A stretch of DNA of 64,000 nucleotides. It comes from Kribbella kalugense (GTDB lineage Bacteria > Actinomycetota > Actinomycetes > Propionibacteriales > Kribbellaceae). The stretch is from contig NZ_SODF01000001.1 of the NCBI RefSeq assembly GCF_004365875.1, forward strand, positions 2,790,001 through 2,854,000, written 5' to 3'. Below are positions 1 through 64,000 of this stretch, piece by piece. Below the pieces are notes generated by a model. It was not told the origin of the DNA and did not search any database. It worked only from the letters and a program-made list of their open reading frames with translations. The first letter of the stretch is position 1. Each line of letters starts with the position of its first letter. A program made the position numbers and the translations under genes.

Positions 1-92
1 TCACGGATTTCGGCCTTGATCGACCGGGGGAGGTATCCGGCGGCCCGGAGGTCACCAGCCTTACGGGGAAGTTCAGCAGGTGCACTAGTCAC
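1..92 (-). CDS. Partial magnesium-chelatase-like AAA+ ATPase (N-terminus only)
   Basis: A leftward frame opens with GTG at 92 and stays open to the window edge, giving 30 residues. These include LRAAGYLPRSIKAEIR, which resembles from memory the N-terminus of actinobacterial magnesium-chelatase/MoxR-type AAA+ proteins (typically LxxLRASG then RSVKxELRxNLL). A TAACGT hexamer ends 7 bases before the GTG, so the message could be leaderless. Only the first residues are visible; no Walker motif lies in the window. Assignment rests on the short N-terminal match and is tentative. Confidence 0.5.
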   Translation of the reverse strand, partial: MTSAPAELPRKAGDLRAAGYLPRSIKAEIR

Positions 93-136
93 CCTGAAGA
101 CGTTAGCTCGGTCACGCCAGCAACGCCCGCGGTATT

Positions 137-1414
137 TCAGACCCTGGGCGTGACCCGGCCCGAAGCGAACAGGTGGGTCGGGGTGAAGGCCAGCGGGGTC
201 CAGGGGTGATCTGGGGAGTACCGGGCAACGAAATGGTCCCCGTCGAGCGGCTCGGTCGGCAACAGCTCGTACTCGTGCACTTCCTCTTCCGCGAACGCCA
301 ACCGGTCCCCCGTGGCCTGCTCGATCAACACCAGTCCGTCATCACGCCGGACCACGTCGAAACGCACGCTGGCACGCTCGTACCGTCCGATATTGCGGTC
401 GTCGACCGGGCCGTCGGCAGGCTGCGGATCGGCCGGGTGACCAACGCCGACGTACTGCTGGAACACTTCCGTCGCCAGCGGCTCGAACAGCCTGGTCCCG
501 TTGCCGGAATTCGTCAGCAGGCACATGATCAGGCCGGCCTCCGGATCGATCCGCAGGAACGCCGTTTGCGAGATCGTCGAGCCGTCGTGACCGAAGATCC
601 GGCGGCCGTCCCAGTCGTAGATCCGCCAGGTCAGGCCGAGGTCGACGAAGCCGCCGATCCCCGCGGCGAACGGCACCTGCGGCTCCTGCATCGCGGCGTA
701 CCGCTCGTCGGTCAGGTGCAGCTTGGCGAACTCGAGCAGGTCGGCAGCACTCGCCGTGATCAGACCCGCCGGACCGATACTGCGAGGCAGCTGCCAGGTC
801 CCGACCGGGGTGCTGCCCTCAGCCGTGTGCCCGCGGGCGGCGCGATACAGGATCGCCTCCTCCGGCAGCGTGACCGTGTGGGTCAGGCCGAGTGGTCCGA
901 CCAGCCGGGCGCGCAGCGACTCGTCCCAGGTCCGTCCGTCCAGGACCTCGATGATCCGGCCGAGGACGACGAATCCAGCGTTGCAATAGGAGTACGCGGT
1001 ACCTGGTTCGAAGAGCTGGTCGACGTCGGCGAGCAGCGCGACGTACCGCTCCAGGCAGTCGTCGCCGCGGCCGGTGTCGGTGAACAGATCACCGTCGATG
1101 CCGCTGGTGTGGGTGAGCAGGTGACGGACCGTGATCCGTGGGTCAATGGGGGCCTCGGGCAACAGTTTGACCGCCGGGTCGTCCAGCCGCAGCCGGTCCT
1201 CGGCCGCGAGCTGGACGATCACCGACGCGGTCCACGGCTTGCTGACCGAACCGATCTGGAGGACCGAGTCCTCGGTGGTCTCGACCCCGGTCGCGCTGTT
1301 CAGTACGCCGTACGGCGTGATTGTCGTCTCGCCGGCGGACCAGATGCCGAGCACCGCGCCCGGAACCTCAGCCGCCACCGCCAACTCGTTCAACCGCGCA
1401 GACCAGTCAGGCAT
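137..1414 (-). CDS. Serine hydrolase of the beta-lactamase/DD-peptidase (class C-like) family
   Basis: The 425-residue protein has the fold signature of penicillin-recognising serine hydrolases. SVSK (S56, K59) is the nucleophile/base pair, YCN (Y143, N145) is the second motif, and HDG near residue 277 replaces the KTG box. Members include esterases, D-aminopeptidases and DD-peptidases, so the substrate cannot be told. No signal peptide is evident, which suggests a cytoplasmic enzyme. The ATG at 1414 is preferred over an in-frame TTG at 1423. The gene follows the Clp_N/HTH gene by about 10 bases and is probably cotranscribed with it. Confidence 0.85.
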   Translation of the reverse strand: MPDWSARLNELAVAAEVPGAVLGIWSAGETTITPYGVLNSATGVETTEDSVLQIGSVSKPWTASVIVQLAAEDRLRLDDPAVKLLPEAPIDPRITVRHLLTHTSGIDGDLFTDTGRGDDCLERYVALLADVDQLFEPGTAYSYCNAGFVVLGRIIEVLDGRTWDESLRARLVGPLGLTHTVTLPEEAILYRAARGHTAEGSTPVGTWQLPRSIGPAGLITASAADLLEFAKLHLTDERYAAMQEPQVPFAAGIGGFVDLGLTWRIYDWDGRRIFGHDGSTISQTAFLRIDPEAGLIMCLLTNSGNGTRLFEPLATEVFQQYVGVGHPADPQPADGPVDDRNIGRYERASVRFDVVRRDDGLVLIEQATGDRLAFAEEEVHEYELLPTEPLDGDHFVARYSPDHPWTPLAFTPTHLFASGRVTPRV

Positions 1415-1424
1415 GCGGCCCAAC

Positions 1425-2141
1425 TTACTTGGTGAACCCTTCCAGTGCCGCGCGAATATCGGTCCACGCAGCCGACTCCTCGAGGCCCTGTTCGAGCAGG
1501 ATCTTCGTCGCGATGCCAGCCTGGTCGCGGTAGAACGCGAGCAGGAGATGCTCGGTGCCGACGTAGTTGTGGCCGAGTGTCACCGCCTCGCCGACGGCGC
1601 CTTGCAGGACGTGCGCCGCACGCCGGGTGTACGGCGGGTTGTCGCCGTCGAGGGTCTTCGGCTTGTCCGACGGCTCGGCGGCCGGACTCTGCACGTCGAC
1701 GGCCTGGAGGACGGATTCGTTGGTGATGCCGTGCTTGACCAGGACCTTGGCCGCGATCCCCTCCGGCTGGTTGTACATCCCGAGCAACAGGTGTTCGGTG
1801 CCGACGAAGTCGTGGTTCCGCTCGCGGGCGATGTCGGCCGCGGCCTGTACTACGGCGCGCGCCCGCTGGGTGTACCGCTCGAACGCCGGCCTGCTGGTCC
1901 ACGAGTCGGCGAAGCGCTTGTGGGCGGCCTGTTTGGTGACGCCGAGGACGGCGCTGATCTCGACCCAGGACTTGCCGGCGCCGCGGGCGCGGTCGACGAA
2001 GAACCCGAGGGCGGCGTCGCTGGTGGTGGTCAGTTCGCTGATCGTCACCGCCGCAGTCGCGAGCTGCTCGAGCTCGTCGTCGCTGCCGGCGTCGGTCTTG
2101 ATGGTGCTGATGAGCTGCTGCAGATCAGGTCCAGGAGTCAT
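1425..2141 (-). CDS. Clp N-terminal-repeat protein with N-terminal helix-turn-helix
   Basis: The 238-residue protein has an HTH-like segment at about 55-77 (SWVEISAVLGVTKQAAHKRF), then two Clp_N-type repeats marked by GTEHLLLGMY (114) and GTEHLLLAFY (195). Clp_N repeats in ClpA/ClpC bind adaptors and substrates; here there is no AAA+ ATPase module, so the protein cannot be an unfoldase. A DNA-binding or adaptor role, perhaps a regulator of Clp proteolysis or its genes, is inferred. Two palindromes fill the whole gap upstream of its start codon and suggest autoregulation. The serine hydrolase lies immediately downstream. Confidence 0.85.
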   Translation of the reverse strand: MTPGPDLQQLISTIKTDAGSDDELEQLATAAVTISELTTTSDAALGFFVDRARGAGKSWVEISAVLGVTKQAAHKRFADSWTSRPAFERYTQRARAVVQAAADIARERNHDFVGTEHLLLGMYNQPEGIAAKVLVKHGITNESVLQAVDVQSPAAEPSDKPKTLDGDNPPYTRRAAHVLQGAVGEAVTLGHNYVGTEHLLLAFYRDQAGIATKILLEQGLEESAAWTDIRAALEGFTK

Positions 2142-2142
2142 G

Positions 2143-2189
2143 CGTCAACCCTAGGTTGACGATCATCGCGCGTCAACCCTGGGTTGACG
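2143..2189 (-). promoter_or_regulatory. Twin palindromic operators upstream of the Clp_N/HTH gene
   Basis: Two 19-bp palindromes, CGTCAACCCTAGGTTGACG (2143-2161) and CGTCAACCCTGGGTTGACG (2171-2189), differ at one central base. Their centres are 28 bp apart. Together they occupy nearly the entire 48-bp gap between the kinase stop at 2190 and the Clp_N/HTH start at 2141. There is no room for an ordinary Shine-Dalgarno plus promoter outside them. They are the obvious candidate target for the HTH protein encoded next to them. Confidence 0.75.
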
Positions 2190-3377
2190 TCAGCAGTGAT
2201 GGCGGACGAAGTCGGTCAACGACCAGCCGGTGCGGCCGTCGGGCAGGCGAACGTGAACCCAGGTGTCGCCGTCTCGCGGGGAGATCGGAGTCAGATGGTC
2301 GCCCCGATACACGGTCGCCACCACCGTCCTGCTGCGCGGCGAGTCCCGGACGGTCGCATCCTGCGCGCAAACGGTCAGCTGATCGGCCGACCCTCGCCCT
2401 TGGGCGAGAGCAGTCGCCCCGACGGCAGCCAAAACCACCACAGGTACGGCGATTGCGGTCGCGAGGACGATCCTTCGCCGGGACGTTCCCCTTACCGGGG
2501 CTCCACTTTTGGCAACCCTCAGCGCAACGGCAAACTCGGCCGCAGTGGGGTACCGGTCGGTGGGTTCCTTGGCCATCGCCTTGCGGACCACCTCGTCGTA
2601 TGCGGACGAAACGCCGTACGAGCTGGGCGTCGGCGGTGGGAGCATGGCGACGGCGTAGGCGAGCTCGGGCAGCGTGCGACGTTCGTACGGGCGTCTGCCG
2701 GCGAGGAGACTGAACAGGGTGCCACCGAGGGCGTAGACGTCGGTGGCCGGTGAGACCGGATCGCCGCGCCACTGCTCAGGGGCCATGTAGGCGACCGTGC
2801 CGGCCATAGCGCCGAGGGAGGGACCTGGCGCCGATCCGCTGTGCAGCCAGGCGGCTTCGCCGGTGAGGTCCAGACCGGTGGTCGACTCGACGCTGGCGAG
2901 CTGCCGGGCGACGCCGAAGTCGGCGACCATCGGGCGCTCATTGTCGAGGATGATGTTGGCCGGCTTGAGATCCCGATGGATGACTCCGGCTTTATGCATC
3001 GCTTCGACCGCGTCCGCCACCTCGGCCATCAACGCGACGGCCTGCTCGACGTCCAGCGGGCCTTCATCGTCCAACCGGCGTTGAAGATCCGGGCCGGTCA
3101 GGCGGTCCATCACCAGCCACGCCTGATCGCGTTCGCCACCTACTTCGTGGACGCGTACGACGCCCGGATGCACGACGGCCGCGGCCAGCCGGGCCTCGCG
3201 GCGCAAGCGATCGCGGTACTGCGGGTCGACCAACTCGGGATGCATCACCTTGATCGCGACCGCGCTGCCGTCGGCCAGCCGGTTCGCCGCGTAGACGACA
3301 CCTGTCGCACCTGCACCCAGCGGCTCCGCCAGGCGGTAGCCAGGTACCTCGATCACGGCTCGCACACTAACTGGCAC
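2190..3377 (-). CDS. Membrane Ser/Thr protein kinase with small SH3-like ectodomain
   Basis: The 395-residue protein is a Hanks-type kinase with all catalytic elements: P-loop GAGATG (21-26), Lys43 in VAIKV, HRDLKPAN with Asp136, DFG with Asp153 and APE at 199-201. The DFG-APE span is about 46 residues, roughly 20 more than in PknB-like kinases. One membrane segment at 303-325 leads to an extracytoplasmic tail of about 70 residues with TVCAQD (336-341) and a C-terminal Cys395. This tail resembles the secreted protein encoded at 4304-4588. The GTG at 3377 has GGAAG upstream and overlaps the HTH gene by 11 bases; GTGs at 3365 and 3356 are alternatives. Confidence 0.9.
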   Translation of the reverse strand: MPVSVRAVIEVPGYRLAEPLGAGATGVVYAANRLADGSAVAIKVMHPELVDPQYRDRLRREARLAAAVVHPGVVRVHEVGGERDQAWLVMDRLTGPDLQRRLDDEGPLDVEQAVALMAEVADAVEAMHKAGVIHRDLKPANIILDNERPMVADFGVARQLASVESTTGLDLTGEAAWLHSGSAPGPSLGAMAGTVAYMAPEQWRGDPVSPATDVYALGGTLFSLLAGRRPYERRTLPELAYAVAMLPPPTPSSYGVSSAYDEVVRKAMAKEPTDRYPTAAEFAVALRVAKSGAPVRGTSRRRIVLATAIAVPVVVLAAVGATALAQGRGSADQLTVCAQDATVRDSPRSRTVVATVYRGDHLTPISPRDGDTWVHVRLPDGRTGWSLTDFVRHHC

Positions 3378-3894
3378 TGTCCGCTTCCGGAAGGGAATCT
3401 GCTGCCAGCTCCACCAAGGATTCGAGGTGTGCCACCTCGGCCAGCACCTTGCGCCGGAAGCGCTGCAGATTGCCGGGGTCGTCGCCGGTCGCTCGCAGCG
3501 GGGACAACAGTTGCCTCACTGCTCGGCCGAGTTGGTCGTCGGCCGCGTCGTCGGCCACCGGCAGCAGCTCGCGCGCCTCGGCGAGGGCCTGGCTCAACAG
3601 CTTGAGCCGGATGGGTTCCTCCAGCAGCAGGGCGGCGACCCGGAGCATCCGCCGACCCGCCTTGAGTGCGAACTCGGAGCTCATCGGCTGCGCCGGTGCG
3701 TCCCGCTGCTCACGGACCGCGTCGATCCAGGGCTCAATCGTCGTACCGCGCCAGATCGGTCCGGACGACAGCTCCCCGTCGGGCTCCGGAATGCCGTGAC
3801 TGCGCCGCCGGCGCCAGGCCGTGACCAACTGCCGGTTCAGGCCGAGCGCCTCGGCGATCTCGGCGATCCCGTAGAAGGCCTTGCGTGCACTCAC
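3367..3894 (-). CDS. Putative HTH DNA-binding protein in the kinase operon
   Basis: About 175 residues from GTG 3894. The N-terminus (FYGIAEIAEALGLNRQLVTAWRRRR) looks like an excisionase/MerR-type helix-turn-helix, followed by a WRGTTIEPWID segment typical of small HTH proteins that read a DNA half-site. The remainder is helical and Leu/Ala-rich, possibly for dimerisation. Its stop overlaps the kinase start, so the two are coupled and it is a plausible kinase substrate or partner. It is divergent from the secreted-protein triad across a repeat-rich promoter region. An upstream ATG at 3930 is an alternative start. Confidence 0.7.
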   Translation of the reverse strand: MSARKAFYGIAEIAEALGLNRQLVTAWRRRRSHGIPEPDGELSSGPIWRGTTIEPWIDAVREQRDAPAQPMSSEFALKAGRRMLRVAALLLEEPIRLKLLSQALAEARELLPVADDAADDQLGRAVRQLLSPLRATGDDPGNLQRFRRKVLAEVAHLESLVELAADSLPEADSAS

Positions 3895-3911
3895 CCGGTC
3901 AGCGTAACCAC

Positions 3912-3989
3912 TGATGACACCTCTTGCCATCTCTGACGACACGTCTTAACGTCATCACAGATGACAATTCGATGGAGGTTCTGATGACA
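3912..3989. promoter_or_regulatory. Cluster of TGATGACA-type repeats in the divergent promoter region
   Basis: TGATGACA occurs at 3912-3919 and 3982-3989, TGACGACA at 3934-3941, CGTCATCA (inverted) at 3950-3957 and GATGACA at 3960-3966. The pair GTCATC-ACA-GATGAC (3951-3965) is a perfect palindrome. The last copy overlaps the start codon at 3984. The cluster lies between the HTH/kinase operon and the secreted-protein operon, so it could be an operator for the HTH protein. No mapped promoter is available. Confidence 0.5.
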
Positions 3990-4304
3990 CGGAAACCCGC
4001 CCTCCTCCTGACCGTGGTCGCCGTCACCGGCGCCGCGCTCACGGCCGGCAGTCCGGCCGCCAACGCCGTCGTACCGCCTGAACACGCAATCATCGTGTGC
4101 GACTCGGCGACCATGTACGAGAACTACGACTTCTCGATTCCCGGCCCGGTCCACGTGCTGCGCACGCTGGGCTACGGCGACAAGGTCGGCCACACCCGAG
4201 GCGCGCACCCGGTCTACAACGGCTGGGCGTCGATCCAGGACTTCGGCCCGAACGACTGGGGCTACGTCCGGATCGAGTGCCTCGGCGGTTGGGGGTCCTG
4301 GTGA
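3984..4304 (+). CDS. Small secreted protein with SH3-like features (triad gene 1)
   Basis: 106 residues. A Sec signal peptide (MTRKPALLL... ending in PAANA) would leave a mature domain of about 78 residues. That domain begins near HAIIVCDSATMYEN, ends with RIECLGG, and contains a Cys pair that could form a disulfide. The layout matches bacterial SH3-type domains, but sequence similarity is weak. GGAGG at 3974-3978 fixes the ATG at 3984. Its TGA overlaps the next ATG (TGATG), so the three secreted genes are translationally coupled. Function unknown. Confidence 0.8.
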   Translation: MTRKPALLLTVVAVTGAALTAGSPAANAVVPPEHAIIVCDSATMYENYDFSIPGPVHVLRTLGYGDKVGHTRGAHPVYNGWASIQDFGPNDWGYVRIECLGGWGSW

Positions 4305-4588
4305 TGAGCCGACTGCTGCGCACCACCGCTCTGGCCGGCGCCCTGCTGGTCGGCGGCGCCGTCCTCACCGCCGCCCCGGCCAACGCCGCGAACGGTCGCG
4401 TCGGCGTCCGCGAGACCGTCTGCGCCCAGGACCTCGAGCTCCGCACCGAACCGCTCGGCGCCCGGATGGGCACCCTGCACAAGCCGCAGACCTTCCTGGT
4501 CAAGCAGGTCTCGGGCAGCTGGGTCTACGGATTCGCGTACGGCGACATCAACCACGACGGCTGGGTCCAGGACGGGTGGTTCTGCTGA
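4304..4588 (+). CDS. Small secreted SH3-like protein resembling the kinase ectodomain (triad gene 2)
   Basis: 94 residues: a signal peptide ending in PANA, then a 65-residue mature domain. TVCAQD, then R and P a few residues on, then a final DGWFC, repeats the pattern of the Ser/Thr kinase ectodomain (TVCAQD, R, P, ... terminal HHC). Both have Cys near the start and at the extreme C-terminus. This suggests a common SH3b-like fold. Start and stop codons overlap both neighbours, so the genes act together. Possible ligand, competitor or cell-wall sensor for the kinase; that role is inference. Confidence 0.8.
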   Translation: MSRLLRTTALAGALLVGGAVLTAAPANAANGRVGVRETVCAQDLELRTEPLGARMGTLHKPQTFLVKQVSGSWVYGFAYGDINHDGWVQDGWFC

Positions 4589-5265
4589 TGCGGCGTCTCC
4601 TTGCGATCGCGGCAGCCGCTGTTGTGCTGTGTGGTTTCAGCGCCCCGGCTCACGCCGTCAACCAGTACACGACGATCGGGAACGTGCCGAAGCCGGCGGC
4701 GTGCAACAACAGCGGGATCATGCCGGCCGGAGGCTGGCTTGCCAACAAGTCCTGCGGCTACGTCATGGGTACGGCGATTGCCGGGACGCAGTTCGATGTC
4801 CACACGACGACCGCGAACAACTTCCATTTCGGTCGGTGGCGTGCCGGGGACGGGTCGAACTTCTGCGCCTTCCTGGTCCCGGGTGCGCTGGATACGTCGC
4901 ACTCGACGTCGGTCGCGTCCAGTTGCAGCGACGACACGAGTGAGCGGCTGTCCCATCGCCGTACGTTCGGTCGCGACTTCGACGCGGCGCCACACACGGG
5001 CAACGGCGCGATCATCGTGCCGATCAACCCGTCCGCGTGCACGGGCTATTACAACTACTTCGTCGACAGCAACTACGCCTCCGGGAGCCTGCACGACCCG
5101 GTCGGCTTCGCACTGCCCGCCGCCGGCGGCTACCGCTACGCCACCAACGATCTTGGCGCGGCCATGATCCGAGTGGACGCCCTCGGCCAGACGATCTGGC
5201 TCTTCGTTGCCCGGAGCTGTATTGCCGCCCAACTCCCTAGCGGACTGAACAACGAGAACGACTGA
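4588..5265 (+). CDS. Secreted Cys-containing protein of unknown function (triad gene 3)
   Basis: 225 residues. Signal peptide MRRLLAIAAAAVVLCGF...APAHA, then a mature domain of about 200 residues with six cysteines, suggesting disulfides outside the cell. Near the C-terminus, AAMIRVDALGQTIWLFVARSC looks beta-rich. I recognise no catalytic motif. The start overlaps the previous stop (TGATG). An inverted-repeat element starts at its stop codon and may end the transcript. Confidence 0.8.
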   Translation: MRRLLAIAAAAVVLCGFSAPAHAVNQYTTIGNVPKPAACNNSGIMPAGGWLANKSCGYVMGTAIAGTQFDVHTTTANNFHFGRWRAGDGSNFCAFLVPGALDTSHSTSVASSCSDDTSERLSHRRTFGRDFDAAPHTGNGAIIVPINPSACTGYYNYFVDSNYASGSLHDPVGFALPAAGGYRYATNDLGAAMIRVDALGQTIWLFVARSCIAAQLPSGLNNEND

Positions 5266-5381
5266 GATTGCGTACCGACGAACGGGTAGTAGTCGCCCCC
5301 GAGAACCCGCCGCAGGCGGGCGATCGGGCCGGAATGCCGACCACTACCCGTTCTTCGGTACGGTTTGGCCCGTGCAATCTC
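5264..5381. repeat. 118-bp imperfect inverted-repeat element
   Basis: Nested arms: GAGATTGC (5264-5271) pairs with GCAATCTC (5374-5381), and 5272-5295 pairs with 5338-5361 (22 of 24 positions complementary). A central hairpin CCCGCC-GCA-GGCGGG lies at 5306-5320. The left end covers the stop codon of the secreted protein and the right end covers the GTG start of the mug-like gene at 5372. It could be a terminator, a regulatory RNA fold or a small mobile repeat (MITE/REP-like). No U-run follows it. Confidence 0.8.
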
Positions 5382-5872
5382 TGCCCGATGTGATCAGGCC
5401 CGGCCTGCGGGTGCTCTTCTGCGGGATCAACCCCGGATTGATGTCGGCGCAGACCGGACACCATTTCGCCCGGCCGGGGAATCGGTTCTGGCCGGCGCTT
5501 CATCTCAGCGGGTTCACCCCACGCCAGCTCAAGCCCGCCGAGCAGGAGGAGTTGCTCAGCTACCGGCTCGGGATCACCAACGTGGTCAGCCGCCCGTCGG
5601 CGCAGGCGGCCGAGCTGACCAAGGCCGAGCTCGTGTCCGGCGGCGAGCAGCTCGTGGCGAAGGTGCTCACGGCGCAGCCGGAGTGGCTCGCCGTCCTCGG
5701 AGTCACGGCGTACCGCGACGCCTTCGGAGAGCGCAAGGCGGCCATCGGCAAGCAGGACCGCACGATCGGCGCCACCCGCGTCTGGGTGCTACCGAACCCG
5801 AGCGGCCTGAACGCTCACTACACGTTGCCGAAGCTCGCCGATGCGTTCGGGGAGCTCGAGCGGGTCAGTTGA
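5372..5872 (+). CDS. mug: G/U (G/T) mismatch-specific DNA glycosylase
   Basis: 166 residues, the usual size of Mug/TDG-family glycosylases. The motif GINPGLMSA near residue 19 is the uracil-binding loop with catalytic Asn, and NPSGLNAHY near residue 139 is the intercalating loop of this family. The enzyme removes uracil or thymine analogues mispaired with G, starting base-excision repair in the cytoplasm. The GTG start lies inside the right arm of the inverted-repeat element, which may affect initiation. The next gene begins 25 bases downstream. Confidence 0.9.
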   Translation: MQSLPDVIRPGLRVLFCGINPGLMSAQTGHHFARPGNRFWPALHLSGFTPRQLKPAEQEELLSYRLGITNVVSRPSAQAAELTKAELVSGGEQLVAKVLTAQPEWLAVLGVTAYRDAFGERKAAIGKQDRTIGATRVWVLPNPSGLNAHYTLPKLADAFGELERVS

Positions 5873-5896
5873 CCGGAAGTTCGGCAGGATGGGGTC

Positions 5897-8800
5897 ATGC
5901 GAGCCTCGGATCTGCTGCGGTCGATCGACCATCTCCCGTACGGCGAACGTCTCCGGACTGTCGCGCTCGAGGGGCAGCGGTTGCGTGGGACCGCTGAACT
6001 GACCGAGCTGCTCGGCGAGCTGAGCCGCGGTACCGCGTTCGAACGGACCCTCGGTCTGACCCTTGCCCAGGTGACGGGCGAGGTCGCGTACGTGACGCAC
6101 CTCCTGCGCGATCCCATGCCGTCGGTCCAGCATCGCGCGCTCGCAACGGTCCGTGGAGGCGTCCCGGTCTCCGACGACGAGCTCAGAATCCTGTACGACG
6201 ATGCACCGGCAGCGCTGCGCACGAAGCTCCTGCAGGTCATCCGCAAGAACGGGCGGTCCCTGCTCGCCGCGCGCCTGATCGACGAACATCGCGAACGCTG
6301 GGGCGACCGCGCCGCAGCCAGCCTCCTGAACACCACCGACGATCAGACGGTCGAGCGACTCCTTCCCGAGCTGGCCTACTGCCTCGGCAGCGGTGAGTGG
6401 CGCCGCCTCGGCACCCAGCACCCCAAGATCGTCCTCGCCTACGCGAGCACCACGCTGCCGACCGGCCCGGACAAGGACGAGTGGTGGCAAGGTCCGGCGT
6501 ACGGCGTCGTCGGCGTGCTGGACCACGATCCGGAGCAGGCCGCCGACCTGCTCACCACAGCACTCCCGCCCGATCAGTTGCCGATGGCAATCGTCTCGAT
6601 CCTGGGCCGACTGGTCGACGCCGATCCGGAAGGTGTGCTGGCGATCCTGCTCACCCCCGAACGTGCGCCGGCACTCCGCACCGCACTCACGCCCGCGGTC
6701 CGCCGTCGACTGCACCGCTACTCCGACGACGACCTGATCGGGCTCGGCCGACTGCTGTGGCCGGATCTGACCCAGTTGCTCGAGGACCTTCCGCCGTCCC
6801 GCCGCGCGACCATCTTCACCGCCGTCACCAGCAGCGTCGACCTGAGTCAAACCCTTCTCTCTACCGAACTGCTCGCCGTACTCCCCCGTGAGCTCCGCTT
6901 CACCCAAGCTCGTCGCATGCTCGCGCTGGCAGCGATCGCAGACGATCACCACCAGCGCTGTCGGACCGCCGCGTTCCTGCCCTTCGACGAGGCGTTCGCG
7001 CTGCTCGAGCCGGAGGTCCGTCGGCCGGATGCCGACGATCGCGCGATGGTCTATCGGGCCGTCGTTGACGCGGCAGGCCACTCCCGGGAGGCCGCGGCGA
7101 TCGAGAGCGCGCTGTCCTGGGCGACGCGGGTCCGGAATGATCGTGACACCGTTCGTCAAGGGGTCGTGCGAGCAGTCAGGGAGCTCCCGCCCTCGACGCT
7201 GACCAACCGATTGGTCGGTTCACTGCAGACCCTGCTGACCGACGCTCTGGAGGCGCGCGACACGTCCTGGTACACCCGGTCGGCGCTGACCAAGATCGCC
7301 GAAACCGCCGTACGCGAAGGTGCACTGCGCAGCGAGTCCGAGCTGCTCGAGTGGGGCCTGCAGGCGCATGGCCGACTGACCGAGAACCAGGGCACGATCC
7401 AGCTGTACGGCGTGATCGACGGTCTGCCTCGCGGTCAGGAGGCCGCGGTGTACGACGTACTGCGGAGGTACGTCGACGACGCGGTGGCGCGACGGGAGTT
7501 CCGGCTGCCGTTCGCGATCGCCCGTGCCTTCGACAAGCGCGGCTGGCCGAACGAGCACCTGCAGGCCGCACTCGAGCAAGGCGTGTGGTCGAACCAGGAG
7601 TACACCGTCGGCGAGGCCACCGAGTTGTGGCTCTGGCCGACCGCGACCAGGTCCGAGCGGACCCAGCGGATTATCAAGCGCGACGTCGGCATGGCCCGAT
7701 GGGATCCGGTATGGCAGGCCGTCACCGAGCTGCGGACCGACCTCCTCGACGCCGTACTCGCGAAGCCCGACCGGATCCGCCGGTTCGATCGCAACCACCC
7801 GGCCTGGCAGGTGTCCGACCGAGCGGTACGCCGCTGGCTCTCCCGCCAGCAGACCCGGTACGCCGAACTTGTCGCGCGTGCTGCTGGTGATGCACGGATG
7901 CCGGACTGGGCTCGGGCCAACGCGGTGTCGATGCTCGGGCGCGTGCCGGGGGCCGGACGTGCGGTGCTCGAACCGTTCCTGCAGCACGAGTCCGTGCTGT
8001 TGCAGGAGGCGGCGTTGGGTGCGCTGGCGTGGACCGATGTGCCGCAGGAGGCGTTGCCGGTGCTGCTGTCGCATGCGGGTGACGATCGGGCTCGGGTGGC
8101 TATCTATGCGGCGACTCGGGCGGCTCGGTTCGTCCGGCCGAGTGTGTTGCCTGGGCTGCTGCATCCCGTTCTGGTTGGTGACGGTGTGAAGGTGACTTCC
8201 CGCAAGGAGGCTGCGCGGCTGCTCGGGGAACTTCGTGCGCCCGGTGCGAGCGAAGTACTGGCCGATGCTTGGGCTTCAGCCCATCGGGATGTGAAGGCGG
8301 CGATCGCGAGCTCGGCTTCGCAGTATTTGTTGCATGAACCGGCTAGTTGGGCGTTGTTGCAGGAGGCTGTGCACGACAGTGCGGCTACGGCGACGGTGCT
8401 GACTCAGCGTGCGGCGTACGGGATGGCGTTCAAGTACCGGTCGCGTTATGCGGATCTGCTGGTCGCGATCACCAACCGGCCTGAGCCTGAGGTCGTCCAG
8501 GTCGCCTTGCGGTCGCTGCCTCGGTGGGCTCGGTGGAATCCTTCGGTGGCGCCGGTGTGTGCTGGGTTCATCACCGATCTGACCGCGCGTACGACTTGGA
8601 ACGATGCGACGACTGCTTTGGTTGCGATCGTTGCGAGTGATCCGCGGCTTGGTCTGGCCGATCTGGTGTCGGCTGTGCGATTGCTGCTCAGGTTGGAGAG
8701 CGATCCGCGGTTGCCGAACGGGACTGCCGACCGCGATCATCCTGCGCGGCAGCGTCTCGTCACCCTTGTGACGCGGCTGACCAAGGCGTTCAGCGCGAAG

Positions 8801-9229
8801 CCGGCTGAGACACGGCAGACGTTGAAGACCGTGGCCGCGGAGTTGGACGGCTCGGACTTCCTGCAGCTTCGGCTTGAGCTCGACGTCTATTCGCTCGATT
8901 GGTCCGACCTCGGTGCTGCATTGCGCAGCCTGATCGAGGCGGTCGACGGGCGGCCGTTGGTTGCACAGCAGACGGCACTGCTGCTCGGCGCGCGACTGGG
9001 TATGACCGAGGCTCAGTGGGCGCCGGTGCTCTTGGAGCAGCCTGTCCGGGGTCTGGTGCGTGGCGACACGTTGATGGAGGGGCTGCTTGCGTGGGCGGTC
9101 ATCGGGGCTGCTGGCCGGCGTACGAACTGGGCTGCGGAGCGGCGGGAGCTACTCGTTGCCTTGCGCAATCATCCGCAGGCCGACGTACGGCAGCAGGCTC
9201 TTGAGCTTGTCACCGCATCCGAGGCCTAG
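5897..9229 (+). CDS. Large helical-repeat (HEAT-like) protein of unknown function
   Basis: 1110 residues, no signal peptide or membrane segment, rich in Leu/Ala/Arg with repeated short amphipathic helices. Examples are PMPSVQHRALATVRGG, HESVLLQEAALGALAW and NHPQADVRQQALELV, as in HEAT/ARM solenoids. I see no catalytic motif. Such proteins usually act as scaffolds. The last third (about 8000-9200) uses more T-ending codons than the first two thirds. It ends 2 bases from the convergent LigD-type polymerase gene; mug is upstream on the same strand. Confidence 0.75.
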   Translation: MRASDLLRSIDHLPYGERLRTVALEGQRLRGTAELTELLGELSRGTAFERTLGLTLAQVTGEVAYVTHLLRDPMPSVQHRALATVRGGVPVSDDELRILYDDAPAALRTKLLQVIRKNGRSLLAARLIDEHRERWGDRAAASLLNTTDDQTVERLLPELAYCLGSGEWRRLGTQHPKIVLAYASTTLPTGPDKDEWWQGPAYGVVGVLDHDPEQAADLLTTALPPDQLPMAIVSILGRLVDADPEGVLAILLTPERAPALRTALTPAVRRRLHRYSDDDLIGLGRLLWPDLTQLLEDLPPSRRATIFTAVTSSVDLSQTLLSTELLAVLPRELRFTQARRMLALAAIADDHHQRCRTAAFLPFDEAFALLEPEVRRPDADDRAMVYRAVVDAAGHSREAAAIESALSWATRVRNDRDTVRQGVVRAVRELPPSTLTNRLVGSLQTLLTDALEARDTSWYTRSALTKIAETAVREGALRSESELLEWGLQAHGRLTENQGTIQLYGVIDGLPRGQEAAVYDVLRRYVDDAVARREFRLPFAIARAFDKRGWPNEHLQAALEQGVWSNQEYTVGEATELWLWPTATRSERTQRIIKRDVGMARWDPVWQAVTELRTDLLDAVLAKPDRIRRFDRNHPAWQVSDRAVRRWLSRQQTRYAELVARAAGDARMPDWARANAVSMLGRVPGAGRAVLEPFLQHESVLLQEAALGALAWTDVPQEALPVLLSHAGDDRARVAIYAATRAARFVRPSVLPGLLHPVLVGDGVKVTSRKEAARLLGELRAPGASEVLADAWASAHRDVKAAIASSASQYLLHEPASWALLQEAVHDSAATATVLTQRAAYGMAFKYRSRYADLLVAITNRPEPEVVQVALRSLPRWARWNPSVAPVCAGFITDLTARTTWNDATTALVAIVASDPRLGLADLVSAVRLLLRLESDPRLPNGTADRDHPARQRLVTLVTRLTKAFSAKPAETRQTLKTVAAELDGSDFLQLRLELDVYSLDWSDLGAALRSLIEAVDGRPLVAQQTALLLGARLGMTEAQWAPVLLEQPVRGLVRGDTLMEGLLAWAVIGAAGRRTNWAAERRELLVALRNHPQADVRQQALELVTASEA

Positions 9230-9231
9230 CG

Positions 9232-10224
9232 TCAGTCCTTCGGCTTGGTCTCGGCTGCTGCGGACTCCTCGGCTTCGCGGGCTCGTTTGCGGCGTTTGCC
9301 TTCGTGCATGGCGACGACTCGCGCGATCGGGATGGCGCGGCCCTCTTCGAGCAGGTCCTCCGGAAGAGACTGCGGTGCGGGAAGCGCGTCGGCCCACGGG
9401 TCGGTGTCGCCCAGCAGCGCCGGCGCGGTCTTGACGGTGAAGTCGCGCGGGGTGACGCTCTCGATGTCGTCCCATCCCACCGGGTACGAGACCGTCGTAC
9501 CCGGACGGACCCGCGGGCTGTACGCCGCCACGATCGTCGCCCCGCCGGAACGAGTGGAGTCGACGAACACCTTCCCGTGCCGGTCCTCCTTGATGTACGC
9601 CGTCGTCGCGACCGACGGATCGATCTTCTCGGTCCGCGCCGCGATCGCCCGGGTCGCCGCCGCGGCGTCCTCGATCGACACCGTGTCGACGATCGGCACG
9701 ATCACGTGCACACCCTTCGCGCCACTCGTCTTGACCGCGCCGGACAGCCCCGAATCCGTCAACGCCTGGCGGACCAGCAGCGCCGCCTGAACCGCCATCG
9801 TGAACGTCTCCCCCTCCGGCGGGTCGAGGTCGAGGACAAGGTGCGTGACCCGGTCCCAGCGGTCGGCCCGCATCAGGGTCGGGTGGTACTCAACTGCTCG
9901 CTGGTTGGCGAACCACAGCAGCGTCCGCCGGTCGTCGCACAACGCGTACGACACCTCGCGCTTGGACGCCTCCGCCCAGACCGGCACCGTCTTCACCCAA
10001 TCCGGCGTGTACTTCGGAACGTTTTTCTGCATGAATTTGGGCTGTCCCGGACGGATCCGGATCACCGACAGCGGGCGCTCCCGCAGTTCCGGCAGGATCC
10101 GCTCGTGTACCGCGTCCAGGTAGTCGACCAGGTCCCGCTTGGTCGCCTCCGCCCCGTCGAACAACGGCTGATCCAAGTTGGTCAGGTCAACGCCGTCCCG
10201 CGTCTCATCCGGCTTACTCGCCAT
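9232..10224 (-). CDS. Stand-alone LigD-type polymerase/primase (PolDom)
   Basis: 330 residues covering one archaeo-eukaryotic-primase domain as in bacterial LigD. LDLDPP near residue 131 carries the metal-binding Asp pair, followed by KTSGAKGVHV and DSTRSGG. It lacks the nuclease and ligase modules. Such polymerases add ribonucleotides and fill gaps in non-homologous end joining with Ku and a ligase. Neither Ku nor a ligase is encoded nearby. The last roughly 40 residues are Lys/Arg/Glu-rich and probably disordered. The start lies 21 bases after the stop of the SelA-like gene. Confidence 0.9.
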   Translation of the reverse strand: MASKPDETRDGVDLTNLDQPLFDGAEATKRDLVDYLDAVHERILPELRERPLSVIRIRPGQPKFMQKNVPKYTPDWVKTVPVWAEASKREVSYALCDDRRTLLWFANQRAVEYHPTLMRADRWDRVTHLVLDLDPPEGETFTMAVQAALLVRQALTDSGLSGAVKTSGAKGVHVIVPIVDTVSIEDAAAATRAIAARTEKIDPSVATTAYIKEDRHGKVFVDSTRSGGATIVAAYSPRVRPGTTVSYPVGWDDIESVTPRDFTVKTAPALLGDTDPWADALPAPQSLPEDLLEEGRAIPIARVVAMHEGKRRKRAREAEESAAAETKPKD

Positions 10225-10245
10225 CCCCAGAGCTTAGACGCGCGG

Positions 10246-11409
10246 TCAGGCGGAGGCGAGAACGGTGAGGAGGGCTTGCAGAACTAGCTCGTCCTCACCG
10301 GGTTGGAGCGTTTGTGGGTTGAGGGCGATCGCATCGTCGGGGAGGCCGAAAGTTCCTACTGCGATGCGGGGATCGCCGTCCCATAGTTGCTTGATCACCT
10401 CGTCCCGGGTCCCCGGGAGTCTGAGTACCGCGCGGCTGTGGGGCTGGCCGGCCTCGCTTGGATACCCGCGCTCGACCACCACGCCAGGGATCGCCTGCAA
10501 GCCCACAATCCAGTTGTCAACAATCCGCTCATAGGACGCCAGTAGCTCTGCTTCGTCCTGCTCCAGCGTCCACTCGACGGCGGCAAGCAGGCCTATCAGC
10601 TCCTCCTTGCCCACCTTCATCCCGCGCCCGATCTCGTGATTGGGCGAAGAGTGCTTGCGGATCCGGTCGATCAGCCAGGCCTTCCCCAGCACGAGCCCGC
10701 TCGCCTGCGGTCCCCGCAGCCCCTTCCCACCGCTGACAATCACCGCATCGGCGCCGACGTCCCGAGTGAACCGCCACAACGACGAGACCGGCGGAATCTG
10801 AGCGGCAGCATCCACAATCACCGGGATCCGCGACCCCGGCGTCCGCGACCCCGGCGTCCGCGATCCCGGCGTCCGCGATCCCGGCGTACCGGCCGGCGTC
10901 GGTGCCTGCTGAGTGGCACGGCCGTCCATGTCCCGCGCGACGCGGACGACCTCCTCGATCGGCAGGGCGTCGGCCGCGTAATGCGCACCGGCCATCCACA
11001 GCACGCAGGCGGGCCGGCGTTCCAGTGCGTCGCGGAGCTCGTCAACGGACGGCCCGATCTCGTGGATGTGTACGCCGAGGAAGCGGGCCGAGTAGTCGTA
11101 GCCGTTCCGTTGCGAGGCGAACATGACGACTTCGGCAGGCCTGGGGAATGCCTGGGAATCGGTGGTGATGCAAGACGCGATGGCGAGGGTGATCGCAGCC
11201 GCGGCTCCAGACGTCACGTAGGCGGACTCATTGTGGGTCAGCTCAGCAAGACGCTCACCAACACGCAGCTGCAACTCGGGGAGGTCGACGAACCGGGCGG
11301 CCGCGTCCGCCATCGCCTGGACAACAGGCGGTGGCATCAACGAGCCGCCGAGGAACGTGACCGTGGCGTTGGCATTGATCACCGGGCGCACCCCCAGCGG
11401 CCCCGTCAT
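10246..11409 (-). CDS. SelA-fold PLP-dependent enzyme (selenocysteine synthase-like/ammonia-lyase-like)
   Basis: 387 residues from ATG 11409, which overlaps the previous stop (ATGA). The fold-type I SelA family is indicated by NANATVTFLGG near the N-terminus, SGAAAAITLA (68-77), the PLP Asp200 in VIVDAAAQ and Lys229 in VSGGKGLRG. Relatives include D-glucosaminate-6-phosphate ammonia-lyase, which fits its place in a carbohydrate-uptake operon better than selenocysteine synthesis; the substrate is inferred only. A PGSRT repeat (residues about 174-194) interrupts the region before the PLP Asp. Confidence 0.8.
   Translation of the reverse strand: MTGPLGVRPVINANATVTFLGGSLMPPPVVQAMADAAARFVDLPELQLRVGERLAELTHNESAYVTSGAAAAITLAIASCITTDSQAFPRPAEVVMFASQRNGYDYSARFLGVHIHEIGPSVDELRDALERRPACVLWMAGAHYAADALPIEEVVRVARDMDGRATQQAPTPAGTPGSRTPGSRTPGSRTPGSRIPVIVDAAAQIPPVSSLWRFTRDVGADAVIVSGGKGLRGPQASGLVLGKAWLIDRIRKHSSPNHEIGRGMKVGKEELIGLLAAVEWTLEQDEAELLASYERIVDNWIVGLQAIPGVVVERGYPSEAGQPHSRAVLRLPGTRDEVIKQLWDGDPRIAVGTFGLPDDAIALNPQTLQPGEDELVLQALLTVLASA
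10826..10885. repeat. Four tandem copies of a 15-bp unit within the PLP-enzyme gene
   Basis: Copies at 10826-10840, 10841-10855, 10856-10870 and 10871-10885 have the consensus GTCCGCGAYCCCGGC and encode repeated PGSRT on the minus strand. The unit is a multiple of three, so copy number can change without breaking the frame. It sits in a surface loop between two core parts of the PLP fold. Confidence 0.9.
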
Positions 11410-12251
11410 GCGATGAACTTCGACAACGCGGGTACGCCGGATTGCTCCGCCAGCCACGCATCGAGGAAGTCGTTGTCGGTGCCGTCGAGATGCGTCACTT
11501 GATAGGCCTCCGCAGTTGGGAAGGCAGCCAGCAACGAGGCCGACCAATCGGGATCGTCGACGGCGAGCAAGGTCCGACCGGCGACGGCAGGCGCGTGCCT
11601 GACAGCATCGAAGTACGACAAGGTTGTCGACAATGCGTCAGCAGACAATCCGGCTCGTAGACAATCGTTCAACTCCTCCAGCGGATACAGCGACGACTTC
11701 AGCCGTGCCTCTATCGCCCGGTAGAACAGCACATCCGTCACCCGCACGGCACTGAACCCAGGCCGCCGCGCAGCCGTCAGCACGGCCAGATCGTCCCCAC
11801 TGATCGCGACCCGCGCCGGATCCACCTCCGCCAACCCCAGCAGGAACTCCGCCGCCCGCAGACAGTCCGCCGCAATCCCTCGATAGATGTACGTCGCCGG
11901 GTCGTCGATTCCCATTGTCAACAATCCTGGGTACGCCGCCGCGAACCCTTCGTCGGCCAGCCGTTGACCGCGGTGCATCAGGCTGAGGACGACGTACCGG
12001 CTCCGGTCGTTCGGATGTGGGATGTTGTTGACGCTCCCGTAGCGCGGGGTGATGAGAAGCGCGGGGAAAGGCCCGTCACCCTTCGGGATGCTGAGATTCC
12101 CGTATACGCGGTACGGCCCGGTGCTGGTGATCCGCAAGGAGTAGAACGTTGCTTCCTCGGTCGTCCGCGCCGGCACGATGTCGAGCACCGGCCGACCAGG
12201 GATCACGGCCAGTTCGTCATCCACAGCGGCCCAGTAGCTGTCGAAGTTCAT
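11406..12251 (-). CDS. Acetylxylan-esterase-like protein lacking the Ser nucleophile
   Basis: 281 residues from ATG 12251 (an upstream start at 12284 is possible). It is a divergent paralogue of the esterase encoded just upstream: both share YPGLLT, a D-P-x-T-Y segment and YRG near the middle, and a YPLEEL/YPYEEI motif. Where the neighbour has GSSQG, this protein has SGDDLA (152-156), so Asp replaces the nucleophilic Ser. The His/Asp region is also changed. A non-catalytic partner or altered enzyme is inferred. The stop overlaps the PLP-enzyme start by 4 bases. Confidence 0.75.
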   Translation of the reverse strand: MNFDSYWAAVDDELAVIPGRPVLDIVPARTTEEATFYSLRITSTGPYRVYGNLSIPKGDGPFPALLITPRYGSVNNIPHPNDRSRYVVLSLMHRGQRLADEGFAAAYPGLLTMGIDDPATYIYRGIAADCLRAAEFLLGLAEVDPARVAISGDDLAVLTAARRPGFSAVRVTDVLFYRAIEARLKSSLYPLEELNDCLRAGLSADALSTTLSYFDAVRHAPAVAGRTLLAVDDPDWSASLLAAFPTAEAYQVTHLDGTDNDFLDAWLAEQSGVPALSKFIA

Positions 12252-12255
12252 CAGG

Positions 12256-13178
12256 TCACCGTCCCGGGGTGAGGTGCTCGGCAAGGAAGTCCTCGACGAT
12301 CCGCATCACGTCCGGCAGTCCGGCGTGATGCGCGCAGTGTGGATAGGTACGCAACGTCTTCTCGCAGGCCAGCGCCCGGTGCAACGCGAACCCGGTCTCC
12401 GGCGGGCACACGTCGTCCTCGAGCCCGACGTACAGGAACGTCGGCGCCTGCACCTTCGGCGCGAAGTTCAGCCCGTCGTAGTACGCGACCGACTCCCGCA
12501 CCCGGTCGACATCCTTCGGGTGGATTCGCAGGTACTCGTTGATCTCCTCGTACGGGTACGACCGGGTCAGCGTCGGTGCGGTCATGATCCCGCACAGGTA
12601 CGGCGCACCCGCCGCCACGCACCGGATCACATCCGGCAGCAGTGCGGCCGTGGAGATCCCGAGCCCGCCGCCCTGACTCGACCCCTGCAGTCCGATCCGC
12701 AGATTGTCGACATCTGGACGATCGAGCAATACCTCGACCGATCGCACCACGTCGAGGTAGAACCCGCGATACCCGTACGTGTTGGGGTCGACGATGTTGT
12801 GCGTCAACAGTCCCGGGTAGCCCGGGTTGAACACGTCGTTCGACCGCAGCTTGCCGCGCGGCGCGACCGCGAGTGCGGCGTACCCGAGCTCGGACCATTC
12901 CTTCGGGATGGTCGGCTCGGAGATGTAGCCGGGGATCGTGACCAGGGCGGGGTACGGCGCCGGGCCTTCGCGCGGGACGGTGTACCAGCCGGCGATCCGC
13001 AGACCGCCGTAGCTGGTGTAGCGCAGATCGTAGACAATCACTTTGTCTGTTGAGAGTGCGGGCATTTCGGTGAGCACCGGGTCCAGCGGGTACGACGCGC
13101 AGTCCGCGAGGCCAGCTGCCCAGAAGTCGTCGAAGTCGTCCGGCAGCTCGACCTCGACGGTCGCGTTCTCAGGGTCTC

Positions 13179-13182
<4 letters not shown>
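12256..13182 (-). CDS. Acetylxylan esterase / cephalosporin-C deacetylase-type hydrolase
   Basis: 308 residues, the usual size of the AXE1/carbohydrate-esterase-7 family. GSSQGGG has nucleophile Ser169, GLEDDVCPP near residue 260 holds the acid, and PHCAHHAG near residue 287 holds the His. These enzymes deacetylate short acetylated sugars in the cytoplasm, matching a gene next to a sugar ABC importer. There is no signal peptide. The start overlaps the ATPase stop by 4 bases, so it is in the same operon. Confidence 0.88.
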
Positions 13183-14276
<1,094 letters not shown>

Positions 14277-14280
14277 CAAC

Positions 14281-15174
14281 TCAGCCCTTCACGGATCCGG
14301 CGGCCATGCCCTGGACCAGCTTGCGCTGGAAGAGCAGGGCCAGCACCAGGGGTGGGACGACCGCGAGCACTCCGGCAGCGGCCATCACGGTGAACTGGGT
14401 GTTGAAGTCGGTGGCGAAGTTCGCCGCCACCACCGGGATCGTCTTCGCCGCCTTCGTACTGGTCAGGAACAGCGCGAACATGAACTCGTTCCACGCGGTC
14501 ATGAACGCGAACACCGCCGCCGCGACCAGCCCCGGCGCCGCGACCGGCAGGAACACCGTCCACATCGTCCGGAACCACCCGCACCGATCGACCCGGGCCG
14601 CCTCTTCCAACTCTCGCGGTACCGAGCGGAAGAAGTCCTTCAGGATCCAGATCGTGATCGGCAACGCGAACGTCGTGTACGACAGGATCAGCGCCAGGTA
14701 GGTGTCCAGCAGCCCGAACGTCCGCATCAGCAGGTAGAACGGGATGATGATCGCGATCCCCGGCACCATCCGGGTCAGCAGGTACAGCACGAGCAGCACC
14801 TGACTCCCCCGGAACTTCAACCGGGAGAACGAGTACGCCGCGAATGTCGCGAGGACCAGATTCAGTACGGCGGTCGACGTCGCCACGATCAGGCTGTTCC
14901 GCAAGGAGTACGGCGTTTCCGAGACGGCCCGCCCGCCGACGAGCTCCTGCGCCGCGTTCGGGCGGATGAAGCCGAGATAGTTCTCCAGCGTCGGATGGAT
15001 CGGGATCCAGTGCGGCGGCACCGAGATCGCGTCGACCTCGTGCATGAAACTCATCGCGACGATCCAGTAGAACGGCAGCACCAGATACAACGCGAACAGG
15101 ATCGCCAGCACGTAGAGCACGATCTTCTTCCACGGGATCCGATAGCGCAGGGGAACGCGTACGAGAGTGCTCAT
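14281..15174 (-). CDS. Carbohydrate ABC importer permease (MalG type)
   Basis: 297 residues with six predicted membrane helices, starting with VLYVLAILFALYLVLPFYWIV. The cytoplasmic coupling loop EEAARVDRCGWFRTMWTVFLP is the EAA motif that docks on the ATPase. This is the MalG-like half of the importer. It overlaps the MalF-like gene by 4 bases and ends 4 bases before the ATPase start. Confidence 0.93.
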   Translation of the reverse strand: MSTLVRVPLRYRIPWKKIVLYVLAILFALYLVLPFYWIVAMSFMHEVDAISVPPHWIPIHPTLENYLGFIRPNAAQELVGGRAVSETPYSLRNSLIVATSTAVLNLVLATFAAYSFSRLKFRGSQVLLVLYLLTRMVPGIAIIIPFYLLMRTFGLLDTYLALILSYTTFALPITIWILKDFFRSVPRELEEAARVDRCGWFRTMWTVFLPVAAPGLVAAAVFAFMTAWNEFMFALFLTSTKAAKTIPVVAANFATDFNTQFTVMAAAGVLAVVPPLVLALLFQRKLVQGMAAGSVKG

Positions 15175-16091
15175 ACCTCGAAGTTCCCCTTTCGGTACAG
15201 GAGGCCGATGTAGCCGACGGAGATCAGGAGGGTGATCGCAGTGATCACCCAGGCGTAGGCGCTACCGAGGCCGAAGTCGGTGAAGGTCAGGACGGTTTGC
15301 ACGTCGAGCAGCGCGATCGTGGTGGTCGCGTCGCCGGGTCCGCCGCCGGTCAGCACGTAGATGGTGTCGAACGCCCGGAACGCGTTCATCGTTTCGAGGA
15401 TGAGCACGATCAGCAGTGGATGGAGCAGCCAGGGCAGCGTGACCTGTCCGAACCGCTGCAGGGCGCCGGCCCGGTCGACCGTCGCGGCGTCGTACAACTC
15501 TGATGGGATTGTCGACAATCCAGCAAGCAGAATGATGACCGAGAACGGGAGCGTGTTCCAGACCTGCGCCAGCGCGGTGAACAGGAACGCACCGGTGCCG
15601 GACGTCAGCCAGGCGTGGTAGTCGTCGATCACCCCGAGCTGGGACAGCAGACCGTTCAGCGCACCGGTCTTCGCGTCGAAGATGGTCCGCCACATCAGCC
15701 CGTTCACCACCCCGGGCATTGCCCAGGGCAACAAAGCGAGACTGAGCAGCAGACCGCGACCACGGAACCTCTCGTTCAGCACCAGCGCCAGGATCAACGC
15801 GAGTACGACGGTGAGCCCGAGCACCACCAGCACGAACAGCGCCGACACCTTCAACGCGGACAGGAACGCGTGATCGGTGAGCAGAGCCTTGTAGTTGTCG
15901 AACCCGATGAATCGCTTCGCCCGTGGGCGTTTCAGGTTGTTCTTCTGCAGGCTGACGTAGAAGGAGTACCCGATCGGATAGGCGACCAGCAGGGCGATCA
16001 CGACCATGGCCGGCGCGTTCAGCGCCCAGGCCTTGGCGTTGTCGCCCAGCGGCTGTCGTTCGGCAAACCCAAGCCGATTGAGCGCAACCAT
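15171..16091 (-). CDS. Carbohydrate ABC importer permease (MalF type)
   Basis: 306 residues, six membrane helices beginning with MVVIALLVAYPIGYSFYVSL. The EAA loop is YDAATVDRAGALQRFGQVTLP. It pairs with the MalG-type permease downstream. The gene starts 2 bases after the substrate-binding protein stop, so the importer genes are one transcript. Confidence 0.93.
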   Translation of the reverse strand: MVALNRLGFAERQPLGDNAKAWALNAPAMVVIALLVAYPIGYSFYVSLQKNNLKRPRAKRFIGFDNYKALLTDHAFLSALKVSALFVLVVLGLTVVLALILALVLNERFRGRGLLLSLALLPWAMPGVVNGLMWRTIFDAKTGALNGLLSQLGVIDDYHAWLTSGTGAFLFTALAQVWNTLPFSVIILLAGLSTIPSELYDAATVDRAGALQRFGQVTLPWLLHPLLIVLILETMNAFRAFDTIYVLTGGGPGDATTTIALLDVQTVLTFTDFGLGSAYAWVITAITLLISVGYIGLLYRKGNFEV

Positions 16092-16093
16092 GC

Positions 16094-17419
16094 TCAGGAG
16101 TACTTCTTTTTCAGGGTTTCCACGGTCTGCGCAAGCGAGTCCACCGCCGCGGACGGCTGCGTCTGGTTGCTCAGCACCCCCTGGACGACCTTGTGCATCT
16201 CGGTTTCAAATTCGGTATACCAAGGCACCCCGAGGACGTTGCGCGGCTTCGCGATCTCGGCCAGATGCTGGTATACCACCGGGTCGGCGAACTTCTTCAG
16301 CGATGCGGTGATCTCCGGATCGGATCCCATCGCCTTGTAAGCGAAGCCGAGTCCGCGCTGCAGGAACCAGAACTTCGCGGTGTACGGCTGCTTCTTCTCG
16401 TCGTACCCACCGAGGTAGGTCAGCAGCTTGAACGCGTCGTCCTTGACGTCGGTGTCCTTGGCCAGCCCGTACATCCGGGTGTTGCTGACCGTCGCGTGCT
16501 CCTTGCCGTCCAGGCTCGGCACGAGCGCCATCCGGATCTTGCCCGCGGCCTTGGACTTGGCGGGGTCGTTGTAGTCGCGGCTCGCGTACCGGGCGCCGAT
16601 CGTGTACGCGTACCGGTTCGCCTTCATCGCGTTGTCGATCGGGACCGGCAGCAGCTGCAGCGACGCCGGGTCGATCACCTTCGACTTGTTGGCCGCCTGC
16701 TGCAACCAGGCGAAGACATCCTTCGTCACGGTGTCGGACGTATTCATGATCGGGTTCTGCTGATCGTCGAACAGGTTGCCGCCGCTACCGAACACGAGCG
16801 CCCAGACCCAGGACCACCACGTGTCGGACAGCTGTGCGGGCAGACCGATCGGATACTCCAGCAGGCCGGCGTTCTTGATCTTCAACGCCTGCGCCTCGAG
16901 CTCCTCGAGACTGGCCGGCGGCTTGGTGATCCCAGCTTTCGTGAGGATCCCGGTGTTGTAGGTCAGGCAGTTCGCGTCGGTGTAGTACGGCAGGCCGTAC
17001 CGCTTGCCCTGGTACGTCATCGCCTCGGCGTTGCCCGGATAGATCGCGGCGTACACCTCGTCCACGCCGGGGAGGCCGTCGAGCGGCTGCAGGTACTCGC
17101 CGTCGACCCAGGCCGCCAGCGAATCGTCGTACACGTAGAGCGCGTCGGCCCCGCCGCCGCCGGTGAATTCGGCGACGACCTTCTGGACGTACTGCGCACT
17201 CGTGATCGGGGTGTAGTTGACCTTGATGTTGCTGGTTGTGGTGAAGCGGTCGAGGTTCTGCTGGACCAGTTCGGCCTCGTAGTCCCAGCCTTCGAACTTC
17301 ACGCTGCCGTCCCCGGAACCACTTCCGGAGGACGAGTCGTTCGAGCAGGCAGCGAGCAGGGCGGGTGCGGTCAGGCCGAGACCGGTCAGCTTGAGGATGT
17401 GGCGGCGGGTGAGCTCCAT
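16094..17419 (-). CDS. Extracellular sugar-binding lipoprotein of ABC importer
   Basis: 441 residues, family-1 solute-binding protein. The leader has a twin-Arg pair (TRRHILKLTG) and a lipobox LLAAC, then a Ser/Gly/Asp linker; the mature protein is anchored outside the membrane. It binds the sugar for the MalF/MalG-type permeases. The start lies 34 bases inside the regulator gene, an unusually long overlap that implies coupled translation. Ligand unknown; nearby acetyl-esterases point to an acetylated saccharide. Confidence 0.92.
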   Translation of the reverse strand: MELTRRHILKLTGLGLTAPALLAACSNDSSSGSGSGDGSVKFEGWDYEAELVQQNLDRFTTTSNIKVNYTPITSAQYVQKVVAEFTGGGGADALYVYDDSLAAWVDGEYLQPLDGLPGVDEVYAAIYPGNAEAMTYQGKRYGLPYYTDANCLTYNTGILTKAGITKPPASLEELEAQALKIKNAGLLEYPIGLPAQLSDTWWSWVWALVFGSGGNLFDDQQNPIMNTSDTVTKDVFAWLQQAANKSKVIDPASLQLLPVPIDNAMKANRYAYTIGARYASRDYNDPAKSKAAGKIRMALVPSLDGKEHATVSNTRMYGLAKDTDVKDDAFKLLTYLGGYDEKKQPYTAKFWFLQRGLGFAYKAMGSDPEITASLKKFADPVVYQHLAEIAKPRNVLGVPWYTEFETEMHKVVQGVLSNQTQPSAAVDSLAQTVETLKKKYS

Positions 17420-18717
17420 GGTTGTGCCTCCAACGCTTGGGCGATGCGCAGTCGGTACAGACGCGTCGGGCGTCCTTTGGGGTGGTGCTGGGCGGTGCCC
17501 TCGACGCTCACCAGGCCGCCTGCGTCGAGGGTGCGGATCAGCCGGCGTCCGCTCTGATCCGTGATGCCGAGGTGACCGGCAAGCTCTCCAGGCGAGAGCG
17601 TGCGGCCTTGGAGTTCCTGGTCCAGCGCGGCCAGCCGGGAAACGGTGGTCGCGCTGAGACCGACGTACTTCGCGAGTTGTTCGACGTCATCGCCGTGCCC
17701 GCGGTACGAGAACCGGAGTGCTTCGCCGGCCGGCCCCATCGGGCCGATGACGACACCGCTGTCCTCGAACAGGTACGCGCACGGTTCGTCGGCGAGCTCG
17801 GCCCGGGCGGCGGCTTGCTCGGCGAGCAGGACGCAGTTGCGGGCGGACACGCCGACACCGAAGCCGGCCGAGATCTGTGCGCCGAGCGCCGCGGCGGCCT
17901 CGGCCAGTGCGGGTACGGCGACCCAGTTGCGGGTGACGCGCTCGAACAACGCCTTGTGGGCGAAGACGACCACGCCGCGGCGCCCGCGGTTCTCGATCCA
18001 GGCGCCGGCGAATTCGGGGGTGTTGAGCAGGTGGTTCATCAGACCGATCCGGGCGCGTTCCTCGTCCGCGGCCTGCGAGATCAGGAAGATGCCGGCCGCG
18101 AAACGCTGCGCGCTGGCCCGTTCGGACTCGATCCGCAAAGCGAGCTCGTGCAGCTCGGTGCGGATAGTGGCCGGCACCGGCATGCCGCTCATGATCTGGA
18201 GCTGTCCCGCGAGTTGTTCCCGGACGGCCGCGCGGACGCTGATCACGTAGCTGCGTTCGCCGAACCGGTGGAACGCGTCGCGGTGGAACTCGACGATCTC
18301 CTCGACGCTCTGGGTCGGTGCGTAGGGCAAGCAATCGATCTGGTCCTGGTCGAGGTCCAGCGCGGTCGCGACCGCTTCGACCGCTTCGGCGGGGAACGTG
18401 TCGATGCTGACCGGCGTACGACCCCAGCCGCGTTCCTGGGCGCGGTAGAGCGCGAGCGTCAGGTCGAGCGCCGACGACCGGATCACGCCGACCGGCAGAC
18501 CGGGCGGCAGCAGTTCGCGGCTCGCGGTGTACGGCACCGGACCGGCGAGGAAGCCGTCGAGTCGCGTCGTACTCAGGAACTCGCCGACCTTGTCGCGGAT
18601 CTCGTCCTCGTGGTCGTAGCTGACCCACTCGAGCCCCACGCCGCCGAGCGTGCGCGCCGCATCGTGGAACAACTCGTGGTGGGTCACATGCGTGACGACC
18701 CCGATCACGATGTCCAC
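17386..18717 (-). CDS. Multidomain transcriptional regulator of the sugar operon
   Basis: 443 residues from GTG 18717, with AAAGGAG 6 bases upstream. Residues 1-170 look like a PrpR-N-type sensor (IVIGVVTHVTHHE, GLPVGVI). The middle contains GAQISAGFGVGVSARNC, reminiscent of a degenerate GGDEF/nucleotide-binding-like fold. The C-terminus has two winged-helix segments (LSATTVSRLAALD and LGITDQSGRRLIRTL). I cannot name a close family. It is the first gene of the operon and overlaps the binding-protein gene by 34 bases, which suggests local autoregulated control. Confidence 0.75.
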   Translation of the reverse strand: MDIVIGVVTHVTHHELFHDAARTLGGVGLEWVSYDHEDEIRDKVGEFLSTTRLDGFLAGPVPYTASRELLPPGLPVGVIRSSALDLTLALYRAQERGWGRTPVSIDTFPAEAVEAVATALDLDQDQIDCLPYAPTQSVEEIVEFHRDAFHRFGERSYVISVRAAVREQLAGQLQIMSGMPVPATIRTELHELALRIESERASAQRFAAGIFLISQAADEERARIGLMNHLLNTPEFAGAWIENRGRRGVVVFAHKALFERVTRNWVAVPALAEAAAALGAQISAGFGVGVSARNCVLLAEQAAARAELADEPCAYLFEDSGVVIGPMGPAGEALRFSYRGHGDDVEQLAKYVGLSATTVSRLAALDQELQGRTLSPGELAGHLGITDQSGRRLIRTLDAGGLVSVEGTAQHHPKGRPTRLYRLRIAQALEAQPWSSPAATSSS

Positions 18718-18726
18718 GGCACTCCT

Positions 18727-18757
18727 TTAACGAACCATGTTCGGAAGTGATTCGTAA
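18727..18757 (-). promoter_or_regulatory. Candidate operator upstream of the sugar-operon regulator
   Basis: CGAAC-CAT-GTTCG (18731-18743) is a perfect palindrome. It is embedded in a wider inverted repeat TTAACGAA (18727-18734) and TTCGTAA (18751-18757). It lies just upstream of the Shine-Dalgarno of the regulator gene, so a protein bound here would block the whole operon. Confidence 0.5.
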
Positions 18758-18859
18758 ATCCAATGCCGTCCAAGGTGGTCCCCGAGAGGCCCTCAGGTCA
18801 AGGGATCGTGCGGGATTCGTTCAAGACCGCGGCCGTCGTACCGGTCTAGCGTCGCGGCC

Positions 18860-19741
18860 ATGATCCTCGTCACCGGTGGGCTCGGCATGATCGGCGCCCA
18901 CACCGCCCGCGCCCTCCTCGACCTCGGCCAGCAGGTCGTCGTCACGTCGCACCGGCATACCGATCCCCCGTCGTTCCTCGAAGGCAAGGTCACGGTCGAA
19001 CAACTCGACGTCACCGACCGATCCGCGTTCCTCGCCCTCGGCGAGCGCTACGAGATCAGCGACATCGTGCATCTCGCGGGAAGCATCCCGGCCGACGATC
19101 CGGTCGCGTACTTCCGCCACGACACCGCGGCGCTGTTCAACGCGCTGGATGCGGCGCGGGCGTGGGACGTACGGCGGTTTGCGGTCGCCAGCAGCATCGG
19201 CGTGTACATCGGGCAGGACGAATCCCCGTGGTACGAAGACCTTCCACTACCGACCGCCGACCTCCCGCACCTGATCGTCGCCTTCAAGAAGGCCGTCGAG
19301 CCGGTGACGACGCACAGCCTCGCCGGAACCGGCATCCAGCCGATCGTGCTCCGGATCGGCTCGACCTGGGGTCCGTTGATGGACCCAGAGTCGATCTTCA
19401 GCCCGATCCCGCCGTACGTCAGCGCCGTACTCCGCGGCGAAACCCCCACGCCCCTACCGGCCGACGCCGGCGGCGACTGGTGCTACGCGCCCGACATGGG
19501 CCGCGCGATCGCTCTGCTCATGACAGCCGAGGCTTTGAACCACACCACGTACAACGTCTCGAGCGGAAAGCCCTTTGTGTACGGCGAAGCGGCCGACCAG
19601 CTCACCGTCCAGCCCGGCGGCGAGACCAGCCCGCACCTCGACATCACCCGCCTGACCACCGAGACCGGCTTCACCCCCACCTTCACCTTCCCCGAAGCCG
19701 CCGCCCACTACGTCGCCTGGCGCTCCAAGAATGATCGCTGA
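18860..19741 (+). CDS. NAD-dependent epimerase/dehydratase-like protein
   Basis: 293 residues of the extended short-chain dehydrogenase family. TGGLGMIG (5-12) is the Rossmann glycine motif, [12 protein letters not shown] follows, and RIGSTWGP occurs in the C-terminal half. The usual YxxxK dyad is not seen: the aligned stretch is [10 protein letters not shown], keeping Lys but with Val or Ile where Tyr should be. Activity may therefore be altered. The gene is monocistronic, divergent from the sugar operon and convergent with dusB. Confidence 0.85.
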
Positions 19742-19758
19742 ACACCTCACGGTGTGAC

Positions 19759-19800
19759 GAGACAAGCTATTGCATGTCTCACGACACCAAGGCTTGTCTC
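19759..19800. terminator. Candidate bidirectional terminator between convergent genes
   Basis: GAGACAAGC (19759-19767) and GCTTGTCTC (19792-19800) are perfect 9-bp inverted repeats with a 24-base loop. They lie between the convergent ends of the epimerase-like gene and dusB. No clear U-run follows on either strand. Confidence 0.5.
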
Positions 19801-19809
19801 CACATACCT

Positions 19810-20931
19810 TCAGCCGCCGGAGACGCCGATCTCGGCGTCGGCTAGGTCGGCGGTTAGGCCGTCGGTGTCGTCCAGCCAGCCGTGGGGGAGGACGATGTGG
19901 TCGCGGGGGCTGCCCTGGCGGCCGCGGGGGGCGCCTAGCTCGGCGACTGGGAACGGGACCGCTGGGTCCAGTTGAGCGAGGAGCTCGTCGAGGCGGGCGA
20001 GGGAGTCGACCATGCCGAGGGCGGCGCGGAGTTCGCCGCCGGCCGGGAAGCCCTTCAGGTACCACGGGACGTGCTTGCGGAAGTCGCGCAGGCCGCGCGA
20101 CTCCCCCATCAGGTCGGCGAGCAGTTCGCCGTGCCGTCGCATCACGACCGCGACCTCGCCGAGCGTCGGCAAGTTCAACGCCTCGCCGCCGGCGAACGCG
20201 ACCGCGAGATCGCGGAACAACCACGGCCGGCCAAGGCATCCGCGTCCGACGATCACGCCGGCGCAACCTGTCTCGGCGACCATCCGCAGGGCGTCGCCGG
20301 CTTCCCAGATGTCGCCGTTGCCGAGGACGGGGATGCTCACGTGCTGCACGAGCTCGGTGATCTTGGTCCAGTCCGCCTGACCGGAGTACGCCTGTGCCGC
20401 CGTACGCCCGTGCAACCCGATCGCCGCGGCACCCGACTCCTCCGCGATCCGGCCCGCGTCCAGGTAGGTCTGGTGATCCGCGTCGATCCCGATCCGCGTC
20501 TTCATCGTCACGGGTACGCCGTACGGCGTCGCCGCATGCACTGCCGATCGCAGGATCGCGCCGAGCAGGTTCCGCTTCCAGGGAAGGGCCGCGCCGCCGC
20601 CCTTGCGGGTCACCTTCGGGACCGGGCAGCCGAAGTTCAGGTCGATGTGCGCAACACCGTAAGCATCACAAAGGATCTGCACCGCGCGCCCGATGTACGT
20701 CGGGTCGACGCCGTACAACTGCACCGACCGCACCGTCTCTCGCGCGTCGAAGGTCAGCATGTCGAGCGACTTCTGGTCACCCTCGACGATCCCGCGCGAG
20801 GTGATCATCTCGCACACGTACAGCCCCGCGCCCTGCTCGGCGCACAGCCGCCGGTACGCCGCGTTGGTGATGCCGGCCATCGGCGCCAGCACCACTGGCG
20901 TGTCGATCGTCAGGTTGCCCAAGGAAAGCAT
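19810..20931 (-). CDS. dusB: tRNA-dihydrouridine synthase
   Basis: 373 residues. APMAGITNAAYR near residue 16 is the FMN-binding start of the TIM barrel. DLNFGCPVPKVTRKGGGAAL contains the catalytic Cys, and GNGDIW with GVIVGRGCLGRPW binds FMN phosphate. The enzyme reduces specific uridines in tRNA D-loops using NADPH. It follows the DUF4333-like lipoprotein gene by 1 base and glyS lies upstream, so the three probably share a transcript. Confidence 0.95.
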   Translation of the reverse strand: MLSLGNLTIDTPVVLAPMAGITNAAYRRLCAEQGAGLYVCEMITSRGIVEGDQKSLDMLTFDARETVRSVQLYGVDPTYIGRAVQILCDAYGVAHIDLNFGCPVPKVTRKGGGAALPWKRNLLGAILRSAVHAATPYGVPVTMKTRIGIDADHQTYLDAGRIAEESGAAAIGLHGRTAAQAYSGQADWTKITELVQHVSIPVLGNGDIWEAGDALRMVAETGCAGVIVGRGCLGRPWLFRDLAVAFAGGEALNLPTLGEVAVVMRRHGELLADLMGESRGLRDFRKHVPWYLKGFPAGGELRAALGMVDSLARLDELLAQLDPAVPFPVAELGAPRGRQGSPRDHIVLPHGWLDDTDGLTADLADAEIGVSGG

Positions 20932-20932
20932 G

Positions 20933-21595
20933 TCAGGCCTTCGCGACCAGGACCTGGCCGTTGCCGGAAACCTGTGCTTTATAAGGCTGTACGGCGTTCG
21001 CGGTCGTCGTCACGTCGCAGGCGATGCCCGAGTCGGAATGCTTGACTACGGCAACATCATCCATCGTGCAGGTCACCTTCGCGGCGTCGGCGACCGTGCG
21101 CTGCACTGCGTCGACAACCTTCGCGCGAACGATCGCGACCGAGTCCGAGGTGAACTTGTACGACGCCGAGTACTGCTTCGCGTCGACCGTCAACGTGCCG
21201 CCGTACGACTTCCCGCCGTACGTCACGGTGCAGGTCAGCTCGTGGTTGCCGGCCGTCTCGACCTTGTCGATGCCCGGGCACTTCACCGTCGTGGTGGCCG
21301 CTTTGCCGGCCGCGATCTGCGCCTGCTTGGAGATCGCGAACGTGATTCGCTCCGCCAGCGGCGCATCGCTGGCAGGCTCGCCGGTGACCTTCGGAGTCGG
21401 CCAGGGCTTCGAAGGAGTCGGCAGTGCGGTCAGCGTCGGCGTGGACGCGGTCGGGATCGGTGCGCTCGAAGGCGCACTGGAGCTGGGCGCGGAGGGCGAC
21501 GGCGTGCTGCCCGCGTCCGGCTTGCTGTCCGAGCAGGCCGACAACAGGAACACCGCCAGCGCGGACAGTCCGACGACAGCCAACCGACCCCGCAT
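20933..21595 (-). CDS. DUF4333-like lipoprotein
   Basis: 220 residues. The leader MRGRLAVVGLSALAVFLLSAC ends in a lipobox, followed by a Ser/Pro/Thr-rich linker of about 45 residues. The C-terminal region has DUF4333-type features (TVKCPGI, GNHELTCTVTYGGKSYGG) with paired cysteines. It is anchored outside the membrane; function unknown. ATG 21595 is 2 bases after the glyS stop. Confidence 0.82.
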   Translation of the reverse strand: MRGRLAVVGLSALAVFLLSACSDSKPDAGSTPSPSAPSSSAPSSAPIPTASTPTLTALPTPSKPWPTPKVTGEPASDAPLAERITFAISKQAQIAAGKAATTTVKCPGIDKVETAGNHELTCTVTYGGKSYGGTLTVDAKQYSASYKFTSDSVAIVRAKVVDAVQRTVADAAKVTCTMDDVAVVKHSDSGIACDVTTTANAVQPYKAQVSGNGQVLVAKA

Positions 21596-21597
21596 CG

Positions 21598-22983
21598 TCA
21601 GCAACCAACCAGGTGCTGGGCGAGATACCCGGTGACCTCGGTCAGCGCGACCCGCTCCTGCTTCATCGAGTCGCGCTCCCGGATGGTCACGGCGTGGTCC
21701 TCGAGGGTGTCGAAGTCGACGGTGATGCAGTACGGCGTACCGATCTCGTCCTGGCGGCGGTAGCGACGGCCGATCGCGCCGGCATCGTCGAAGTCGACGT
21801 TCCAGCTCTTCCGCAGTTCGGCGGCCAGGTCGCGTGCCTTCGGCGAGAGATCGGCGTTGCGGGACAGCGGCAGTACGGCGGCCTTGACCGGCGCGAGCCT
21901 CGGGTCGAAGCGCAGTACCGTCCGCTTGTCCACGCCGCCCTTGGCGTTCGGCGCCTCGTCCTCGGTGTACGCGTCGAGCAGGAAGGCGAGCACGTTCCGG
22001 GTCAGGCCGGCGGCGGGCTCGATCACGTACGGCGTCCAGCGCTCGCCCTTCTCCTGGTCGAAGTACGACAGGTCGGCGCCGGAGTGCTTGGAGTGCGTGG
22101 ACAGGTCGAAGTCGGTCCGGTTCGCGATGCCCTCGAGCTCGTCGAACTCCTTGCCGCCGAAGTTGAACTTGTACTCGATGTCGACGGTGCGCTTCGAGTA
22201 GTGGCTCAGCTTCTCCTTCGGGTGCTCGTAGAACCGCAGGTTGTCCGGGTTCAGGCCGAGGCCGGTGTACCAGTCCCAGCGGGCCTTCAACCAGTACTCG
22301 TGCCAGTCCTCGTCCGAGCCGGGCTCGACGAAGAACTCCATCTCCATCTGCTCGAACTCGCGGGTCCGGAAGATGAAGTTGCCCGGGGTGATCTCGTTGC
22401 GGAAGCTCTTGCCGACCTGGGCGATGCCGAACGGCGGCTTCTTCCGGGCCGTGCCCATCACGTTCGCGAAGTTGATGAAGATGCCCTGCGCGGTCTCCGG
22501 GCGGAGGTAGTGCAGGCCCTCCTCGGACTCGACCGGGCCGAGGTACGTCTTGAGCAGGCCGTTGAACATCCGCGGCTCGGTGAAGGTGCCCTTGTTACCG
22601 CAGTTCGGGCAGGCGATCTCGGCCAGCTTGACCTCGTCGACGTCCTTGTTCTTCCGGCGGGCGTAGTCCTCACGCAGGTGGTCGTCGCGGAACCGCTTGT
22701 GACAGGACTGGCACTCGGTCAGCGGATCGACGAACTCGGACAGGTGCCCGGACGCCTCCCAGACCTTGGTCGGCAGGATCACCGAGGAGTCCAGGCCGAC
22801 GACGTCGTCACGACCGGTCACCATCGTCCGCCACCACTGGGTCCGGATGTTGTTCTTCAGCTCGACGCCGAGCGGCCCGTAGTCCCAGGCCGACTTGGTT
22901 CCACCGTAGATCTCGCCGCACGGGTACACGAAGCCTCTCCGCTTGCTGAGGCTGACGACGGCATCGACGGTTTCCACGGGCAC
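21598..22983 (-). CDS. glyS: Glycyl-tRNA synthetase (homodimeric type)
   Basis: 461 residues, the usual length of the alpha2 glycyl-tRNA synthetase. Class II motifs are visible: [13 protein letters not shown] at the N-terminus, [25 protein letters not shown] (motif 2), and the C-terminal anticodon-binding domain with [10 protein letters not shown]. Cys pairs CQSCH and CPNC suggest a zinc site. It charges tRNA-Gly. The GTG start at 22983 has GGAG upstream. Confidence 0.96.
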
Positions 22984-23013
22984 TTTTCGACTCCAGAACG
23001 GGCACAGATGAAT

Positions 23014-23358
23014 CTACGGAAGAGACCAGGCTATCGGTCCCGGCGTCCCGTCATCGAATCCGTGCTGAGTCAGCAAATCTTCGTATGCGGTCGGCTCGTC
23101 GATCGCCTCCGACAACAGCGGCACAGCAGCCATCTTCACCTCGTACGGCGACAGCGCCCGCCGGTAACTCCCGACGTTCACGAACTCCAGGTCGAGCGCC
23201 AGCAACTCCGGGTCATCGACGTTCCGCCCCACCCGCGCCGACACGAACCCCTTCTGCTGCGCCAACACCTCAACGGCCGCCTGCACCCGCTCCGCAAACT
23301 CGGCCTGCTCAGCTACCCCGACCCGAAATCTGATCACCACGAACACGGGCCTAACCAT
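23014..23358 (-). CDS. Antibiotic-biosynthesis-monooxygenase (ABM)-fold protein
   Basis: 114 residues. PVFVVIRFRV at the start, a central helix with EFAERVQAAVEVLAQQKGFVSARVGRNVDD, and a second beta strand match small dimeric alpha/beta-barrel ABM or heme-degrading-like proteins. No specific reaction can be assigned. It lies between glyS and a divergent membrane-protein gene that starts 21 bases away. Confidence 0.65.
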   Translation of the reverse strand: MVRPVFVVIRFRVGVAEQAEFAERVQAAVEVLAQQKGFVSARVGRNVDDPELLALDLEFVNVGSYRRALSPYEVKMAAVPLLSEAIDEPTAYEDLLTQHGFDDGTPGPIAWSLP

Positions 23359-23379
23359 AGGACCTGGAACAATGGAGGT

Positions 23380-23676
23380 ATGAGCTCCCCTAGCAGTCCG
23401 TTGCGGCAGCGGATCACGAAGATTAGTTACCCGTACGTCGCGAAGCTGCACGGTGCGCCGAAGCTGACGCTGCCAGGGATCACGCTGGTGCTGGCGCTGG
23501 CCGGAGTGTTCGCTCCGGTGGTGGTGGGTGTACCGGCCCTGGTGCTGCTGGCGTTGCTGCTCGGGTGGCTGGCGTTCCTGTCGTGGCCGGCGGTGACGAC
23601 AGGAGCGAAGTTCCTGCGGATTTTCTCGATTCTGGTGATCCTGCTGTTCGCGGTCTCCCGGATCGCCAACGGCTGA
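23380..23676 (+). CDS. Small membrane protein, two to three helices (DUF6703-like)
   Basis: 98 residues with hydrophobic stretches LPGITLVLALAGVFAPVVVGVPALVLLALLLGWLAFL and FSILVILLFAVS. There is no signal-peptide cleavage site. GGAGG sits just before the ATG. It resembles an actinobacterial family of unknown function found beside glyS, though that recollection is not a search result. It ends one base before the convergent TetR gene. Confidence 0.7.
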   Translation: MSSPSSPLRQRITKISYPYVAKLHGAPKLTLPGITLVLALAGVFAPVVVGVPALVLLALLLGWLAFLSWPAVTTGAKFLRIFSILVILLFAVSRIANG

Positions 23677-24219
23677 TTACGGGCGGCCGAGGCTGTCGTA
23701 CGCCGCTTCGACCGCAGCCTCACGTAGTTCGGCGACCGGCTCGTGGTCGATCATCACCGCGCAGTCGGACAGCCCGCCGAGCGCGACCATGCAGCGGACC
23801 ACGTCTGACAGCGACGGTTCGGTGCCGATCAGCAGCGCCGCGAGCGTGCCGCGCCATTCGATGAAGCGGTCGGCGAGCTTCAGTTCGTGCAGCACCGAGA
23901 GGTCCCGGATCGCCAGCTGAATCAGGCCGCGGTGCCGGTAGGCGAGGTCGAAGTACGAGCCGAGGAGCTCACGCGCCGGGACGGGTGCGGCTGCCTGCTG
24001 CGCGGCGGCGTACGCCTCGAAGTCGGCGATCATCGGCTCGACCAGGCTGTTCAGCAGGTCCTCACGGGACGCGAAGTGGTAGTACAGCGCCGGCTTGGTC
24101 ACGCCGAGCCGGTCGGCGATGTCGCGCAGGCTGGTCTGCTGCAGCCCCTGCTGGGCGAACAGCTCCAGCGCGGCCTGCTGGATCCGCGCCCGGGTGTCGC
24201 CGGTCCGTTGTCTCGGCAT
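23677..24219 (-). CDS. TetR-family transcriptional repressor
   Basis: 180 residues. The N-terminal HTH is TSLRDIADRLGVTKPALYYHFASREDLL (about residues 29-56), typical of TetR proteins, with a variable ligand-binding C-terminus. It is divergent from the FAD monooxygenase gene, and paired repeats in the shared promoter are likely operators. The inducer is unknown, possibly the substrate of the monooxygenase. Confidence 0.92.
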   Translation of the reverse strand: MPRQRTGDTRARIQQAALELFAQQGLQQTSLRDIADRLGVTKPALYYHFASREDLLNSLVEPMIADFEAYAAAQQAAAPVPARELLGSYFDLAYRHRGLIQLAIRDLSVLHELKLADRFIEWRGTLAALLIGTEPSLSDVVRCMVALGGLSDCAVMIDHEPVAELREAAVEAAYDSLGRP

Positions 24220-24236
24220 ACCCCGAAGATTATCTG

Positions 24237-24299
24237 ACCTTCCGGTAAGTAAACCGTTGACAACGCCGGAGGCTTTGCTTACCTTCCGTTAAGTAAACA
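24237..24299 (+). promoter_or_regulatory. Promoter and paired TetR operator candidates
   Basis: ACCTTCCGGTAAGTAAAC (24237-24254) and ACCTTCCGTTAAGTAAAC (24282-24299) differ at one base and are 45 bp apart. TTGACA (24258-24263) and TACCTT (24281-24286), 17 bases apart, form a promoter for the monooxygenase gene. The second repeat covers the -10 and the first lies just upstream of the -35, the layout expected for repression of both divergent genes. Confidence 0.7.
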
Positions 24300-24316
24300 A
24301 ACGTCAGGGGGTAGCC

Positions 24317-25528
24317 ATGAAGGTCCTGATCTCCGGCGCGAGCGTGGCCGGCCCGGTGCTGGCCCACTGGCTGCACCACCACGGTTTCGAGCCGACGATC
24401 GTCGAGCGCACACCCGAGCTGCGGCACGGACTCGGCGGCCACGCGGTCGATCTGTTCAGCTCGGCCGCCGAGGTGACCCGCCGGATGGGTTGCTGGGACG
24501 CGATCGAGGCGGCCCGCACCCGGATCGAAGCGCTGACCATCGAGCGGTTCGGCAAGCCCCCGGTCGAGGTCGACCTCAGCCGGATGTACGCCGGGATTTC
24601 GAGCAGCCACGTGGAGATCCTCCGCGGCGAACTGACGAAGATCCTGTACGACGCCACTCGCGACACGGCGGAGTACATCTTCGGCGACTCGATTGCGAGC
24701 CTGCACGACGACGGGAACGGCGTCGACGTCACATTCGACTCCGGGACGGAACGCCGGTTCGACCTGGTCATCGGCGCCGACGGACTGCACTCGAACGTCC
24801 GCCGGCTGGCCTTCGGCCCCGAGGAGCCGCTGCGTCGCTGGCTCGGCGGGTACCTCGCCGTGTTCTCGATGCCGGACATCTTCAACGTCGGCAACCACAC
24901 GCTCGCGCACATGTCGGTCGACAAGCTGGTCGGGATCTACGGCGTGCACCAGACCGGCCAGACGCGTAGCGGCTTCCTGTTCCGGACACCGCACGAGCTG
25001 CACTACGACTACCGCGACAAGGACGAGCAGAAAGCCTTGCTGGTCAAGGAGTTCAGCGACTACGGCTGGAAGGCGCCACAGCTGCTGGAGCACCTTGCGT
25101 CGGCCGAAGACTTCTACTTCGACTCGATCGCACAGATCACCTTGGACACCTGGACCAGCGGGCGAATCGGGCTGGTTGGAGATGCGGGCTACTGTCCCGG
25201 ACCAGCTGTCGGCGGCGGGACCAGTCTGGCTGTGGTGACGGCGTACATCCTCGCGGGCGAGTTAGCGAGCAATCCAGCGTCCGGCTTGAAGAACTACGAG
25301 CGGATCATCCGTCCGATGGTTGAGTCGAGTCGGCGGATCGGTCCGAAGTTGATGGGCACGATCATCCCGGGCAGCCCGCTGGCATTGCGGCTGATGCCGT
25401 TCGCCGCCGCAACGCTTCCCAAGCTGCCGACATCAGTGCAGCGCTTCATCTGGTCGCAGAACGCAGTAGGCAAGACCTTCAGCTCAGTGGATCTCCTCGA
25501 GTCCCAGGTCCGTCAGTCGATCACGTAG
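24317..25528 (+). CDS. FAD-dependent monooxygenase (PHBH/UbiH type)
   Basis: 403 residues. The FAD-binding start LISGASVAGPVLA replaces the canonical GxGxxG. GADGLHSNVRRL is the DG motif region and GLVGDAGYCPGPAVGGGTSLA is the second FAD-binding GD motif. Group A flavin monooxygenases hydroxylate aromatic or polyketide substrates, including antibiotics. A TetR gene is divergent, suggesting substrate-induced detoxification. The 3' end overlaps the convergent EboE-like gene by 45 bases. Confidence 0.9.
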   Translation: MKVLISGASVAGPVLAHWLHHHGFEPTIVERTPELRHGLGGHAVDLFSSAAEVTRRMGCWDAIEAARTRIEALTIERFGKPPVEVDLSRMYAGISSSHVEILRGELTKILYDATRDTAEYIFGDSIASLHDDGNGVDVTFDSGTERRFDLVIGADGLHSNVRRLAFGPEEPLRRWLGGYLAVFSMPDIFNVGNHTLAHMSVDKLVGIYGVHQTGQTRSGFLFRTPHELHYDYRDKDEQKALLVKEFSDYGWKAPQLLEHLASAEDFYFDSIAQITLDTWTSGRIGLVGDAGYCPGPAVGGGTSLAVVTAYILAGELASNPASGLKNYERIIRPMVESSRRIGPKLMGTIIPGSPLALRLMPFAAATLPKLPTSVQRFIWSQNAVGKTFSSVDLLESQVRQSIT

Positions 25529-26623
25529 CCACTCCAGCTCCTTGGTGAGCTGTTTGGCCAACGACTGTTGATCCGACCACGCGTAAACCTCTGACTCCAG
25601 GTGGTGCGTGAGTGGATGCCCACCACCAACCAGTCTGGTCAAACAGTCGTCCAGTACACCCGTTGTCACCCTAAGCGGAGCTGGTGGGGCAGCGTGGGCC
25701 GGCAGGTGGGCATGCATCCGCCAGGCCGCGTGACCGGACAACTCGTACGCCTGCGCGATGTCGTCCACTCCCGGCCCACCCCACTCACGCACCTGCCGCA
25801 GGTACTTCGGTGTGCCGAGCTGACCGAGCACGTAGCGACCGGCCGCATCCCACGGGTCCACCAACGTCGGCGCGACCGACAGCTGGCCCTTGACCACATC
25901 GACGCCGGCCTGCCACAGCAACTGGAACACATCGGCCGGCTCCTCGAACTGGACGGCCAGATGACACGCATCCAACCCCAGTCCGATCCGCGACGCACCG
26001 CCGTACGGACTGGAGTAGCGATTGAGCCAACCGGCTGCCTGCCCGATCATCTCGAGCACGCAGCCCGGCTCGGTCTCGACGGCGATCCGGATCTTCCGGC
26101 CGGTCCTGGCCTCGGTGCGGACCAGGTGCTGCTCGACGCGGTCGAATGCCTCCCGAGCAGCACGGTTCCGCGCCTTCGACCACGGCATCCGCCAGGCCAG
26201 CGGCACGGTCGAGATCGACCCGTACGACGCGTCAGAGGGCAGCAACTCGGCTAGTACGTCGACCAGGTCGAGGGTGTAGCGGAGCCGCTCGGGGTCGGTC
26301 CAATCAGGGCAGTACAGCTTGGTACCGACGACCTTCTCGGTGAAGTGCGAGTGCGGGGTGCCGTTCAGCGAGATGACCTCAAGTCGATTGCGCTGTAGCG
26401 CTCGGCGCAGCCTGCTGAGCGACGCCGGCGAGTTCGCCAGCCGATCAGCCAGCCGGCTCGGAAACCACAGCCCTACCCCCAGCACAGGTACGCCGAGTGC
26501 CGCGCGGACCTTCCCGGCGCAGTCGTCGAGCCCGTCGATCAGCTCATCCAGCTCCTCGGCCGGATGCACGGTCGCGCAGTACCCCACATGGACGGTCGAG
26601 CCGTCCCGATGACGGAACCTCAT
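25484..26623 (-). CDS. EboE-like TIM-barrel protein
   Basis: 379 residues. From memory of the EboE family (metabolite-traffic cluster ebo), characteristic stretches are GYCATVHPAEELDELIDGL, SLNGTPHSHF, YCPDWTDPERLRYTLDLVDVLAELLP, SISTVPLAW and ETEPGCVLE. The fold is xylose-isomerase-like. Ebo clusters help move metabolites such as scytonemin precursors to the periplasm; here no other ebo gene is present. A good ribosome site (GAGGAGAGCTG) precedes ATG 26623. Confidence 0.7.
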   Translation of the reverse strand: MRFRHRDGSTVHVGYCATVHPAEELDELIDGLDDCAGKVRAALGVPVLGVGLWFPSRLADRLANSPASLSRLRRALQRNRLEVISLNGTPHSHFTEKVVGTKLYCPDWTDPERLRYTLDLVDVLAELLPSDASYGSISTVPLAWRMPWSKARNRAAREAFDRVEQHLVRTEARTGRKIRIAVETEPGCVLEMIGQAAGWLNRYSSPYGGASRIGLGLDACHLAVQFEEPADVFQLLWQAGVDVVKGQLSVAPTLVDPWDAAGRYVLGQLGTPKYLRQVREWGGPGVDDIAQAYELSGHAAWRMHAHLPAHAAPPAPLRVTTGVLDDCLTRLVGGGHPLTHHLESEVYAWSDQQSLAKQLTKELEWLRDRLTDLGLEEIH

Positions 26624-26731
26624 CAGCTCTCCTCACCCCGTTAGGCCACTGAAGGTGATTACAAGCGGACTCTCCGTGACCTAACAGCACTGTAGAAGGC
26701 TGACGGCTCGGGTGGAAGGGCTGATTTTCGG

Positions 26732-28018
26732 TTAGAGGTGTTCCGGTTCGGCAACCAGATCGCGGGAGCGGTCGGCGACCGCCATCGCGGCGAGGGCTGT
26801 GGTCAGCGGGACGGCCGCGATGATGCCAAGACTGCCGACGAGGCCGCGGACGATCTCCATCGCGACCGACTCGGTCGAGAGGACCGCCCGGCCGGGAAGA
26901 CCCTGGATCGCGAAGACCAGCAGCACGGGCAGCGCGGCGCCGGCGTACGCGAGGACGAGCGTGTTGACCACCGACGCGACGTGGGTGCGGCCGATCCGGA
27001 GGCCGGCGCTGACCAGCTCTCGACGGTTGGCGGACGGGTTCGCCGCGGACAGTTCCCAAACGGCCGCCGCCTGCGTGACGGTCACATCGTCCAGCACTCC
27101 CAAAGCGCCGATCACCATTCCAGCGATCAACAAGCCGGTCAGATCGATACCAGGCACCAGCGCCTTCGCTCCTGACGCTCCGTCGGAAGCCAATCCGCTC
27201 AGCTGGCAGAACTTGGTGAAGAACCAGCCGAGCAGCACGGTCAACCCGAGCGCGAACACTGTCCCGGACAGGGCGATCGAGCTCTCGGCATTGATCCCGT
27301 GGGTGAGGAACAACGCGATCGCCATGATCACCGTGCCGCCGACGACCGCGACCAGCAGCGCGTTCTCGCCCTTCAGGATCGCCGGGAGGATGAACTGCGT
27401 CAGCATCACCGCGGTCACCGCAAGCGCGATCAGGGCCGCGAAACCCCGCCAGCGCGACAGCGCGACGACCGCAACCGCGAAGAGGCCGGCCAGCAGGAGC
27501 AGCGATCCGGTCCGGTCATGGTCGACGTAGGTGTACCGGTCGGCGAGCGTCTTCGCGTTCCCGATCACGCCGAGCATCAGCGACTGACCAACCTTGACCG
27601 GGATCGTGGTCTGGCTGGCCTTCGGGACCTGGATCGGCACCACCTTGCCCTTGTCGGCGCCGCTGGTGAGCTTGACCGTCGCCTCGTCGCACTGGGCGTC
27701 CGGATCCTTGCAGGCCTTGAGGGCCGTCACCTCACCGCGGACGGTCTGGGTCTGGTACGACGCGACCTTCACGTCACCGCCGGGCCACATCACGATCATC
27801 CCGACGACCGCGGCCAGGATCAGCGGGATCAGCACCGCCGCGACCACGATCCGGACGCGCCGGGCCACGATCGCATCGGAGTTCACCACCGACGTGTCGA
27901 CCACATGATCGCCATGGCCGTGCCCGTGGCCATGCCCGTGACCCTGGGGAATTTCCAGCTTCCGGCGCCGGTTGCCCCTGCTGTCGGCGCGCCTGCGCCC
28001 GACGTTTCGGCTGGCCAT
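26732..28018 (-). CDS. YibE/F-family membrane protein with His-rich N-terminus
   Basis: 428 residues. The cytoplasmic N-terminus carries HGHGHGHGHGDH, followed by about eight membrane helices, starting with VVAAVLIPLILAAVVGMIVMW. The core has LTHGINAESSIALSGT and GVLDDVTVTQAAAVWEL, typical of YibE/F. The biochemical role of the family is unknown. AGGGAG lies just before the ATG. The divergent neighbour is znuA, and a Zur box sits within about 55 bases, so a zinc-related role is inferred. Confidence 0.85.
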   Translation of the reverse strand: MASRNVGRRRADSRGNRRRKLEIPQGHGHGHGHGHGDHVVDTSVVNSDAIVARRVRIVVAAVLIPLILAAVVGMIVMWPGGDVKVASYQTQTVRGEVTALKACKDPDAQCDEATVKLTSGADKGKVVPIQVPKASQTTIPVKVGQSLMLGVIGNAKTLADRYTYVDHDRTGSLLLLAGLFAVAVVALSRWRGFAALIALAVTAVMLTQFILPAILKGENALLVAVVGGTVIMAIALFLTHGINAESSIALSGTVFALGLTVLLGWFFTKFCQLSGLASDGASGAKALVPGIDLTGLLIAGMVIGALGVLDDVTVTQAAAVWELSAANPSANRRELVSAGLRIGRTHVASVVNTLVLAYAGAALPVLLVFAIQGLPGRAVLSTESVAMEIVRGLVGSLGIIAAVPLTTALAAMAVADRSRDLVAEPEHL

Positions 28019-28033
28019 CGTGCACTCCCTGTT

Positions 28034-28070
28034 TTGACAATCAGTTCCAACTAAATGAAAATGATTGTCA
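28034..28070 (+). promoter_or_regulatory. Zur box and promoter of znuACB
   Basis: TGAAAATGATTGTCA (28056-28070) fits the actinobacterial Zur consensus (7-1-7 palindrome, half-sites TGAAAAT and TGACAAT). TTGACA (28034-28039) with GAAAAT (28057-28062) at 17-base spacing forms a promoter whose start would fall at about 28069-28070, the ATG itself. Zur binding would cover the -10 and the start site. A lone TGACAAT half-site at 28035-28041 may extend it. Confidence 0.75.
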
Positions 28071-29017
28071 TGAAATCTGGTCTTCGAGCTGTCCTTGCCG
28101 GCGCCACCGCGCTGGCCGCCCTCACCCTGGCTGGGTGCAGCGGCTCGACCACCAACGGTTCCAGCAACGGCAAACTCGACGTCGTCGCATCGTTCTACCC
28201 GCTCGAGTTCATCGCCCGTTCAGTGGGGGGCGATGCGGTGAACGTGACCACCCTGACCGCCCCCGGCGTCGAGCCGCACGACCTCGAGCTGACCCCCAAG
28301 CAGGTCGGCTCGATCGCGACCGCGAAGCTGGTCGTGTACGAGAAGGACCTGCAGCCGGCCGTCGACGAGGCCGTCGAGCAGAACGCGAAGGACGCCGGCT
28401 TCGACGTCGCCCCGGCCGCCCAACTGGAGGCCACCGGCGCCGACTTCGAGGAGCACGAGCCCGGCCAGGCCGCCCCCGCCGTACACAAGGACAACGCCCT
28501 CGACCCGCACTTCTGGCTCGACCCGGTGCGGTACGCCGATGTTGTCAAGGCGGTCGAGGAGAAGCTCGCCTCCGTCGACAGCGCCAACGCCGCCGGGTAC
28601 CACGAGCGCGCGACGGCCCTGCTCGGCCAGATCGGCAAGCTCGACACGGAGTACAAGACCGGGCTGGCGAGCTGCGAACTCAGGACATTTGTGACCAGTC
28701 ATGAGGCGTTCGCGTACCTGGCCAAGCGATACGGTCTGACGATGGTCGGCATCGCCGGGTTCACACCGGACGCGGAGCCGACGCCGACCCGGATCAAGGA
28801 GGTCCAGGACCTCGTGAAGGCCCAGCACGTGACGACGATCTTCTACGAGGAGCTGGTCAGTCCGAAGCTGGCCGAGACGATCGCGCACGACGTCGGCGTC
28901 AAGACCGCCGTATTGAGCCCGATCGAGGGGCTGTCGGACGCGAACTCCAAGGAAACGTATCTGACCCTCATGCGGGAGAACCTGCAGGAGCTGCAGAAAG
29001 CGAACGGCTGCGCGTGA
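28070..29017 (+). CDS. znuA: Zinc ABC importer substrate-binding lipoprotein
   Basis: 315 residues from ATG 28070 (ATGs at 28055 and 28061 also possible). The lipobox is TLAGC. Cluster A-I metal-binding signs are GVEPHDLELTP, DPHFWLDP, TSHEAFAYLAKRYGL and an acidic residue near the C-terminus. Between the first two lies a short acidic/His stretch (EEHEPGQ...VHKDN) as the zinc-capturing loop. It delivers zinc to ZnuB/ZnuC. The stop overlaps the GTG of znuC. Confidence 0.92.
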   Translation: MKSGLRAVLAGATALAALTLAGCSGSTTNGSSNGKLDVVASFYPLEFIARSVGGDAVNVTTLTAPGVEPHDLELTPKQVGSIATAKLVVYEKDLQPAVDEAVEQNAKDAGFDVAPAAQLEATGADFEEHEPGQAAPAVHKDNALDPHFWLDPVRYADVVKAVEEKLASVDSANAAGYHERATALLGQIGKLDTEYKTGLASCELRTFVTSHEAFAYLAKRYGLTMVGIAGFTPDAEPTPTRIKEVQDLVKAQHVTTIFYEELVSPKLAETIAHDVGVKTAVLSPIEGLSDANSKETYLTLMRENLQELQKANGCA

Positions 29018-29772
29018 TAGCGGAAGACTCCCCCAGGGCCGTCCAGGTCGCCGATCTTTCGGTTGACCTGGGCGGTCGACTGGTGCTCCGGGGTATCGAT
29101 CTGCGGATCCGCCAGGGCGAGGTGGTCGCCGTGCTCGGGACCAACGGCTCCGGCAAGTCCACGCTGATCAAGACCGTCGTCGGGTTGCTGCCGGCGGCCC
29201 GCGGCGAGGTCCGCTTGTTCGGAACGCCGGTCCCCCGCTTCCGCGAGTGGCGCCGGGTCGGGTACGTCCCGCAGCGCATCACCGCGGCCGGCGGCGTACC
29301 CGCGACGGTGTACGAGGTGGTCTCGTCCGGACTGCTGTCGAAGCGGCGGATGTTCAGGCCACTGGGGGCCGCGGGCAAGCAGTCGATCGAGGAGGCGCTC
29401 GAGGTCGTCGACATGGCCGACCGGCGCAAGGACGCGGTCGCTGAACTGTCCGGCGGGCAGCAGCAGCGGGTCCTGATCGCTCGGGCGCTGGTCTCCGATC
29501 CCGACCTGCTGGTCCTCGACGAGCCGACGGCCGGGGTCGACCTGGCCAGTCAGCAGATCTTCGCCGACGCGATCCGGGAGCGAGTCGCGCGCGGTACGAC
29601 GGTGGTGATGGTCAGCCACGACCTCGGCCCGATGGACGCGCTGATCGACCGCACGGTGGTGATGCGCCGCGGCCGCATCGTGTACGACGGCCCGCCGCAC
29701 TCCTCCCAGACCCACGCCCACGTCCACCACTCACACACCTCAGAAGAAGATCCGGGGTGGATGACTCCATGA
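29014..29772 (+). CDS. znuC: Zinc ABC importer ATPase
   Basis: 252 residues. Walker A GTNGSGKST, signature LSGGQQQRVLIARAL, Walker B LLVLDEPTAGVD, and H-loop VMVSHD are all present. The C-terminus ends with a His-rich tail (HAHVHHSHT), unusual for an ATPase and possibly zinc-binding. GTG at 29014 overlaps the znuA stop by 4 bases. Confidence 0.93.
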   Translation: MIAEDSPRAVQVADLSVDLGGRLVLRGIDLRIRQGEVVAVLGTNGSGKSTLIKTVVGLLPAARGEVRLFGTPVPRFREWRRVGYVPQRITAAGGVPATVYEVVSSGLLSKRRMFRPLGAAGKQSIEEALEVVDMADRRKDAVAELSGGQQQRVLIARALVSDPDLLVLDEPTAGVDLASQQIFADAIRERVARGTTVVMVSHDLGPMDALIDRTVVMRRGRIVYDGPPHSSQTHAHVHHSHTSEEDPGWMTP

Positions 29773-30773
29773 CCATGTTCCAGCTGGAGTTCATGCAGCG
29801 GGCGCTGATTGCCGGTCTGCTGACCGGGCTGTCCGCGCCGGCCATCGGGACCTATCTGGTGCAGCGGCGGTTGTCGTTGATGGGTGACGGTATTGGCCAC
29901 ATCGCGATCACCGGGGTCGCGCTTGGTCTGCTGACCGGGTGGGCTCCGGTCCTGACCGCCGTACTCGTATCTATTGCCGGTGCGACCGCGATCGAGCTGG
30001 TCCGGGCTCGCGGCAAGGCCACGGGTGACGTGGCGCTCGCTCTGATGTTTTACGGCGGTATCGCGGGCGGTGTGCTGCTCATCGGGCTGGCTGGTCAGGG
30101 TGCGGCCACTCTGAACACCTATCTGTTCGGTTCACTCACCACGGTGTCCCAGAGCGACCTCTACGTCGTTGTCGGGCTGGCTGTCACCGTTCTGGTCGTG
30201 GCGATCGGACTGGGACCGCAGCTGTTCGCGGTGTGCCAGGACGAGGAGTTCGCGCGTACGACGGGGCTCCGGGTGCAGCTGCTCAACCTGGTGATCGCTG
30301 TGATGGCCGCGGTGACTGTGACCGTGGCTATGCGGACTGTGGGTCTGCTGCTGGTGAGTGCGTTGATGGTGGTGCCCGTGGCGACGGCGCAGCAGATCAC
30401 GCGGTCGTTCCGCAGTACGTTCGTGACCGCATGTCTGATCGGTGTGGCTGCATGTCTGGCCGGCATCGTCACGTCGTACAACGCAAATGTGGCTCCGGGT
30501 GCGACCATCGTCGTGCTGGCGCTGGCCGGGTTCGTGGTGGCGGCGACGGTCGGGACGCTGCTCCGGCGGCGGTCCGGGCGGGCGCGTCCACTCGCGGACG
30601 AGGAGCCGGAGATCGGCGTACCGGCGCCGGAGCCGCATGTGGTGAGCCCTGGGCACCCGCACGCCCATGCTCCGGAGTGCGGCCACAAGAAGGTCGAACA
30701 CGGTGACCACGTCGACTACGTGCACGACGGTCATCTGCACGCTGCGCACGGCGATCACTGGGACGAGCACTGA
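29769..30773 (+). CDS. znuB: Zinc ABC importer permease with His-rich C-terminal tail
   Basis: 334 residues from ATG 29769, overlapping znuC by 4 bases. Eight or so membrane helices of the ABC-3 family, with GDGIGHIAITGVALG as the conserved first coupling segment. The last 50 residues are cytoplasmic and carry more than a dozen His in HPHAHAPECGH, HGDHVDYVHDGHLHAAHGDH. Such tails probably buffer or sense zinc. Confidence 0.93.
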   Translation: MTMFQLEFMQRALIAGLLTGLSAPAIGTYLVQRRLSLMGDGIGHIAITGVALGLLTGWAPVLTAVLVSIAGATAIELVRARGKATGDVALALMFYGGIAGGVLLIGLAGQGAATLNTYLFGSLTTVSQSDLYVVVGLAVTVLVVAIGLGPQLFAVCQDEEFARTTGLRVQLLNLVIAVMAAVTVTVAMRTVGLLLVSALMVVPVATAQQITRSFRSTFVTACLIGVAACLAGIVTSYNANVAPGATIVVLALAGFVVAATVGTLLRRRSGRARPLADEEPEIGVPAPEPHVVSPGHPHAHAPECGHKKVEHGDHVDYVHDGHLHAAHGDHWDEH

Positions 30774-30825
30774 TTTGCTGACTTCTGAGAGAATTGGGCC
30801 CGGTGATGAGATGACAGGAGGAACG

Positions 30826-31218
30826 GTGGCTATCGGAACACGCTCGACCCGTCAGCGCGCGGCGGTCGCGCAAGCGCTCGACCAGCTCGACGAATTCCGG
30901 ACCGCCCAGGAGATCCACCAGGACCTCCGGACCGCCGGTGAGAACGTCGGCCTGACCACTGTCTACCGGACCCTGCAGGCGCTCGCGGACTCCAGCGAAG
31001 TCGACGTACTCCGCAACGCCGACGGCGAAACGGCGTACCGGCGCTGCTCGAAGGGTCATCACCACCACCTGGTCTGCCGCAACTGCGGCCGGACCGTCGA
31101 GGTCGAAGGCCCGGCCGTGGAGCGCTGGGCCGACAAGGTCGCGGCCGAGCACGGCTACGCCGACATCAGCCACACCCTGGAGATCTTCGGCACCTGCAAG
31201 GACTGCCAGCAGGTCTGA
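30826..31218 (+). CDS. zur: Zinc uptake regulator (Fur family)
   Basis: 130 residues from GTG 30826; AGGAGG at 30816-30821 decides this start over the ATG at 30811. The winged helix includes TAQEIHQDLR and GLTTVYRTLQAL. HHHHLVCRNCG and CKDC provide the structural zinc Cys4 site and the His cluster of regulatory sites. It is the last gene of the znu cluster and should bind the Zur box at 28056-28070. Confidence 0.93.
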   Translation: MAIGTRSTRQRAAVAQALDQLDEFRTAQEIHQDLRTAGENVGLTTVYRTLQALADSSEVDVLRNADGETAYRRCSKGHHHHLVCRNCGRTVEVEGPAVERWADKVAAEHGYADISHTLEIFGTCKDCQQV

Positions 31219-31237
31219 GGTGTGGCTCAGGTCACCT

Positions 31238-31268
31238 TTGCCTTTGAGTGCACTCTAAGGCGTACGTT
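31238..31268 (+). promoter_or_regulatory. NmlR/AdhR-type MerR promoter-operator
   Basis: TTGCCT (31238-31243) and TACGTT (31263-31268) are separated by 19 bases, the overlong spacer of MerR-activated promoters. Within it lies CCTTTGAGTGCACTCTAAGG (31241-31260), a near-perfect palindrome matching the known MerR/NmlR operator style. The TACGTT end is 7 bases from ATG 31275, so the transcript is probably leaderless. Confidence 0.75.
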
Positions 31269-31274
31269 TTGAGC

Positions 31275-31748
31275 ATGAACACGACGGAGCTGCTCCCCGA
31301 TCCCCGGCAGGCCATCGCCGAGCTCAACCCGGAGCTGGAGATCGACCCGGAGCTGCTCTGCCTGCTCGAGCTTCCGGACGACCTGCCCGAGCGGCTGTCC
31401 ATCGCCGAGGCCGCCGAGCTCACCGGCCTCACCGCGCACACCCTGCGGTACTACGAGCGCACCGGGCTGCTCGACGTACGCCGGGACGTGTCCGGCTACC
31501 GCAGCTACGACCGGCGGGCGATGGCGCGGATCGTGTTCATCAGCAGGCTGCGTGCCTCCGGCATGCCGATCGGCACGATCAGCCACTACCTGGAGCTGGT
31601 CCTCGAGGGCGACCACACCGCACCGCAGCGGCTCGCCCTGATGCAGGAACACCGCGCCAGGATCCACCGGCAACTGCGTGATCTGCAGCTCGCCCTCGCG
31701 GTGACCGACTACAAGATCAACGTGTATCGCGGCACCGCCACTCCGTAA
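31275..31748 (+). CDS. MerR-family transcriptional regulator (NmlR/AdhR-like)
   Basis: 157 residues. The HTH ([26 protein letters not shown], about 42-67) and [21 protein letters not shown] wing are canonical MerR. A coiled coil follows. An N-terminal acidic extension of about 40 residues precedes the HTH. No metal-binding Cys cluster is seen, so an aldehyde or electrophile signal is likelier than a metal. The aldo/keto reductase is downstream. Confidence 0.9.
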
Positions 31749-31806
31749 CTTTCCTCGCTCAACCCGGGGGCCCGGGCGGAGCCATGTCAACTTCTGGGAG
31801 ATTCTG

Positions 31807-32775
31807 ATGAAACTGGGTAGCCAAGGCGCCGAGGTCAGCCGGCTCGGACTCGGCTGTATGGGAATGAGCTTCGCGTACGGCGAGGCCGATGACAACGAGT
31901 CCGTCGCGACCCTGCACCGCGCGCTCGACCTCGGCATCACGTTCCTCGACACCGCCGACATGTACGGCTTCGGCGCCAACGAGGAACTGGTCGGCCGGGC
32001 GATCGCCGACCGCCGGGACGAGGTGTTCCTGGCAACGAAGTTCGGCATCACCGGAAACCCGCTGACCAAGGCCCGTGGTGTGAACGGGTCGCCGGAGTAC
32101 GTCCGGTCCTCGATCGACGGCTCGCTGCAGCGGCTGGGGGTCGACCACGTGGACCTCTACTACCAGCACCGGATGGATCCCGACGTACCCGTCGAGGAGA
32201 CGGTCGGCGCGATGGCAGAGCTGGTCGAGGCCGGCAAGGTCCGCTATCTCGGGTTGTCCGAGGCGTCGGCGGAGACGATCCGGCGGGCGCACGTCGTACA
32301 CCCGATCACCGCGGTGCAGTCCGAGTGGTCGCTGTTCAGCCGGGACATCGAGGAGTCGGTGCTGCCGGCCTGTCGCGAGCTCGGCATCGGGATCGTGCCC
32401 TACTCGCCGCTTGGTCGCGGCATGCTGACCGGCGCTCTGCCGGACCTGTCGAGTGACGACTTCCGCCGTACCCTGCCGCGCTTCTCCGACGACAACCTCG
32501 AAGCGAACCTGGCCCTGGTCGAGGAGATCCGCTCGGTGGCAGCGCGGTACGACGCCACGCCGGGGCAGGTCGCGATCGCCTGGGTGCTTGCGCAGGGCAA
32601 CGATGTGGCGCCGATCCCGGGGACGAAGCGGCGCAAGTACCTCGAGGAGAACGCCGCGGCGCTGTCGCTTTCGCTGACCGCGGAGGATCTGGCCGGGCTC
32701 TCGAAGCTGACCCCGGCCGGGACGCGATACGCGGACATGAGCTGGGTCGCCGGGCAGTCCGCGCCGCAGGGCTGA
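31807..32775 (+). CDS. Aldo/keto reductase
   Basis: 322 residues, (beta/alpha)8 family. [12 protein letters not shown], the catalytic Asp/Tyr in FLDTADMYG, Lys in VFLATKFG and His in LYYQHRMD are present. The NADPH-binding stretch is [13 protein letters not shown]. It reduces aldehydes and ketones. MerR is immediately upstream, and a terminator follows. A paralogue is encoded at 47289-48278. Confidence 0.93.
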
Positions 32776-32790
32776 TAAACTGACCGCAGT

Positions 32791-32828
32791 AAGCCTTCCG
32801 TACCGGACTCTTCCGGCGGGAGGCTTTT
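32791..32828 (+). terminator. Rho-independent terminator after the aldo/keto reductase
   Basis: AAGCCTTCCG (32791-32800) pairs with CGGGAGGCTT (32817-32826), with one mismatch, followed by TTTT. It lies 16 bases after the stop codon. Confidence 0.8.
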
Positions 32829-32858
32829 CTGCGTTCTGATCCGCTCTGAAGGAGACCA

Positions 32859-33353
32859 ATGTCTGATCTTGTGGTGCGCCGCGTCCAGTCCTCCGACCGT
32901 CCCGTGATGGAGCGGTTGTGGCTGATGTTCCGCCACGACATGTCCGAGTTCCAGGGGCAGCTGCCGCGACCCGACGGCAGCTACCGGGCCGAGTGGCTGG
33001 AGAAGGTCCTGACCGGGGACGCCGAGTGGGCCGGGTACCTGATCTCGCAGGGCGAGAACCCGATCGGCTTCTGCTTCATGCGCGCGTTGCAGCAACCGGT
33101 GCGGGTGCTGAACGCGTTCTTCATGGTGCGTCCGGTACGCCGCAACGGGCTCGGGCTGCGCGCGGTCCAGGAGGTTCTGTCGCACCACCCCGGGCCGTGC
33201 GAGGTCGCGTTTCAGGGCAACAACGAGAAGGCGGTCCGGTTCTGGCAGCGGGTCGCGACCGAGGTGTCCGGGGACGTGTGGACGCAGGAAGCCCGGCCGA
33301 TCGCCGGCAAGCCCGACGCGACGCCCGACCTGTGGATCTCATTCCAGATCTAG
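32859..33353 (+). CDS. GNAT-family N-acetyltransferase
   Basis: 164 residues. The acetyl-CoA-binding region is FMVRPVRRNGLGLRAVQEVL, equivalent to the Q/RxxGxG/A motif, and the last third has FQGNNEKAVRFWQRV typical of GNATs. The substrate is unknown. AAGGAG precedes the ATG. The end overlaps the convergent sigma factor gene by 15 bases. Confidence 0.9.
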   Translation: MSDLVVRRVQSSDRPVMERLWLMFRHDMSEFQGQLPRPDGSYRAEWLEKVLTGDAEWAGYLISQGENPIGFCFMRALQQPVRVLNAFFMVRPVRRNGLGLRAVQEVLSHHPGPCEVAFQGNNEKAVRFWQRVATEVSGDVWTQEARPIAGKPDATPDLWISFQI

Positions 33354-34298
33354 TTCCAGGTCTAGGGACAGACCGAAGTACTCGAAGAGAGTTTGGTCGA
33401 AGAACGTGATGTTGTGAGTGATCCCGGCCTTGGTGACGGTGAAGACCTGCAGGCTGTGCGCGTGGTACCGACCGTCGTCGCCGCGGACGTAGGCGCCGAC
33501 GGCGGGCTGGTCGTTCGCCACCGTCGTCACCAGTCGCCAGGCCGGGCCACGCATCGCGTAGACCCGCTCGATGAACGCGCCGTACGCGTCGCGACCCACG
33601 AACCACAGCGGCGCCGGCGGCATCTCCAGGACGACCCGCTCGGCCAGCAACTTGCTGAGCCCTTTGACGTCGGCCGCCTCGAAGGCCCGGACGTAGTCGT
33701 CGATGACAGTCCTGATCTCGCGGTCTGTCGGCTCGTCGACATCGTCTTCGGTGAGGTCGATCTCGGCGAGGCGAGCCCGGGCGCGCTGGAGGGCGCTGTT
33801 GACGGACGCCGGGGTGGTTTCCAGCGCCTCGGCGACATCGGCGGCGGACCAGTCGAGGACATCACGCAGTACCAGCACTGCACGTTGCCGGGCCGGTAGA
33901 TACTGCATGGCGGCGATGAGGGCGAGCCGCAAACTGCCCCGCGCGGCGAGGGCCGCGGCCGGATCGCCGGTTGTCGGAAACGGCTGCAGCCACGCGACTT
34001 CCGGGGCCAGCTCAATTTTGGTCTGGGCGTCTTCCGCAGCACCGACAAGCCCGGACGGCAGCGCTCGCCGGCTTCGCCCTTTGAGCGCGGTCAGGCACGC
34101 ATTGGTCGCGATGCGGTAGAGCCAGGTCCGGAGCGACGCTCGCTCGGCGTCGTAGGTGTCGTAGGCCCGCCACGCCCGCAGGAGAGTCTCCTGAACGAGG
34201 TCCTCGGCGTCATGAACCGACCCCAGCATGCGGTAGCAGTGCACCTGCAGCTCATGCCGGTAGGGCTTGACACTCTCGTCGAAGTCGTCGCGGTCCAT
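33339..34298 (-). CDS. ECF sigma factor with C-terminal SnoaL-like domain
   Basis: 319 residues. Region 2 is at 10-70 (VHCYRMLGSVHDAEDLVQET), region 4 at about 130-185 (LPARQRAVLVLRDVLDWSAADVAEAL), followed by a SnoaL/NTF2-like domain of about 120 residues (IDDYVRAFEAADVKGL onward). This architecture is known from actinobacterial SigG/SigJ-like ECF sigmas, where the extension tunes activity instead of an anti-sigma. The MFS gene faces it across a large palindrome, so it probably transcribes itself and the MFS gene. Confidence 0.92.
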   Translation of the reverse strand: MDRDDFDESVKPYRHELQVHCYRMLGSVHDAEDLVQETLLRAWRAYDTYDAERASLRTWLYRIATNACLTALKGRSRRALPSGLVGAAEDAQTKIELAPEVAWLQPFPTTGDPAAALAARGSLRLALIAAMQYLPARQRAVLVLRDVLDWSAADVAEALETTPASVNSALQRARARLAEIDLTEDDVDEPTDREIRTVIDDYVRAFEAADVKGLSKLLAERVVLEMPPAPLWFVGRDAYGAFIERVYAMRGPAWRLVTTVANDQPAVGAYVRGDDGRYHAHSLQVFTVTKAGITHNITFFDQTLFEYFGLSLDLELDLE

Positions 34299-34317
34299 CG
34301 GGGCCAGCCTTCCACGC

Positions 34318-34422
34318 TCGTCGGGTCTTCGCAGTACGTACCGCGCTCGGCCGCCGAATTCATCGGTCCGCCGTCGATGAATTCCTCGGTCGGCGCAGGT
34401 AGGTACTGCGAAGACCCGACGA
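34318..34422. promoter_or_regulatory. 105-bp near-palindrome between divergent sigma and MFS genes
   Basis: Perfect 20-bp outer arms TCGTCGGGTCTTCGCAGTAC (34318-34337) and its complement at 34403-34422. Inner perfect 10-bp arms GAATTCATCG (34356-34365) and CGATGAATTC (34375-34384) surround a 9-base centre. The middle segments are partly matched. Each strand reads the same sequence toward its own gene, so the two promoters look like mirror copies for the same sigma factor. The element could also form a cruciform. Confidence 0.85.
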
Positions 34423-34433
34423 CGGAGGTACCG

Positions 34434-35789
34434 ATGACCACTCTGACCGACAATCGCACGGATACCCGCTGGTTGATGCTGGCCGTTCTGCTACTCGGCC
34501 AGTTCATGGCGTTGCTCGACACGTTCGTGGTGAACGTCGCGATGCCGACGATCGGGGCCAACTTTCATGCGTCCGGGGCGTGGCTGCAATTGGTGGTCGG
34601 CGGCTACATGGTGGCCTATGCGATGACGCTGATCACCGGAGCAAGGCTGGGTGATCTGTACGGTCGTCGCCGGATGTTTCGGACCGGGGTCGTACTGTTC
34701 ACGCTCGCATCACTGGCGTGCGGTCTGGCGCCGGGGATCCTGCTGCTCGTTGTTTTCCGGGTTATCCAGGGCATCGCGGCGGCGGTCATGGTGCCGCAGA
34801 TCATGAGCGTGATCCAGACCCGCTTCACCGGCAGCGCTCGCTCCAAGGCGTTGTCGGCGTACGGCGCGACGCTGTCGGCCGGCCAGGTAGCCGGACTTGT
34901 GGTCGGCGGTCTGTTGACCAACGCCAACCTCTTCGGCACCAGCTGGCGACCGGTCTTCCTCGTCAACGTCCCGCTCGGCCTGGTTCTGGCTTTCCTTGTC
35001 CCCCGCCTGCTGCCCACGGATGTGCGAGCCGAGCGGGTACGGCGGTTCGACGTCATCGGGCTGGCGTTGGCGACGTCCGCAGTACTGCTGATCGTGCTGC
35101 CGCTGGTGATCGGGCACGAGATCGGCTGGCCGGTCTGGGCCTTCGTCTGCATCGCCGCAGGCCTTGTGCTTGCCGCGGTCTTCGTCCAGGTGGAGCGTCG
35201 CGTCGCCATCGACCCACTGCTCAACCTCGACGTACTCCGCGCACCCGGCCTGCCGTCGGGCGTGATCACGCTCGCCTGCATGCAACTCACTACCGGCGGT
35301 TTCCTGTTCGCCTTCACCCTGCATCTTCAGGCCGGCTTGGGCGAATCTCCTCTGCGAGCCGCCCTGACCTGGCTCCCCTTCGCAGCGACGTTCGGTGCGG
35401 TCGGCTACTTCTGGCGCGTCCTACCGACTCGCGTCCACTACGCCGTCGTACCCACCGGCATGGCGCTCAGCGCGATCGGCTTCATCGCTATCCCTCTTCT
35501 CTGGCCCGCCCTGGTGATCACCGGCGCCGGCATGGGTCTGTCCGCGAGTCCGCTCGTGACCCAGTCGCTTCACCGCGTCCCACCGGCTCGCGCGGCAGAT
35601 GCCAGCGGCCTGCTCACCACGACTATGCAACTGAGTCAGGCCACCGGCGTGGCGGCGTTCGGCACGCTGTTCCTGTCCTCAGCGAACGACCTCACCCGCA
35701 CGACTCTTGCCCTGGCCCTGACTTCCGCTGTGGGCCTGATCGCCGGCACCTTCCTGGCACGCACGGCTAGAACAGGACGACTGACCTGA
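34434..35789 (+). CDS. MFS transporter (EmrB/QacA-like)
   Basis: 451 residues with about 14 hydrophobic helices. [18 protein letters not shown] near residue 20 is the EmrB/QacA helix-1 motif, GRLGD-like [14 protein letters not shown] is the MFS loop motif. It probably exports a drug or metabolite with proton antiport. GGAGG at 34424-34428 precedes ATG. The end overlaps mscR by 23 bases. Confidence 0.92.
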
Positions 35790-36861
35790 GCACGTCGCCG
35801 CCGTGCATCTTGGTGAAGGCGGCCTCGACGTCCTCCAGCCCGATCGTCTCCGAGACGAAACGGTCCAGTGGCAGACGGCCTTGGAGGTGGAGGTCGATCA
35901 GCATCGGGAAATCGCGAGACGGCAGGCAGTCGCCGTACCAGCTCGACTTCAGCGAACCGCCGCGGCCGAAGAAGTCGAGCAGCGGCATCTCGAGCGTCAT
36001 GTCGGGAGTGGGTACGCCGACGAGCACGACCGTGCCGGCCAGGTCCCGGGCGTAGAACGCCTGCTTCCACGTCTCGGGCCGGCCGACTGCATCGATCACC
36101 ACATCGGCGCCGAACCCGCCGGTCAACTCCTGCACGGCCGCGACTACTCCGTCGTGGTCGAGGCCCTTGGAGTTGATGGTGTGGGTGGCGCCGAGCTCCT
36201 GGGCGGTCTTGAGTTTGCGGTCGTCCAGGTCGATGGCGATGACCTTCGCCGCCCCGGCCAGGCGGGCTCCGACGACAGCCGCCGTACCCACGCCGCCCGA
36301 TCCGATGACCGCGACGCTGTCTCCGCGCCCGACGTTCCCGGTGTTGATCGCGGCTCCAAGGCCGGCCATCACGCCACATCCGAGCAGCCCAGCCACCTCG
36401 GGCTTGGCGGCCGGATCCACCTTGGTGCACTGACCGGCCGCGACCAGGGTCTTCTCTGCGAACGCGCCGATCCCGAGCGCCGGGCTCAGCTCGGTCCCGT
36501 CGGCCAGCGTCATCTTCTGCTTGGCGTTGTGGGTGTTGAAGCAGTACCAGGGCCGGCCGCGCAGGCAGGCGCGGCAGTTCCCGCACACGGCCCGCCAGTT
36601 CAGTACGACGAAGTCACCGGGCTGCACGTCCGTGACGCCCTCGCCGACCGACTCCACCACTCCGGCGGCCTCGTGCCCGAGCAGAAAGGGAAACTCGTCG
36701 TTGATCCCACCCTCCCGGTAGTGCAGATCCGTGTGGCAGACACCGCACGCCTGCACCACCACGACCGCTTCCCCGGGACCCGGGTCCGGGATCGTGATCT
36801 CCTCGATCGACACCGGCGCACCCTTGCGCGCCGCCACCACTCCACGCACCGTCTGAGCCAT
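35767..36861 (-). CDS. mscR: S-(hydroxymethyl)mycothiol dehydrogenase
   Basis: 364 residues, class III zinc alcohol-dehydrogenase relative. [14 protein letters not shown] and GHEAAG bind catalytic zinc; [15 protein letters not shown] is the structural Cys4 lobe; [10 protein letters not shown] binds [20 protein letters not shown] resembles the mycothiol-dependent formaldehyde dehydrogenase. It oxidises the formaldehyde-mycothiol adduct. The usual partner hydrolase gene is not adjacent. Confidence 0.88.
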
Positions 36862-36867
36862 TCCCCG

Positions 36868-36897
36868 AACCTATCCGGCCCACCCCCTTCCCGTCAG
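36868..36897 (-). promoter_or_regulatory. Promoter of mscR, leaderless
   Basis: On the minus strand, CTGACG (36892-36897) and TAGGTT (36868-36873) are spaced 18 bases. The -10 ends 7 bases from ATG 36861, leaving no room for a ribosome site. The same TAGGTT-7-ATG arrangement precedes the aldo/keto reductase gene at 48278. Confidence 0.55.
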
Positions 36898-36985
36898 CCC
36901 CGGCGCGTCTGTCCACCGGTTGGGGGACAGCGGGTCACCCAGGCGGTGCTCCCCGGGGACGGTGCCGGACGGCCAGAGTTGAGGC

Positions 36986-37870
36986 ATGGAGAACGACAAC
37001 GCAGTGAGGGTGCGCGGCCTGGTCAAGCGGTACCCGGACAAGGTCGCGGTCAACGGTGTCGATCTGGACATCCACCGGGGCGAGGTCTTCGCCCTGCTCG
37101 GCCCGAACGGGGCCGGTAAGACGACGACCACGGAGATTCTGGAGGGGTATCGCCGGGCCGACGAAGGTGAGGTCAGCGTGCTGGGGACAGACCCGGCGCA
37201 CGCCGACCGGTTGTGGCGCAGCCGGATCGGGATCGTCCTGCAGACCTCGCGCGACGAGGCCGAGTCGACGGTCGCCGAACTGGTCAGCCACTACGCGGGC
37301 TACTACCCCAACCCACGCGACCCGGACGAGGTGATCGCCGCGGTCGGGCTCGAGGAGAAGCGCAAGACCCGCCCGCGCAAACTGTCCGGCGGTCAGCGCC
37401 GGCGGCTCGACGTCGCGCTCGGCGTCGTCGGCAACCCGGAGCTGCTCTTCCTGGACGAGCCGACGACCGGATTCGACCCGGAAGCCCGCCGGCAGTTCTG
37501 GACCCTGATCGAGAACCTGCGCACCAGCGGTACGACGATCCTGCTGACCACCCACTACCTCGACGAGGCCGAGCACCTGGCCGACCGGGTCGGCGTGATC
37601 GACGACGGCCGGATGATCGAGATCGGCACCCCGGAGACGCTCGGCGGGCGTGGCGCCCGGACCGCGCGGGTCTCCTGGAGCGACGCCGACGGTCAGCACG
37701 AGCTGCGCACCGACAAGCCGACCGCCGAGGTCGCCGCGCTGATGGCCCGCTTCGGCGGTGAGGTACCCGAGCTCGAAGTACGCCGTCCGAGCCTGGAAGA
37801 CATCTACCTGGAACTGATCGGCAAGGCCAACGACGCCAAATCCGTTGCTATTGAAGCTGGAGCACTCTGA
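36986..37870 (+). CDS. ABC-2 exporter ATPase (drug-resistance type)
   Basis: 294 residues. Walker A GPNGAGKTT, signature LSGGQRRRLDVALG, Walker B LLFLDEPTTGFD and H-loop LLTTHYLDEAE, as in DrrA/CcmA-like exporters. The C-terminus has the SLEDIYLELIG motif typical of this class. It powers the ABC-2 permease next door. The transported compound is unknown. Confidence 0.93.
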   Translation: MENDNAVRVRGLVKRYPDKVAVNGVDLDIHRGEVFALLGPNGAGKTTTTEILEGYRRADEGEVSVLGTDPAHADRLWRSRIGIVLQTSRDEAESTVAELVSHYAGYYPNPRDPDEVIAAVGLEEKRKTRPRKLSGGQRRRLDVALGVVGNPELLFLDEPTTGFDPEARRQFWTLIENLRTSGTTILLTTHYLDEAEHLADRVGVIDDGRMIEIGTPETLGGRGARTARVSWSDADGQHELRTDKPTAEVAALMARFGGEVPELEVRRPSLEDIYLELIGKANDAKSVAIEAGAL

Positions 37871-38682
37871 TGGCCGACACCAAAGCTTTGCCGTCCACCC
37901 TCTCGGTCGGGCTGGCCCGGACCAAGCTCGAGGTGCGCGAGTTCTTCCGGGAGCGGGAGGCGCTGATCTTCACCTTCTTCTTCCCGATCATCTTCCTCGG
38001 CATCTTCTCCGCCGTCTTCGGCAACACCGACTTCAACGGCGTCAACGCCGCCACCTACTTCACGCCCGGGATGATCGCCTCCGGCATCTTCCTGAGCAGC
38101 TTCCAGTCGCTCGCGATCAGCATCGCGCTGGAGCGCGACGAAGGTCTGCTCAAGCGGCTCCGCGGTACGCCGATGCCGCCGCAGTCCTACTTCATCGGCA
38201 AGATCGGCCAGGTCCTGGTCACCTCGATCGCCCAGTTCGCGCTGCTGCTGGCGATCTCCGGACTGGTGCTCGGCGTGGACATTCCGACCGAGCCGTCGAG
38301 GTGGCTGAACTTCGTCTGGATCTTCATCCTCGGCACGGCGTCCGGCTCGGTGCTGGGGATCGCGTTCAGCGTCGTACCGAAGTCAGGCAAGGCCGCGTCC
38401 GCGGTGATCACTCCGGTCGTCCTGCTGCTGCAGTTCATGTCCGGTGTGTACTTCGTCTACAGCAGCCTGCCGGGCTGGATGCGCGGCGTCGCTTCGGTCT
38501 TCCCGCTCAAGTGGCTGGCCCAGGGGATGCGATCGGTGTTCCTGCCGGCAGGTTTCGAGGTGAACGAGCCGGGCGGTTCCTGGCAGCTCGGGACCGGTGC
38601 GATCGTGCTGTCGGTCTGGTTGGTGGTCGGCCTGTTCCTCGCCCAGCGGGTGTTCCGCTGGACCCGCCGGGACGCCGGCTGA
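37870..38682 (+). CDS. ABC-2 type permease
   Basis: 270 residues, six membrane helices. IFTFFFPIIFLGIFSAVFG near the N-terminus and LLLQFMSGVYFVYSSLPGWM are typical of ABC-2 exporters. The ATG overlaps the ATPase stop by 1 base (TGATG). With the downstream histidine kinase and regulator it forms a single operon. Confidence 0.92.
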   Translation: MADTKALPSTLSVGLARTKLEVREFFREREALIFTFFFPIIFLGIFSAVFGNTDFNGVNAATYFTPGMIASGIFLSSFQSLAISIALERDEGLLKRLRGTPMPPQSYFIGKIGQVLVTSIAQFALLLAISGLVLGVDIPTEPSRWLNFVWIFILGTASGSVLGIAFSVVPKSGKAASAVITPVVLLLQFMSGVYFVYSSLPGWMRGVASVFPLKWLAQGMRSVFLPAGFEVNEPGGSWQLGTGAIVLSVWLVVGLFLAQRVFRWTRRDAG

Positions 38683-40016
38683 TGAATGAGGTCACCGGTA
38701 CGACGTCGTCCCTCCCGGACCGGCGTCGTACCGAGCTGTCCGACGCCCCCTCCTGGACCGGGCCTCGTGTCTGGATCCTGATGTGGAGGAAGATAGGGCG
38801 GGTGGACAGGTCTCGCGGTGGCGCCGGGCAGCCGATCTGGACCCGGACGCTGATCGGGTGGCACGTCGTCTTCTGGGTGCTGCTCGGGATGACGCTGGCG
38901 CTGTCGTTCCTGGGACATCTCGGGACCGCTCGGCAGTTGGTGTTCACGGGCACGGTGGTTGTGCTCGGGGCGGCGTACCAGTTCATCGGGCTTCGCGCGA
39001 TGACGTCCCGTTCGGCGGTTCCGTCGTACGCCTATCGGCTGGTGCTGATCGCTTGTCTGACGGTGCTGATCGGGGTCTATCCGCAGTCGGTGTTCTTGAT
39101 GTTCATCGCGTCGGCGCAGATCTGGTTGCTGTGCGCGGACATCCGCGAAGGGATCGGGCTCAGCCTGCTGCTGGTGCTCGGTGTGGGTACGGCGCAGTTG
39201 TGGAGCGCGGGCTGGGGCTGGACCGCGTTCTGGGAGATCCTGCCGTGGATGCTGGTCAGTCTCGTGGTCAGCCTGCTGTTCGGGATCTGGATCGAGAAGG
39301 TCATCACGCAGAGTCAGCAGCGGGCCGAGCTGATCGACCAGCTCGAGTCGGCGCGGGACGAGCTCGCCGAGGCGCACCACAGTGCTGGTGTGATGGCTGA
39401 GCGGGAGCGGATGGCTCGGGAGATCCACGACACGCTCGCGCAGGGGATGACGAGCATCGTGATGCTGGCGCAGGCCGCGACGGTCGAGTTGGCGCGTGGC
39501 GGCAGCGATGGGGCCGCGGCGCGGCTGGCGGCGATCGAGGACACGGCCCGGGAGAACCTGGCCGAGGCGCGGGCGTTGGTTGCCGCGTTCACCCCAGTTG
39601 CGTTGTCAGAGGCAACGTTGACCGAAGTACTGCGACGGCAGGCGGAGCGGTTCGCGGCCGAGACCGGTGTCGACGTACAGGTCTCGTTGGACATGCCTGA
39701 TGACGAGGTCGCTGCGTTGCCACAGGCGCAGCAGGTGGTGCTGTTGCGGTCGGCTCAGGAGGCGTTGGCCAACGTACGGAAGCATGCTGCGGCTACGCAG
39801 GTGCTAATCACGCTTGGGTTGTCGGACGGCGGGGTGTGGATCGAGATCTGCGACGACGGGTCCGGGTTCACGCCGGGGTCTGCGTCGGGCGGGTTCGGGC
39901 TGAACGCGATGCGCGGGCGGGTCGAGGAGTCGGGCGGATCGGTTCAGGTGGAGAGTTCGCCTGGACGCGGTACGCGCGTACAGGTGCTGATCCCGGCTGT
40001 GCAGGAGGACGTGTGA
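38682..40016 (+). CDS. Sensor histidine kinase (HisKA_3/NarL type)
   Basis: 444 residues from ATG 38682, which overlaps the permease stop (TGATGA). About six membrane helices lie in the first 215 residues, then EREREMAREIHDTLAQG-like REIHDTLAQG with phospho-His, and an HATPase end ALANVRKHAAATQ and GGFGLNAMRGRVEESGG. Sensing probably occurs in the membrane. It pairs with the response regulator downstream; a link between signal and the exporter (LiaS/DesK or BceS-like) is likely. Confidence 0.92.
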   Translation: MNEVTGTTSSLPDRRRTELSDAPSWTGPRVWILMWRKIGRVDRSRGGAGQPIWTRTLIGWHVVFWVLLGMTLALSFLGHLGTARQLVFTGTVVVLGAAYQFIGLRAMTSRSAVPSYAYRLVLIACLTVLIGVYPQSVFLMFIASAQIWLLCADIREGIGLSLLLVLGVGTAQLWSAGWGWTAFWEILPWMLVSLVVSLLFGIWIEKVITQSQQRAELIDQLESARDELAEAHHSAGVMAERERMAREIHDTLAQGMTSIVMLAQAATVELARGGSDGAAARLAAIEDTARENLAEARALVAAFTPVALSEATLTEVLRRQAERFAAETGVDVQVSLDMPDDEVAALPQAQQVVLLRSAQEALANVRKHAAATQVLITLGLSDGGVWIEICDDGSGFTPGSASGGFGLNAMRGRVEESGGSVQVESSPGRGTRVQVLIPAVQEDV

Positions 40017-40654
40017 TTCGGGTTCTGGTGGTCGACGATCATCCCGTGGTGCGGTCAGGGCTGACCGGGCTGCTGTCGGTGACCGACGACATCTCCGTTG
40101 TCGGCGAGGCAGCCGACGGCTCGGAGGCGGTCGCGCTGGTCGAGTCGACGCGGCCCGACGTCGTACTGATGGATCTGCGGATGCCGCGGATGGACGGTGT
40201 GACCGCGACCGGCGCGATCCTGTCCAGCTACCCGTCGACCCGGGTGCTCGTGCTGACGACGTACGACACCGACACCGACATCCTGCACGCCGTCGAGGCG
40301 GGCGCCGCCGGCTACCTGCTGAAGGACACCCCGCACGCCGAACTCCTGAACGGCATCCGCGCCGCCGCCCGCGGCGAAACCGTCCTCGCTCCGCCTGTCG
40401 CCGCGCGCCTGATGTCGCGCCTCCGTACGCCGGCCGCACCCGCCGCCGCGCAGCCCTCGCCCCGCGAACTGGAAGTCCTGGCCGCCGTGGCCCGCGGCCT
40501 CAGCAACGCCGAAATCGGCCGGGAACTCTTCATCGGCGAGGCCACGGTCAAGACCCACCTACAACGCCTCTTCGCCAAACTAGACGTAGACGACCGAACC
40601 CGAGCCGTCACCGTAGCCCTCGAACGAGGCCTGCTGCCGTCGCCCGGCCGCTGA
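40013..40654 (+). CDS. NarL-family response regulator
   Basis: 213 residues from GTG 40013, overlapping the kinase by 4 bases. The receiver has VVDDHP and VVLMDLRMPRMDG with the phospho-Asp, KDTP Lys. LuxR-type HTH: SPRELEVLAAVARGLSNAEIGRELFIGEATVKTHLQRLFAKL. It should control this exporter operon in response to the sensor. It ends one base before a convergent gene. Confidence 0.95.
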   Translation: MIRVLVVDDHPVVRSGLTGLLSVTDDISVVGEAADGSEAVALVESTRPDVVLMDLRMPRMDGVTATGAILSSYPSTRVLVLTTYDTDTDILHAVEAGAAGYLLKDTPHAELLNGIRAAARGETVLAPPVAARLMSRLRTPAAPAAAQPSPRELEVLAAVARGLSNAEIGRELFIGEATVKTHLQRLFAKLDVDDRTRAVTVALERGLLPSPGR

Positions 40655-40655
40655 G

Positions 40656-41633
40656 CTAGCGGCCGTGCCCCTGGTCTCTCGCCGGACCAGCGTTGTCGGA
40701 GTGACGCTCCTGCGCACCCATCGAGTAAGCGATCCGCGGGTCCACCCGGCCCTCGAGCCGACTGCTGAGGTCCGACTGCGCCTGGCTCACCACGGGTTGC
40801 TGGTCGGCCTGCAAGGTCGGATTCACGCCGGCCCGGACCGCATCGGCGAGCTGTTCGGCTTCCTTCGTTGCGTGCCGGTGCTCAGCGAGGGCGCCATTGG
40901 AGACGTTGACGGCGTGTTCGGCGACTTTTGCGAAATCCGCGCTGCTCCCGGAGAGGTCTGTGTGCAGCCGACGCGCGTAGTCGCGGGTCTCATCGAGCGA
41001 ATCGCGCATCTGGCCGATGGTCCGGTTGAGCTTGGCGGACGGCTGTGCGTCGTCGACACCGGGCGCGGACGGCTGGAAGTTGTACGCCGCCTGCCGCCCG
41101 TTGGACAGCTGACCGACCATCTGCTCGACCCGTTCGTCGACAGCATCGACGACGGTCTTCAGGAACTCGACGCCCTGACGGAGCTGCGCCACGTCGTCCG
41201 TCGCACGATCCGGCATGTGCTCGATTGTTTCCAGATTCTTCAGGGCGCCCTGGAGGGCCTGCGCTCCGGCCCGCAGACATCTACGGTCCTCGGGAGTTGT
41301 ACCGTTACGCTGAGCGTCCAGCACTTGCTGGACACTCCCGATGCTGGCCGACTGCTGTTGAATGTCGCCCTGGTACGCGGCGAACGTGTGCGCAAGGCTG
41401 GCCTTGGCGGGCTTCACGGCGGCGCCCTCGGCCCTCTGGACCGCTTGCTCGGCCGCGAAGAGGCCGTCGACGCCCCGCCTCAGCGTCCCGAGATCGTCCG
41501 ATCGGCTGCCCAGCATCCGGCCGATCTCCGCGTCGCCGAGCTCGTAGGTCACCGAACTCAACGTTGCGTGCACCTCGGTGACCGCCTTCGCGATCTCGTC
41601 GGTGTAGTGGGCGAATTCCGCCTCGTTCGCCAT
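40656..41633 (-). CDS. Helical protein of unknown function
   Basis: 325 residues, almost entirely helical, rich in Ala, Gln, Asp and Arg with coiled-coil-like heptads (EMVGQL, DERVEQMVGQLSNG). No signal peptide or membrane helix. Heptads and length recall ESX-linked WXG-like helical proteins, but no WXG motif is seen and no ESX gene lies here. I do not recognise the family. It is monocistronic and sits between the exporter operon and uppS. Confidence 0.65.
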   Translation of the reverse strand: MANEAEFAHYTDEIAKAVTEVHATLSSVTYELGDAEIGRMLGSRSDDLGTLRRGVDGLFAAEQAVQRAEGAAVKPAKASLAHTFAAYQGDIQQQSASIGSVQQVLDAQRNGTTPEDRRCLRAGAQALQGALKNLETIEHMPDRATDDVAQLRQGVEFLKTVVDAVDERVEQMVGQLSNGRQAAYNFQPSAPGVDDAQPSAKLNRTIGQMRDSLDETRDYARRLHTDLSGSSADFAKVAEHAVNVSNGALAEHRHATKEAEQLADAVRAGVNPTLQADQQPVVSQAQSDLSSRLEGRVDPRIAYSMGAQERHSDNAGPARDQGHGR

Positions 41634-41800
41634 CAGCTCGCCCTTCGTCTGCCGCGCGCTCCGGTCGGGCCCGCGCTCCCGTCGTGATTGATGCCTCGCA
41701 CAACGAGCCTAGACGCAACCGGGTCGATCGCCGGTTCCCACCACCCTTCGCCCAACGGTCGGGCCCAGCGGTCGGGGTCCTGCGGTCCGGCCCTGCCGGG

Positions 41801-42643
41801 TCAGCCGTCCGCGGCGACCTCGTTCGGGATCGCGCCGCCGTACCTGCGGTCACGCTGCGCGTAGATCTCGATCGCCCGCCACAGGTCCCGGCGATCGAAG
41901 TCCGGCCAGAGTGTGTCCAGGAACACCATCTCGGCGTACGCGAGCTGCCAGACCAGGAAGTTGCTGGTCCGCTGCTCCCCCGACGACCGGACGAACAGGT
42001 CGACCTCGGGGATGTCCGGTGCGTAGAGATGCCGGGCGATCGTCTTCTCGGTGATCCGGTCCGGCTTGAGCTTGCCTGCGGCAACCTCCGCCGCGATCGA
42101 CTTCATCGCGTCCGCGATCTCCGCCTGGCCGCCGTAGTTCACGCAGAACTGCAGGGTGATGGTGTCGTTGTCCTTGGTCCGCTCCTGTGCGTACTCGAGC
42201 TCGTCGATCACCGACTTCCACAACCGCGGCCGCCGCCCGGACCACACCACCCGGACCCCCATCGCATCCAGCTCGTCCCGCCGCCGATGGATCACTTCCC
42301 GGTTGAACCCCATCAGGAACCGGACTTCCTCCGGCGACCGCGCCCAGTTCTCCGTCGAGAACGCGTACGCAGAGATGTACTTCACCCCGATGTCGATCCC
42401 GCCCTTGATCACATCGAGCAGGCTCGCCTCCCCCGCCTTGTGCCCCTCGGTCCGCGGCAGCCCCCGCTGCTTGGCCCACCGCCCGTTCCCGTCCATCACG
42501 ATCGCCACATGCCGCGGCACCAGCTCCTTGGGAACCACCGGCACCCGAGCCCCCGAAGGATGCAGCTCCGGCGGCACCACCACCTTCGTCTCCCCCGAAC
42601 CCCCCAAAACCCCCCGACCCCGACGACGACCAATAGGCGACAT
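41801..42643 (-). CDS. uppS: Isoprenyl transferase (undecaprenyl diphosphate synthase type)
   Basis: 280 residues from ATG 42643. [17 protein letters not shown] near residue 44 carries the catalytic Asp and pyrophosphate-binding Arg; [13 protein letters not shown] and [20 protein letters not shown] are signature regions of cis-prenyltransferases. Makes long-chain polyprenyl diphosphates for cell-wall lipid carriers. In many actinobacteria recO is next to it on the same strand; here recO lies 3 kb away. Confidence 0.95.
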
Positions 42644-42768
42644 ACCCGCATCCTCCCATCCCCCCTCACCCCCCACTGCAGGAACCTGCAACCTGTGGAT
42701 AACCCACCCCGCCGAACACCCTCCGTATGCAACCCTTAACCCGACCAGCACCAAAGAACGGAGCCCGC

Positions 42769-43380
42769 ATGCCCCGCCGATCGGCCCTCGGACCCATCAC
42801 CGCAGCCCTCTGCGCCCTCGCAGCGCTAACCGCCTGCCAAGGCTCCCCCGAAGCCGGTCACCCCAACACCACCCCGACGTCTCCGACAGCAACCCCGACA
42901 CCGACCGCGAGCAAGCCAACCACCCCTGCGTGGACTCCGGAGGAAGAGGCTGCGATCACGGCCGCGAAGGCGCGCTACCTCGCCGCGAGGGGGGCAACCG
43001 AACGGGCCTTGCAGAATCCTGCCAAGGCAGATCGGACGGTGCTCGAGCAATCTGGAAGCGGTGGGCAATGGTTGACGGACATCATTGATGACATCTCGTT
43101 CTACCAAGACAACGGCTGGTATCAGGCCGGATCAGTCAAGTTGTCCTCGCCCAACGTGAAGTCAGTCCGTCTGGGTGCACAGCAACCTGAGGTCACGTTG
43201 ACGGCGTGCGTCGACAGCAGCGCTGTTGTTGTTCGGTACCAATCGAGCAAGAAGCCCGTCCCGCTAGGTCCGGACAACGGCTCGCGCCATCAGACGCAGG
43301 CTCGCATGGTCCTGGCACCAGGACCGAGTGGTCAGAAGGCCTGGTTCCTGATCGACGAGACCGGTGACGCCAAATGCTGA
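42769..43380 (+). CDS. Lipoprotein of unknown function (accessory block)
   Basis: 203 residues. The leader [15 protein letters not shown] is a lipobox, followed by a Pro/Thr-rich linker. The C-terminal 130 residues begin with [16 protein letters not shown] and may adopt an NTF2-like fold (inferred, weak). It is the first gene of an accessory block inserted between uppS and recO, overlapping the next start by about 7 bases. Function unknown. Confidence 0.8.
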
Positions 43381-44375
43381 TGTCCAGACAGTTGGCGCGC
43401 CACCTCGTGCCATTAGCTCTCACCGTCATCCTCAGCATGGTCGGATCAACGACCAGCCCCACTCTGCCGCCGAAGCCTGATGGAGACGTTGTCCCCAAGT
43501 GCAGCAAGCTGCTGAACAAATGTTGGTGGATACCGAGGTCACTCATCCATCTGCCTGGCAAACCACCGAAAACGGGCAAACCCGGGAAGAACCAGAAGAT
43601 CACCAAACCGGTGTGTGAGTTCAAGGGCGCAGCTCAGGCGTGCACCGATCCAGTCAAAGGCAACTGGTCCAACAGCCAGCAGTGCTACATGCGTCGGGAG
43701 GTGCCCCAACCACCGCCGGCCGACCCTCGATGGCAGGGGCACAAGGATGGCAGCATCTGGGCATGTGTGCGGGAGCAGGGCTATGACAAGGGCAAGCATC
43801 TCGTCACGAAGTGGGTATGGCTTCCTGGCACGCCAGACACAGTTGTGGTCGATCCAATGACGCTGGTTTATCAGGCTGTCGGGATGATGCAGTTGGCGCC
43901 ACCGCTGATCAAGACTGCACCCGCGGCAGGACAGATCGGGTTGGTAAACATGCCTGTCTGGCTATGGGTGACCAAGTCCGAAAATACTTGGGGACCGATT
44001 GTGCGAAGCGCGAGCGTTCCGGGGCTGACGGTGACCGTCACCGCCCAGGTCAAGGCGGTGAACTGGGGACTTGGGGATGGGAACACTATTCGGTGCGAAG
44101 GCCCTGGAACGCCGTACACAAAGGCGATGGGTGTCAAGGATTCACCTGACTGCGGGCATCGGTACAAGAAGACATCACACGACCTTCCTGACTGCAAATA
44201 CCCGGTGACGGCCACTGCGCAGTGGGACATCACCTGGCGGAGCACCTTGGGTGATGTAGGACAGATCTCCATGACGCAGCAAGCCGCGACCCAGTTGCGG
44301 ATTGGAGAGGCGATCCCCGTGCTGGTCGATCCGGACGGTGGGGATGCGGTCTCGCCGACCGAGGCTGAATGCTGA
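43374..44375 (+). CDS. Secreted protein of unknown function (accessory block)
   Basis: 333 residues. N-terminal signal LVPLALTVILSMVGS, then a Lys/Pro-rich stretch (PGKPPKTGKPGKNQK) and a beta-rich mature domain with about ten Cys (ending SPTEAEC). It contains VTVTAQVKAVNWGLGDGNTIRCEGPGTPY, reminiscent of PKD-like domains but not certain. Base composition is clearly lower in third-position GC than neighbours. The start at 43374 overlaps the lipoprotein stop; 43380 is also possible. The two are probably a functional pair. Confidence 0.78.
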   Translation: MLMSRQLARHLVPLALTVILSMVGSTTSPTLPPKPDGDVVPKCSKLLNKCWWIPRSLIHLPGKPPKTGKPGKNQKITKPVCEFKGAAQACTDPVKGNWSNSQQCYMRREVPQPPPADPRWQGHKDGSIWACVREQGYDKGKHLVTKWVWLPGTPDTVVVDPMTLVYQAVGMMQLAPPLIKTAPAAGQIGLVNMPVWLWVTKSENTWGPIVRSASVPGLTVTVTAQVKAVNWGLGDGNTIRCEGPGTPYTKAMGVKDSPDCGHRYKKTSHDLPDCKYPVTATAQWDITWRSTLGDVGQISMTQQAATQLRIGEAIPVLVDPDGGDAVSPTEAEC

Positions 44376-44437
44376 TGAGGCAGCGTGACCTGTGGATGAG
44401 TTCTGCGGCTGTCGATGAGAGGGAATAGGTTTGGGGT

Positions 44438-44941
44438 ATGGCGGACTGGGCTTCTGTTGAGGTGATTCGGGGGGATCTGGCGGGGGTGCTTGCGCGGTTT
44501 CGGGGTGGGCGGACTTGGGCGTTCAGTTTTGGGGATGGGGTGCCTGAGGCGGTGATGCTTACGTACGACGAGTTTGAGGATCTTGGTGGGGAAGGGAAGT
44601 TCACCGTCGGGGATGAGGTGGTTGAGCCGGCGGTGCTTGCGGAGCGGTTGCCTCAAGTGGTGGAGGTTGCACGGGCGGGGAGCGGGAGCCCGGTGGTGTG
44701 GGGTGAGGACGGGGAGCCGGAGGCCGTGGTGATGTCGACGGCGCAGTACCGGGATCTGCGGGGCGACGACCATCCGCCGGCCGGCGTGATCGACGACCCG
44801 ACCGTGCGTACCTACGTCTCCGAACCACTGCCCGACAGCCGGCCGCTGGACCTGGACGAGTGGGCTGCCAACGACCCGTTCACCCGCGAACTTCTCGACG
44901 AGATTCGAGCCGAGGACAGGTCAGAGGGCGATGACCGATGA
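44438..44941 (+). CDS. Putative antitoxin with two Phd-like segments
   Basis: 167 residues. Two repeated segments, RTWAFSFGDGVPEAVMLTYDEFEDL and SPVVWGEDGEPEAVVMSTAQYRDL, are alike and recall Phd/YefM-type N-termini. The acidic C-terminus (EWAANDPFTRELLDEIRAEDRSEG) could wrap a toxin. It overlaps the downstream gene by 11 bases, the common order of antitoxin then toxin. Family assignment is by pattern, not search. Confidence 0.6.
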   Translation: MADWASVEVIRGDLAGVLARFRGGRTWAFSFGDGVPEAVMLTYDEFEDLGGEGKFTVGDEVVEPAVLAERLPQVVEVARAGSGSPVVWGEDGEPEAVVMSTAQYRDLRGDDHPPAGVIDDPTVRTYVSEPLPDSRPLDLDEWAANDPFTRELLDEIRAEDRSEGDDR

Positions 44942-45674
44942 CACGCGGTATGTGGTCGTTGGCGTCGAGAAGTTCCAACAAGAGATGCATCTTCTGCGCC
45001 GGCAGGCGCAGGGGGCCGGCGGCGCGTATCTCCACCTCTACCGCGAGCTGCTGCGAGAGATCGAGCGGCTTCGGACCGGAGTAACCGACGGACACCATGC
45101 GCTCGGATATGAGGCGGGCAAAGGCGATCTCCGCGACTGCGTCACGGCGTACCTGCGCTCGGATCCAGGGCACAAGGCTGACTACCGTCTGGTGTTTCGC
45201 GAGATCGGACCTAGGGAACCTGGGCAGCTACCGCGCCGGGAGTTGCTCGCGATGAAACCGCGACGCGGCCGGAACAACATCTACGCACACGTGTGTGCCC
45301 GCTTGAGTCGCCATCCGAACGACCAGCAGCCTGGTCTCAACCGGTTCGGCAATCGGCGACCAGATGCACGCGGCAGCCAAGCCGCCCGCCAAGCCGAGCT
45401 GGATATCAAGCGAGCGATCGCACATGCATGGGCCGGTCAACAGCCGTTGCGATCAACCCGTCCCCTAGGACTCGACGAGGCGCGCAGCCCACGAGGCACG
45501 CCTCACGACGGGCCTGCGGCGCAGGTCCAGCATCCCGGCCAGCGCGAGGCCGACACGCGTTCAGAGCCCAGTAGCTCGGACCCGGCGCGGGATCGCCCAG
45601 CGCACCGGACCGGTTACCCCCAGCCAGGCGGCATTCGCCAGGGCCTAACCGGCTGGCCAACCCGCGACCGATAG
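44931..45674 (+). CDS. Putative RelE-like toxin with long C-terminal tail
   Basis: 247 residues. The first 140 residues, including LGYEAGKGDLRDCVTAYLRSDP, YRLVFREI and LLAMKPRRGRNNIYAHVCARL, resemble RelE/ParE-type toxins in size and basic character. A roughly 100-residue tail rich in Pro, Arg, Gln and Ser follows and looks disordered. Start coupled to the antitoxin-like gene. The tail is unusual and may be an extension or a read-through of a damaged gene; no stop is lost. Confidence 0.55.
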   Translation: MTDDTRYVVVGVEKFQQEMHLLRRQAQGAGGAYLHLYRELLREIERLRTGVTDGHHALGYEAGKGDLRDCVTAYLRSDPGHKADYRLVFREIGPREPGQLPRRELLAMKPRRGRNNIYAHVCARLSRHPNDQQPGLNRFGNRRPDARGSQAARQAELDIKRAIAHAWAGQQPLRSTRPLGLDEARSPRGTPHDGPAAQVQHPGQREADTRSEPSSSDPARDRPAHRTGYPQPGGIRQGLTGWPTRDR

Positions 45675-45711
45675 TCGACAACCGGCGCTTAGGACCTTGA
45701 TGCCGACGGCC

Positions 45712-46455
45712 TCAGGTGCCTCCTGCGGTTAGGTCTAGGTGGGGGAGGGAGCGGAGTTGGTTTTCTTGGTGGTAGGTGAAGAAGGCGGCTATCAGGCCGG
45801 TGGATTCTCGGCGGGTTCTGGGGTCGGCTTGCAACGCCGTGGGCCAGTCGCCGGTCAACAACGCACCCAGGTGGGTGACGGTGGGGGCGGACGGCATGGC
45901 TGAGGCGGGTGGGCGGCAGGAGGTGCAGACCATACCGCCGGCGGCGGGGTTGAAGGCTCGGTGCGGGCCTGGCTCGCCGCAGCGGGCGCAGTCGTCGAAG
46001 GAGGGGGCGTAGCCGGAGATCGCCAGCGACCGCAGTAAGAAGGAGTCGAGGACTAAGGACGGTTCGCGTTCGCCGGTGGAGAGGACGCGGAGGGCGCCGG
46101 CCAGCAGCAGGTGCTGTTGGGTGGCGGGTTCCTTCTCCTCGACGACGAGGCGGTCGGCGGTTTCGAGCAGGACGGTGCCGGCGGTGTACCGCGCGTAGTC
46201 GCCGACGATGCCCTCGCCGTACGCCGCGATCGACTCCGCCTGCGTCACGACGTCCAGCGTCCGCCCGGTCGCGAGCTGGAGGTCGACGTGGCTGAACGGC
46301 TCCAGCCGGGCGCCGAACCGGGACGACGTACGGCGGACTCCCTTGGCGACCGCGCGGACCTTGCCGTGCGCACGGGTCAGTAGCGTGGCGATCCGGTCCG
46401 CTTCACCCAGCTTCTGGGTGCGCAGAACGATCGCATGATCCCGGTAGAGCGGCAC
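45712..46455 (-). CDS. recO: DNA repair protein RecO
   Basis: 247 residues. MPLYRDHAIVLRTQKLGEADRIATLLTR is the OB-fold start of RecO, and CARCGEPGPHRAFNPAAGGMVCTSC is the zinc Cys4 site. Works with RecR to load RecA. Length and position next to uppS in other actinobacteria support this assignment. It is convergent with the toxin-like gene. Confidence 0.94.
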   Translation of the reverse strand: MPLYRDHAIVLRTQKLGEADRIATLLTRAHGKVRAVAKGVRRTSSRFGARLEPFSHVDLQLATGRTLDVVTQAESIAAYGEGIVGDYARYTAGTVLLETADRLVVEEKEPATQQHLLLAGALRVLSTGEREPSLVLDSFLLRSLAISGYAPSFDDCARCGEPGPHRAFNPAAGGMVCTSCRPPASAMPSAPTVTHLGALLTGDWPTALQADPRTRRESTGLIAAFFTYHQENQLRSLPHLDLTAGGT

Positions 46456-46467
46456 CGCACCAGTCTC

Positions 46468-47292
46468 TCACCGAGCGCCGACATACGCCTCGAGGCTGAT
46501 CGGTTCGCGACCGGTGATGTCGGAGACGGCGGTGGAGACCTGGCTGAGTTCGCCGCTTGCGATCGCGGCGTACGACGTGACCCAGCCGGCGACCTCCCAC
46601 GCGGCAGCACCGAAAGACTCACGCGACCGGTAGGCCTCGTCCAGCGACTCCGGTTCGTAGCGAACCTTCTGCCCAGTTGCCTCCGTGAGGACGGCCGCGG
46701 CCTCAGCCAACGTGAACGCCGAAGGGCCGGTGAGGTCGTAAGTGGCACCGGAGTGCTCAGTGACCAGGACGCGAGCCGCCACCGCGGCAACATCGTCGCG
46801 AGCGACCGCCGCGACCCGCCCGTCGCCGGCCGGCCCGCGAATCACCCCGTCCTCCCCCACAAAGCCAGGCACGAAGTCGAGGTAAATGTTGTCCCGCAAG
46901 AAGGTGAAGTCGACACCGCTCGACCGGATGTGCTCCTCGGTGTGCCAGTGATCCCGGGCGAAGGTGAACGTCGCCCCAGGCGCCGCCCCCACGAACGACG
47001 TGTAAACGATCCGCTGCACCCCTGCCGCCACGGCCGCATCGACGGTTGCCTTGTGCAACGCAACTCGATCGGCCGACTCGGTTGCACTCAGCAACATCAG
47101 TACGTCGACCCCGTCGAGTGCGTTCAGCAGCGCGGCATGCTCGCCGTACGCGGCCTGCGCCACCGTTGCACCGGGCAACTGAGGAGCCCGGCCCGGATCC
47201 CGCACGATCAGCCGCAGCGGTACGCCGGAATCAGCCAGCCGCGACGCGATCCGGGAACCCAGCTGTCCGGTCGATCCGGTGACGCCGATCAC
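46468..47292 (-). CDS. NmrA-like NAD(P)H quinone oxidoreductase
   Basis: 274 residues. [14 protein letters not shown] is the Rossmann motif of the NmrA/QOR2 subgroup of atypical SDRs, and [11 protein letters not shown] replaces YxxxK. Probable NADPH-quinone reductase or redox sensor. GTG at 47292 overlaps the aldo/keto reductase stop by 4 bases, so it is downstream in that transcript. Confidence 0.88.
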
Positions 47293-48278
47293 TTGCCCAC
47301 CAGGTCCATCCCGCCGTCGGTGTACCGCTGCCCGGCCACCGAGTCCGCGGGGAACGTCGCATCCAGCGCCGCCAGTTCGTCAGCCGAAAGCGAGACATCC
47401 AACGCCCCCAGGTTCTCGGCCAGGTACGTGCGCCGCTTGGTCCCCGGGATCGGCGCCACGTCATTGCCCTGCGCAAGCAACCAGGCGAGCGCGAGCTGAC
47501 TGGCCGTCACGCCCTTCTCGGCAGCCAGCGACTGCACCGCAGCGACCAGATCCAGGTTCCGCTGGAAGTTCTCCCCCTGGAACCGGGGCAGCCCGCGCCG
47601 CATGTCGTCCTCGGGGAAGTCCGCCTCCGACTTGATCTGCCCGGTCAGGAACCCACGGCCGAGCGGGCTGAACGGCACGAACCCGACGCCCAATTCCCGC
47701 AGCGTCGGCAGTACGACGGTCTCCGGGTCGCGGGTCCACAGCGACCACTCACTCTGTACGGCGCTGATCGGGTGTACGGCGTGTGCCGCGCGGACCGTTT
47801 CGCCGTTCACCTCCGACAGACCGAGGTACCGCACCTTGCCGGCCTCCACCATCGAGGCCATCGCGCCGACCGTCTCCTCGATCGGCACCTGCGGGTCACG
47901 CCGGTGCAGGTACCAGAGGTCGACGTGGTCCACGCCGAGCCGCCGCAGCGACGCGTCGATGGCCTCGCGCGCGTACGCCGGAGAACCGTCGACCACCGAC
48001 GGCAGCGCCACGGCACTCGCGGGCCGCTTGAAGCCGAACTTCGTCGCGAGCACCACCTCGTCGCGGCGCCCGGCCAGCGCGCGGCCGACGAGCTCTTCGT
48101 TCTCGCCGTCGCCGTACACGTCGGCGGTGTCGATGAAGGTGCAGCCCGCGTCGATCGCCGCATGCAGCGTCGCGATCGACTCGGCGTCGTCGGCGCGGAC
48201 GCCGTACGACTGGGACATCCCCATGCAGCCGAGGCCGAGGCTGGAAACGGTCAGGTCACCGAGCTGGGATTCACGCAT
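47289..48278 (-). CDS. Aldo/keto reductase (second paralogue)
   Basis: 329 residues. Motifs [29 protein letters not shown] and DLWYLHRRD hold the catalytic Tyr, Lys and His. It is similar to the protein encoded at 31807-32775 throughout, including [13 protein letters not shown]. It is the first gene of an NmrA-containing operon and starts leaderlessly (TAGGTT 7 bases upstream of the ATG). Confidence 0.93.
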
Positions 48279-48284
48279 GTCCCG

Positions 48285-48290
48285 AACCTA
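48285..48290 (-). promoter_or_regulatory. -10 element TAGGTT of the aldo/keto-NmrA operon
   Basis: TAGGTT on the minus strand, then CGGGAC and an ATG after about 6-7 bases, as at mscR. The 168-base gap to the FtsX-type gene also carries that gene's promoter; no other element is clear. Confidence 0.45.
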
Positions 48291-48446
48291 CCGCCGCCGC
48301 CCGGCCGGCGGGGCAACGGCCCACGCTGGTCACGATCGGGACACGGGTACCTGCCGAGACAACTTTAATGTGACATTTTGCCGTCCCTCGGCACAGTGAG
48401 CGCAACATTCCGTACATTCGGCGGGCAACACGACGCTGGGGGTGGC

Positions 48447-51400
48447 ATGTTTCTACGACAGGCGCTGCGGTACCGCTGGGCGCTGGCGCTGGTGCTGACC
48501 GGGATCAGCCTGCTGATCGGCACCTGCGCGGTCTTCGCGCCGTGGTTCGCGCGCGCGGTCGAGCAGACCGTGATGACCGAGACGCTCGACGGGCAACGCC
48601 TGCCCGCGTCCTGGCTGATCGCGTCGCAGAGCTCGCAGCGGTACGTCGGCAACGACAAGGTGAACCTCGAGCCGGCGCAACTCGACAAGCTGCTGCCCGC
48701 CGATCTGAAGCCGCTGTTCACCCCGCCCGTCCACGGTCTCTACAGCGACATCAGCTGGGGAAGCCCGGTCGCTCCGGGTGACGCTCCGCTCGCCCGGGTG
48801 CGTTGGCGCGACGGGTACTGCGCTCAACTCACCGTGACCGAGGGACGCTGCCCGACGGCCGCGAACGAGGTGATCGCCTCCGCCGTCGACAAGGACGCCT
48901 GGTCGTTCCGCATCGGCACACCACTGACCGGTACGCCGACCAGCACCGGTAAGGCCGCCGGTCGACTGACTATCGTCGGCTTCTACCAGCCGAAGGAGCC
49001 GCGTGGCGACTACTGGTTCGGCGACTACCCGAACGGGCACACGCACAAGCCGACCGACAAGGACCCCGGCGGCTCCAACGAGTTCTTCACCGACAGTACG
49101 ACGTTCGCCGGTGGCGACTGGGAGCAGCGGGTAACCTCCGACACCCGCCCGCTCGCTGGAGTCGCCCGCCTCGACGACCTGTCGCGGCTCCAGGATGCGT
49201 CCCGAACGGTCAACGGGAACGCCAGCGAGCTCGGCGTACCCGCGCAGACCACCACCTCGCTGGACGATCTGGTCGACCAGATCCAGGCGGAGCGGAAGCA
49301 GGCGACCACGATCATCCCGCTGGTGATGGTCCAGGTCGGATTGTTTGCAATCGTCGTACTGGCGCTGGCCCTGGCTGCCGTGGTCGACCAGCGCCGGCCG
49401 GAGATCGCGCTGGCCCGGTTGCGTGGTTCGTCAGCTCGGCGTACCCAACGCTCGTTGTGCATCGAGCTGGGTCTGCCGGTACTGATCGGGACGTTGCTGG
49501 GCGGGCCGGCGGGATTCGGGTTGCTGCTGCTTGTCCGTGCGACCTGGTTGCGGCACGGTGCGCCGATCGAGCTGCCGTGGACGGTCCCGGCTGCGCTCGC
49601 GGTGGCCGTCGTACTCGCACTCATCGTGGTCGTACTCCAAGTCCGAGGCGCTGTCCGGCAGCCGATCTCGAGCCTGCTCCGGCGCGTGGTCCCGCTGCGG
49701 CGCGGCCGATCGATCGGCGTCGCGGACCTGTGCATCATCGTGTTCGCCGTCGCCGGACTGATCGCGGCGCTGACCGGCGACGGTCGTGGCCCGCTGCCCG
49801 TTCTCACGCCCGCCCTACTCGCGCTCGCGGTCGGCCTGACGTTCGCGCATCTGCTGCTGCCGACGGCCGGTCTGATCAGCCGGCAGGCACTACGCCGCGG
49901 CCGGCTGGGTCTCGCGCTCGGTGCCCTGCAGATCTCCCGCCGCCCAGCCGTGACCCGGATCGTCGCCGCCGTCGCGGTCGCGGCCGCGCTGCTCACGTTC
50001 GCGGGTCAGGCATCGTCGGTCGCCGCCGCCAACCGCGAGTCCAGGTCCGGCTACGAGACCGGCGCCGAGGGCGTACTCCGGATGAACGCCCTGTACCTCG
50101 GAGACTTCCTGAACACGGCCAACCAGATCGATCCGGACCGGCACTGGCTGACTCCCGTGGTGATCTCCCGGCCCGGCTCCCCAGACACACTGCAGACAGA
50201 GATGATCGAGCCGGACAGCTTCCGCCGCAACGCGTTCCGCGGTGATCAGCTGACCGACGCGCAGGGCTGGCAGACGCTGAAGGCGCCGAGCACCCCGGCG
50301 CCGATCGAGTTCCGCAGCTCGCAGCTCACCGCTACGGTCTCGGCCGAGGGAATCAAGACGCTGGTCAGCAACGACGCGAACGGCCCGATCGACTCCGGTA
50401 CGCCGAAATCCGTCGTACTGCGGGCCAACGTGGTCAGCCACCGTGACGGCTCCCGCTACCTGGTCTCCTTCCCGCCGTTGAAGCTCCCGGCGACCAAACC
50501 CGTCGAGCTGCGAGCAGCAGTGGACTGCCTGGGCGGCTGTGACCTGTTGCGTCTCGGCATCGGTCGCGAGCCGCTCGACCCGGCCGGTCTGCAAGGCGAC
50601 CTGGTGATCAGCAAGATCTCCAGCGACGACCATCCGACCATCGCGCTCGGCGAACCGGAGGCCTGGCAGCCGCTCCCCCGGCTCGAGTCCGACCAGAGCT
50701 CGGTTGCGTCCAAGCCGGGCGGCGCGCTGACGCTCGCGGTGAAGAGCTTCGGCCTCGACGAGTTCGTGCAGTACGCAACGGTTCCGACGGTGGTGCCGGC
50801 GCTCGTCACCCCGGAGTTCCACTATGTCGACAACGGCACCACCAGCCCGGCGATCGACGGCGTCCCGATGGCGCTCGCGAGGATCGACCGGCTCCGTGGA
50901 CCCGTGAACCGGTACGGCGATCGCACCGCCGTGGTCGATATCGAGACGGTACGACGGATGGCCGGCACGGTCGACGAAGACGGGACCGACTTCGAGCTCT
51001 GGCTGAACAAGGACGGACTGGCGAACGTCGGCACGATCACGGCCAAGCTCGCCAAGGCCGGGTACAGCGCCGAGCTCGTGGATCAACGGGACGACCGGAT
51101 CGCGGCGTACGGACGGTCGGCGAGCGCGCTGGCGTTGCAGCTGACGCCGGTGGTCGGGATCGCGGCCTGGGTGCTCGCGATCGTCGTACTGCTGCTGACC
51201 GTGGTGACGTCCTGGCGCTCGCGGGCCCAGGACTACGCGAGTCTCAAGATCACCGGCGTACCGGACAGCGCCACTGGGCGAGCCGCACGCTGGGAGCAGA
51301 CTGCTCCGGTCGCACTGGCCGTCCTGCTCGGGACCGTCTGTGGGCTGATCGGTGCGCACGTCGCGCTGCCGTTGATACCGCTGTTCGCCACCAGCGGCGG

Positions 51401-51551
51401 GTCGGTGCCGCTCGACCTCGGTACGAGCTGGCCGGTCGCACTCATCCTCTGGGTCGGAGGTACGGCGATCCTCGCGGCCGCGACGCTGTTGCTCGGCAGC
51501 CGGGTCAACAGACGCTCGACGTACGGCCGAATCCGGGAGGAACTCACATGA
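48447..51551 (+). CDS. FtsX-type ABC exporter permease (two-domain)
   Basis: 1034 residues. Membrane helix near residues 12-35, a large extracytoplasmic domain, a three-helix FtsX unit (about 290-420), further helices, a second large domain and a final set of helices (LTPVVGIAAWVLAIVVLLLTVV to end). Contains no ATPase. This is the MacB/FtsX-type duplicated permease seen in lipoprotein or antimicrobial-peptide transporters. It pairs with the two ATPases downstream by 4-base overlaps. Confidence 0.85.
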   Translation: MFLRQALRYRWALALVLTGISLLIGTCAVFAPWFARAVEQTVMTETLDGQRLPASWLIASQSSQRYVGNDKVNLEPAQLDKLLPADLKPLFTPPVHGLYSDISWGSPVAPGDAPLARVRWRDGYCAQLTVTEGRCPTAANEVIASAVDKDAWSFRIGTPLTGTPTSTGKAAGRLTIVGFYQPKEPRGDYWFGDYPNGHTHKPTDKDPGGSNEFFTDSTTFAGGDWEQRVTSDTRPLAGVARLDDLSRLQDASRTVNGNASELGVPAQTTTSLDDLVDQIQAERKQATTIIPLVMVQVGLFAIVVLALALAAVVDQRRPEIALARLRGSSARRTQRSLCIELGLPVLIGTLLGGPAGFGLLLLVRATWLRHGAPIELPWTVPAALAVAVVLALIVVVLQVRGAVRQPISSLLRRVVPLRRGRSIGVADLCIIVFAVAGLIAALTGDGRGPLPVLTPALLALAVGLTFAHLLLPTAGLISRQALRRGRLGLALGALQISRRPAVTRIVAAVAVAAALLTFAGQASSVAAANRESRSGYETGAEGVLRMNALYLGDFLNTANQIDPDRHWLTPVVISRPGSPDTLQTEMIEPDSFRRNAFRGDQLTDAQGWQTLKAPSTPAPIEFRSSQLTATVSAEGIKTLVSNDANGPIDSGTPKSVVLRANVVSHRDGSRYLVSFPPLKLPATKPVELRAAVDCLGGCDLLRLGIGREPLDPAGLQGDLVISKISSDDHPTIALGEPEAWQPLPRLESDQSSVASKPGGALTLAVKSFGLDEFVQYATVPTVVPALVTPEFHYVDNGTTSPAIDGVPMALARIDRLRGPVNRYGDRTAVVDIETVRRMAGTVDEDGTDFELWLNKDGLANVGTITAKLAKAGYSAELVDQRDDRIAAYGRSASALALQLTPVVGIAAWVLAIVVLLLTVVTSWRSRAQDYASLKITGVPDSATGRAARWEQTAPVALAVLLGTVCGLIGAHVALPLIPLFATSGGSVPLDLGTSWPVALILWVGGTAILAAATLLLGSRVNRRSTYGRIREELT

Positions 51552-52384
51552 GCGGCCTTGCCATCAGTACGACGGGACTCGTGCACATCTACCGTGCTCA
51601 CGGCCATGACGTCGCCGCGCTGTCCGGTATCGGCATCACCGTGCGGCCCGGTGAGCTGGTCGGACTGCTGGGGCCGTCCGGTGCCGGGAAGTCGACGCTA
51701 CTCCAGCTGTGTGGTGGTCTGCTCACCCCGAGCGCGGGACGACTGCAGGTCGGCGAGCACAACGTCGCCGCGATGACCGACACCGAGCTGGACCGGATGC
51801 GGTCCGGTGACGTCGGCATCGTCCTGCAAGGTGCCGGACGCAACCTCATCCCGTACCTGAACCCGGTCGACAACATCCGGTACGCCCAGCTCGCCGCACC
51901 ACGCGACCGCGATCTCCCCGCCCCGGAGTCGATCCTCGAACTCGTTGGCCTGGGCAACCATGCGCAGAGTCCACTCGCGCAGCTGACGCCCGGTCAGGTG
52001 CAACTCTGCGCTGTTGCCGTCGGCATCGCCACGTTGCCCGGCCTGCTGCTGGCCGACGAACCGACCAGCCAGCTGGACCACCATGCCCGCGACGAGGTCC
52101 TCGCCGCGATCCGCACGGTCAACGCCGAGACCGGGATGACCGTGCTCCTGGTCACCCACGACCCGGAGGTCGCCGCGACCCTGCCCCGGACAGTCACGAT
52201 CCGAGACGGCCGGATCGCTTCCGAGGGCCGGTCCGGTGAGGAGTACGCCGTGGTGGCGGTGGACGGATCGTTGCCACTACCACCACATGTCGCCGAACTG
52301 CTGCCGGCCGGGACCCTCGTCCAGGTCACCACCGACAACGGCGACATCCGGCTCACTCCCGTGAAGCAGGAGGGGAACCAGTGA
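51548..52384 (+). CDS. ABC ATPase with degenerate signature
   Basis: 278 residues. Walker A GPSGAGKST and Walker B LLLADEPTSQLD are intact, but the signature reads LTPGQVQLCAVAVG instead of LSGGQ, so nucleotide binding at the opposite site may be impaired. The extra C-terminal 45 residues after the D-loop are unusual. Belongs to the MacB/LolD class. Overlaps the FtsX-type gene by 4 bases. Confidence 0.85.
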   Translation: MSGLAISTTGLVHIYRAHGHDVAALSGIGITVRPGELVGLLGPSGAGKSTLLQLCGGLLTPSAGRLQVGEHNVAAMTDTELDRMRSGDVGIVLQGAGRNLIPYLNPVDNIRYAQLAAPRDRDLPAPESILELVGLGNHAQSPLAQLTPGQVQLCAVAVGIATLPGLLLADEPTSQLDHHARDEVLAAIRTVNAETGMTVLLVTHDPEVAATLPRTVTIRDGRIASEGRSGEEYAVVAVDGSLPLPPHVAELLPAGTLVQVTTDNGDIRLTPVKQEGNQ

Positions 52385-53028
52385 TCAACGTCAGCCAGGT
52401 GACAGTGCGGTACGGCGACCTGACCGCGGTGTCGGACGTGTCGTTCACGGTCCCACCCGGGTTCATGCTCGCGGTCAGCGGACCGTCCGGCGCCGGGAAG
52501 AGCTCGTTGCTCTGGGCAATCGCTGGTGCGGTGCCGCTGGCCAAGGGACAGGTCGAGATCGACGGGTTGGTGATCACCGGCCGGCCGGCGGCGGCCGCGC
52601 ACGGCGTCGTACTGATCCCGCAGGGCAATGGTCTCGCGCGAGTGCTGACCGCTCGGGAGAACCTGTCGATCCCCTTGCTGGCCGAGCGAAAGCCGAGCGA
52701 GGACGTGGAGCGGACGATCGAGCAGGCGCTCGCGGGCGTCGGGCTCGAGGAGAGCGGCGACCACCTGGTCGAGGAGCTGTCCGGTGGCGAACAGCAACGC
52801 GTCGCGGTGGCGCGCGGGATCGCCCAGCAAGGACGGGTGATCCTCGCCGACGAGTCCACCAGCGAACTCGACGGCAACAACCGCGAACGCGTCCTCGACC
52901 TACTCCACGAAGAGGCCCGTCGCGGCGCCGCCGTCGTGATCGCCACCCACGACCCCACCGTCGCCGACAGCGCCGACGGCCATGCTGTGATGGACGAAGG
53001 CCACCTCAGCTGGCTACGGCGCCTCTGA
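52381..53028 (+). CDS. ABC ATPase (MacB/LolD type), canonical
   Basis: 215 residues with Walker A GPSGAGKSS, signature LSGGEQQRVAVARG, and Walker B VILADESTSELD (Ser replaces Pro after the Glu). Probably forms a heterodimer with the upstream ATPase that has the degenerate signature. It ends 23 bases inside the convergent SAV_915-like gene. Confidence 0.88.
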   Translation: MINVSQVTVRYGDLTAVSDVSFTVPPGFMLAVSGPSGAGKSSLLWAIAGAVPLAKGQVEIDGLVITGRPAAAAHGVVLIPQGNGLARVLTARENLSIPLLAERKPSEDVERTIEQALAGVGLEESGDHLVEELSGGEQQRVAVARGIAQQGRVILADESTSELDGNNRERVLDLLHEEARRGAAVVIATHDPTVADSADGHAVMDEGHLSWLRRL

Positions 53029-53275
53029 CCGGTACGGCGACCAGCGTCGGGTCCAGCTGGATCCGCTCGATACCAAGCGGTTCGAGGAGGTCGTGCAGAC
53101 CGTCCTCCGTCATCCGCATCCACTCCTGCGCACCGGACGCCGCCCGCAGGCCGGCCAGCGTGCTGAACGCGATCCCAACCCGCCGCCCATCCGGCAGCCG
53201 CCCTGTCTGCAACGTAGCGATATCCCCGCTACACCGAACCGGAACGAACCAGTCACCACAATGTCGAGTGCTCAC
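53006..53275 (-). CDS. SAV_915-like protein
   Basis: 89 residues. RLPDGRRVGIAFSTLAGLRAASGAQEWMRMTEDGLHDLLEPLGI matches a small actinobacterial family of SseB/SAV_915-type proteins, from memory. No signal or membrane segment; function unknown. GTG 53275 is used. Confidence 0.6.
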   Translation of the reverse strand: MSTRHCGDWFVPVRCSGDIATLQTGRLPDGRRVGIAFSTLAGLRAASGAQEWMRMTEDGLHDLLEPLGIERIQLDPTLVAVPVRGAVAS

Positions 53276-53338
53276 TCCACGAAGTTAAGCCGCTTCGTTG
53301 CCGAGATCCCCTGTTCTCACAGACTTCGCACAGCCCTC

Positions 53339-54817
53339 TCACAATCCCAGCTGGGTCGGGGTACTCGGCGGTCCGGACTCCAGCAACTCTCGGATCAAGG
53401 TCGGTAGATTGCGGGGCGCGAAGCGGCCTTCGTGGGACTCCAACTCTGAGAGGGTCCACCACTGGATGGCGTGGAGGTTCTCGGCTCGGAGTTCGGTAGG
53501 GGTCATGGCGCCGGCCGGGGTGAAGTGGGGGGTGCGGATCAGGAAGTAGTCGTTGATGACGCCGTCGAAACCTTCAGCGTGGCCGTCGGCAACTACTTCC
53601 TGGTGCCAGACGTGTTGGGGGTCGGGGAAGCCTTCGAGGCCCACCTCTTCGACGAGTTCGCGGCGGAGCCCTTCGATCAGGGTCTCGCCGGCTTCGAGAC
53701 CGCCGCCAGGGGTCGCCCACAGCGGGCCGTCGGCGAACTCGAACCGGACGAGCAGGATGCGCTCTTCCTCATCCACGATCACCGCACGGGCGGCGGGGCG
53801 TAGGTGCGGCAGGCGCAGTTCGAGTTCGCGGTGCTCTTCGACGGCACGGAAGCCGAAGCGGGCGTTGACCTTGCGCATCGGGGCGTTCGACAGCGCGGTC
53901 CAGGTGTGCAGGAAGCGTTGCGTCGTACGGTGTTTCGCCAGCTGCTCGAGGTTCGCCAGTTTCAGGTGCGTGCCGAGGTGATGACCGCGGTGCTCACGCA
54001 GTACCAGCGTGTCGTCCTGCTGCGCGTGCTCGGCGTCGGCCCGCGGCAGGTAGAGCAGCGTGTACCCGGCCGGCTCGCCCGCATCCGTGTGCGCCATCGT
54101 CACCAGCGCGAGGTAGTTCCGGTCGATCCGCGCCTCGCTGGCCTCCAGCTTGTCGACCGTCCACGGCACGACCTCGCGCGTCATGCCACCGGTCGGCACG
54201 TCCAGATCCATCGCCGTGTGCAGGTCGGCGTACGCCTGCTGATGCTCCGGCGGGCACACTCCAGCCCACGAGATCAGCTGATAGCCGTCGAGCCGCCCCA
54301 CTCCCGACTGCAGCTCCTCGAGCCGCAGGTCGTCGTACGGCAGCGGTACGACGAGGTGCTCCTCGACATGCTCCACACCGAATCCGAGCCGTTCCGCGAA
54401 GGCAGCCCCCGGCCATGGCTCAGACGGTACGCCGAGCTCGGTCTGGACGATCGTCCGCCCGAGCTGGGCCGACCGCGTGACCGCCCACTGCCACAGCGCC
54501 GTACCGATCCCCCGTCGCCGATGCGCCAGGGGTACGTCGATCTCGGCCTCGACCGTGTCCAGGTTGTCGGTCAGCCGGTACTCGAACAGCATCCCACCGA
54601 GCACCCGGTCGTCTTCGAACGCGCCGACGGCGATCCGCTGCTTCAGCGGACTGGGGTTGCGCAGCGAGTAGCCGAGCGCCTCGCGGCCGACCACCAGGGC
54701 GGCCTCCCGGCCGGCTACCGCACCGGCCCGGAAGGCGTCGTACCACTCGTCGAACAGGGCCAGGTCGGCCGGGTCGATCTCGCGAACCAAGATCACCCGG
54801 CCGACCCAATCAGACAA
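53339..54817 (-). CDS. GNAT-GNAT-Nudix three-domain fusion
   Basis: 492 residues. Residues 1-150 are a GNAT with RRRGIGTALW; residues 150-335 a second GNAT with HRGHHLGTHLKLANLE; from 345 a Nudix domain with GGGLEAGETLIEGLRRELVEEVGL, a full Nudix box. Fusion of acetyl-transfer and nucleoside-diphosphate hydrolase activities is uncommon and no substrate is evident. TTG 54817 gives the longest frame; GTG 54796 is an alternative. It follows the peptide-binding protein gene by about 30 bases and may be its last operon member. Confidence 0.85.
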   Translation of the reverse strand: MSDWVGRVILVREIDPADLALFDEWYDAFRAGAVAGREAALVVGREALGYSLRNPSPLKQRIAVGAFEDDRVLGGMLFEYRLTDNLDTVEAEIDVPLAHRRRGIGTALWQWAVTRSAQLGRTIVQTELGVPSEPWPGAAFAERLGFGVEHVEEHLVVPLPYDDLRLEELQSGVGRLDGYQLISWAGVCPPEHQQAYADLHTAMDLDVPTGGMTREVVPWTVDKLEASEARIDRNYLALVTMAHTDAGEPAGYTLLYLPRADAEHAQQDDTLVLREHRGHHLGTHLKLANLEQLAKHRTTQRFLHTWTALSNAPMRKVNARFGFRAVEEHRELELRLPHLRPAARAVIVDEEERILLVRFEFADGPLWATPGGGLEAGETLIEGLRRELVEEVGLEGFPDPQHVWHQEVVADGHAEGFDGVINDYFLIRTPHFTPAGAMTPTELRAENLHAIQWWTLSELESHEGRFAPRNLPTLIRELLESGPPSTPTQLGL

Positions 54818-54847
54818 TCAGGTCAAAAGGCCAGTCGATATCTACTG

Positions 54848-56707
54848 TTAAACCGGCGCGACCTTGCCCTGGTACATGTACATGATCACGAAGTTGTCCG
54901 CGTACGGCGCGTTCTTCAGGATCGGGTCGTCGTCGGCCGGGAACTTCGCCACCCGGGTGCCCTCCAGCGCCGGGTTGTTACCGTACCGCTCCCAGAGCGG
55001 GATGATCGGCAGCAGTTCGTTGAAGGCCATCGCGGCAGCGGTGACGTTCGCCTTCTGCGCGTTCAGGTCCAGGCCCTGGGCCGACTTGTCCACCACGGAC
55101 TGCAGGTCGATCGGACCCGCCGAGGTGGTCTGCTTGAGCGGGAAGTTCATTCCCTTGCCGCCGGAGTTCGCCGCGATCACGTAGTTGAACGTGTAGAGGT
55201 TCTGGACGAACGCGAAGTACGGGTGCGGGTGGTTCGAGGCGCCCCAGGTCTGGATGGCGAAGTCGAACTTGCCGGCCAGTACGTCGGGGTTGAGCTGGGT
55301 GAACGTGATGCCCCGCTTGGTGATGTTGAACCCGAACTTGTTCAGCTGGTCGGCCGCGTTGGTGGCGGCCGGGTTCCAGTCGGCGAACTCGGTCGGGAAC
55401 TTGATGTCGTACGCGGCCGGCTTGCCGCTCGGCAGCATCCACTTGCTGCCGGACTTCTTCCAGCCCGCCGACTGCAGCAGCTGGGCGGCCTTGTCGAGGT
55501 CCTTCTCGTACGCGTTCAGCTTCTTCTGGTCCGCGTCGGAGATCCAGTCCGGTACGGAGATGTCGGAGAAGCCGGCCATGAACTTGCAGGGCTTGCCGGA
55601 GTCGCCGAGCGCGACGGTGCCGTTCTCGTTGCGGTCGAGGACGTACGCGATGGCCTGCCGCACCTTCGGGTCGGACAGCTCCGGGTGCGCGGTGAAGTTG
55701 AACACCAGCGCCGGACCGGAGTACACCGGCGGCCGGAGGATCCGGAAGCCGCTCGACTCCAGCGTCTTCTCGGTAGCCACCGCGAATCCGTGGGTCGCGT
55801 AGTCGACGTCCTTGTTCAGTACGACCGGCGTGACGTCGGAGGTCTCACCGTTGTACAGCAGAACCTTGCTGAAGCCGATCTTGTCGGCGAACAGGCCCTT
55901 GTCGTTCTTGACCAGCGTCATCTGCGCGTTGGTCATGTTCTTCGCGTCGAAGTTGAACGGCCCGGACACGACCGGGTTCTCCGGACGGAACTTCTGGAAG
56001 TCGCCGTTCAGCTGCTTGCCCTCGGCGCTGTCCAGGCTGGTCTTGGCCTTGCGCATCGTCTCGGCCTTGGTGGCCCATTCGCCGTACACCGAGTCGGGCA
56101 TGATCGGCGCGCGGAGGATGTAGCGCTCCAGCACGGTGGACGGCGTACCGATGGTGAAGGTCACCGTGGTGTCGTCCTTGGCCGTGACGTCGGACAGGAA
56201 CGTCCACGACTGCTGGCGCATCAGCCAGTGCAGGTTGAACGTCGACACGACGTCCTTGGCCGTGACCGGCTTGCCGTCGCTCCAGGTCAGCCCGGAACGC
56301 AGCTTCATCGTGTACGTCTTGGTCGCCTCGTCCAGCGTGCCGGACTCGGCCATCATCCATTCCCACTTCTTGTCGGCCCAGTAGTACAGGCCGCCGCTGG
56401 GGTAGACGAGGTCGAGGTACGGGCTCTGCTGCTGGATGCCGTCGGTGACACCGGCTGCCAGGTTGAAGTGACCCTTGGGCGGCAGCTGGTACGGGTACGC
56501 GCCGTGGAACTCCTTGTTGGCCGACTTGCTGCTGTCGGAGCTGCTGTTCGGGCTACTCGGCGAGCACGCCTCGAGGGAGCCGATGCCGGCCACGCCGACA
56601 CCGGCGATGCCGAACAGCTGGAGCACGTGCCGGCGCGAGATCGCGTTCGTCCGGGGGTTCTCCCCCGGAAGGTTGGAGCCGGAATCGTTGGTGCCGGTGG
56701 GACTCAT
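54848..56707 (-). CDS. Peptide-binding lipoprotein (DppA/OppA type)
   Basis: 619 residues from ATG 56707 with AAAGGACGAAGG upstream. The leader has twin Arg (SRRHVLQLFG) and a lipobox LEAC. Family-5 solute-binding protein features are TMKLRSGLTWSDGKPVTAKDVV and KVRQAIAYVLDRN. It binds peptides or similar ligands outside and feeds the permeases encoded downstream in operon order dppB-C-D-F. Confidence 0.92.
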   Translation of the reverse strand: MSPTGTNDSGSNLPGENPRTNAISRRHVLQLFGIAGVGVAGIGSLEACSPSSPNSSSDSSKSANKEFHGAYPYQLPPKGHFNLAAGVTDGIQQQSPYLDLVYPSGGLYYWADKKWEWMMAESGTLDEATKTYTMKLRSGLTWSDGKPVTAKDVVSTFNLHWLMRQQSWTFLSDVTAKDDTTVTFTIGTPSTVLERYILRAPIMPDSVYGEWATKAETMRKAKTSLDSAEGKQLNGDFQKFRPENPVVSGPFNFDAKNMTNAQMTLVKNDKGLFADKIGFSKVLLYNGETSDVTPVVLNKDVDYATHGFAVATEKTLESSGFRILRPPVYSGPALVFNFTAHPELSDPKVRQAIAYVLDRNENGTVALGDSGKPCKFMAGFSDISVPDWISDADQKKLNAYEKDLDKAAQLLQSAGWKKSGSKWMLPSGKPAAYDIKFPTEFADWNPAATNAADQLNKFGFNITKRGITFTQLNPDVLAGKFDFAIQTWGASNHPHPYFAFVQNLYTFNYVIAANSGGKGMNFPLKQTTSAGPIDLQSVVDKSAQGLDLNAQKANVTAAAMAFNELLPIIPLWERYGNNPALEGTRVAKFPADDDPILKNAPYADNFVIMYMYQGKVAPV

Positions 56708-56765
56708 CCTTCGTCCTTTCTGATCTGACCGCACAGCTGTGTGCGGCCAGGCACTACTGGTTCGA

Positions 56766-56972
56766 TTAATTGCCGCCCTCGCGTTTTTCCCGGCGCCGGG
56801 TCCAGACGACCCCGACGACGACCACCAGGCCCAGTAGCAGGCCCAAACACAAGGTGAACAAGGTGACGACGAACTCCGGGGTGCCCGGCGACAGCGTGAG
56901 CAGAAGTGCTCCGCTGGCCAGCACCAGGAACGCCGCCCAGCCGAGCGCCATCCGGCCGATCTGAGGACCCAT
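56766..56972 (-). CDS. Small two-helix membrane protein in the peptide importer operon
   Basis: 68 residues, helices LGWAAFLVLASGALLLTLS and VVTLFTLCLGLLLGLVVVVGVVW, then a basic tail. The ATG at 56972 overlaps the ATPase stop (TGATG), and the binding-protein gene starts 59 bases after it ends. It is not one of the standard five importer subunits; an accessory or regulatory role is inferred. Confidence 0.7.
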   Translation of the reverse strand: MGPQIGRMALGWAAFLVLASGALLLTLSPGTPEFVVTLFTLCLGLLLGLVVVVGVVWTRRREKREGGN

Positions 56973-58021
56973 CAGGCCACCGGTTCATCAGGCCGGACCT
57001 CCCCGGCGCCGTCGCGGGCGACCACGTGGCAGGCCGCCGACTGACCGGACCGTACTTCGACCAGCTCGGGGACCACGCCGTCGCAGAGGCCGTCCTCGAA
57101 CTGCGGGCAGCGTGGGTGGAACGAGCACCCGCCCGGCAGGTGGGCCAGGCTCGGAATCTCCAGGCTGCGCAGCGTTTCGCGGCCCTTCGTCTTGGTCAGG
57201 TCGGGATCCGGTTCGGGGATCGCGTCGATCAGCGCCCGGGTGTAGGGATGCGTCGGCGCGTTGATGATCTTCGGCGTCGGGCCGAACTCGACGATCCGGC
57301 CCAGGTACATGACCGCGGTCTTGCCGTTCCAGCCGAAGTACTTCGCGATCGCCAGGTCGTGGGTGATGAACAGGAAGCCGACGCCGAGGTCGTCGCGCAG
57401 CCGGCCGAGCATCGCCAGCACGCTGATCCGGATCGACACGTCCAGCATCGAGGTCGACTCGTCCGCGATGATCAGCTTCGGATCGAGCGTGAGCGCGCGG
57501 GCGACCGCGACCCGCTGGCGCTGACCACCGGACAGCTGGTGCGGGTACTTCGGCAGGAAGTTCTCCGCCGGGGTCAGGTCGACCTTGGTGAGCAGCTCGA
57601 CCGCCTTCTCGGCGGCCGCCTTCGAGCCCTTGACCACACCGTGCTTGAGCAGCGGAGCGGTGATCGTCTGCTGGATCGTCCGGGTCGGGTTCAGCGAGGC
57701 GTACGGGTCCTGGTGGACGTACTGGACGCTGCGCCGGAACGCGCCGAAGTCGTTCCGCTTCATCGACCAGATGTCGGTGCCGTCGAACGCGACCCGGCCA
57801 CTCGTCGGCCGGGCCAGGCCGGCCGCCATCCGGGCGGCGGTGGTCTTGCCGGAGCCGCTCTCGCCGACCAGGCAGAGCACCTCACCGGGGTTGACCGACA
57901 GGTTGATCCCGTCGACCGCCCGAATCGGCCCGGCCTTGGTGTCGAACACCTGGCTGACACCGTCCAGCGTCATCAACGGCGTACGGGTCTCGGCCACTGG
58001 GGCTTCCTCGAGTGCGCTCAT
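56972..58021 (-). CDS. Peptide ABC importer ATPase (DppF type)
   Basis: 349 residues from ATG 58021. Walker A GESGSGKTT, signature LSGGQRQRVAVARA, Walker B LIIADESTSMLD, and a C-terminal HPRCP Cys motif. The oligopeptide/dipeptide C-terminal extension is present. Partner of the DppD-type ATPase, with 4-base overlap. Confidence 0.93.
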   Translation of the reverse strand: MSALEEAPVAETRTPLMTLDGVSQVFDTKAGPIRAVDGINLSVNPGEVLCLVGESGSGKTTAARMAAGLARPTSGRVAFDGTDIWSMKRNDFGAFRRSVQYVHQDPYASLNPTRTIQQTITAPLLKHGVVKGSKAAAEKAVELLTKVDLTPAENFLPKYPHQLSGGQRQRVAVARALTLDPKLIIADESTSMLDVSIRISVLAMLGRLRDDLGVGFLFITHDLAIAKYFGWNGKTAVMYLGRIVEFGPTPKIINAPTHPYTRALIDAIPEPDPDLTKTKGRETLRSLEIPSLAHLPGGCSFHPRCPQFEDGLCDGVVPELVEVRSGQSAACHVVARDGAGEVRPDEPVA

Positions 58022-59109
58022 GATGCGGTCCCCAGCTTCTCGTTCGGCACGCTGCGGTCGAGGTGGACGTCCTTGGAGTGGATGCAGGCCACGTCGTGGG
58101 CGCTGCCCTCCTCGTCGGTGATCGGGATCAGCGGCGGCTCGGCCTCTTTGCACTCGTCGGTGACGAACTTGCACCGCGGACTGAACGTGCAGCCCTTCGG
58201 CAGCGCGGCCAGGCTCGGCGGTCCACCCGGGATCGACTCGAGGTCCGGCAGGTCGCCGACGATCGGCGGCACGGCCTTGATCAGGCCGAGCGTGTACGGG
58301 TGCCGGGGCCGGTAGAACAGGTCCCGGACCCCACCGGTCTCGACGAGACGTCCGGCGTACATGGTGGCGACGCGGTCGGCGAGCTCAGCGGCCAGCGACA
58401 GGTCGTGGGAGATGAAGATCATCGAGAACCCAAGCCGCTCGCGCACCTCGTGCAGTACGTCGACGATCGACCGCTGGGTGAGGATGTCGAGCGCGGTGGT
58501 CGGCTCGTCCAGGATCAGTACTTCGGGATCGAGCAGCAGGCTCATCGCGATCAGCACGCGCTGCCGCATACCGCCGGAGAGCTCGTGCGGGTAGCAGTCC
58601 ATCACCCGCTCGGGCTCGAGCCGCACCAGCCGAAGCAGCTCGCCGGCGCGTTCCTCGATCTCCTGGCGGGTCGCCTTGGTGTGCGCACGCATCGTGTCGT
58701 GCATGTGCGCGCGGATCTTCAGCACCGGGTTGAACGCGTTCATCGCGCCCTGGAACACCATCGCCGCGTCCCGCCAGCGGAAGTGCCGCAGGTCGCGGCC
58801 GTCCAGGCCGAGTACGTCGATCTCGGTGCCGTCGCCGCGGTTGAACATCACCTTGCCGCTGGCGTGACCCAGCCGCGGCAGCAGCCGGAGCAGGCCGAGC
58901 CCGAACGTCGTCTTGCCGCAGCCGCTCTCCCCGACCAGGGCAAGGCTCTCGCCCGGGTAGAGATCGAGGTCGACGCCGCGGACCGCCTGCACGGTGGCGC
59001 CCGCACCGGTGCGGTACTCGACCTTGAAGTCGCGGACCGACAGCAGTGGTTTGCCCTGTCCTCCGCGCACAGCGCGGGGTGTTCCCGAAGTAGTCGTCAC
59101 CGTGCTCAC
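58018..59109 (-). CDS. Peptide ABC importer ATPase (DppD type)
   Basis: 363 residues. Walker A GESGCGKTT, signature ELSGGMRQRVLIAMSLLLDPEVLILDEPTTALD and a C-terminal FSPRCKF Cys motif. Overlaps the DppC-type permease by 4 bases. Functions with DppF-type ATPase to drive import. Confidence 0.94.
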   Translation of the reverse strand: MSTVTTTSGTPRAVRGGQGKPLLSVRDFKVEYRTGAGATVQAVRGVDLDLYPGESLALVGESGCGKTTFGLGLLRLLPRLGHASGKVMFNRGDGTEIDVLGLDGRDLRHFRWRDAAMVFQGAMNAFNPVLKIRAHMHDTMRAHTKATRQEIEERAGELLRLVRLEPERVMDCYPHELSGGMRQRVLIAMSLLLDPEVLILDEPTTALDILTQRSIVDVLHEVRERLGFSMIFISHDLSLAAELADRVATMYAGRLVETGGVRDLFYRPRHPYTLGLIKAVPPIVGDLPDLESIPGGPPSLAALPKGCTFSPRCKFVTDECKEAEPPLIPITDEEGSAHDVACIHSKDVHLDRSVPNEKLGTAS

Positions 59110-60002
59110 CGGTCCCGGAGGCGCGGGTTGAGGATCTCTTCGAGGGATCGAGTCATCATCACCAATCCGAGCAGCAGCAGGATGATCGCGACAATCGGGC
59201 TGAGGATCCAGGCCAGACTGTTGTCGTTGAAGATCGCTCCGGCGATCCAGGCGCGGTTGAGCATGATGCCCCAGTTCGACCCGGTCAGCGGCGCCAGGCC
59301 GAGCAGGTAGAGGCCGACCAGCTGGTAGATCGCGTTCGTCACGCCGATCATGAAGTTCATCAGGATGAAGCTGGCCATGTTCGGCAGGATCTCGACGAAC
59401 ACCACTCGCGGCGTACCGAGATCCAGCAGTCGCGCGGCTTCGACGAACTCGCGTTCCTTCAGCGAGAACACCTGGGCCCGGACGGCCCGGGTCAGCACCG
59501 GCCAGGACAGGCCGCCGACCAGCAGGGCGAGCAGGACGGGCGAGTCGAGCTTGAAGAACGCGCCCAGGACCGCCAGCAGGACGATCTGCGGAACCGTCAG
59601 GAAGACGTCGGCCAGCGTGACGACCACCGAGTCGACCCAGCCGCCGAGGTAGGCGGCCAGCGAGCCGAGCACGATCGCCAGCGCGGTGGAGATCGCCGCG
59701 GCGACGAAGCCGACGAAGATCACCGTCCGGCCGCCGCTGATCATCTGGATCAGGACGTCCTTGCCCTCGTTGTCGGTGCCGAGCAGGTGGCCGGACGTCC
59801 CGGCCGGGAGCAGGATCTCCTTGACGTTCGGCGCCACGTCGGGCGTGAAGAACGGTCCGATCGCGCTGATCAAGATCAGCAGGGCGACGATGACGAAGCC
59901 GATGAAGCCGGCCGGGCTGCGCCGCAGCGAGTTGAGGATGCCGGCGAACCGGGATACGCCGGTGGTGCCGATCGCGGTGACGGGGATAGTTGCCTCGGTC
60001 AT
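59106..60002 (-). CDS. Peptide ABC importer permease (DppC type)
   Basis: 298 residues. Six helices, starting IGFVIVALLILISAIGPFF. GTDNEGKDVLIQMISGGRT is the conserved periplasmic loop, and EFVEAARLLDLGTPRVVFVEILPN is the EAA motif that contacts the ATPases. Confidence 0.94.
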   Translation of the reverse strand: MTEATIPVTAIGTTGVSRFAGILNSLRRSPAGFIGFVIVALLILISAIGPFFTPDVAPNVKEILLPAGTSGHLLGTDNEGKDVLIQMISGGRTVIFVGFVAAAISTALAIVLGSLAAYLGGWVDSVVVTLADVFLTVPQIVLLAVLGAFFKLDSPVLLALLVGGLSWPVLTRAVRAQVFSLKEREFVEAARLLDLGTPRVVFVEILPNMASFILMNFMIGVTNAIYQLVGLYLLGLAPLTGSNWGIMLNRAWIAGAIFNDNSLAWILSPIVAIILLLLGLVMMTRSLEEILNPRLRDR

Positions 60003-60006
60003 CTCG

Positions 60007-61101
60007 TCACCCCTTGCCCTGGACCCGGATCCGCGGATCCAGCCGGCTGTAGAGAATGTCGGCGAGCAGGTTGGCGGCCACCACGGAGACCGTGACGACC
60101 AGGAAGATCCCCTGCAGTACGGCGTAGTCGCGGCCGTTGACCGCGTTGAACAGGCTGAACCCGATGCCCTGGTAGCCGAAGATCTTCTCCACGAAGATCG
60201 AGCCGCCGACGACGAATCCGAGCGACACCGCGAGCTGGCTGAACAGGGGCAGTACGGCGTTACGTCCGACGTACCCGTTCCTGATCCTGGAGTCGGACAG
60301 GCCGCGGGCTCGCGCCACCGTCACGTAGTCCTCACCGAGCGTCTCCACCGTCGACGACTTCATCACCAGCGCCCAGGAGCCGACCGTGGTCAGTGTGTAG
60401 GCGAGGATCGGCAGCATCGCGTGGTAGAAGATGTCGTTCAGGAAGGCCAGGCTGAACGACGGGTGCACGCCCGGTGTGTACGATCCGCGCGCCTCGGTGA
60501 GGTTGAACCATTGCAGTTTCACCCCGAGGAAGACGACGATCAGGATCGCCAGGATGTAGTTCGGGATCGCGTGCAGCAGCGCGCCGATCGAGGTGAGCAG
60601 ATGGTCGACCCAGGTTTCGCGCCGGTACGCCATCAGCATGCCCGCGGCGATGCCGATGATGAAGCTGAACACCGTGGCCACGCCGACCGAGAACAGCGTC
60701 CACGGCAGGTAGGTCTTGATGACCGAGGCAACGGTCGTGCCCGGTGACAGCGCCGAGTTGCCGAAGTCGCCGTGCAGCAGGTTCAGCATGTACGTGCCGT
60801 ACTGCGAGATCAGCGGGGCGTTCGGATCCAGCGAGAACAGGTTCTTCGCCTGCGCCGCGGCCGCCTCGTACGAGATGCCGGTCTGCGCGATCTGGGTCTG
60901 GATGTAGGTGTCGACCGGGTTACCCGGCAGCAGCCGCACCAGGAAGAACGTCCCGGTGGTGACGATGAAGATGGTCAAGACTGCCTTGAAGAGTCTTCGC
61001 ACCAGCCAGGCGTTGAAGAAGCGACGGGCAGCCGAGGGTCTCGGTTCGACAACCGGCCCTTCGATCAGCTCCGACGCGGGTGTCTCGACCGCACCGCTCA
61101 C
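60007..61101 (-). CDS. Peptide ABC importer permease (DppB type)
   Basis: 364 residues. The N-terminal 30-residue cytoplasmic stretch precedes six helices. TFFLVRLLPGNPVD is the hallmark of DppB/OppB, and EDYVTVARARGLSDSRIRNGYVGRNA is the EAA loop. It is the first gene of the peptide importer operon; the intergenic region upstream carries repeats. Confidence 0.94.
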   Translation of the reverse strand: MSGAVETPASELIEGPVVEPRPSAARRFFNAWLVRRLFKAVLTIFIVTTGTFFLVRLLPGNPVDTYIQTQIAQTGISYEAAAAQAKNLFSLDPNAPLISQYGTYMLNLLHGDFGNSALSPGTTVASVIKTYLPWTLFSVGVATVFSFIIGIAAGMLMAYRRETWVDHLLTSIGALLHAIPNYILAILIVVFLGVKLQWFNLTEARGSYTPGVHPSFSLAFLNDIFYHAMLPILAYTLTTVGSWALVMKSSTVETLGEDYVTVARARGLSDSRIRNGYVGRNAVLPLFSQLAVSLGFVVGGSIFVEKIFGYQGIGFSLFNAVNGRDYAVLQGIFLVVTVSVVAANLLADILYSRLDPRIRVQGKG

Positions 61102-61139
61102 TGCTCACCTCCACGCGACTACCAGGGAAAGTCGGTGTC

Positions 61140-61273
61140 GCAGATCCTCAACAACGCGATTTAGTAACACTGTCTTGCAAGGATCTGCGCATAGTGACGA
61201 CAGTGTGCGCAACCCCAGTCATCGAGTCAACGTCTTGAGGCAACGTTGAGACAACGGTGAGACAACGTTGCGG
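61140..61273 (-). promoter_or_regulatory. Repeat-rich region upstream of the peptide importer operon
   Basis: GCAGATCCT (61140-61148) and AGGATCTGC (61180-61188) are perfect inverted repeats. CACTGTC (61168-61174) pairs with GACAGTG (61199-61205). Further out are CAACGTTGAGA (61241-61251), CAACGGTGAGA (61252-61262) and CAACGTTGCGG (61263-61273), 11-bp periodic direct repeats preceded by CAACGTCTTGAGG (61228-61240). One-turn spacing suggests cooperative activator or repressor binding before dppB. Confidence 0.55.
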
Positions 61274-61303
61274 ACCGTGACGTCACCGTATCGGCGTGTA
61301 CAG

Positions 61304-61338
61304 GAATTGCCCGCCTCCGACACGGAGACGGGCAATTC
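61304..61338 (-). terminator. Strong hairpin terminator downstream of leuA
   Basis: GAATTGCCCGCCTCCG (61304-61319) pairs with CGGAGACGGGCAATTC (61323-61338), 15 of 16 pairs, with a 3-base loop. It lies 22 bases after the leuA stop. No U-run follows, but many actinobacterial terminators lack one. Confidence 0.75.
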
Positions 61339-61359
61339 AGGGTAAAGATTCGGCTGCTG

Positions 61360-63222
<1,863 letters not shown>

Positions 63223-63317
63223 CTATGCACAACTCCCCCGGGCCGTCGAACCGGGGGTCTCGACGGCCGAGACGGAGAGTGACGGGATCCTCGCTGAGGA
63301 TGTGCTGAAGATTCCGT

Positions 63318-63339
63318 CCGGTCGCCGGAGAGCGACCGG
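63318..63339. promoter_or_regulatory. Perfect inverted repeat upstream of the response regulator
   Basis: CCGGTCGC (63318-63325), 6-base loop CGGAGA, GCGACCGG (63332-63339), ending 22 bases before ATG 63362 and near its GAGG. Could be an operator or a 5' UTR hairpin. A second hairpin, CCCCCGG (63235-63241) with CCGGGGG (63251-63257), lies toward leuA. Confidence 0.5.
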
Positions 63340-63361
63340 TGGGCGGTGCGAGGATGGCCGG

Positions 63362-64000
63362 ATGACGGCGCGAGTGCTCGTGGTGGAGGACGCGGAGCCG
63401 ATCCGGACCGCCGTCGGCATCGCGCTGACCGAGGCCGGGCACACGGTGCGGACCCGGCCTGACGGGGACGGCTTCGAGCGGGAGCTGGCGGAGTACCGGC
63501 CGGATCTGGTGTTGCTCGACGTGATGCTGCCCGGCCGGGACGGGTTCGACCTGCTGACGGTCGCGCGGGAGACGTCGAACGCCGGGGTCATCCTGCTGAC
63601 CGCGCGCGACGCCGTCGAGGATCGGCTGCACGGGCTGCGGACCGGTGCGGACGATTACGTGGTGAAGCCGTTCGTGCTGGCCGAGCTGATCGCGCGAGTA
63701 GAAGCAGTACTACGGCGGATGGGCCGGCTGCGGACCGTCCTCGCGGTCGGCGATCTCGAGGTCGACGTCGAGGCGCGCGCGGTCCGCCGGGGCGGGACGG
63801 CGATCGAGTTGACCGCGACCGAGTTCAAGCTGCTCGCGTTCCTCGCCGGGCGGGACGGGAAGGTGGTCGGCAAGACGCAGTTGCTGACCGCGATCTGGGG
63901 GTACGACGACTACGCGGACAACCTGGTCGAGGTCCACGTCAGCGGGCTCCGGCGGAAGCTGGAGGCACACGGACCGCGGCTGCTGCACACGGTCCGCGGT
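63362..64000 (+). CDS. OmpR-family response regulator (3' truncated by window end)
   Basis: 213 residues are visible from ATG 63362 and the frame remains open at 64000. Receiver motifs: VLVVEDAEP, VLLDVMLPGRDG with phospho-Asp, and KPF. The C-terminal winged helix has ELTATEFKLLAFLAGRDG, WGYDDYADNLVEVHVSGLRRKL and HTVRG, just short of the final VGY. It lacks only the last dozen or so residues. A histidine kinase gene is likely to follow beyond the window. Confidence 0.93.
   Translation, partial: MTARVLVVEDAEPIRTAVGIALTEAGHTVRTRPDGDGFERELAEYRPDLVLLDVMLPGRDGFDLLTVARETSNAGVILLTARDAVEDRLHGLRTGADDYVVKPFVLAELIARVEAVLRRMGRLRTVLAVGDLEVDVEARAVRRGGTAIELTATEFKLLAFLAGRDGKVVGKTQLLTAIWGYDDYADNLVEVHVSGLRRKLEAHGPRLLHTVRG

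Follow-up and report, generated by a model that had tools for sequence, protein, structure and literature searches.

We lean towards the interpretation that a five-gene locus of Kribbella kalugense encodes an envelope-sensing, self-regulating circuit, made up of a membrane regulator with an SH3-like outer domain and a divergent operon of secreted SH3-like proteins. The locus lies in a window of 64,000 nucleotides, the whole stretch of DNA that was analyzed. On the minus strand are the genes for a 395-amino-acid Ser/Thr protein kinase (2190-3377) and a 191-amino-acid HTH protein (3367-3942), whose gene shares 11 nt with the beginning of the kinase gene. Across a gap of 41 bp, the plus strand carries the divergent operon encoding secreted proteins A (3984-4304), B (4304-4588), and C (4588-5265). 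The first-pass annotation had described the secreted genes as translationally coupled by TGATG overlaps and divergent from the HTH-kinase pair; all of the genes were found at the positions it gave, with the overlaps at 4302-4306 (A/B) and 4586-4590 (B/C). A long inverted repeat (ACGAACGGGTAGTAGTCG ... CGACCACTACCCGTTCTTCGGT), seen by eye 3' of C at window positions 5278-5365, is likely a terminator.

The catalytic domain of the kinase spans residues 12-280 and matches Pfam Pkinase (PF00069) with an E value of 6.8e-45. By this match and the intact motifs GAGATG, VAIKV, HRDLKPAN, DFG, and APE at residues 21, 40, 134, 153, and 199, the protein is a Hanks-type Ser/Thr protein kinase. A single membrane helix (residues ~303-321) is followed by an ectodomain (334-395; window positions 2193-2387, minus strand) bracketed by Cys337 and Cys395, which are 58 residues apart and the only cysteines in the protein. 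This ectodomain matches Pfam SH3_3 (PF08239), scoring 30.2 bits when scanned alone against a gathering cut-off of 27 and 25.9 bits inside the full-length kinase. A search of five Kribbella genomes that carry the module found SH3_3 above the cut-off in each, with orthologues reaching 35.7 bits. Among orthologues, mean identity is 84% in the ectodomain and 83% in the catalytic domain, compared to 38% in the linker and membrane helix; an ectodomain conserved like the catalytic domain, beside a variable linker and helix, fits a domain that recognizes a specific ligand. A Pfam scan found no PASTA repeat in the kinase, and the NCBIfam PASTA kinase model NF033483 scored 219.6 bits, below its cut-off of 450, with the match limited to residues 14-296. 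Each Kribbella genome searched contains two to five SH3_3 domains. The three other SH3_3 proteins of the K. kalugense genome look secreted or wall-related, and one of them, judged by eye from its sequence, reads as a PGRP-type amidase.

Protein B consists of a Sec signal peptide, recognized by its sequence pattern, and a Cys-bracketed SH3-like domain of ~65 amino acids whose two cysteines (40 and 94, 54 residues apart) are the only ones in the protein. The motif TVCAQD, which had been pointed out as common to the ectodomain and B, is a match beyond chance: only 8 of 20,000 shuffled ectodomain-B pairs had any 6-mer in common, and the local alignment score of the two domains was reached in 3 of 2,000 shuffles. 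Comparison of the B profile with the ectodomain profile gave an E value of 2e-7 at 94% probability, or 1.2e-6 with 26 B sequences, and in a small set the kinase profile reached Streptomyces B genes, at E values as low as 4e-5. On this sequence evidence, the B domain is homologous to the kinase ectodomain. The ectodomain scores 43 with the B protein encoded next to it and up to 66 with B from other genomes, and its origin by recent duplication of the adjacent B gene was therefore rejected. The K. kalugense ectodomain finds its best match in the B protein of another Kribbella genome, G004. Origin from a mobile element or phage was likewise not adopted; B had no match in phages, and A, which is annotated as "hypothetical protein" in a Kitasatospora plasmid, had two matches in actinobacterial plasmids.

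Protein A, which also has a Sec signal peptide by sequence pattern, is predicted to carry a 77-amino-acid SH3-like domain. AlphaFold2 with 36 homologues gave a confident small beta-barrel of SH3-like form (pLDDT 90.8). A Foldseek search with this model found the bacterial SH3-like structure 9ovi as the best PDB match, followed mostly by SH3 domains, at modest figures (E 5e-3 at best, TM-score 0.65/0.74). Profile comparisons of A with the ectodomain or B, built on as many as 36 and 26 sequences, gave no significant match, so the SH3 assignment of A draws on the predicted fold. Neither A nor B reached the SH3_3 gathering cut-off, and no Pfam SH3 match was obtained for any member of either family. 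The first-pass annotation had presented A as a look-alike by its cysteine layout. A does have a two-cysteine layout (39 and 99 only, 60 residues apart), but the second cysteine lies 8 residues before the end of the protein; the resemblance to the ectodomain holds for cysteine spacing and predicted fold, but not for direct sequence similarity, which is at chance level (alignment score reached in 807 of 2,000 shuffles). An SH3-like character is thus supported by Pfam for the ectodomain, by profile comparison for B, and by predicted fold for A. Because the cysteine pairs of the kinase, A, and B are invariant among Kribbella orthologues, we infer a disulfide between the paired cysteines in each of the three domains.

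Protein C, whose connection to the others was absent from the first-pass annotation, is by its sequence also a member of the set. Behind a Sec signal peptide, again assigned by sequence pattern, it combines a B-like half and an A-like half, with six mature cysteines that are invariant among Kribbella orthologues. The A profile matches the C-terminal half of C (E 2.6e-5), and the B profile matches the N-terminal half of two C homologues (E 1.5e-5 in Catellatospora tritici and 4.5e-4 in Dactylosporangium vinaceum). AlphaFold2 run on C with eight close sequences produced no usable model (pLDDT 37).

Within Kribbella, the HTH-kinase pair and A-B-C occur all or none: the same 8 of 25 genomes have the full five genes, and the set is absent from the other 17. 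Gene order and flanks are identical in all Kribbella carriers, and the HTH gene adjoins the kinase in every case. One of the 17 genomes without the set, G004, contains a distant A-B pair with no kinase; this pair lies at positions 8647-9331 of its locus (L058), near an AraC-like gene. In Kribbella jiaozuonensis, the module and its flanks are present on two scaffolds that are 100% identical over 16,001 bp, and the second copy, probably an assembly duplicate, was left out of the count. The full set was also found in two further named loci, from K. monticola and "Streptomyces" sp. SID13031. In the latter record, both the module and its flanks are Kribbella-like, and the genus label may be wrong.

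Outside the genus, the genes are scattered. In fourteen other genomes of the order, a marginal match to the HTH protein was all that turned up, and a class-wide draw of 395 genomes contained, besides K. kalugense itself, two genomes with C, two with A, and six with B. A is present in 23 of 200 Streptomycetaceae genomes, and stand-alone A-B pairs occur in about 11%; the loci examined in this family pair A with B and lack a kinase, C, and an SH3 regulator over ~6 kb around the pair. A-B is thus the core secreted unit, for which the kinase is not needed. C stands alone in four genomes. These lone A-B pairs and lone C genes imply that the secreted proteins serve a function apart from the regulator described here. 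In Streptomyces sp. NRRL F-5122, a DUF6891 gene (E 1e-60; positions 6001-7092 of locus L085) is divergent from A-B-C.

Four other loci encode a different kind of membrane protein beside the secreted genes. In each, A/B/C or an A-B fusion is divergent from a protein consisting of an HTH, one membrane helix, and a Cys-bracketed ectodomain. The Planomonospora locus (L076/L088) encodes C and an A-B fusion and, divergently, a protein of 257 amino acids whose start is HTH_31-like and whose C-terminal domain, behind a membrane helix, has a cysteine near both ends. Dactylosporangium vinaceum (L087) has the order C-A-B divergent from a 207-amino-acid protein in which HTH_31, membrane helix, and domain follow one another, and two genomes of one family, tentatively taken as Frankia-like (L141 and L142), have an A-B fusion divergent from proteins of the same HTH-helix-domain form. 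The ectodomains of L087, L141, and L142 align with one another through YRV, GT, and GY motifs and a terminal cysteine and gave no SH3 match, and the Planomonospora ectodomain matches SH3_2 with an E value of 0.005. This shared pattern and the weak matches point, if faintly, to these ectodomains likely being SH3-like as well. What recurs therefore looks like a membrane regulator that has a Cys-bracketed ectodomain and an exchangeable cytoplasmic output and is encoded divergently from secreted proteins of SH3-like type. The first-pass annotation had seen a coherent kinase-centered module. The five genes are indeed one unit in Kribbella, but the kinase is not a constant part, since the Streptomycetaceae pairs occur with no kinase. 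The occurrence of triad homologues without the kinase, which that annotation had set against its own proposal, applies to the kinase itself but does not reach the wider module, and membrane regulators with a Cys-bracketed ectodomain do recur beside A/B/C in other families.

In Kribbella, the output of the kinase is probably the DNA-binding HTH protein, which has weak Pfam matches to HTH_23 and HTH_28 (E ~0.001). The 41-bp divergent gap contains a perfect palindrome, GTCATC-ACA-GATGAC (3951-3965), which is exact or near-exact in most of nine aligned loci and degenerate in two; it is a candidate operator.

The circuit that we lean towards would operate as follows. A single-pass regulator would sense the envelope through a small outer SH3-like domain of the disulfide type and, via a DNA-binding partner, would control the divergent A/B/C operon and so adjust secretion of its products. 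The Kribbella kinase presumably does this by phosphorylating the HTH protein encoded beside it; in Planomonospora, Dactylosporangium, and the Frankia-like family, the HTH is attached directly to the membrane helix, and control would run through a single polypeptide. Ectodomain and secreted domains may bind a common ligand in the envelope, for which peptidoglycan is the likeliest candidate, or may recognize one another. By analogy, peptidoglycan would be the favored ligand, since lysostaphin SH3b domains bind peptidoglycan (PMC6461655), one SH3_3 protein of K. kalugense looks like a PGRP-type amidase, and C lies near apparent muramidases and amidases in Catellatospora. In C. tritici (L086, ~4000-8654), the lone C gene is beside what appear by eye to be two GH25-like muramidases and two PGRP-like amidases. 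Counting against the circuit are the kinase-free A-B pairs, the lone C genes, the DUF6891 gene in the divergent position in NRRL F-5122, the dissimilarity of A in sequence, and the weak or absent SH3 matches of the HTH-membrane ectodomains.

The same observations could be read in other ways. The first-pass annotation had suggested that the secreted proteins compete with the ectodomain for ligand or dimerize with it; A, B, and C would then be ligands or soluble modulators that bind the kinase ectodomain, and the cell would measure its own product. Such a role would be in line with the homology of B and the ectodomain, including TVCAQD in both, and with the co-encoding of A/B and regulators with Cys-bracketed ectodomains in several lineages. 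We nevertheless consider it rather unlikely, because structural likeness by itself does not imply binding, A-B pairs exist without such a receptor, and the ectodomain resembles its neighbor B no more than it does foreign B proteins (43 versus up to 66), which does not point to a matched pair. Alternatively, a general wall-binding kinase may have come to lie by chance beside an old A-B-C operon to which it has no functional tie. The occurrence of A-B alone in Streptomycetaceae and in Kribbella G004 would be expected in that case, but the all-or-none occurrence of the five genes across 25 Kribbella genomes and the recurrence of the association with HTH-membrane regulators make this improbable. 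The rarity of SH3_3 further argues that an SH3-ectodomain kinase is unlikely to be found by chance beside SH3-like secreted proteins.

A role in defense or competition, in which a PD-T4-6-like kinase would be accompanied by secreted antagonists of the walls of other cells, seems very improbable. The kinase domain does match the PADLOC PD-T4-6 models (E 6e-77), and SH3b domains are known in wall-lytic enzymes. However, the models have no cut-offs and the match mainly covers the shared kinase domain, as expected of any Ser/Thr kinase; the label of anti-phage kinase was not adopted. In addition, A, B, and C have no recognized catalytic domain, and phages had no match to B. Beyond the self-regulating circuit, we tentatively entertain a two-sided actinobacterial system in which the cell secretes A, B, and A-B or B-A fusions and reads either these proteins or occupied wall sites via a related SH3-like receptor, with the output exchanged between lineages.

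Several known systems share parts of this arrangement. PASTA kinases such as PknB, PrkC, and Stk1, which bind muropeptides via their ectodomain (PMC5786024) and serve as the functional model here, similarly have a cytoplasmic Hanks-type kinase, a single membrane helix, and a wall-sensing outer part, but the ectodomain here is one Cys-bracketed SH3_3 domain rather than PASTA repeats. An architecture of kinase, membrane segment, and bacterial SH3 domain in the same order was noted in Synechocystis in 2005 (gi 1006577; PMC1262709). That protein, likened here by its description, is cyanobacterial, and the account given of it describes no secreted SH3-like partners. Bacterial SH3b wall-binding domains (lysostaphin, CpAcp) and the SH3-like domains of fungal GH24/GH184 proteins, which carry disulfides (PMC10394673), resemble A and B in being small secreted SH3 folds. 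Unlike them, A and B stand by themselves, with no hydrolase attached, and they have one cysteine pair near both ends compared to Cys9-Cys53 and Cys33-Cys72 in the fungal domain. The stand-alone pairs of Streptomyces and Kitasatospora are a homologous A-B unit, but kinase, C, and SH3 regulator are all missing from their surroundings. No paper on the kinase/A-B-C module was found in the searched literature, and as far as that literature goes, the link of a kinase to secreted SH3-like proteins and the swapping of the output between lineages appear to be new.

If the interpretation is correct, a single SH3 domain of the disulfide type would be added as a receptor type to the short list of sensors of bacterial kinases, and two secreted protein families without a Pfam entry would gain a first fold and context. 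The locus would then represent a small circuit with related domains in the receptor and its secreted partners, the output of which has been swapped in evolution.

Follow-up and report, generated by a model that had tools for sequence, protein, structure and literature searches.

A YibE/F membrane protein gene lies divergent from znuA across a conserved Zur box in Kribbella

Introduction

The closest described system to the locus studied here is the Zur regulon of actinobacteria, known from Streptomyces coelicolor, Corynebacterium glutamicum and Mycobacterium tuberculosis. The locus and its genome have in common with this regulon a Zur orthologue, the sequence of the Zur box, the znuACB genes and a boxed COG0523-type protein, and proteins of the COG0523/CobW class are among those named in published Zur regulons, according to the available part of one reconstruction (PMC2823685). 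The difference is that YibE/F is not named in the reconstructed regulon as far as that part of the source goes (PMC2823685). A second point of comparison is ZitB, a zinc exporter activated by Zur. It would resemble YibE/F in being under Zur in an actinobacterium, but it belongs to another protein family and the position of its box relative to the promoter is different.

The YibE/F family (PF07907) is listed as TC 9.B.141 in the accessible portion of PMC3924187. In Staphylococcus aureus, two YibE/F-like genes are among those whose loss reduces fitness in human blood, as stated in the part of the study at hand (PMC13227979). No report of a zinc role for YibE or of its relation to RND proteins was found in the open-licence literature searched. 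The Kribbella copy is like other members of the family in its full-length domain match (233 bits) and in a His-rich tail that is typical of the actinobacterial members tested; it differs in its fixed place next to znuACB and a Zur box, and the family is without an assigned function. For such a widespread family, a copy controlled by Zur in a soil bacterium would offer a clean genetic handle through zinc limitation combined with a zur mutant.

Results

The yibE and znuA region of K. kalugense

The window is the whole stretch of DNA analysed, 64,000 nucleotides from Kribbella kalugense (contig NZ_SODF01000001.1, positions 2,790,001 to 2,854,000). A sequence-only reading of it had described a YibE/F protein carrying HGHGHGHGHGDH, encoded divergently from znuA with a Zur box between the two genes, and the analysis bore this description out (Table 1). 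The yibE product matched PF07907 over the full-length domain, scoring 232.8 bits where the cut-off is 27.2, and a genome-wide search found it to be the only YibE_F copy in the 8.3-Mb genome. Among named organisms, its closest YibE relatives come from Kribbella. On the other side of the box, znuA (PF01297), znuC, znuB (PF00950) and a gene for a FUR protein follow in this order, divergent from yibE. The best solved relatives of the FUR protein are S. coelicolor Zur (3mwm, E 9e-57; 7vo0) and M. tuberculosis FurB/Zur (2o03), and this closeness to ScZur 3mwm and MtFurB among solved structures marks it as the Zur orthologue of the genome. There are three FUR genes and two ZnuA-family genes in the genome; the ORF adjoining one of the other FUR genes, recognised by eye, is presumably a KatG-like catalase-peroxidase.

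Table 1 Features of the yibE and znuA region, with positions in the window.
Feature	Positions	Strand	Description or basis
yibE/F gene	26732-28018	minus	428 aa membrane protein, PF07907 YibE_F
Half-RND-like transmembrane core, residues 217-417	26768-27370	minus	VIA-align to AcrB 335-500 (predicted model)
Asp310-Asp311 of LGVLDDVTVTQ motif	27086-27091	minus	unchanged across the 59 A2 rows
Predicted OB-like beta domain, residues 92-167	27518-27745	minus	within the loop behind TM1; all 59 rows keep Cys103 and Cys110
Predicted first transmembrane helix, residues 53-76	27791-27862	minus	AlphaFold model
His-rich tail HGHGHGHGHGDH, residues 27-38	27905-27940	minus	disordered, before first TM helix; translation
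yibE ribosome-binding site AGGGAG	28025-28030	minus	sequence; conserved in aligned regions
znuA promoter TTGACA-17-GAAAAT	28034-28062	plus	conserved in 27 aligned regions; overlapped by box
Possible weak second Zur site TGACAATCAGTTCCA	28035-28049	none	21 bp from first; overlaps znuA -35
Candidate yibE -10 TTTAGT, mostly TTTAAT in relatives	28050-28055	minus	inferred from alignment; touches box
Zur box TGAAAATGATTGTCA (7-1-7 palindrome)	28056-28070	none	motif scans, conservation
znuA, zinc-binding lipoprotein	28070-29017	plus	PF01297, 263.4 bits; start moved from 28055
znuC ATPase, His-rich C-terminus	29014-29772	plus	translation, profile search
znuB permease, His-rich C-terminus	29757-30773	plus	PF00950, translation
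zur, FUR-family zinc regulator	30826-31218	plus	PF01475; start inferred from GGAGG just upstream

The Zur box and the two promoters

With up to 3 mismatches, TGAAAATGATTNTCA gave three strand-matches in the window against 0.41 expected, and two of the three were the site at 28056-28070. At no more than one mismatch to an AT-rich perfect palindrome there were two sites in the 8.3 Mb, one being this box and the other preceding a CobW_C (COG0523-type) protein. The Zur motif from ChIP-chip of S. coelicolor is given as tGaNNatSatNNtCa in the available part of PMC5472717; the box agrees with it at every position with no mismatch, and six places in the genome do so. Among 27 aligned orthologous intergenic regions of the genus, the box was identical in 26 and carried one change in the other. 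Sites with two mismatches were also noted in the genome. One of them, C2:189900, precedes a gene for a sugar-type binding protein and was judged doubtful. Another, C3:921527-921541 (L090:9528-9542), stands where an SBP_bac_5/ABC permease operon begins; this operon may encode an importer of a metallophore or of nickel/zinc under Zur control.

The ATG right after the box and the AGGGAG of yibE are kept in the 27 aligned regions as well. The conserved znuA promoter implies that transcription starts near 28070. On this basis znuA probably has no leader and begins with the ATG at 28070, and the listed start at 28055, which precedes the box, is probably wrong. A leaderless transcript has a precedent in C. 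glutamicum cg2911, and one Zur motif in that organism serves divergent units 29 bp apart, both according to the accessible part of PMC2823685. On the yibE side, a good -35 element is absent, and the start codon is separated from the edge of the box by 37 nt that include the ribosome-binding site. With so little space between the two, Zur on the box should block yibE too, and the arrangement makes it very likely that yibE is co-repressed with znuA by Zur. The second Zur site at TGACAATCAGTTCCA is a weak candidate at most, because it overlaps the -35 element and because 11 of 30 scanned loci have it with up to 3 mismatches, which is weak conservation.

Conservation of the divergent pair within Kribbella

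YibE_F was present in all 38 Kribbella genomes searched. In each of the 38, yibE was divergent from znuA with the box between them, and the box was identical in 37 and had a single change in one. Beyond yibE comes eboE, at a distance of 0.1 to about 6 kb where the gene was found, and this variation indicates that the tight pair is yibE and znuA. A record named Streptomyces sp. SID13031 (L101/L083) shows the gene arrangement of Kribbella and groups within the Kribbella clade on the YibE tree; it is probably misnamed.

A second YibE/F without the box or znu neighbours was found in five Kribbella genomes (L077-L081), and one further genome has a second YibE/F as a fragment (L310). In the unlinked paralogue (L077-L081, L103), the His tail is much shorter and the box is absent.

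The His-rich tail is a family trait

The sequence-only reading had relied on the His-rich tail as its main evidence from the protein. In the AlphaFold model, pLDDT is below 50 over residues 27-49, and the HGHGHGHGHGDH tail follows an Arg-rich start; this Arg-rich flank would place the tail on the cytosolic side. At least three His residues were present in the 55 residues before TM1 in 13/13 linked Kribbella copies, none of 4 unlinked Kribbella copies (each with an HxH), 16/17 other members of the order, 69/69 loci from the similarity search and 29/47 from the phylum sample. These counts covered 13/13, 4/6, 17/25, 69/73 and 47/60 loci, respectively, and the rest were without an anchor motif or a usable stretch. 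When a stretch of equal length after TM1 was scored in the same five groups, the numbers with at least three His were 0, 0, 1, 1 and 1. The His tail is a habit of the YibE/F family that is long in the linked copy, and alone it is no sign of zinc control. The HGHGHGHGHGDH tail was rejected as specific evidence for zinc in the Kribbella copy, since such a tail is typical of actinobacterial YibE/F whether zinc genes are near or not.

Zinc-gene linkage outside Kribbella

YibE/F was carried by 98/117 genomes of the order and by 60/197 of the phylum sample. The 158 non-Kribbella loci compared consist of 25 from the order, 73 from a similarity search and 60 from the phylum sample. The 25 order loci, from 24 genomes outside the genus, were hand-picked from the matches with one or a few per genus. 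None of them had zur, znuA or znuB within about 9 kb or a box, and no box was found in a partly different set of short order loci either. Zinc-gene neighbours of yibE were found at 8/158 loci, on several branches of the YibE tree. Seven of them, found by similarity, have FUR, ZnuA or ZnuB above 60 bits near yibE (L104, L119, L120, L130, L157, L218 and L228), with the nearest zinc gene at most 1 kb from yibE in all seven; the other non-Kribbella loci gave no first zinc-gene match within 7.5 kb at the 60-bit threshold. By an estimate from the available space, about 21% of first matches would fall within 1.5 kb if they were placed uniformly. The chance of seven close first matches in seven is then about 2 in 100,000, or about 9 in 100,000 if the sisters L119 and L130 count once. 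The eighth locus, L261, has a ZnuA-family gene just after yibE (258 bits by Pfam); it scored 49 bits by similarity, below the threshold, and was added after the Pfam search.

The linked loci vary in their composition. L104 (Streptomyces sp. WMMB 322) spans 13 kb with FUR, an ABC binding protein, an ORF preceded by a box-like site, CobW, yibE, znuBCA and a second yibE; we take this ORF, read by eye, to be a form of ribosomal protein L33. In L157 (Kitasatospora), znuA, znuC, znuB, FUR and yibE come in this order, and a boxed SBP_bac_5 ABC operon comes next. In L228, FUR and yibE run divergently from znuACB, and the interval between the two units contains a site that departs from the motif at one position. 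In L218, genes for FUR and for a zinc transporter of the ZIP type are near yibE, and zur is linked to yibE in a Rubrobacter MAG. In L119 and L130, yibE is in a run of genes toward glyS that resembles the glyS-zur neighbourhood of the window. The FUR protein at each linked locus is taken as Zur from its neighbours; the zinc link of L120 comes from the FUR family by itself, and that of L218 from FUR together with ZIP. On a YibE tree of 168 rows, the zinc label, which excluded L218 and L261, needs 7 changes, of which at least 6 are forced by well-supported branches; zinc linkage thus arose several times.

These data bear on one alternative, namely that yibE is beside znuA by history, with a constitutive promoter of its own and a job unrelated to zinc, and that the box serves znuA alone. 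YibE/F is far from zinc genes at 150/158 loci, which shows that zinc is not the sole setting of the family, and the shared geography of the run toward glyS could explain part of the linkage. However, the short interval between the box and the yibE start leaves no space for a box-free promoter, the divergent pair is intact in every Kribbella genome searched although eboE is often kilobases away, and the linkage recurs with varied partners (the Rubrobacter MAG, L228, L104 and L218). We consider a mere neighbour relationship unlikely.

A predicted half-RND-like core

The sequence search found no solved structure of YibE. An AlphaFold model was made from 59 sequences (mean pLDDT 84.3, pTM 0.76). 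The alignments A2 and A3 hold these 59 rows, the window yibE plus 58 of 80 loci from the similarity search; L159 and L162 (each with a stop codon in the range) and L167 were omitted, as were others, mostly Streptomyces, for size. PF07907 was matched by 59/59 rows of A2, and KOW and other weak Pfam matches to A2 members were taken as chance.

In the prediction, a disordered tail is followed by TM1 (53-76), then by a beta domain (92-167) that is similar to OB folds, IF1 among them (Z up to 8.2), and finally by a helical core (170-422). Residues 217-417 aligned with AcrB 335-500 at Z 10.2 and rmsd 3.5 over 165 residues, and the ten best rows were all RND pumps. Folded alone, the core had a pLDDT of 84.7 and matched Patched, CmeB, AcrB, MmpL5, MmpL3, MtrD, NPC1-type proteins, Dispatched, CusA and the sterol-sensing domain of HMGCR with Z of 8.7-11.7; all 50 matches listed belong to the RND/SSD superfamily. 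As helical bundles can reach Z 13 in VIA-align without kinship, the weight of this comparison rests on the uniform list and not on Z. Foldseek returned nothing under E 0.001 for the whole model or for the core alone. Profile comparison of YibE with SecDF, MMPL and AcrB gave E of 0.03-0.65 with a shallow profile (Neff 2.6-3.1), whereas three positive controls succeeded at 1e-10 to 3e-5 (AcrB-MMPL 1e-10, AcrB-SecDF 2e-8).

In the predicted model, Asp310 and Asp311 fall in the helix matching RND TM4, near the proton-relay acids. Three of the 10 diverse rows of alignment A1 have Asn in place of Asp310, and Asp311 is invariant there. The best ungapped register with AcrB over residues 126-165 of the separately folded core puts D310 on D407 by a slim margin of 4.8 vs 4.3, and comparisons with SecDF and MMPL do not repeat this register. 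Through the Asp pair, the predicted RND-like fold of YibE/F offers a specific mechanistic test.

The predicted protein is similar to the RND superfamily (AcrB, CusA, MmpL3/5, Patched, NPC1) in a core of about 160 residues, an outside domain after TM1 and a (D/N)D pair. It differs from the RND layout, in which 12 TM helices form two repeats and two large loops lie outside: its 428 residues form one unit, one small OB-like domain replaces the porter domains, and the profile comparison detected no sequence kinship. SecD and SecF each correspond to one RND-like half, with an outside domain and a motif of the ND/DD type. YibE/F is predicted to be alike in all three respects, but its profile match to them is not significant (E 0.23-0.34) and no link to sec genes was seen. 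On the strength of the model, whether YibE/F is a half-RND-like transporter is evenly balanced.

Discussion

We propose that zinc-loaded Zur would bind the one box that overlaps both the promoter of leaderless znuA and that of yibE, and would shut both. As zinc falls, ZnuABC and YibE/F would be made together. YibE/F may then consist of a disordered cytosolic His tail, one TM helix, an outside OB-like domain and a half-RND-like core, as modelled. Such a small transporter, coupled to protons, could carry zinc, or a ligand that binds zinc, through the membrane under zinc scarcity, and the His tail might buffer the metal or hand it over. We moderately favor the view that YibE/F is a Zur-repressed, half-RND-like and presumably proton-coupled transporter that acts in zinc scarcity, with substrate and direction being conjectural parts of it. 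A direct role of YibE/F in acquiring or retaining zinc is possible, if on the doubtful side. More tentative still is the broader proposal that YibE/F proteins are unrecognised compact transporters of the RND fold, single-unit and proton-coupled, with an OB domain for the porter domain and a metal-handling cytosolic His tail, which would have come under Zur independently in several lineages of actinobacteria, to serve next to ZnuABC as a second system for zinc acquisition.

The sequence-only reading had suggested that YibE/F handles zinc, by efflux or by storage with ZnuB. The link to zinc stood, given the conservation of the pair, the recurrent linkage and the fit of the box to the Zur ChIP motif; the named mechanisms were not supported. 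Nothing ties YibE/F physically to ZnuB in a store. As to efflux, the position of the box allows a block and not a zitB-like activation, and yibE is expected to be expressed when zinc is scarce, which argues against it.

Instead of the ion, YibE/F could export or recycle a metallophore made in zinc starvation. Large molecules are exported by RND-fold proteins, in L157 a Zur-boxed ABC operon of the SBP_bac_5 type comes directly after yibE, and the K. kalugense genome has such a boxed operon elsewhere. Nonetheless, biosynthesis genes were not seen beside yibE within the window and a porter domain is much larger than the OB domain, and we judge this reading to be rather improbable. An exporter activated by zinc-bound Zur, in analogy to S. 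coelicolor ZitB, is highly improbable: an actinobacterial Zur can activate an exporter and export is usual for RND-type folds, but the zitB box lies 8 nt upstream of its -35 element in the available part of the account (PMC5472717), the same spacing here would place the start about 43 nt past the box edge and inside the yibE coding region, which rejects Zur-activated efflux on geometry, and one box that represses znuA yet activates an exporter is unlikely in this arrangement.

Some features of the surrounding genes were also recorded. ZnuC (29700-29772) and ZnuB (30640-30773) both end in His-rich stretches, HAHVHHSH and HGDHVDYVHDGHLHAAHGDHWDEH, respectively; His tails are found on three membrane-side proteins of the cluster, YibE/F, ZnuC and ZnuB. 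On the 3' side of zur (31248-32775) are genes for a MerR-type regulator (NmlR-like, below the cut-off) and an aldo/keto reductase, which are kept in several relatives. Directly 3' of yibE on the same strand is a gene for an EboE-like TIM-barrel protein (25484-26623; NF035939, 310 bits), and in relatives eboE is usually near yibE, if not always adjacent.
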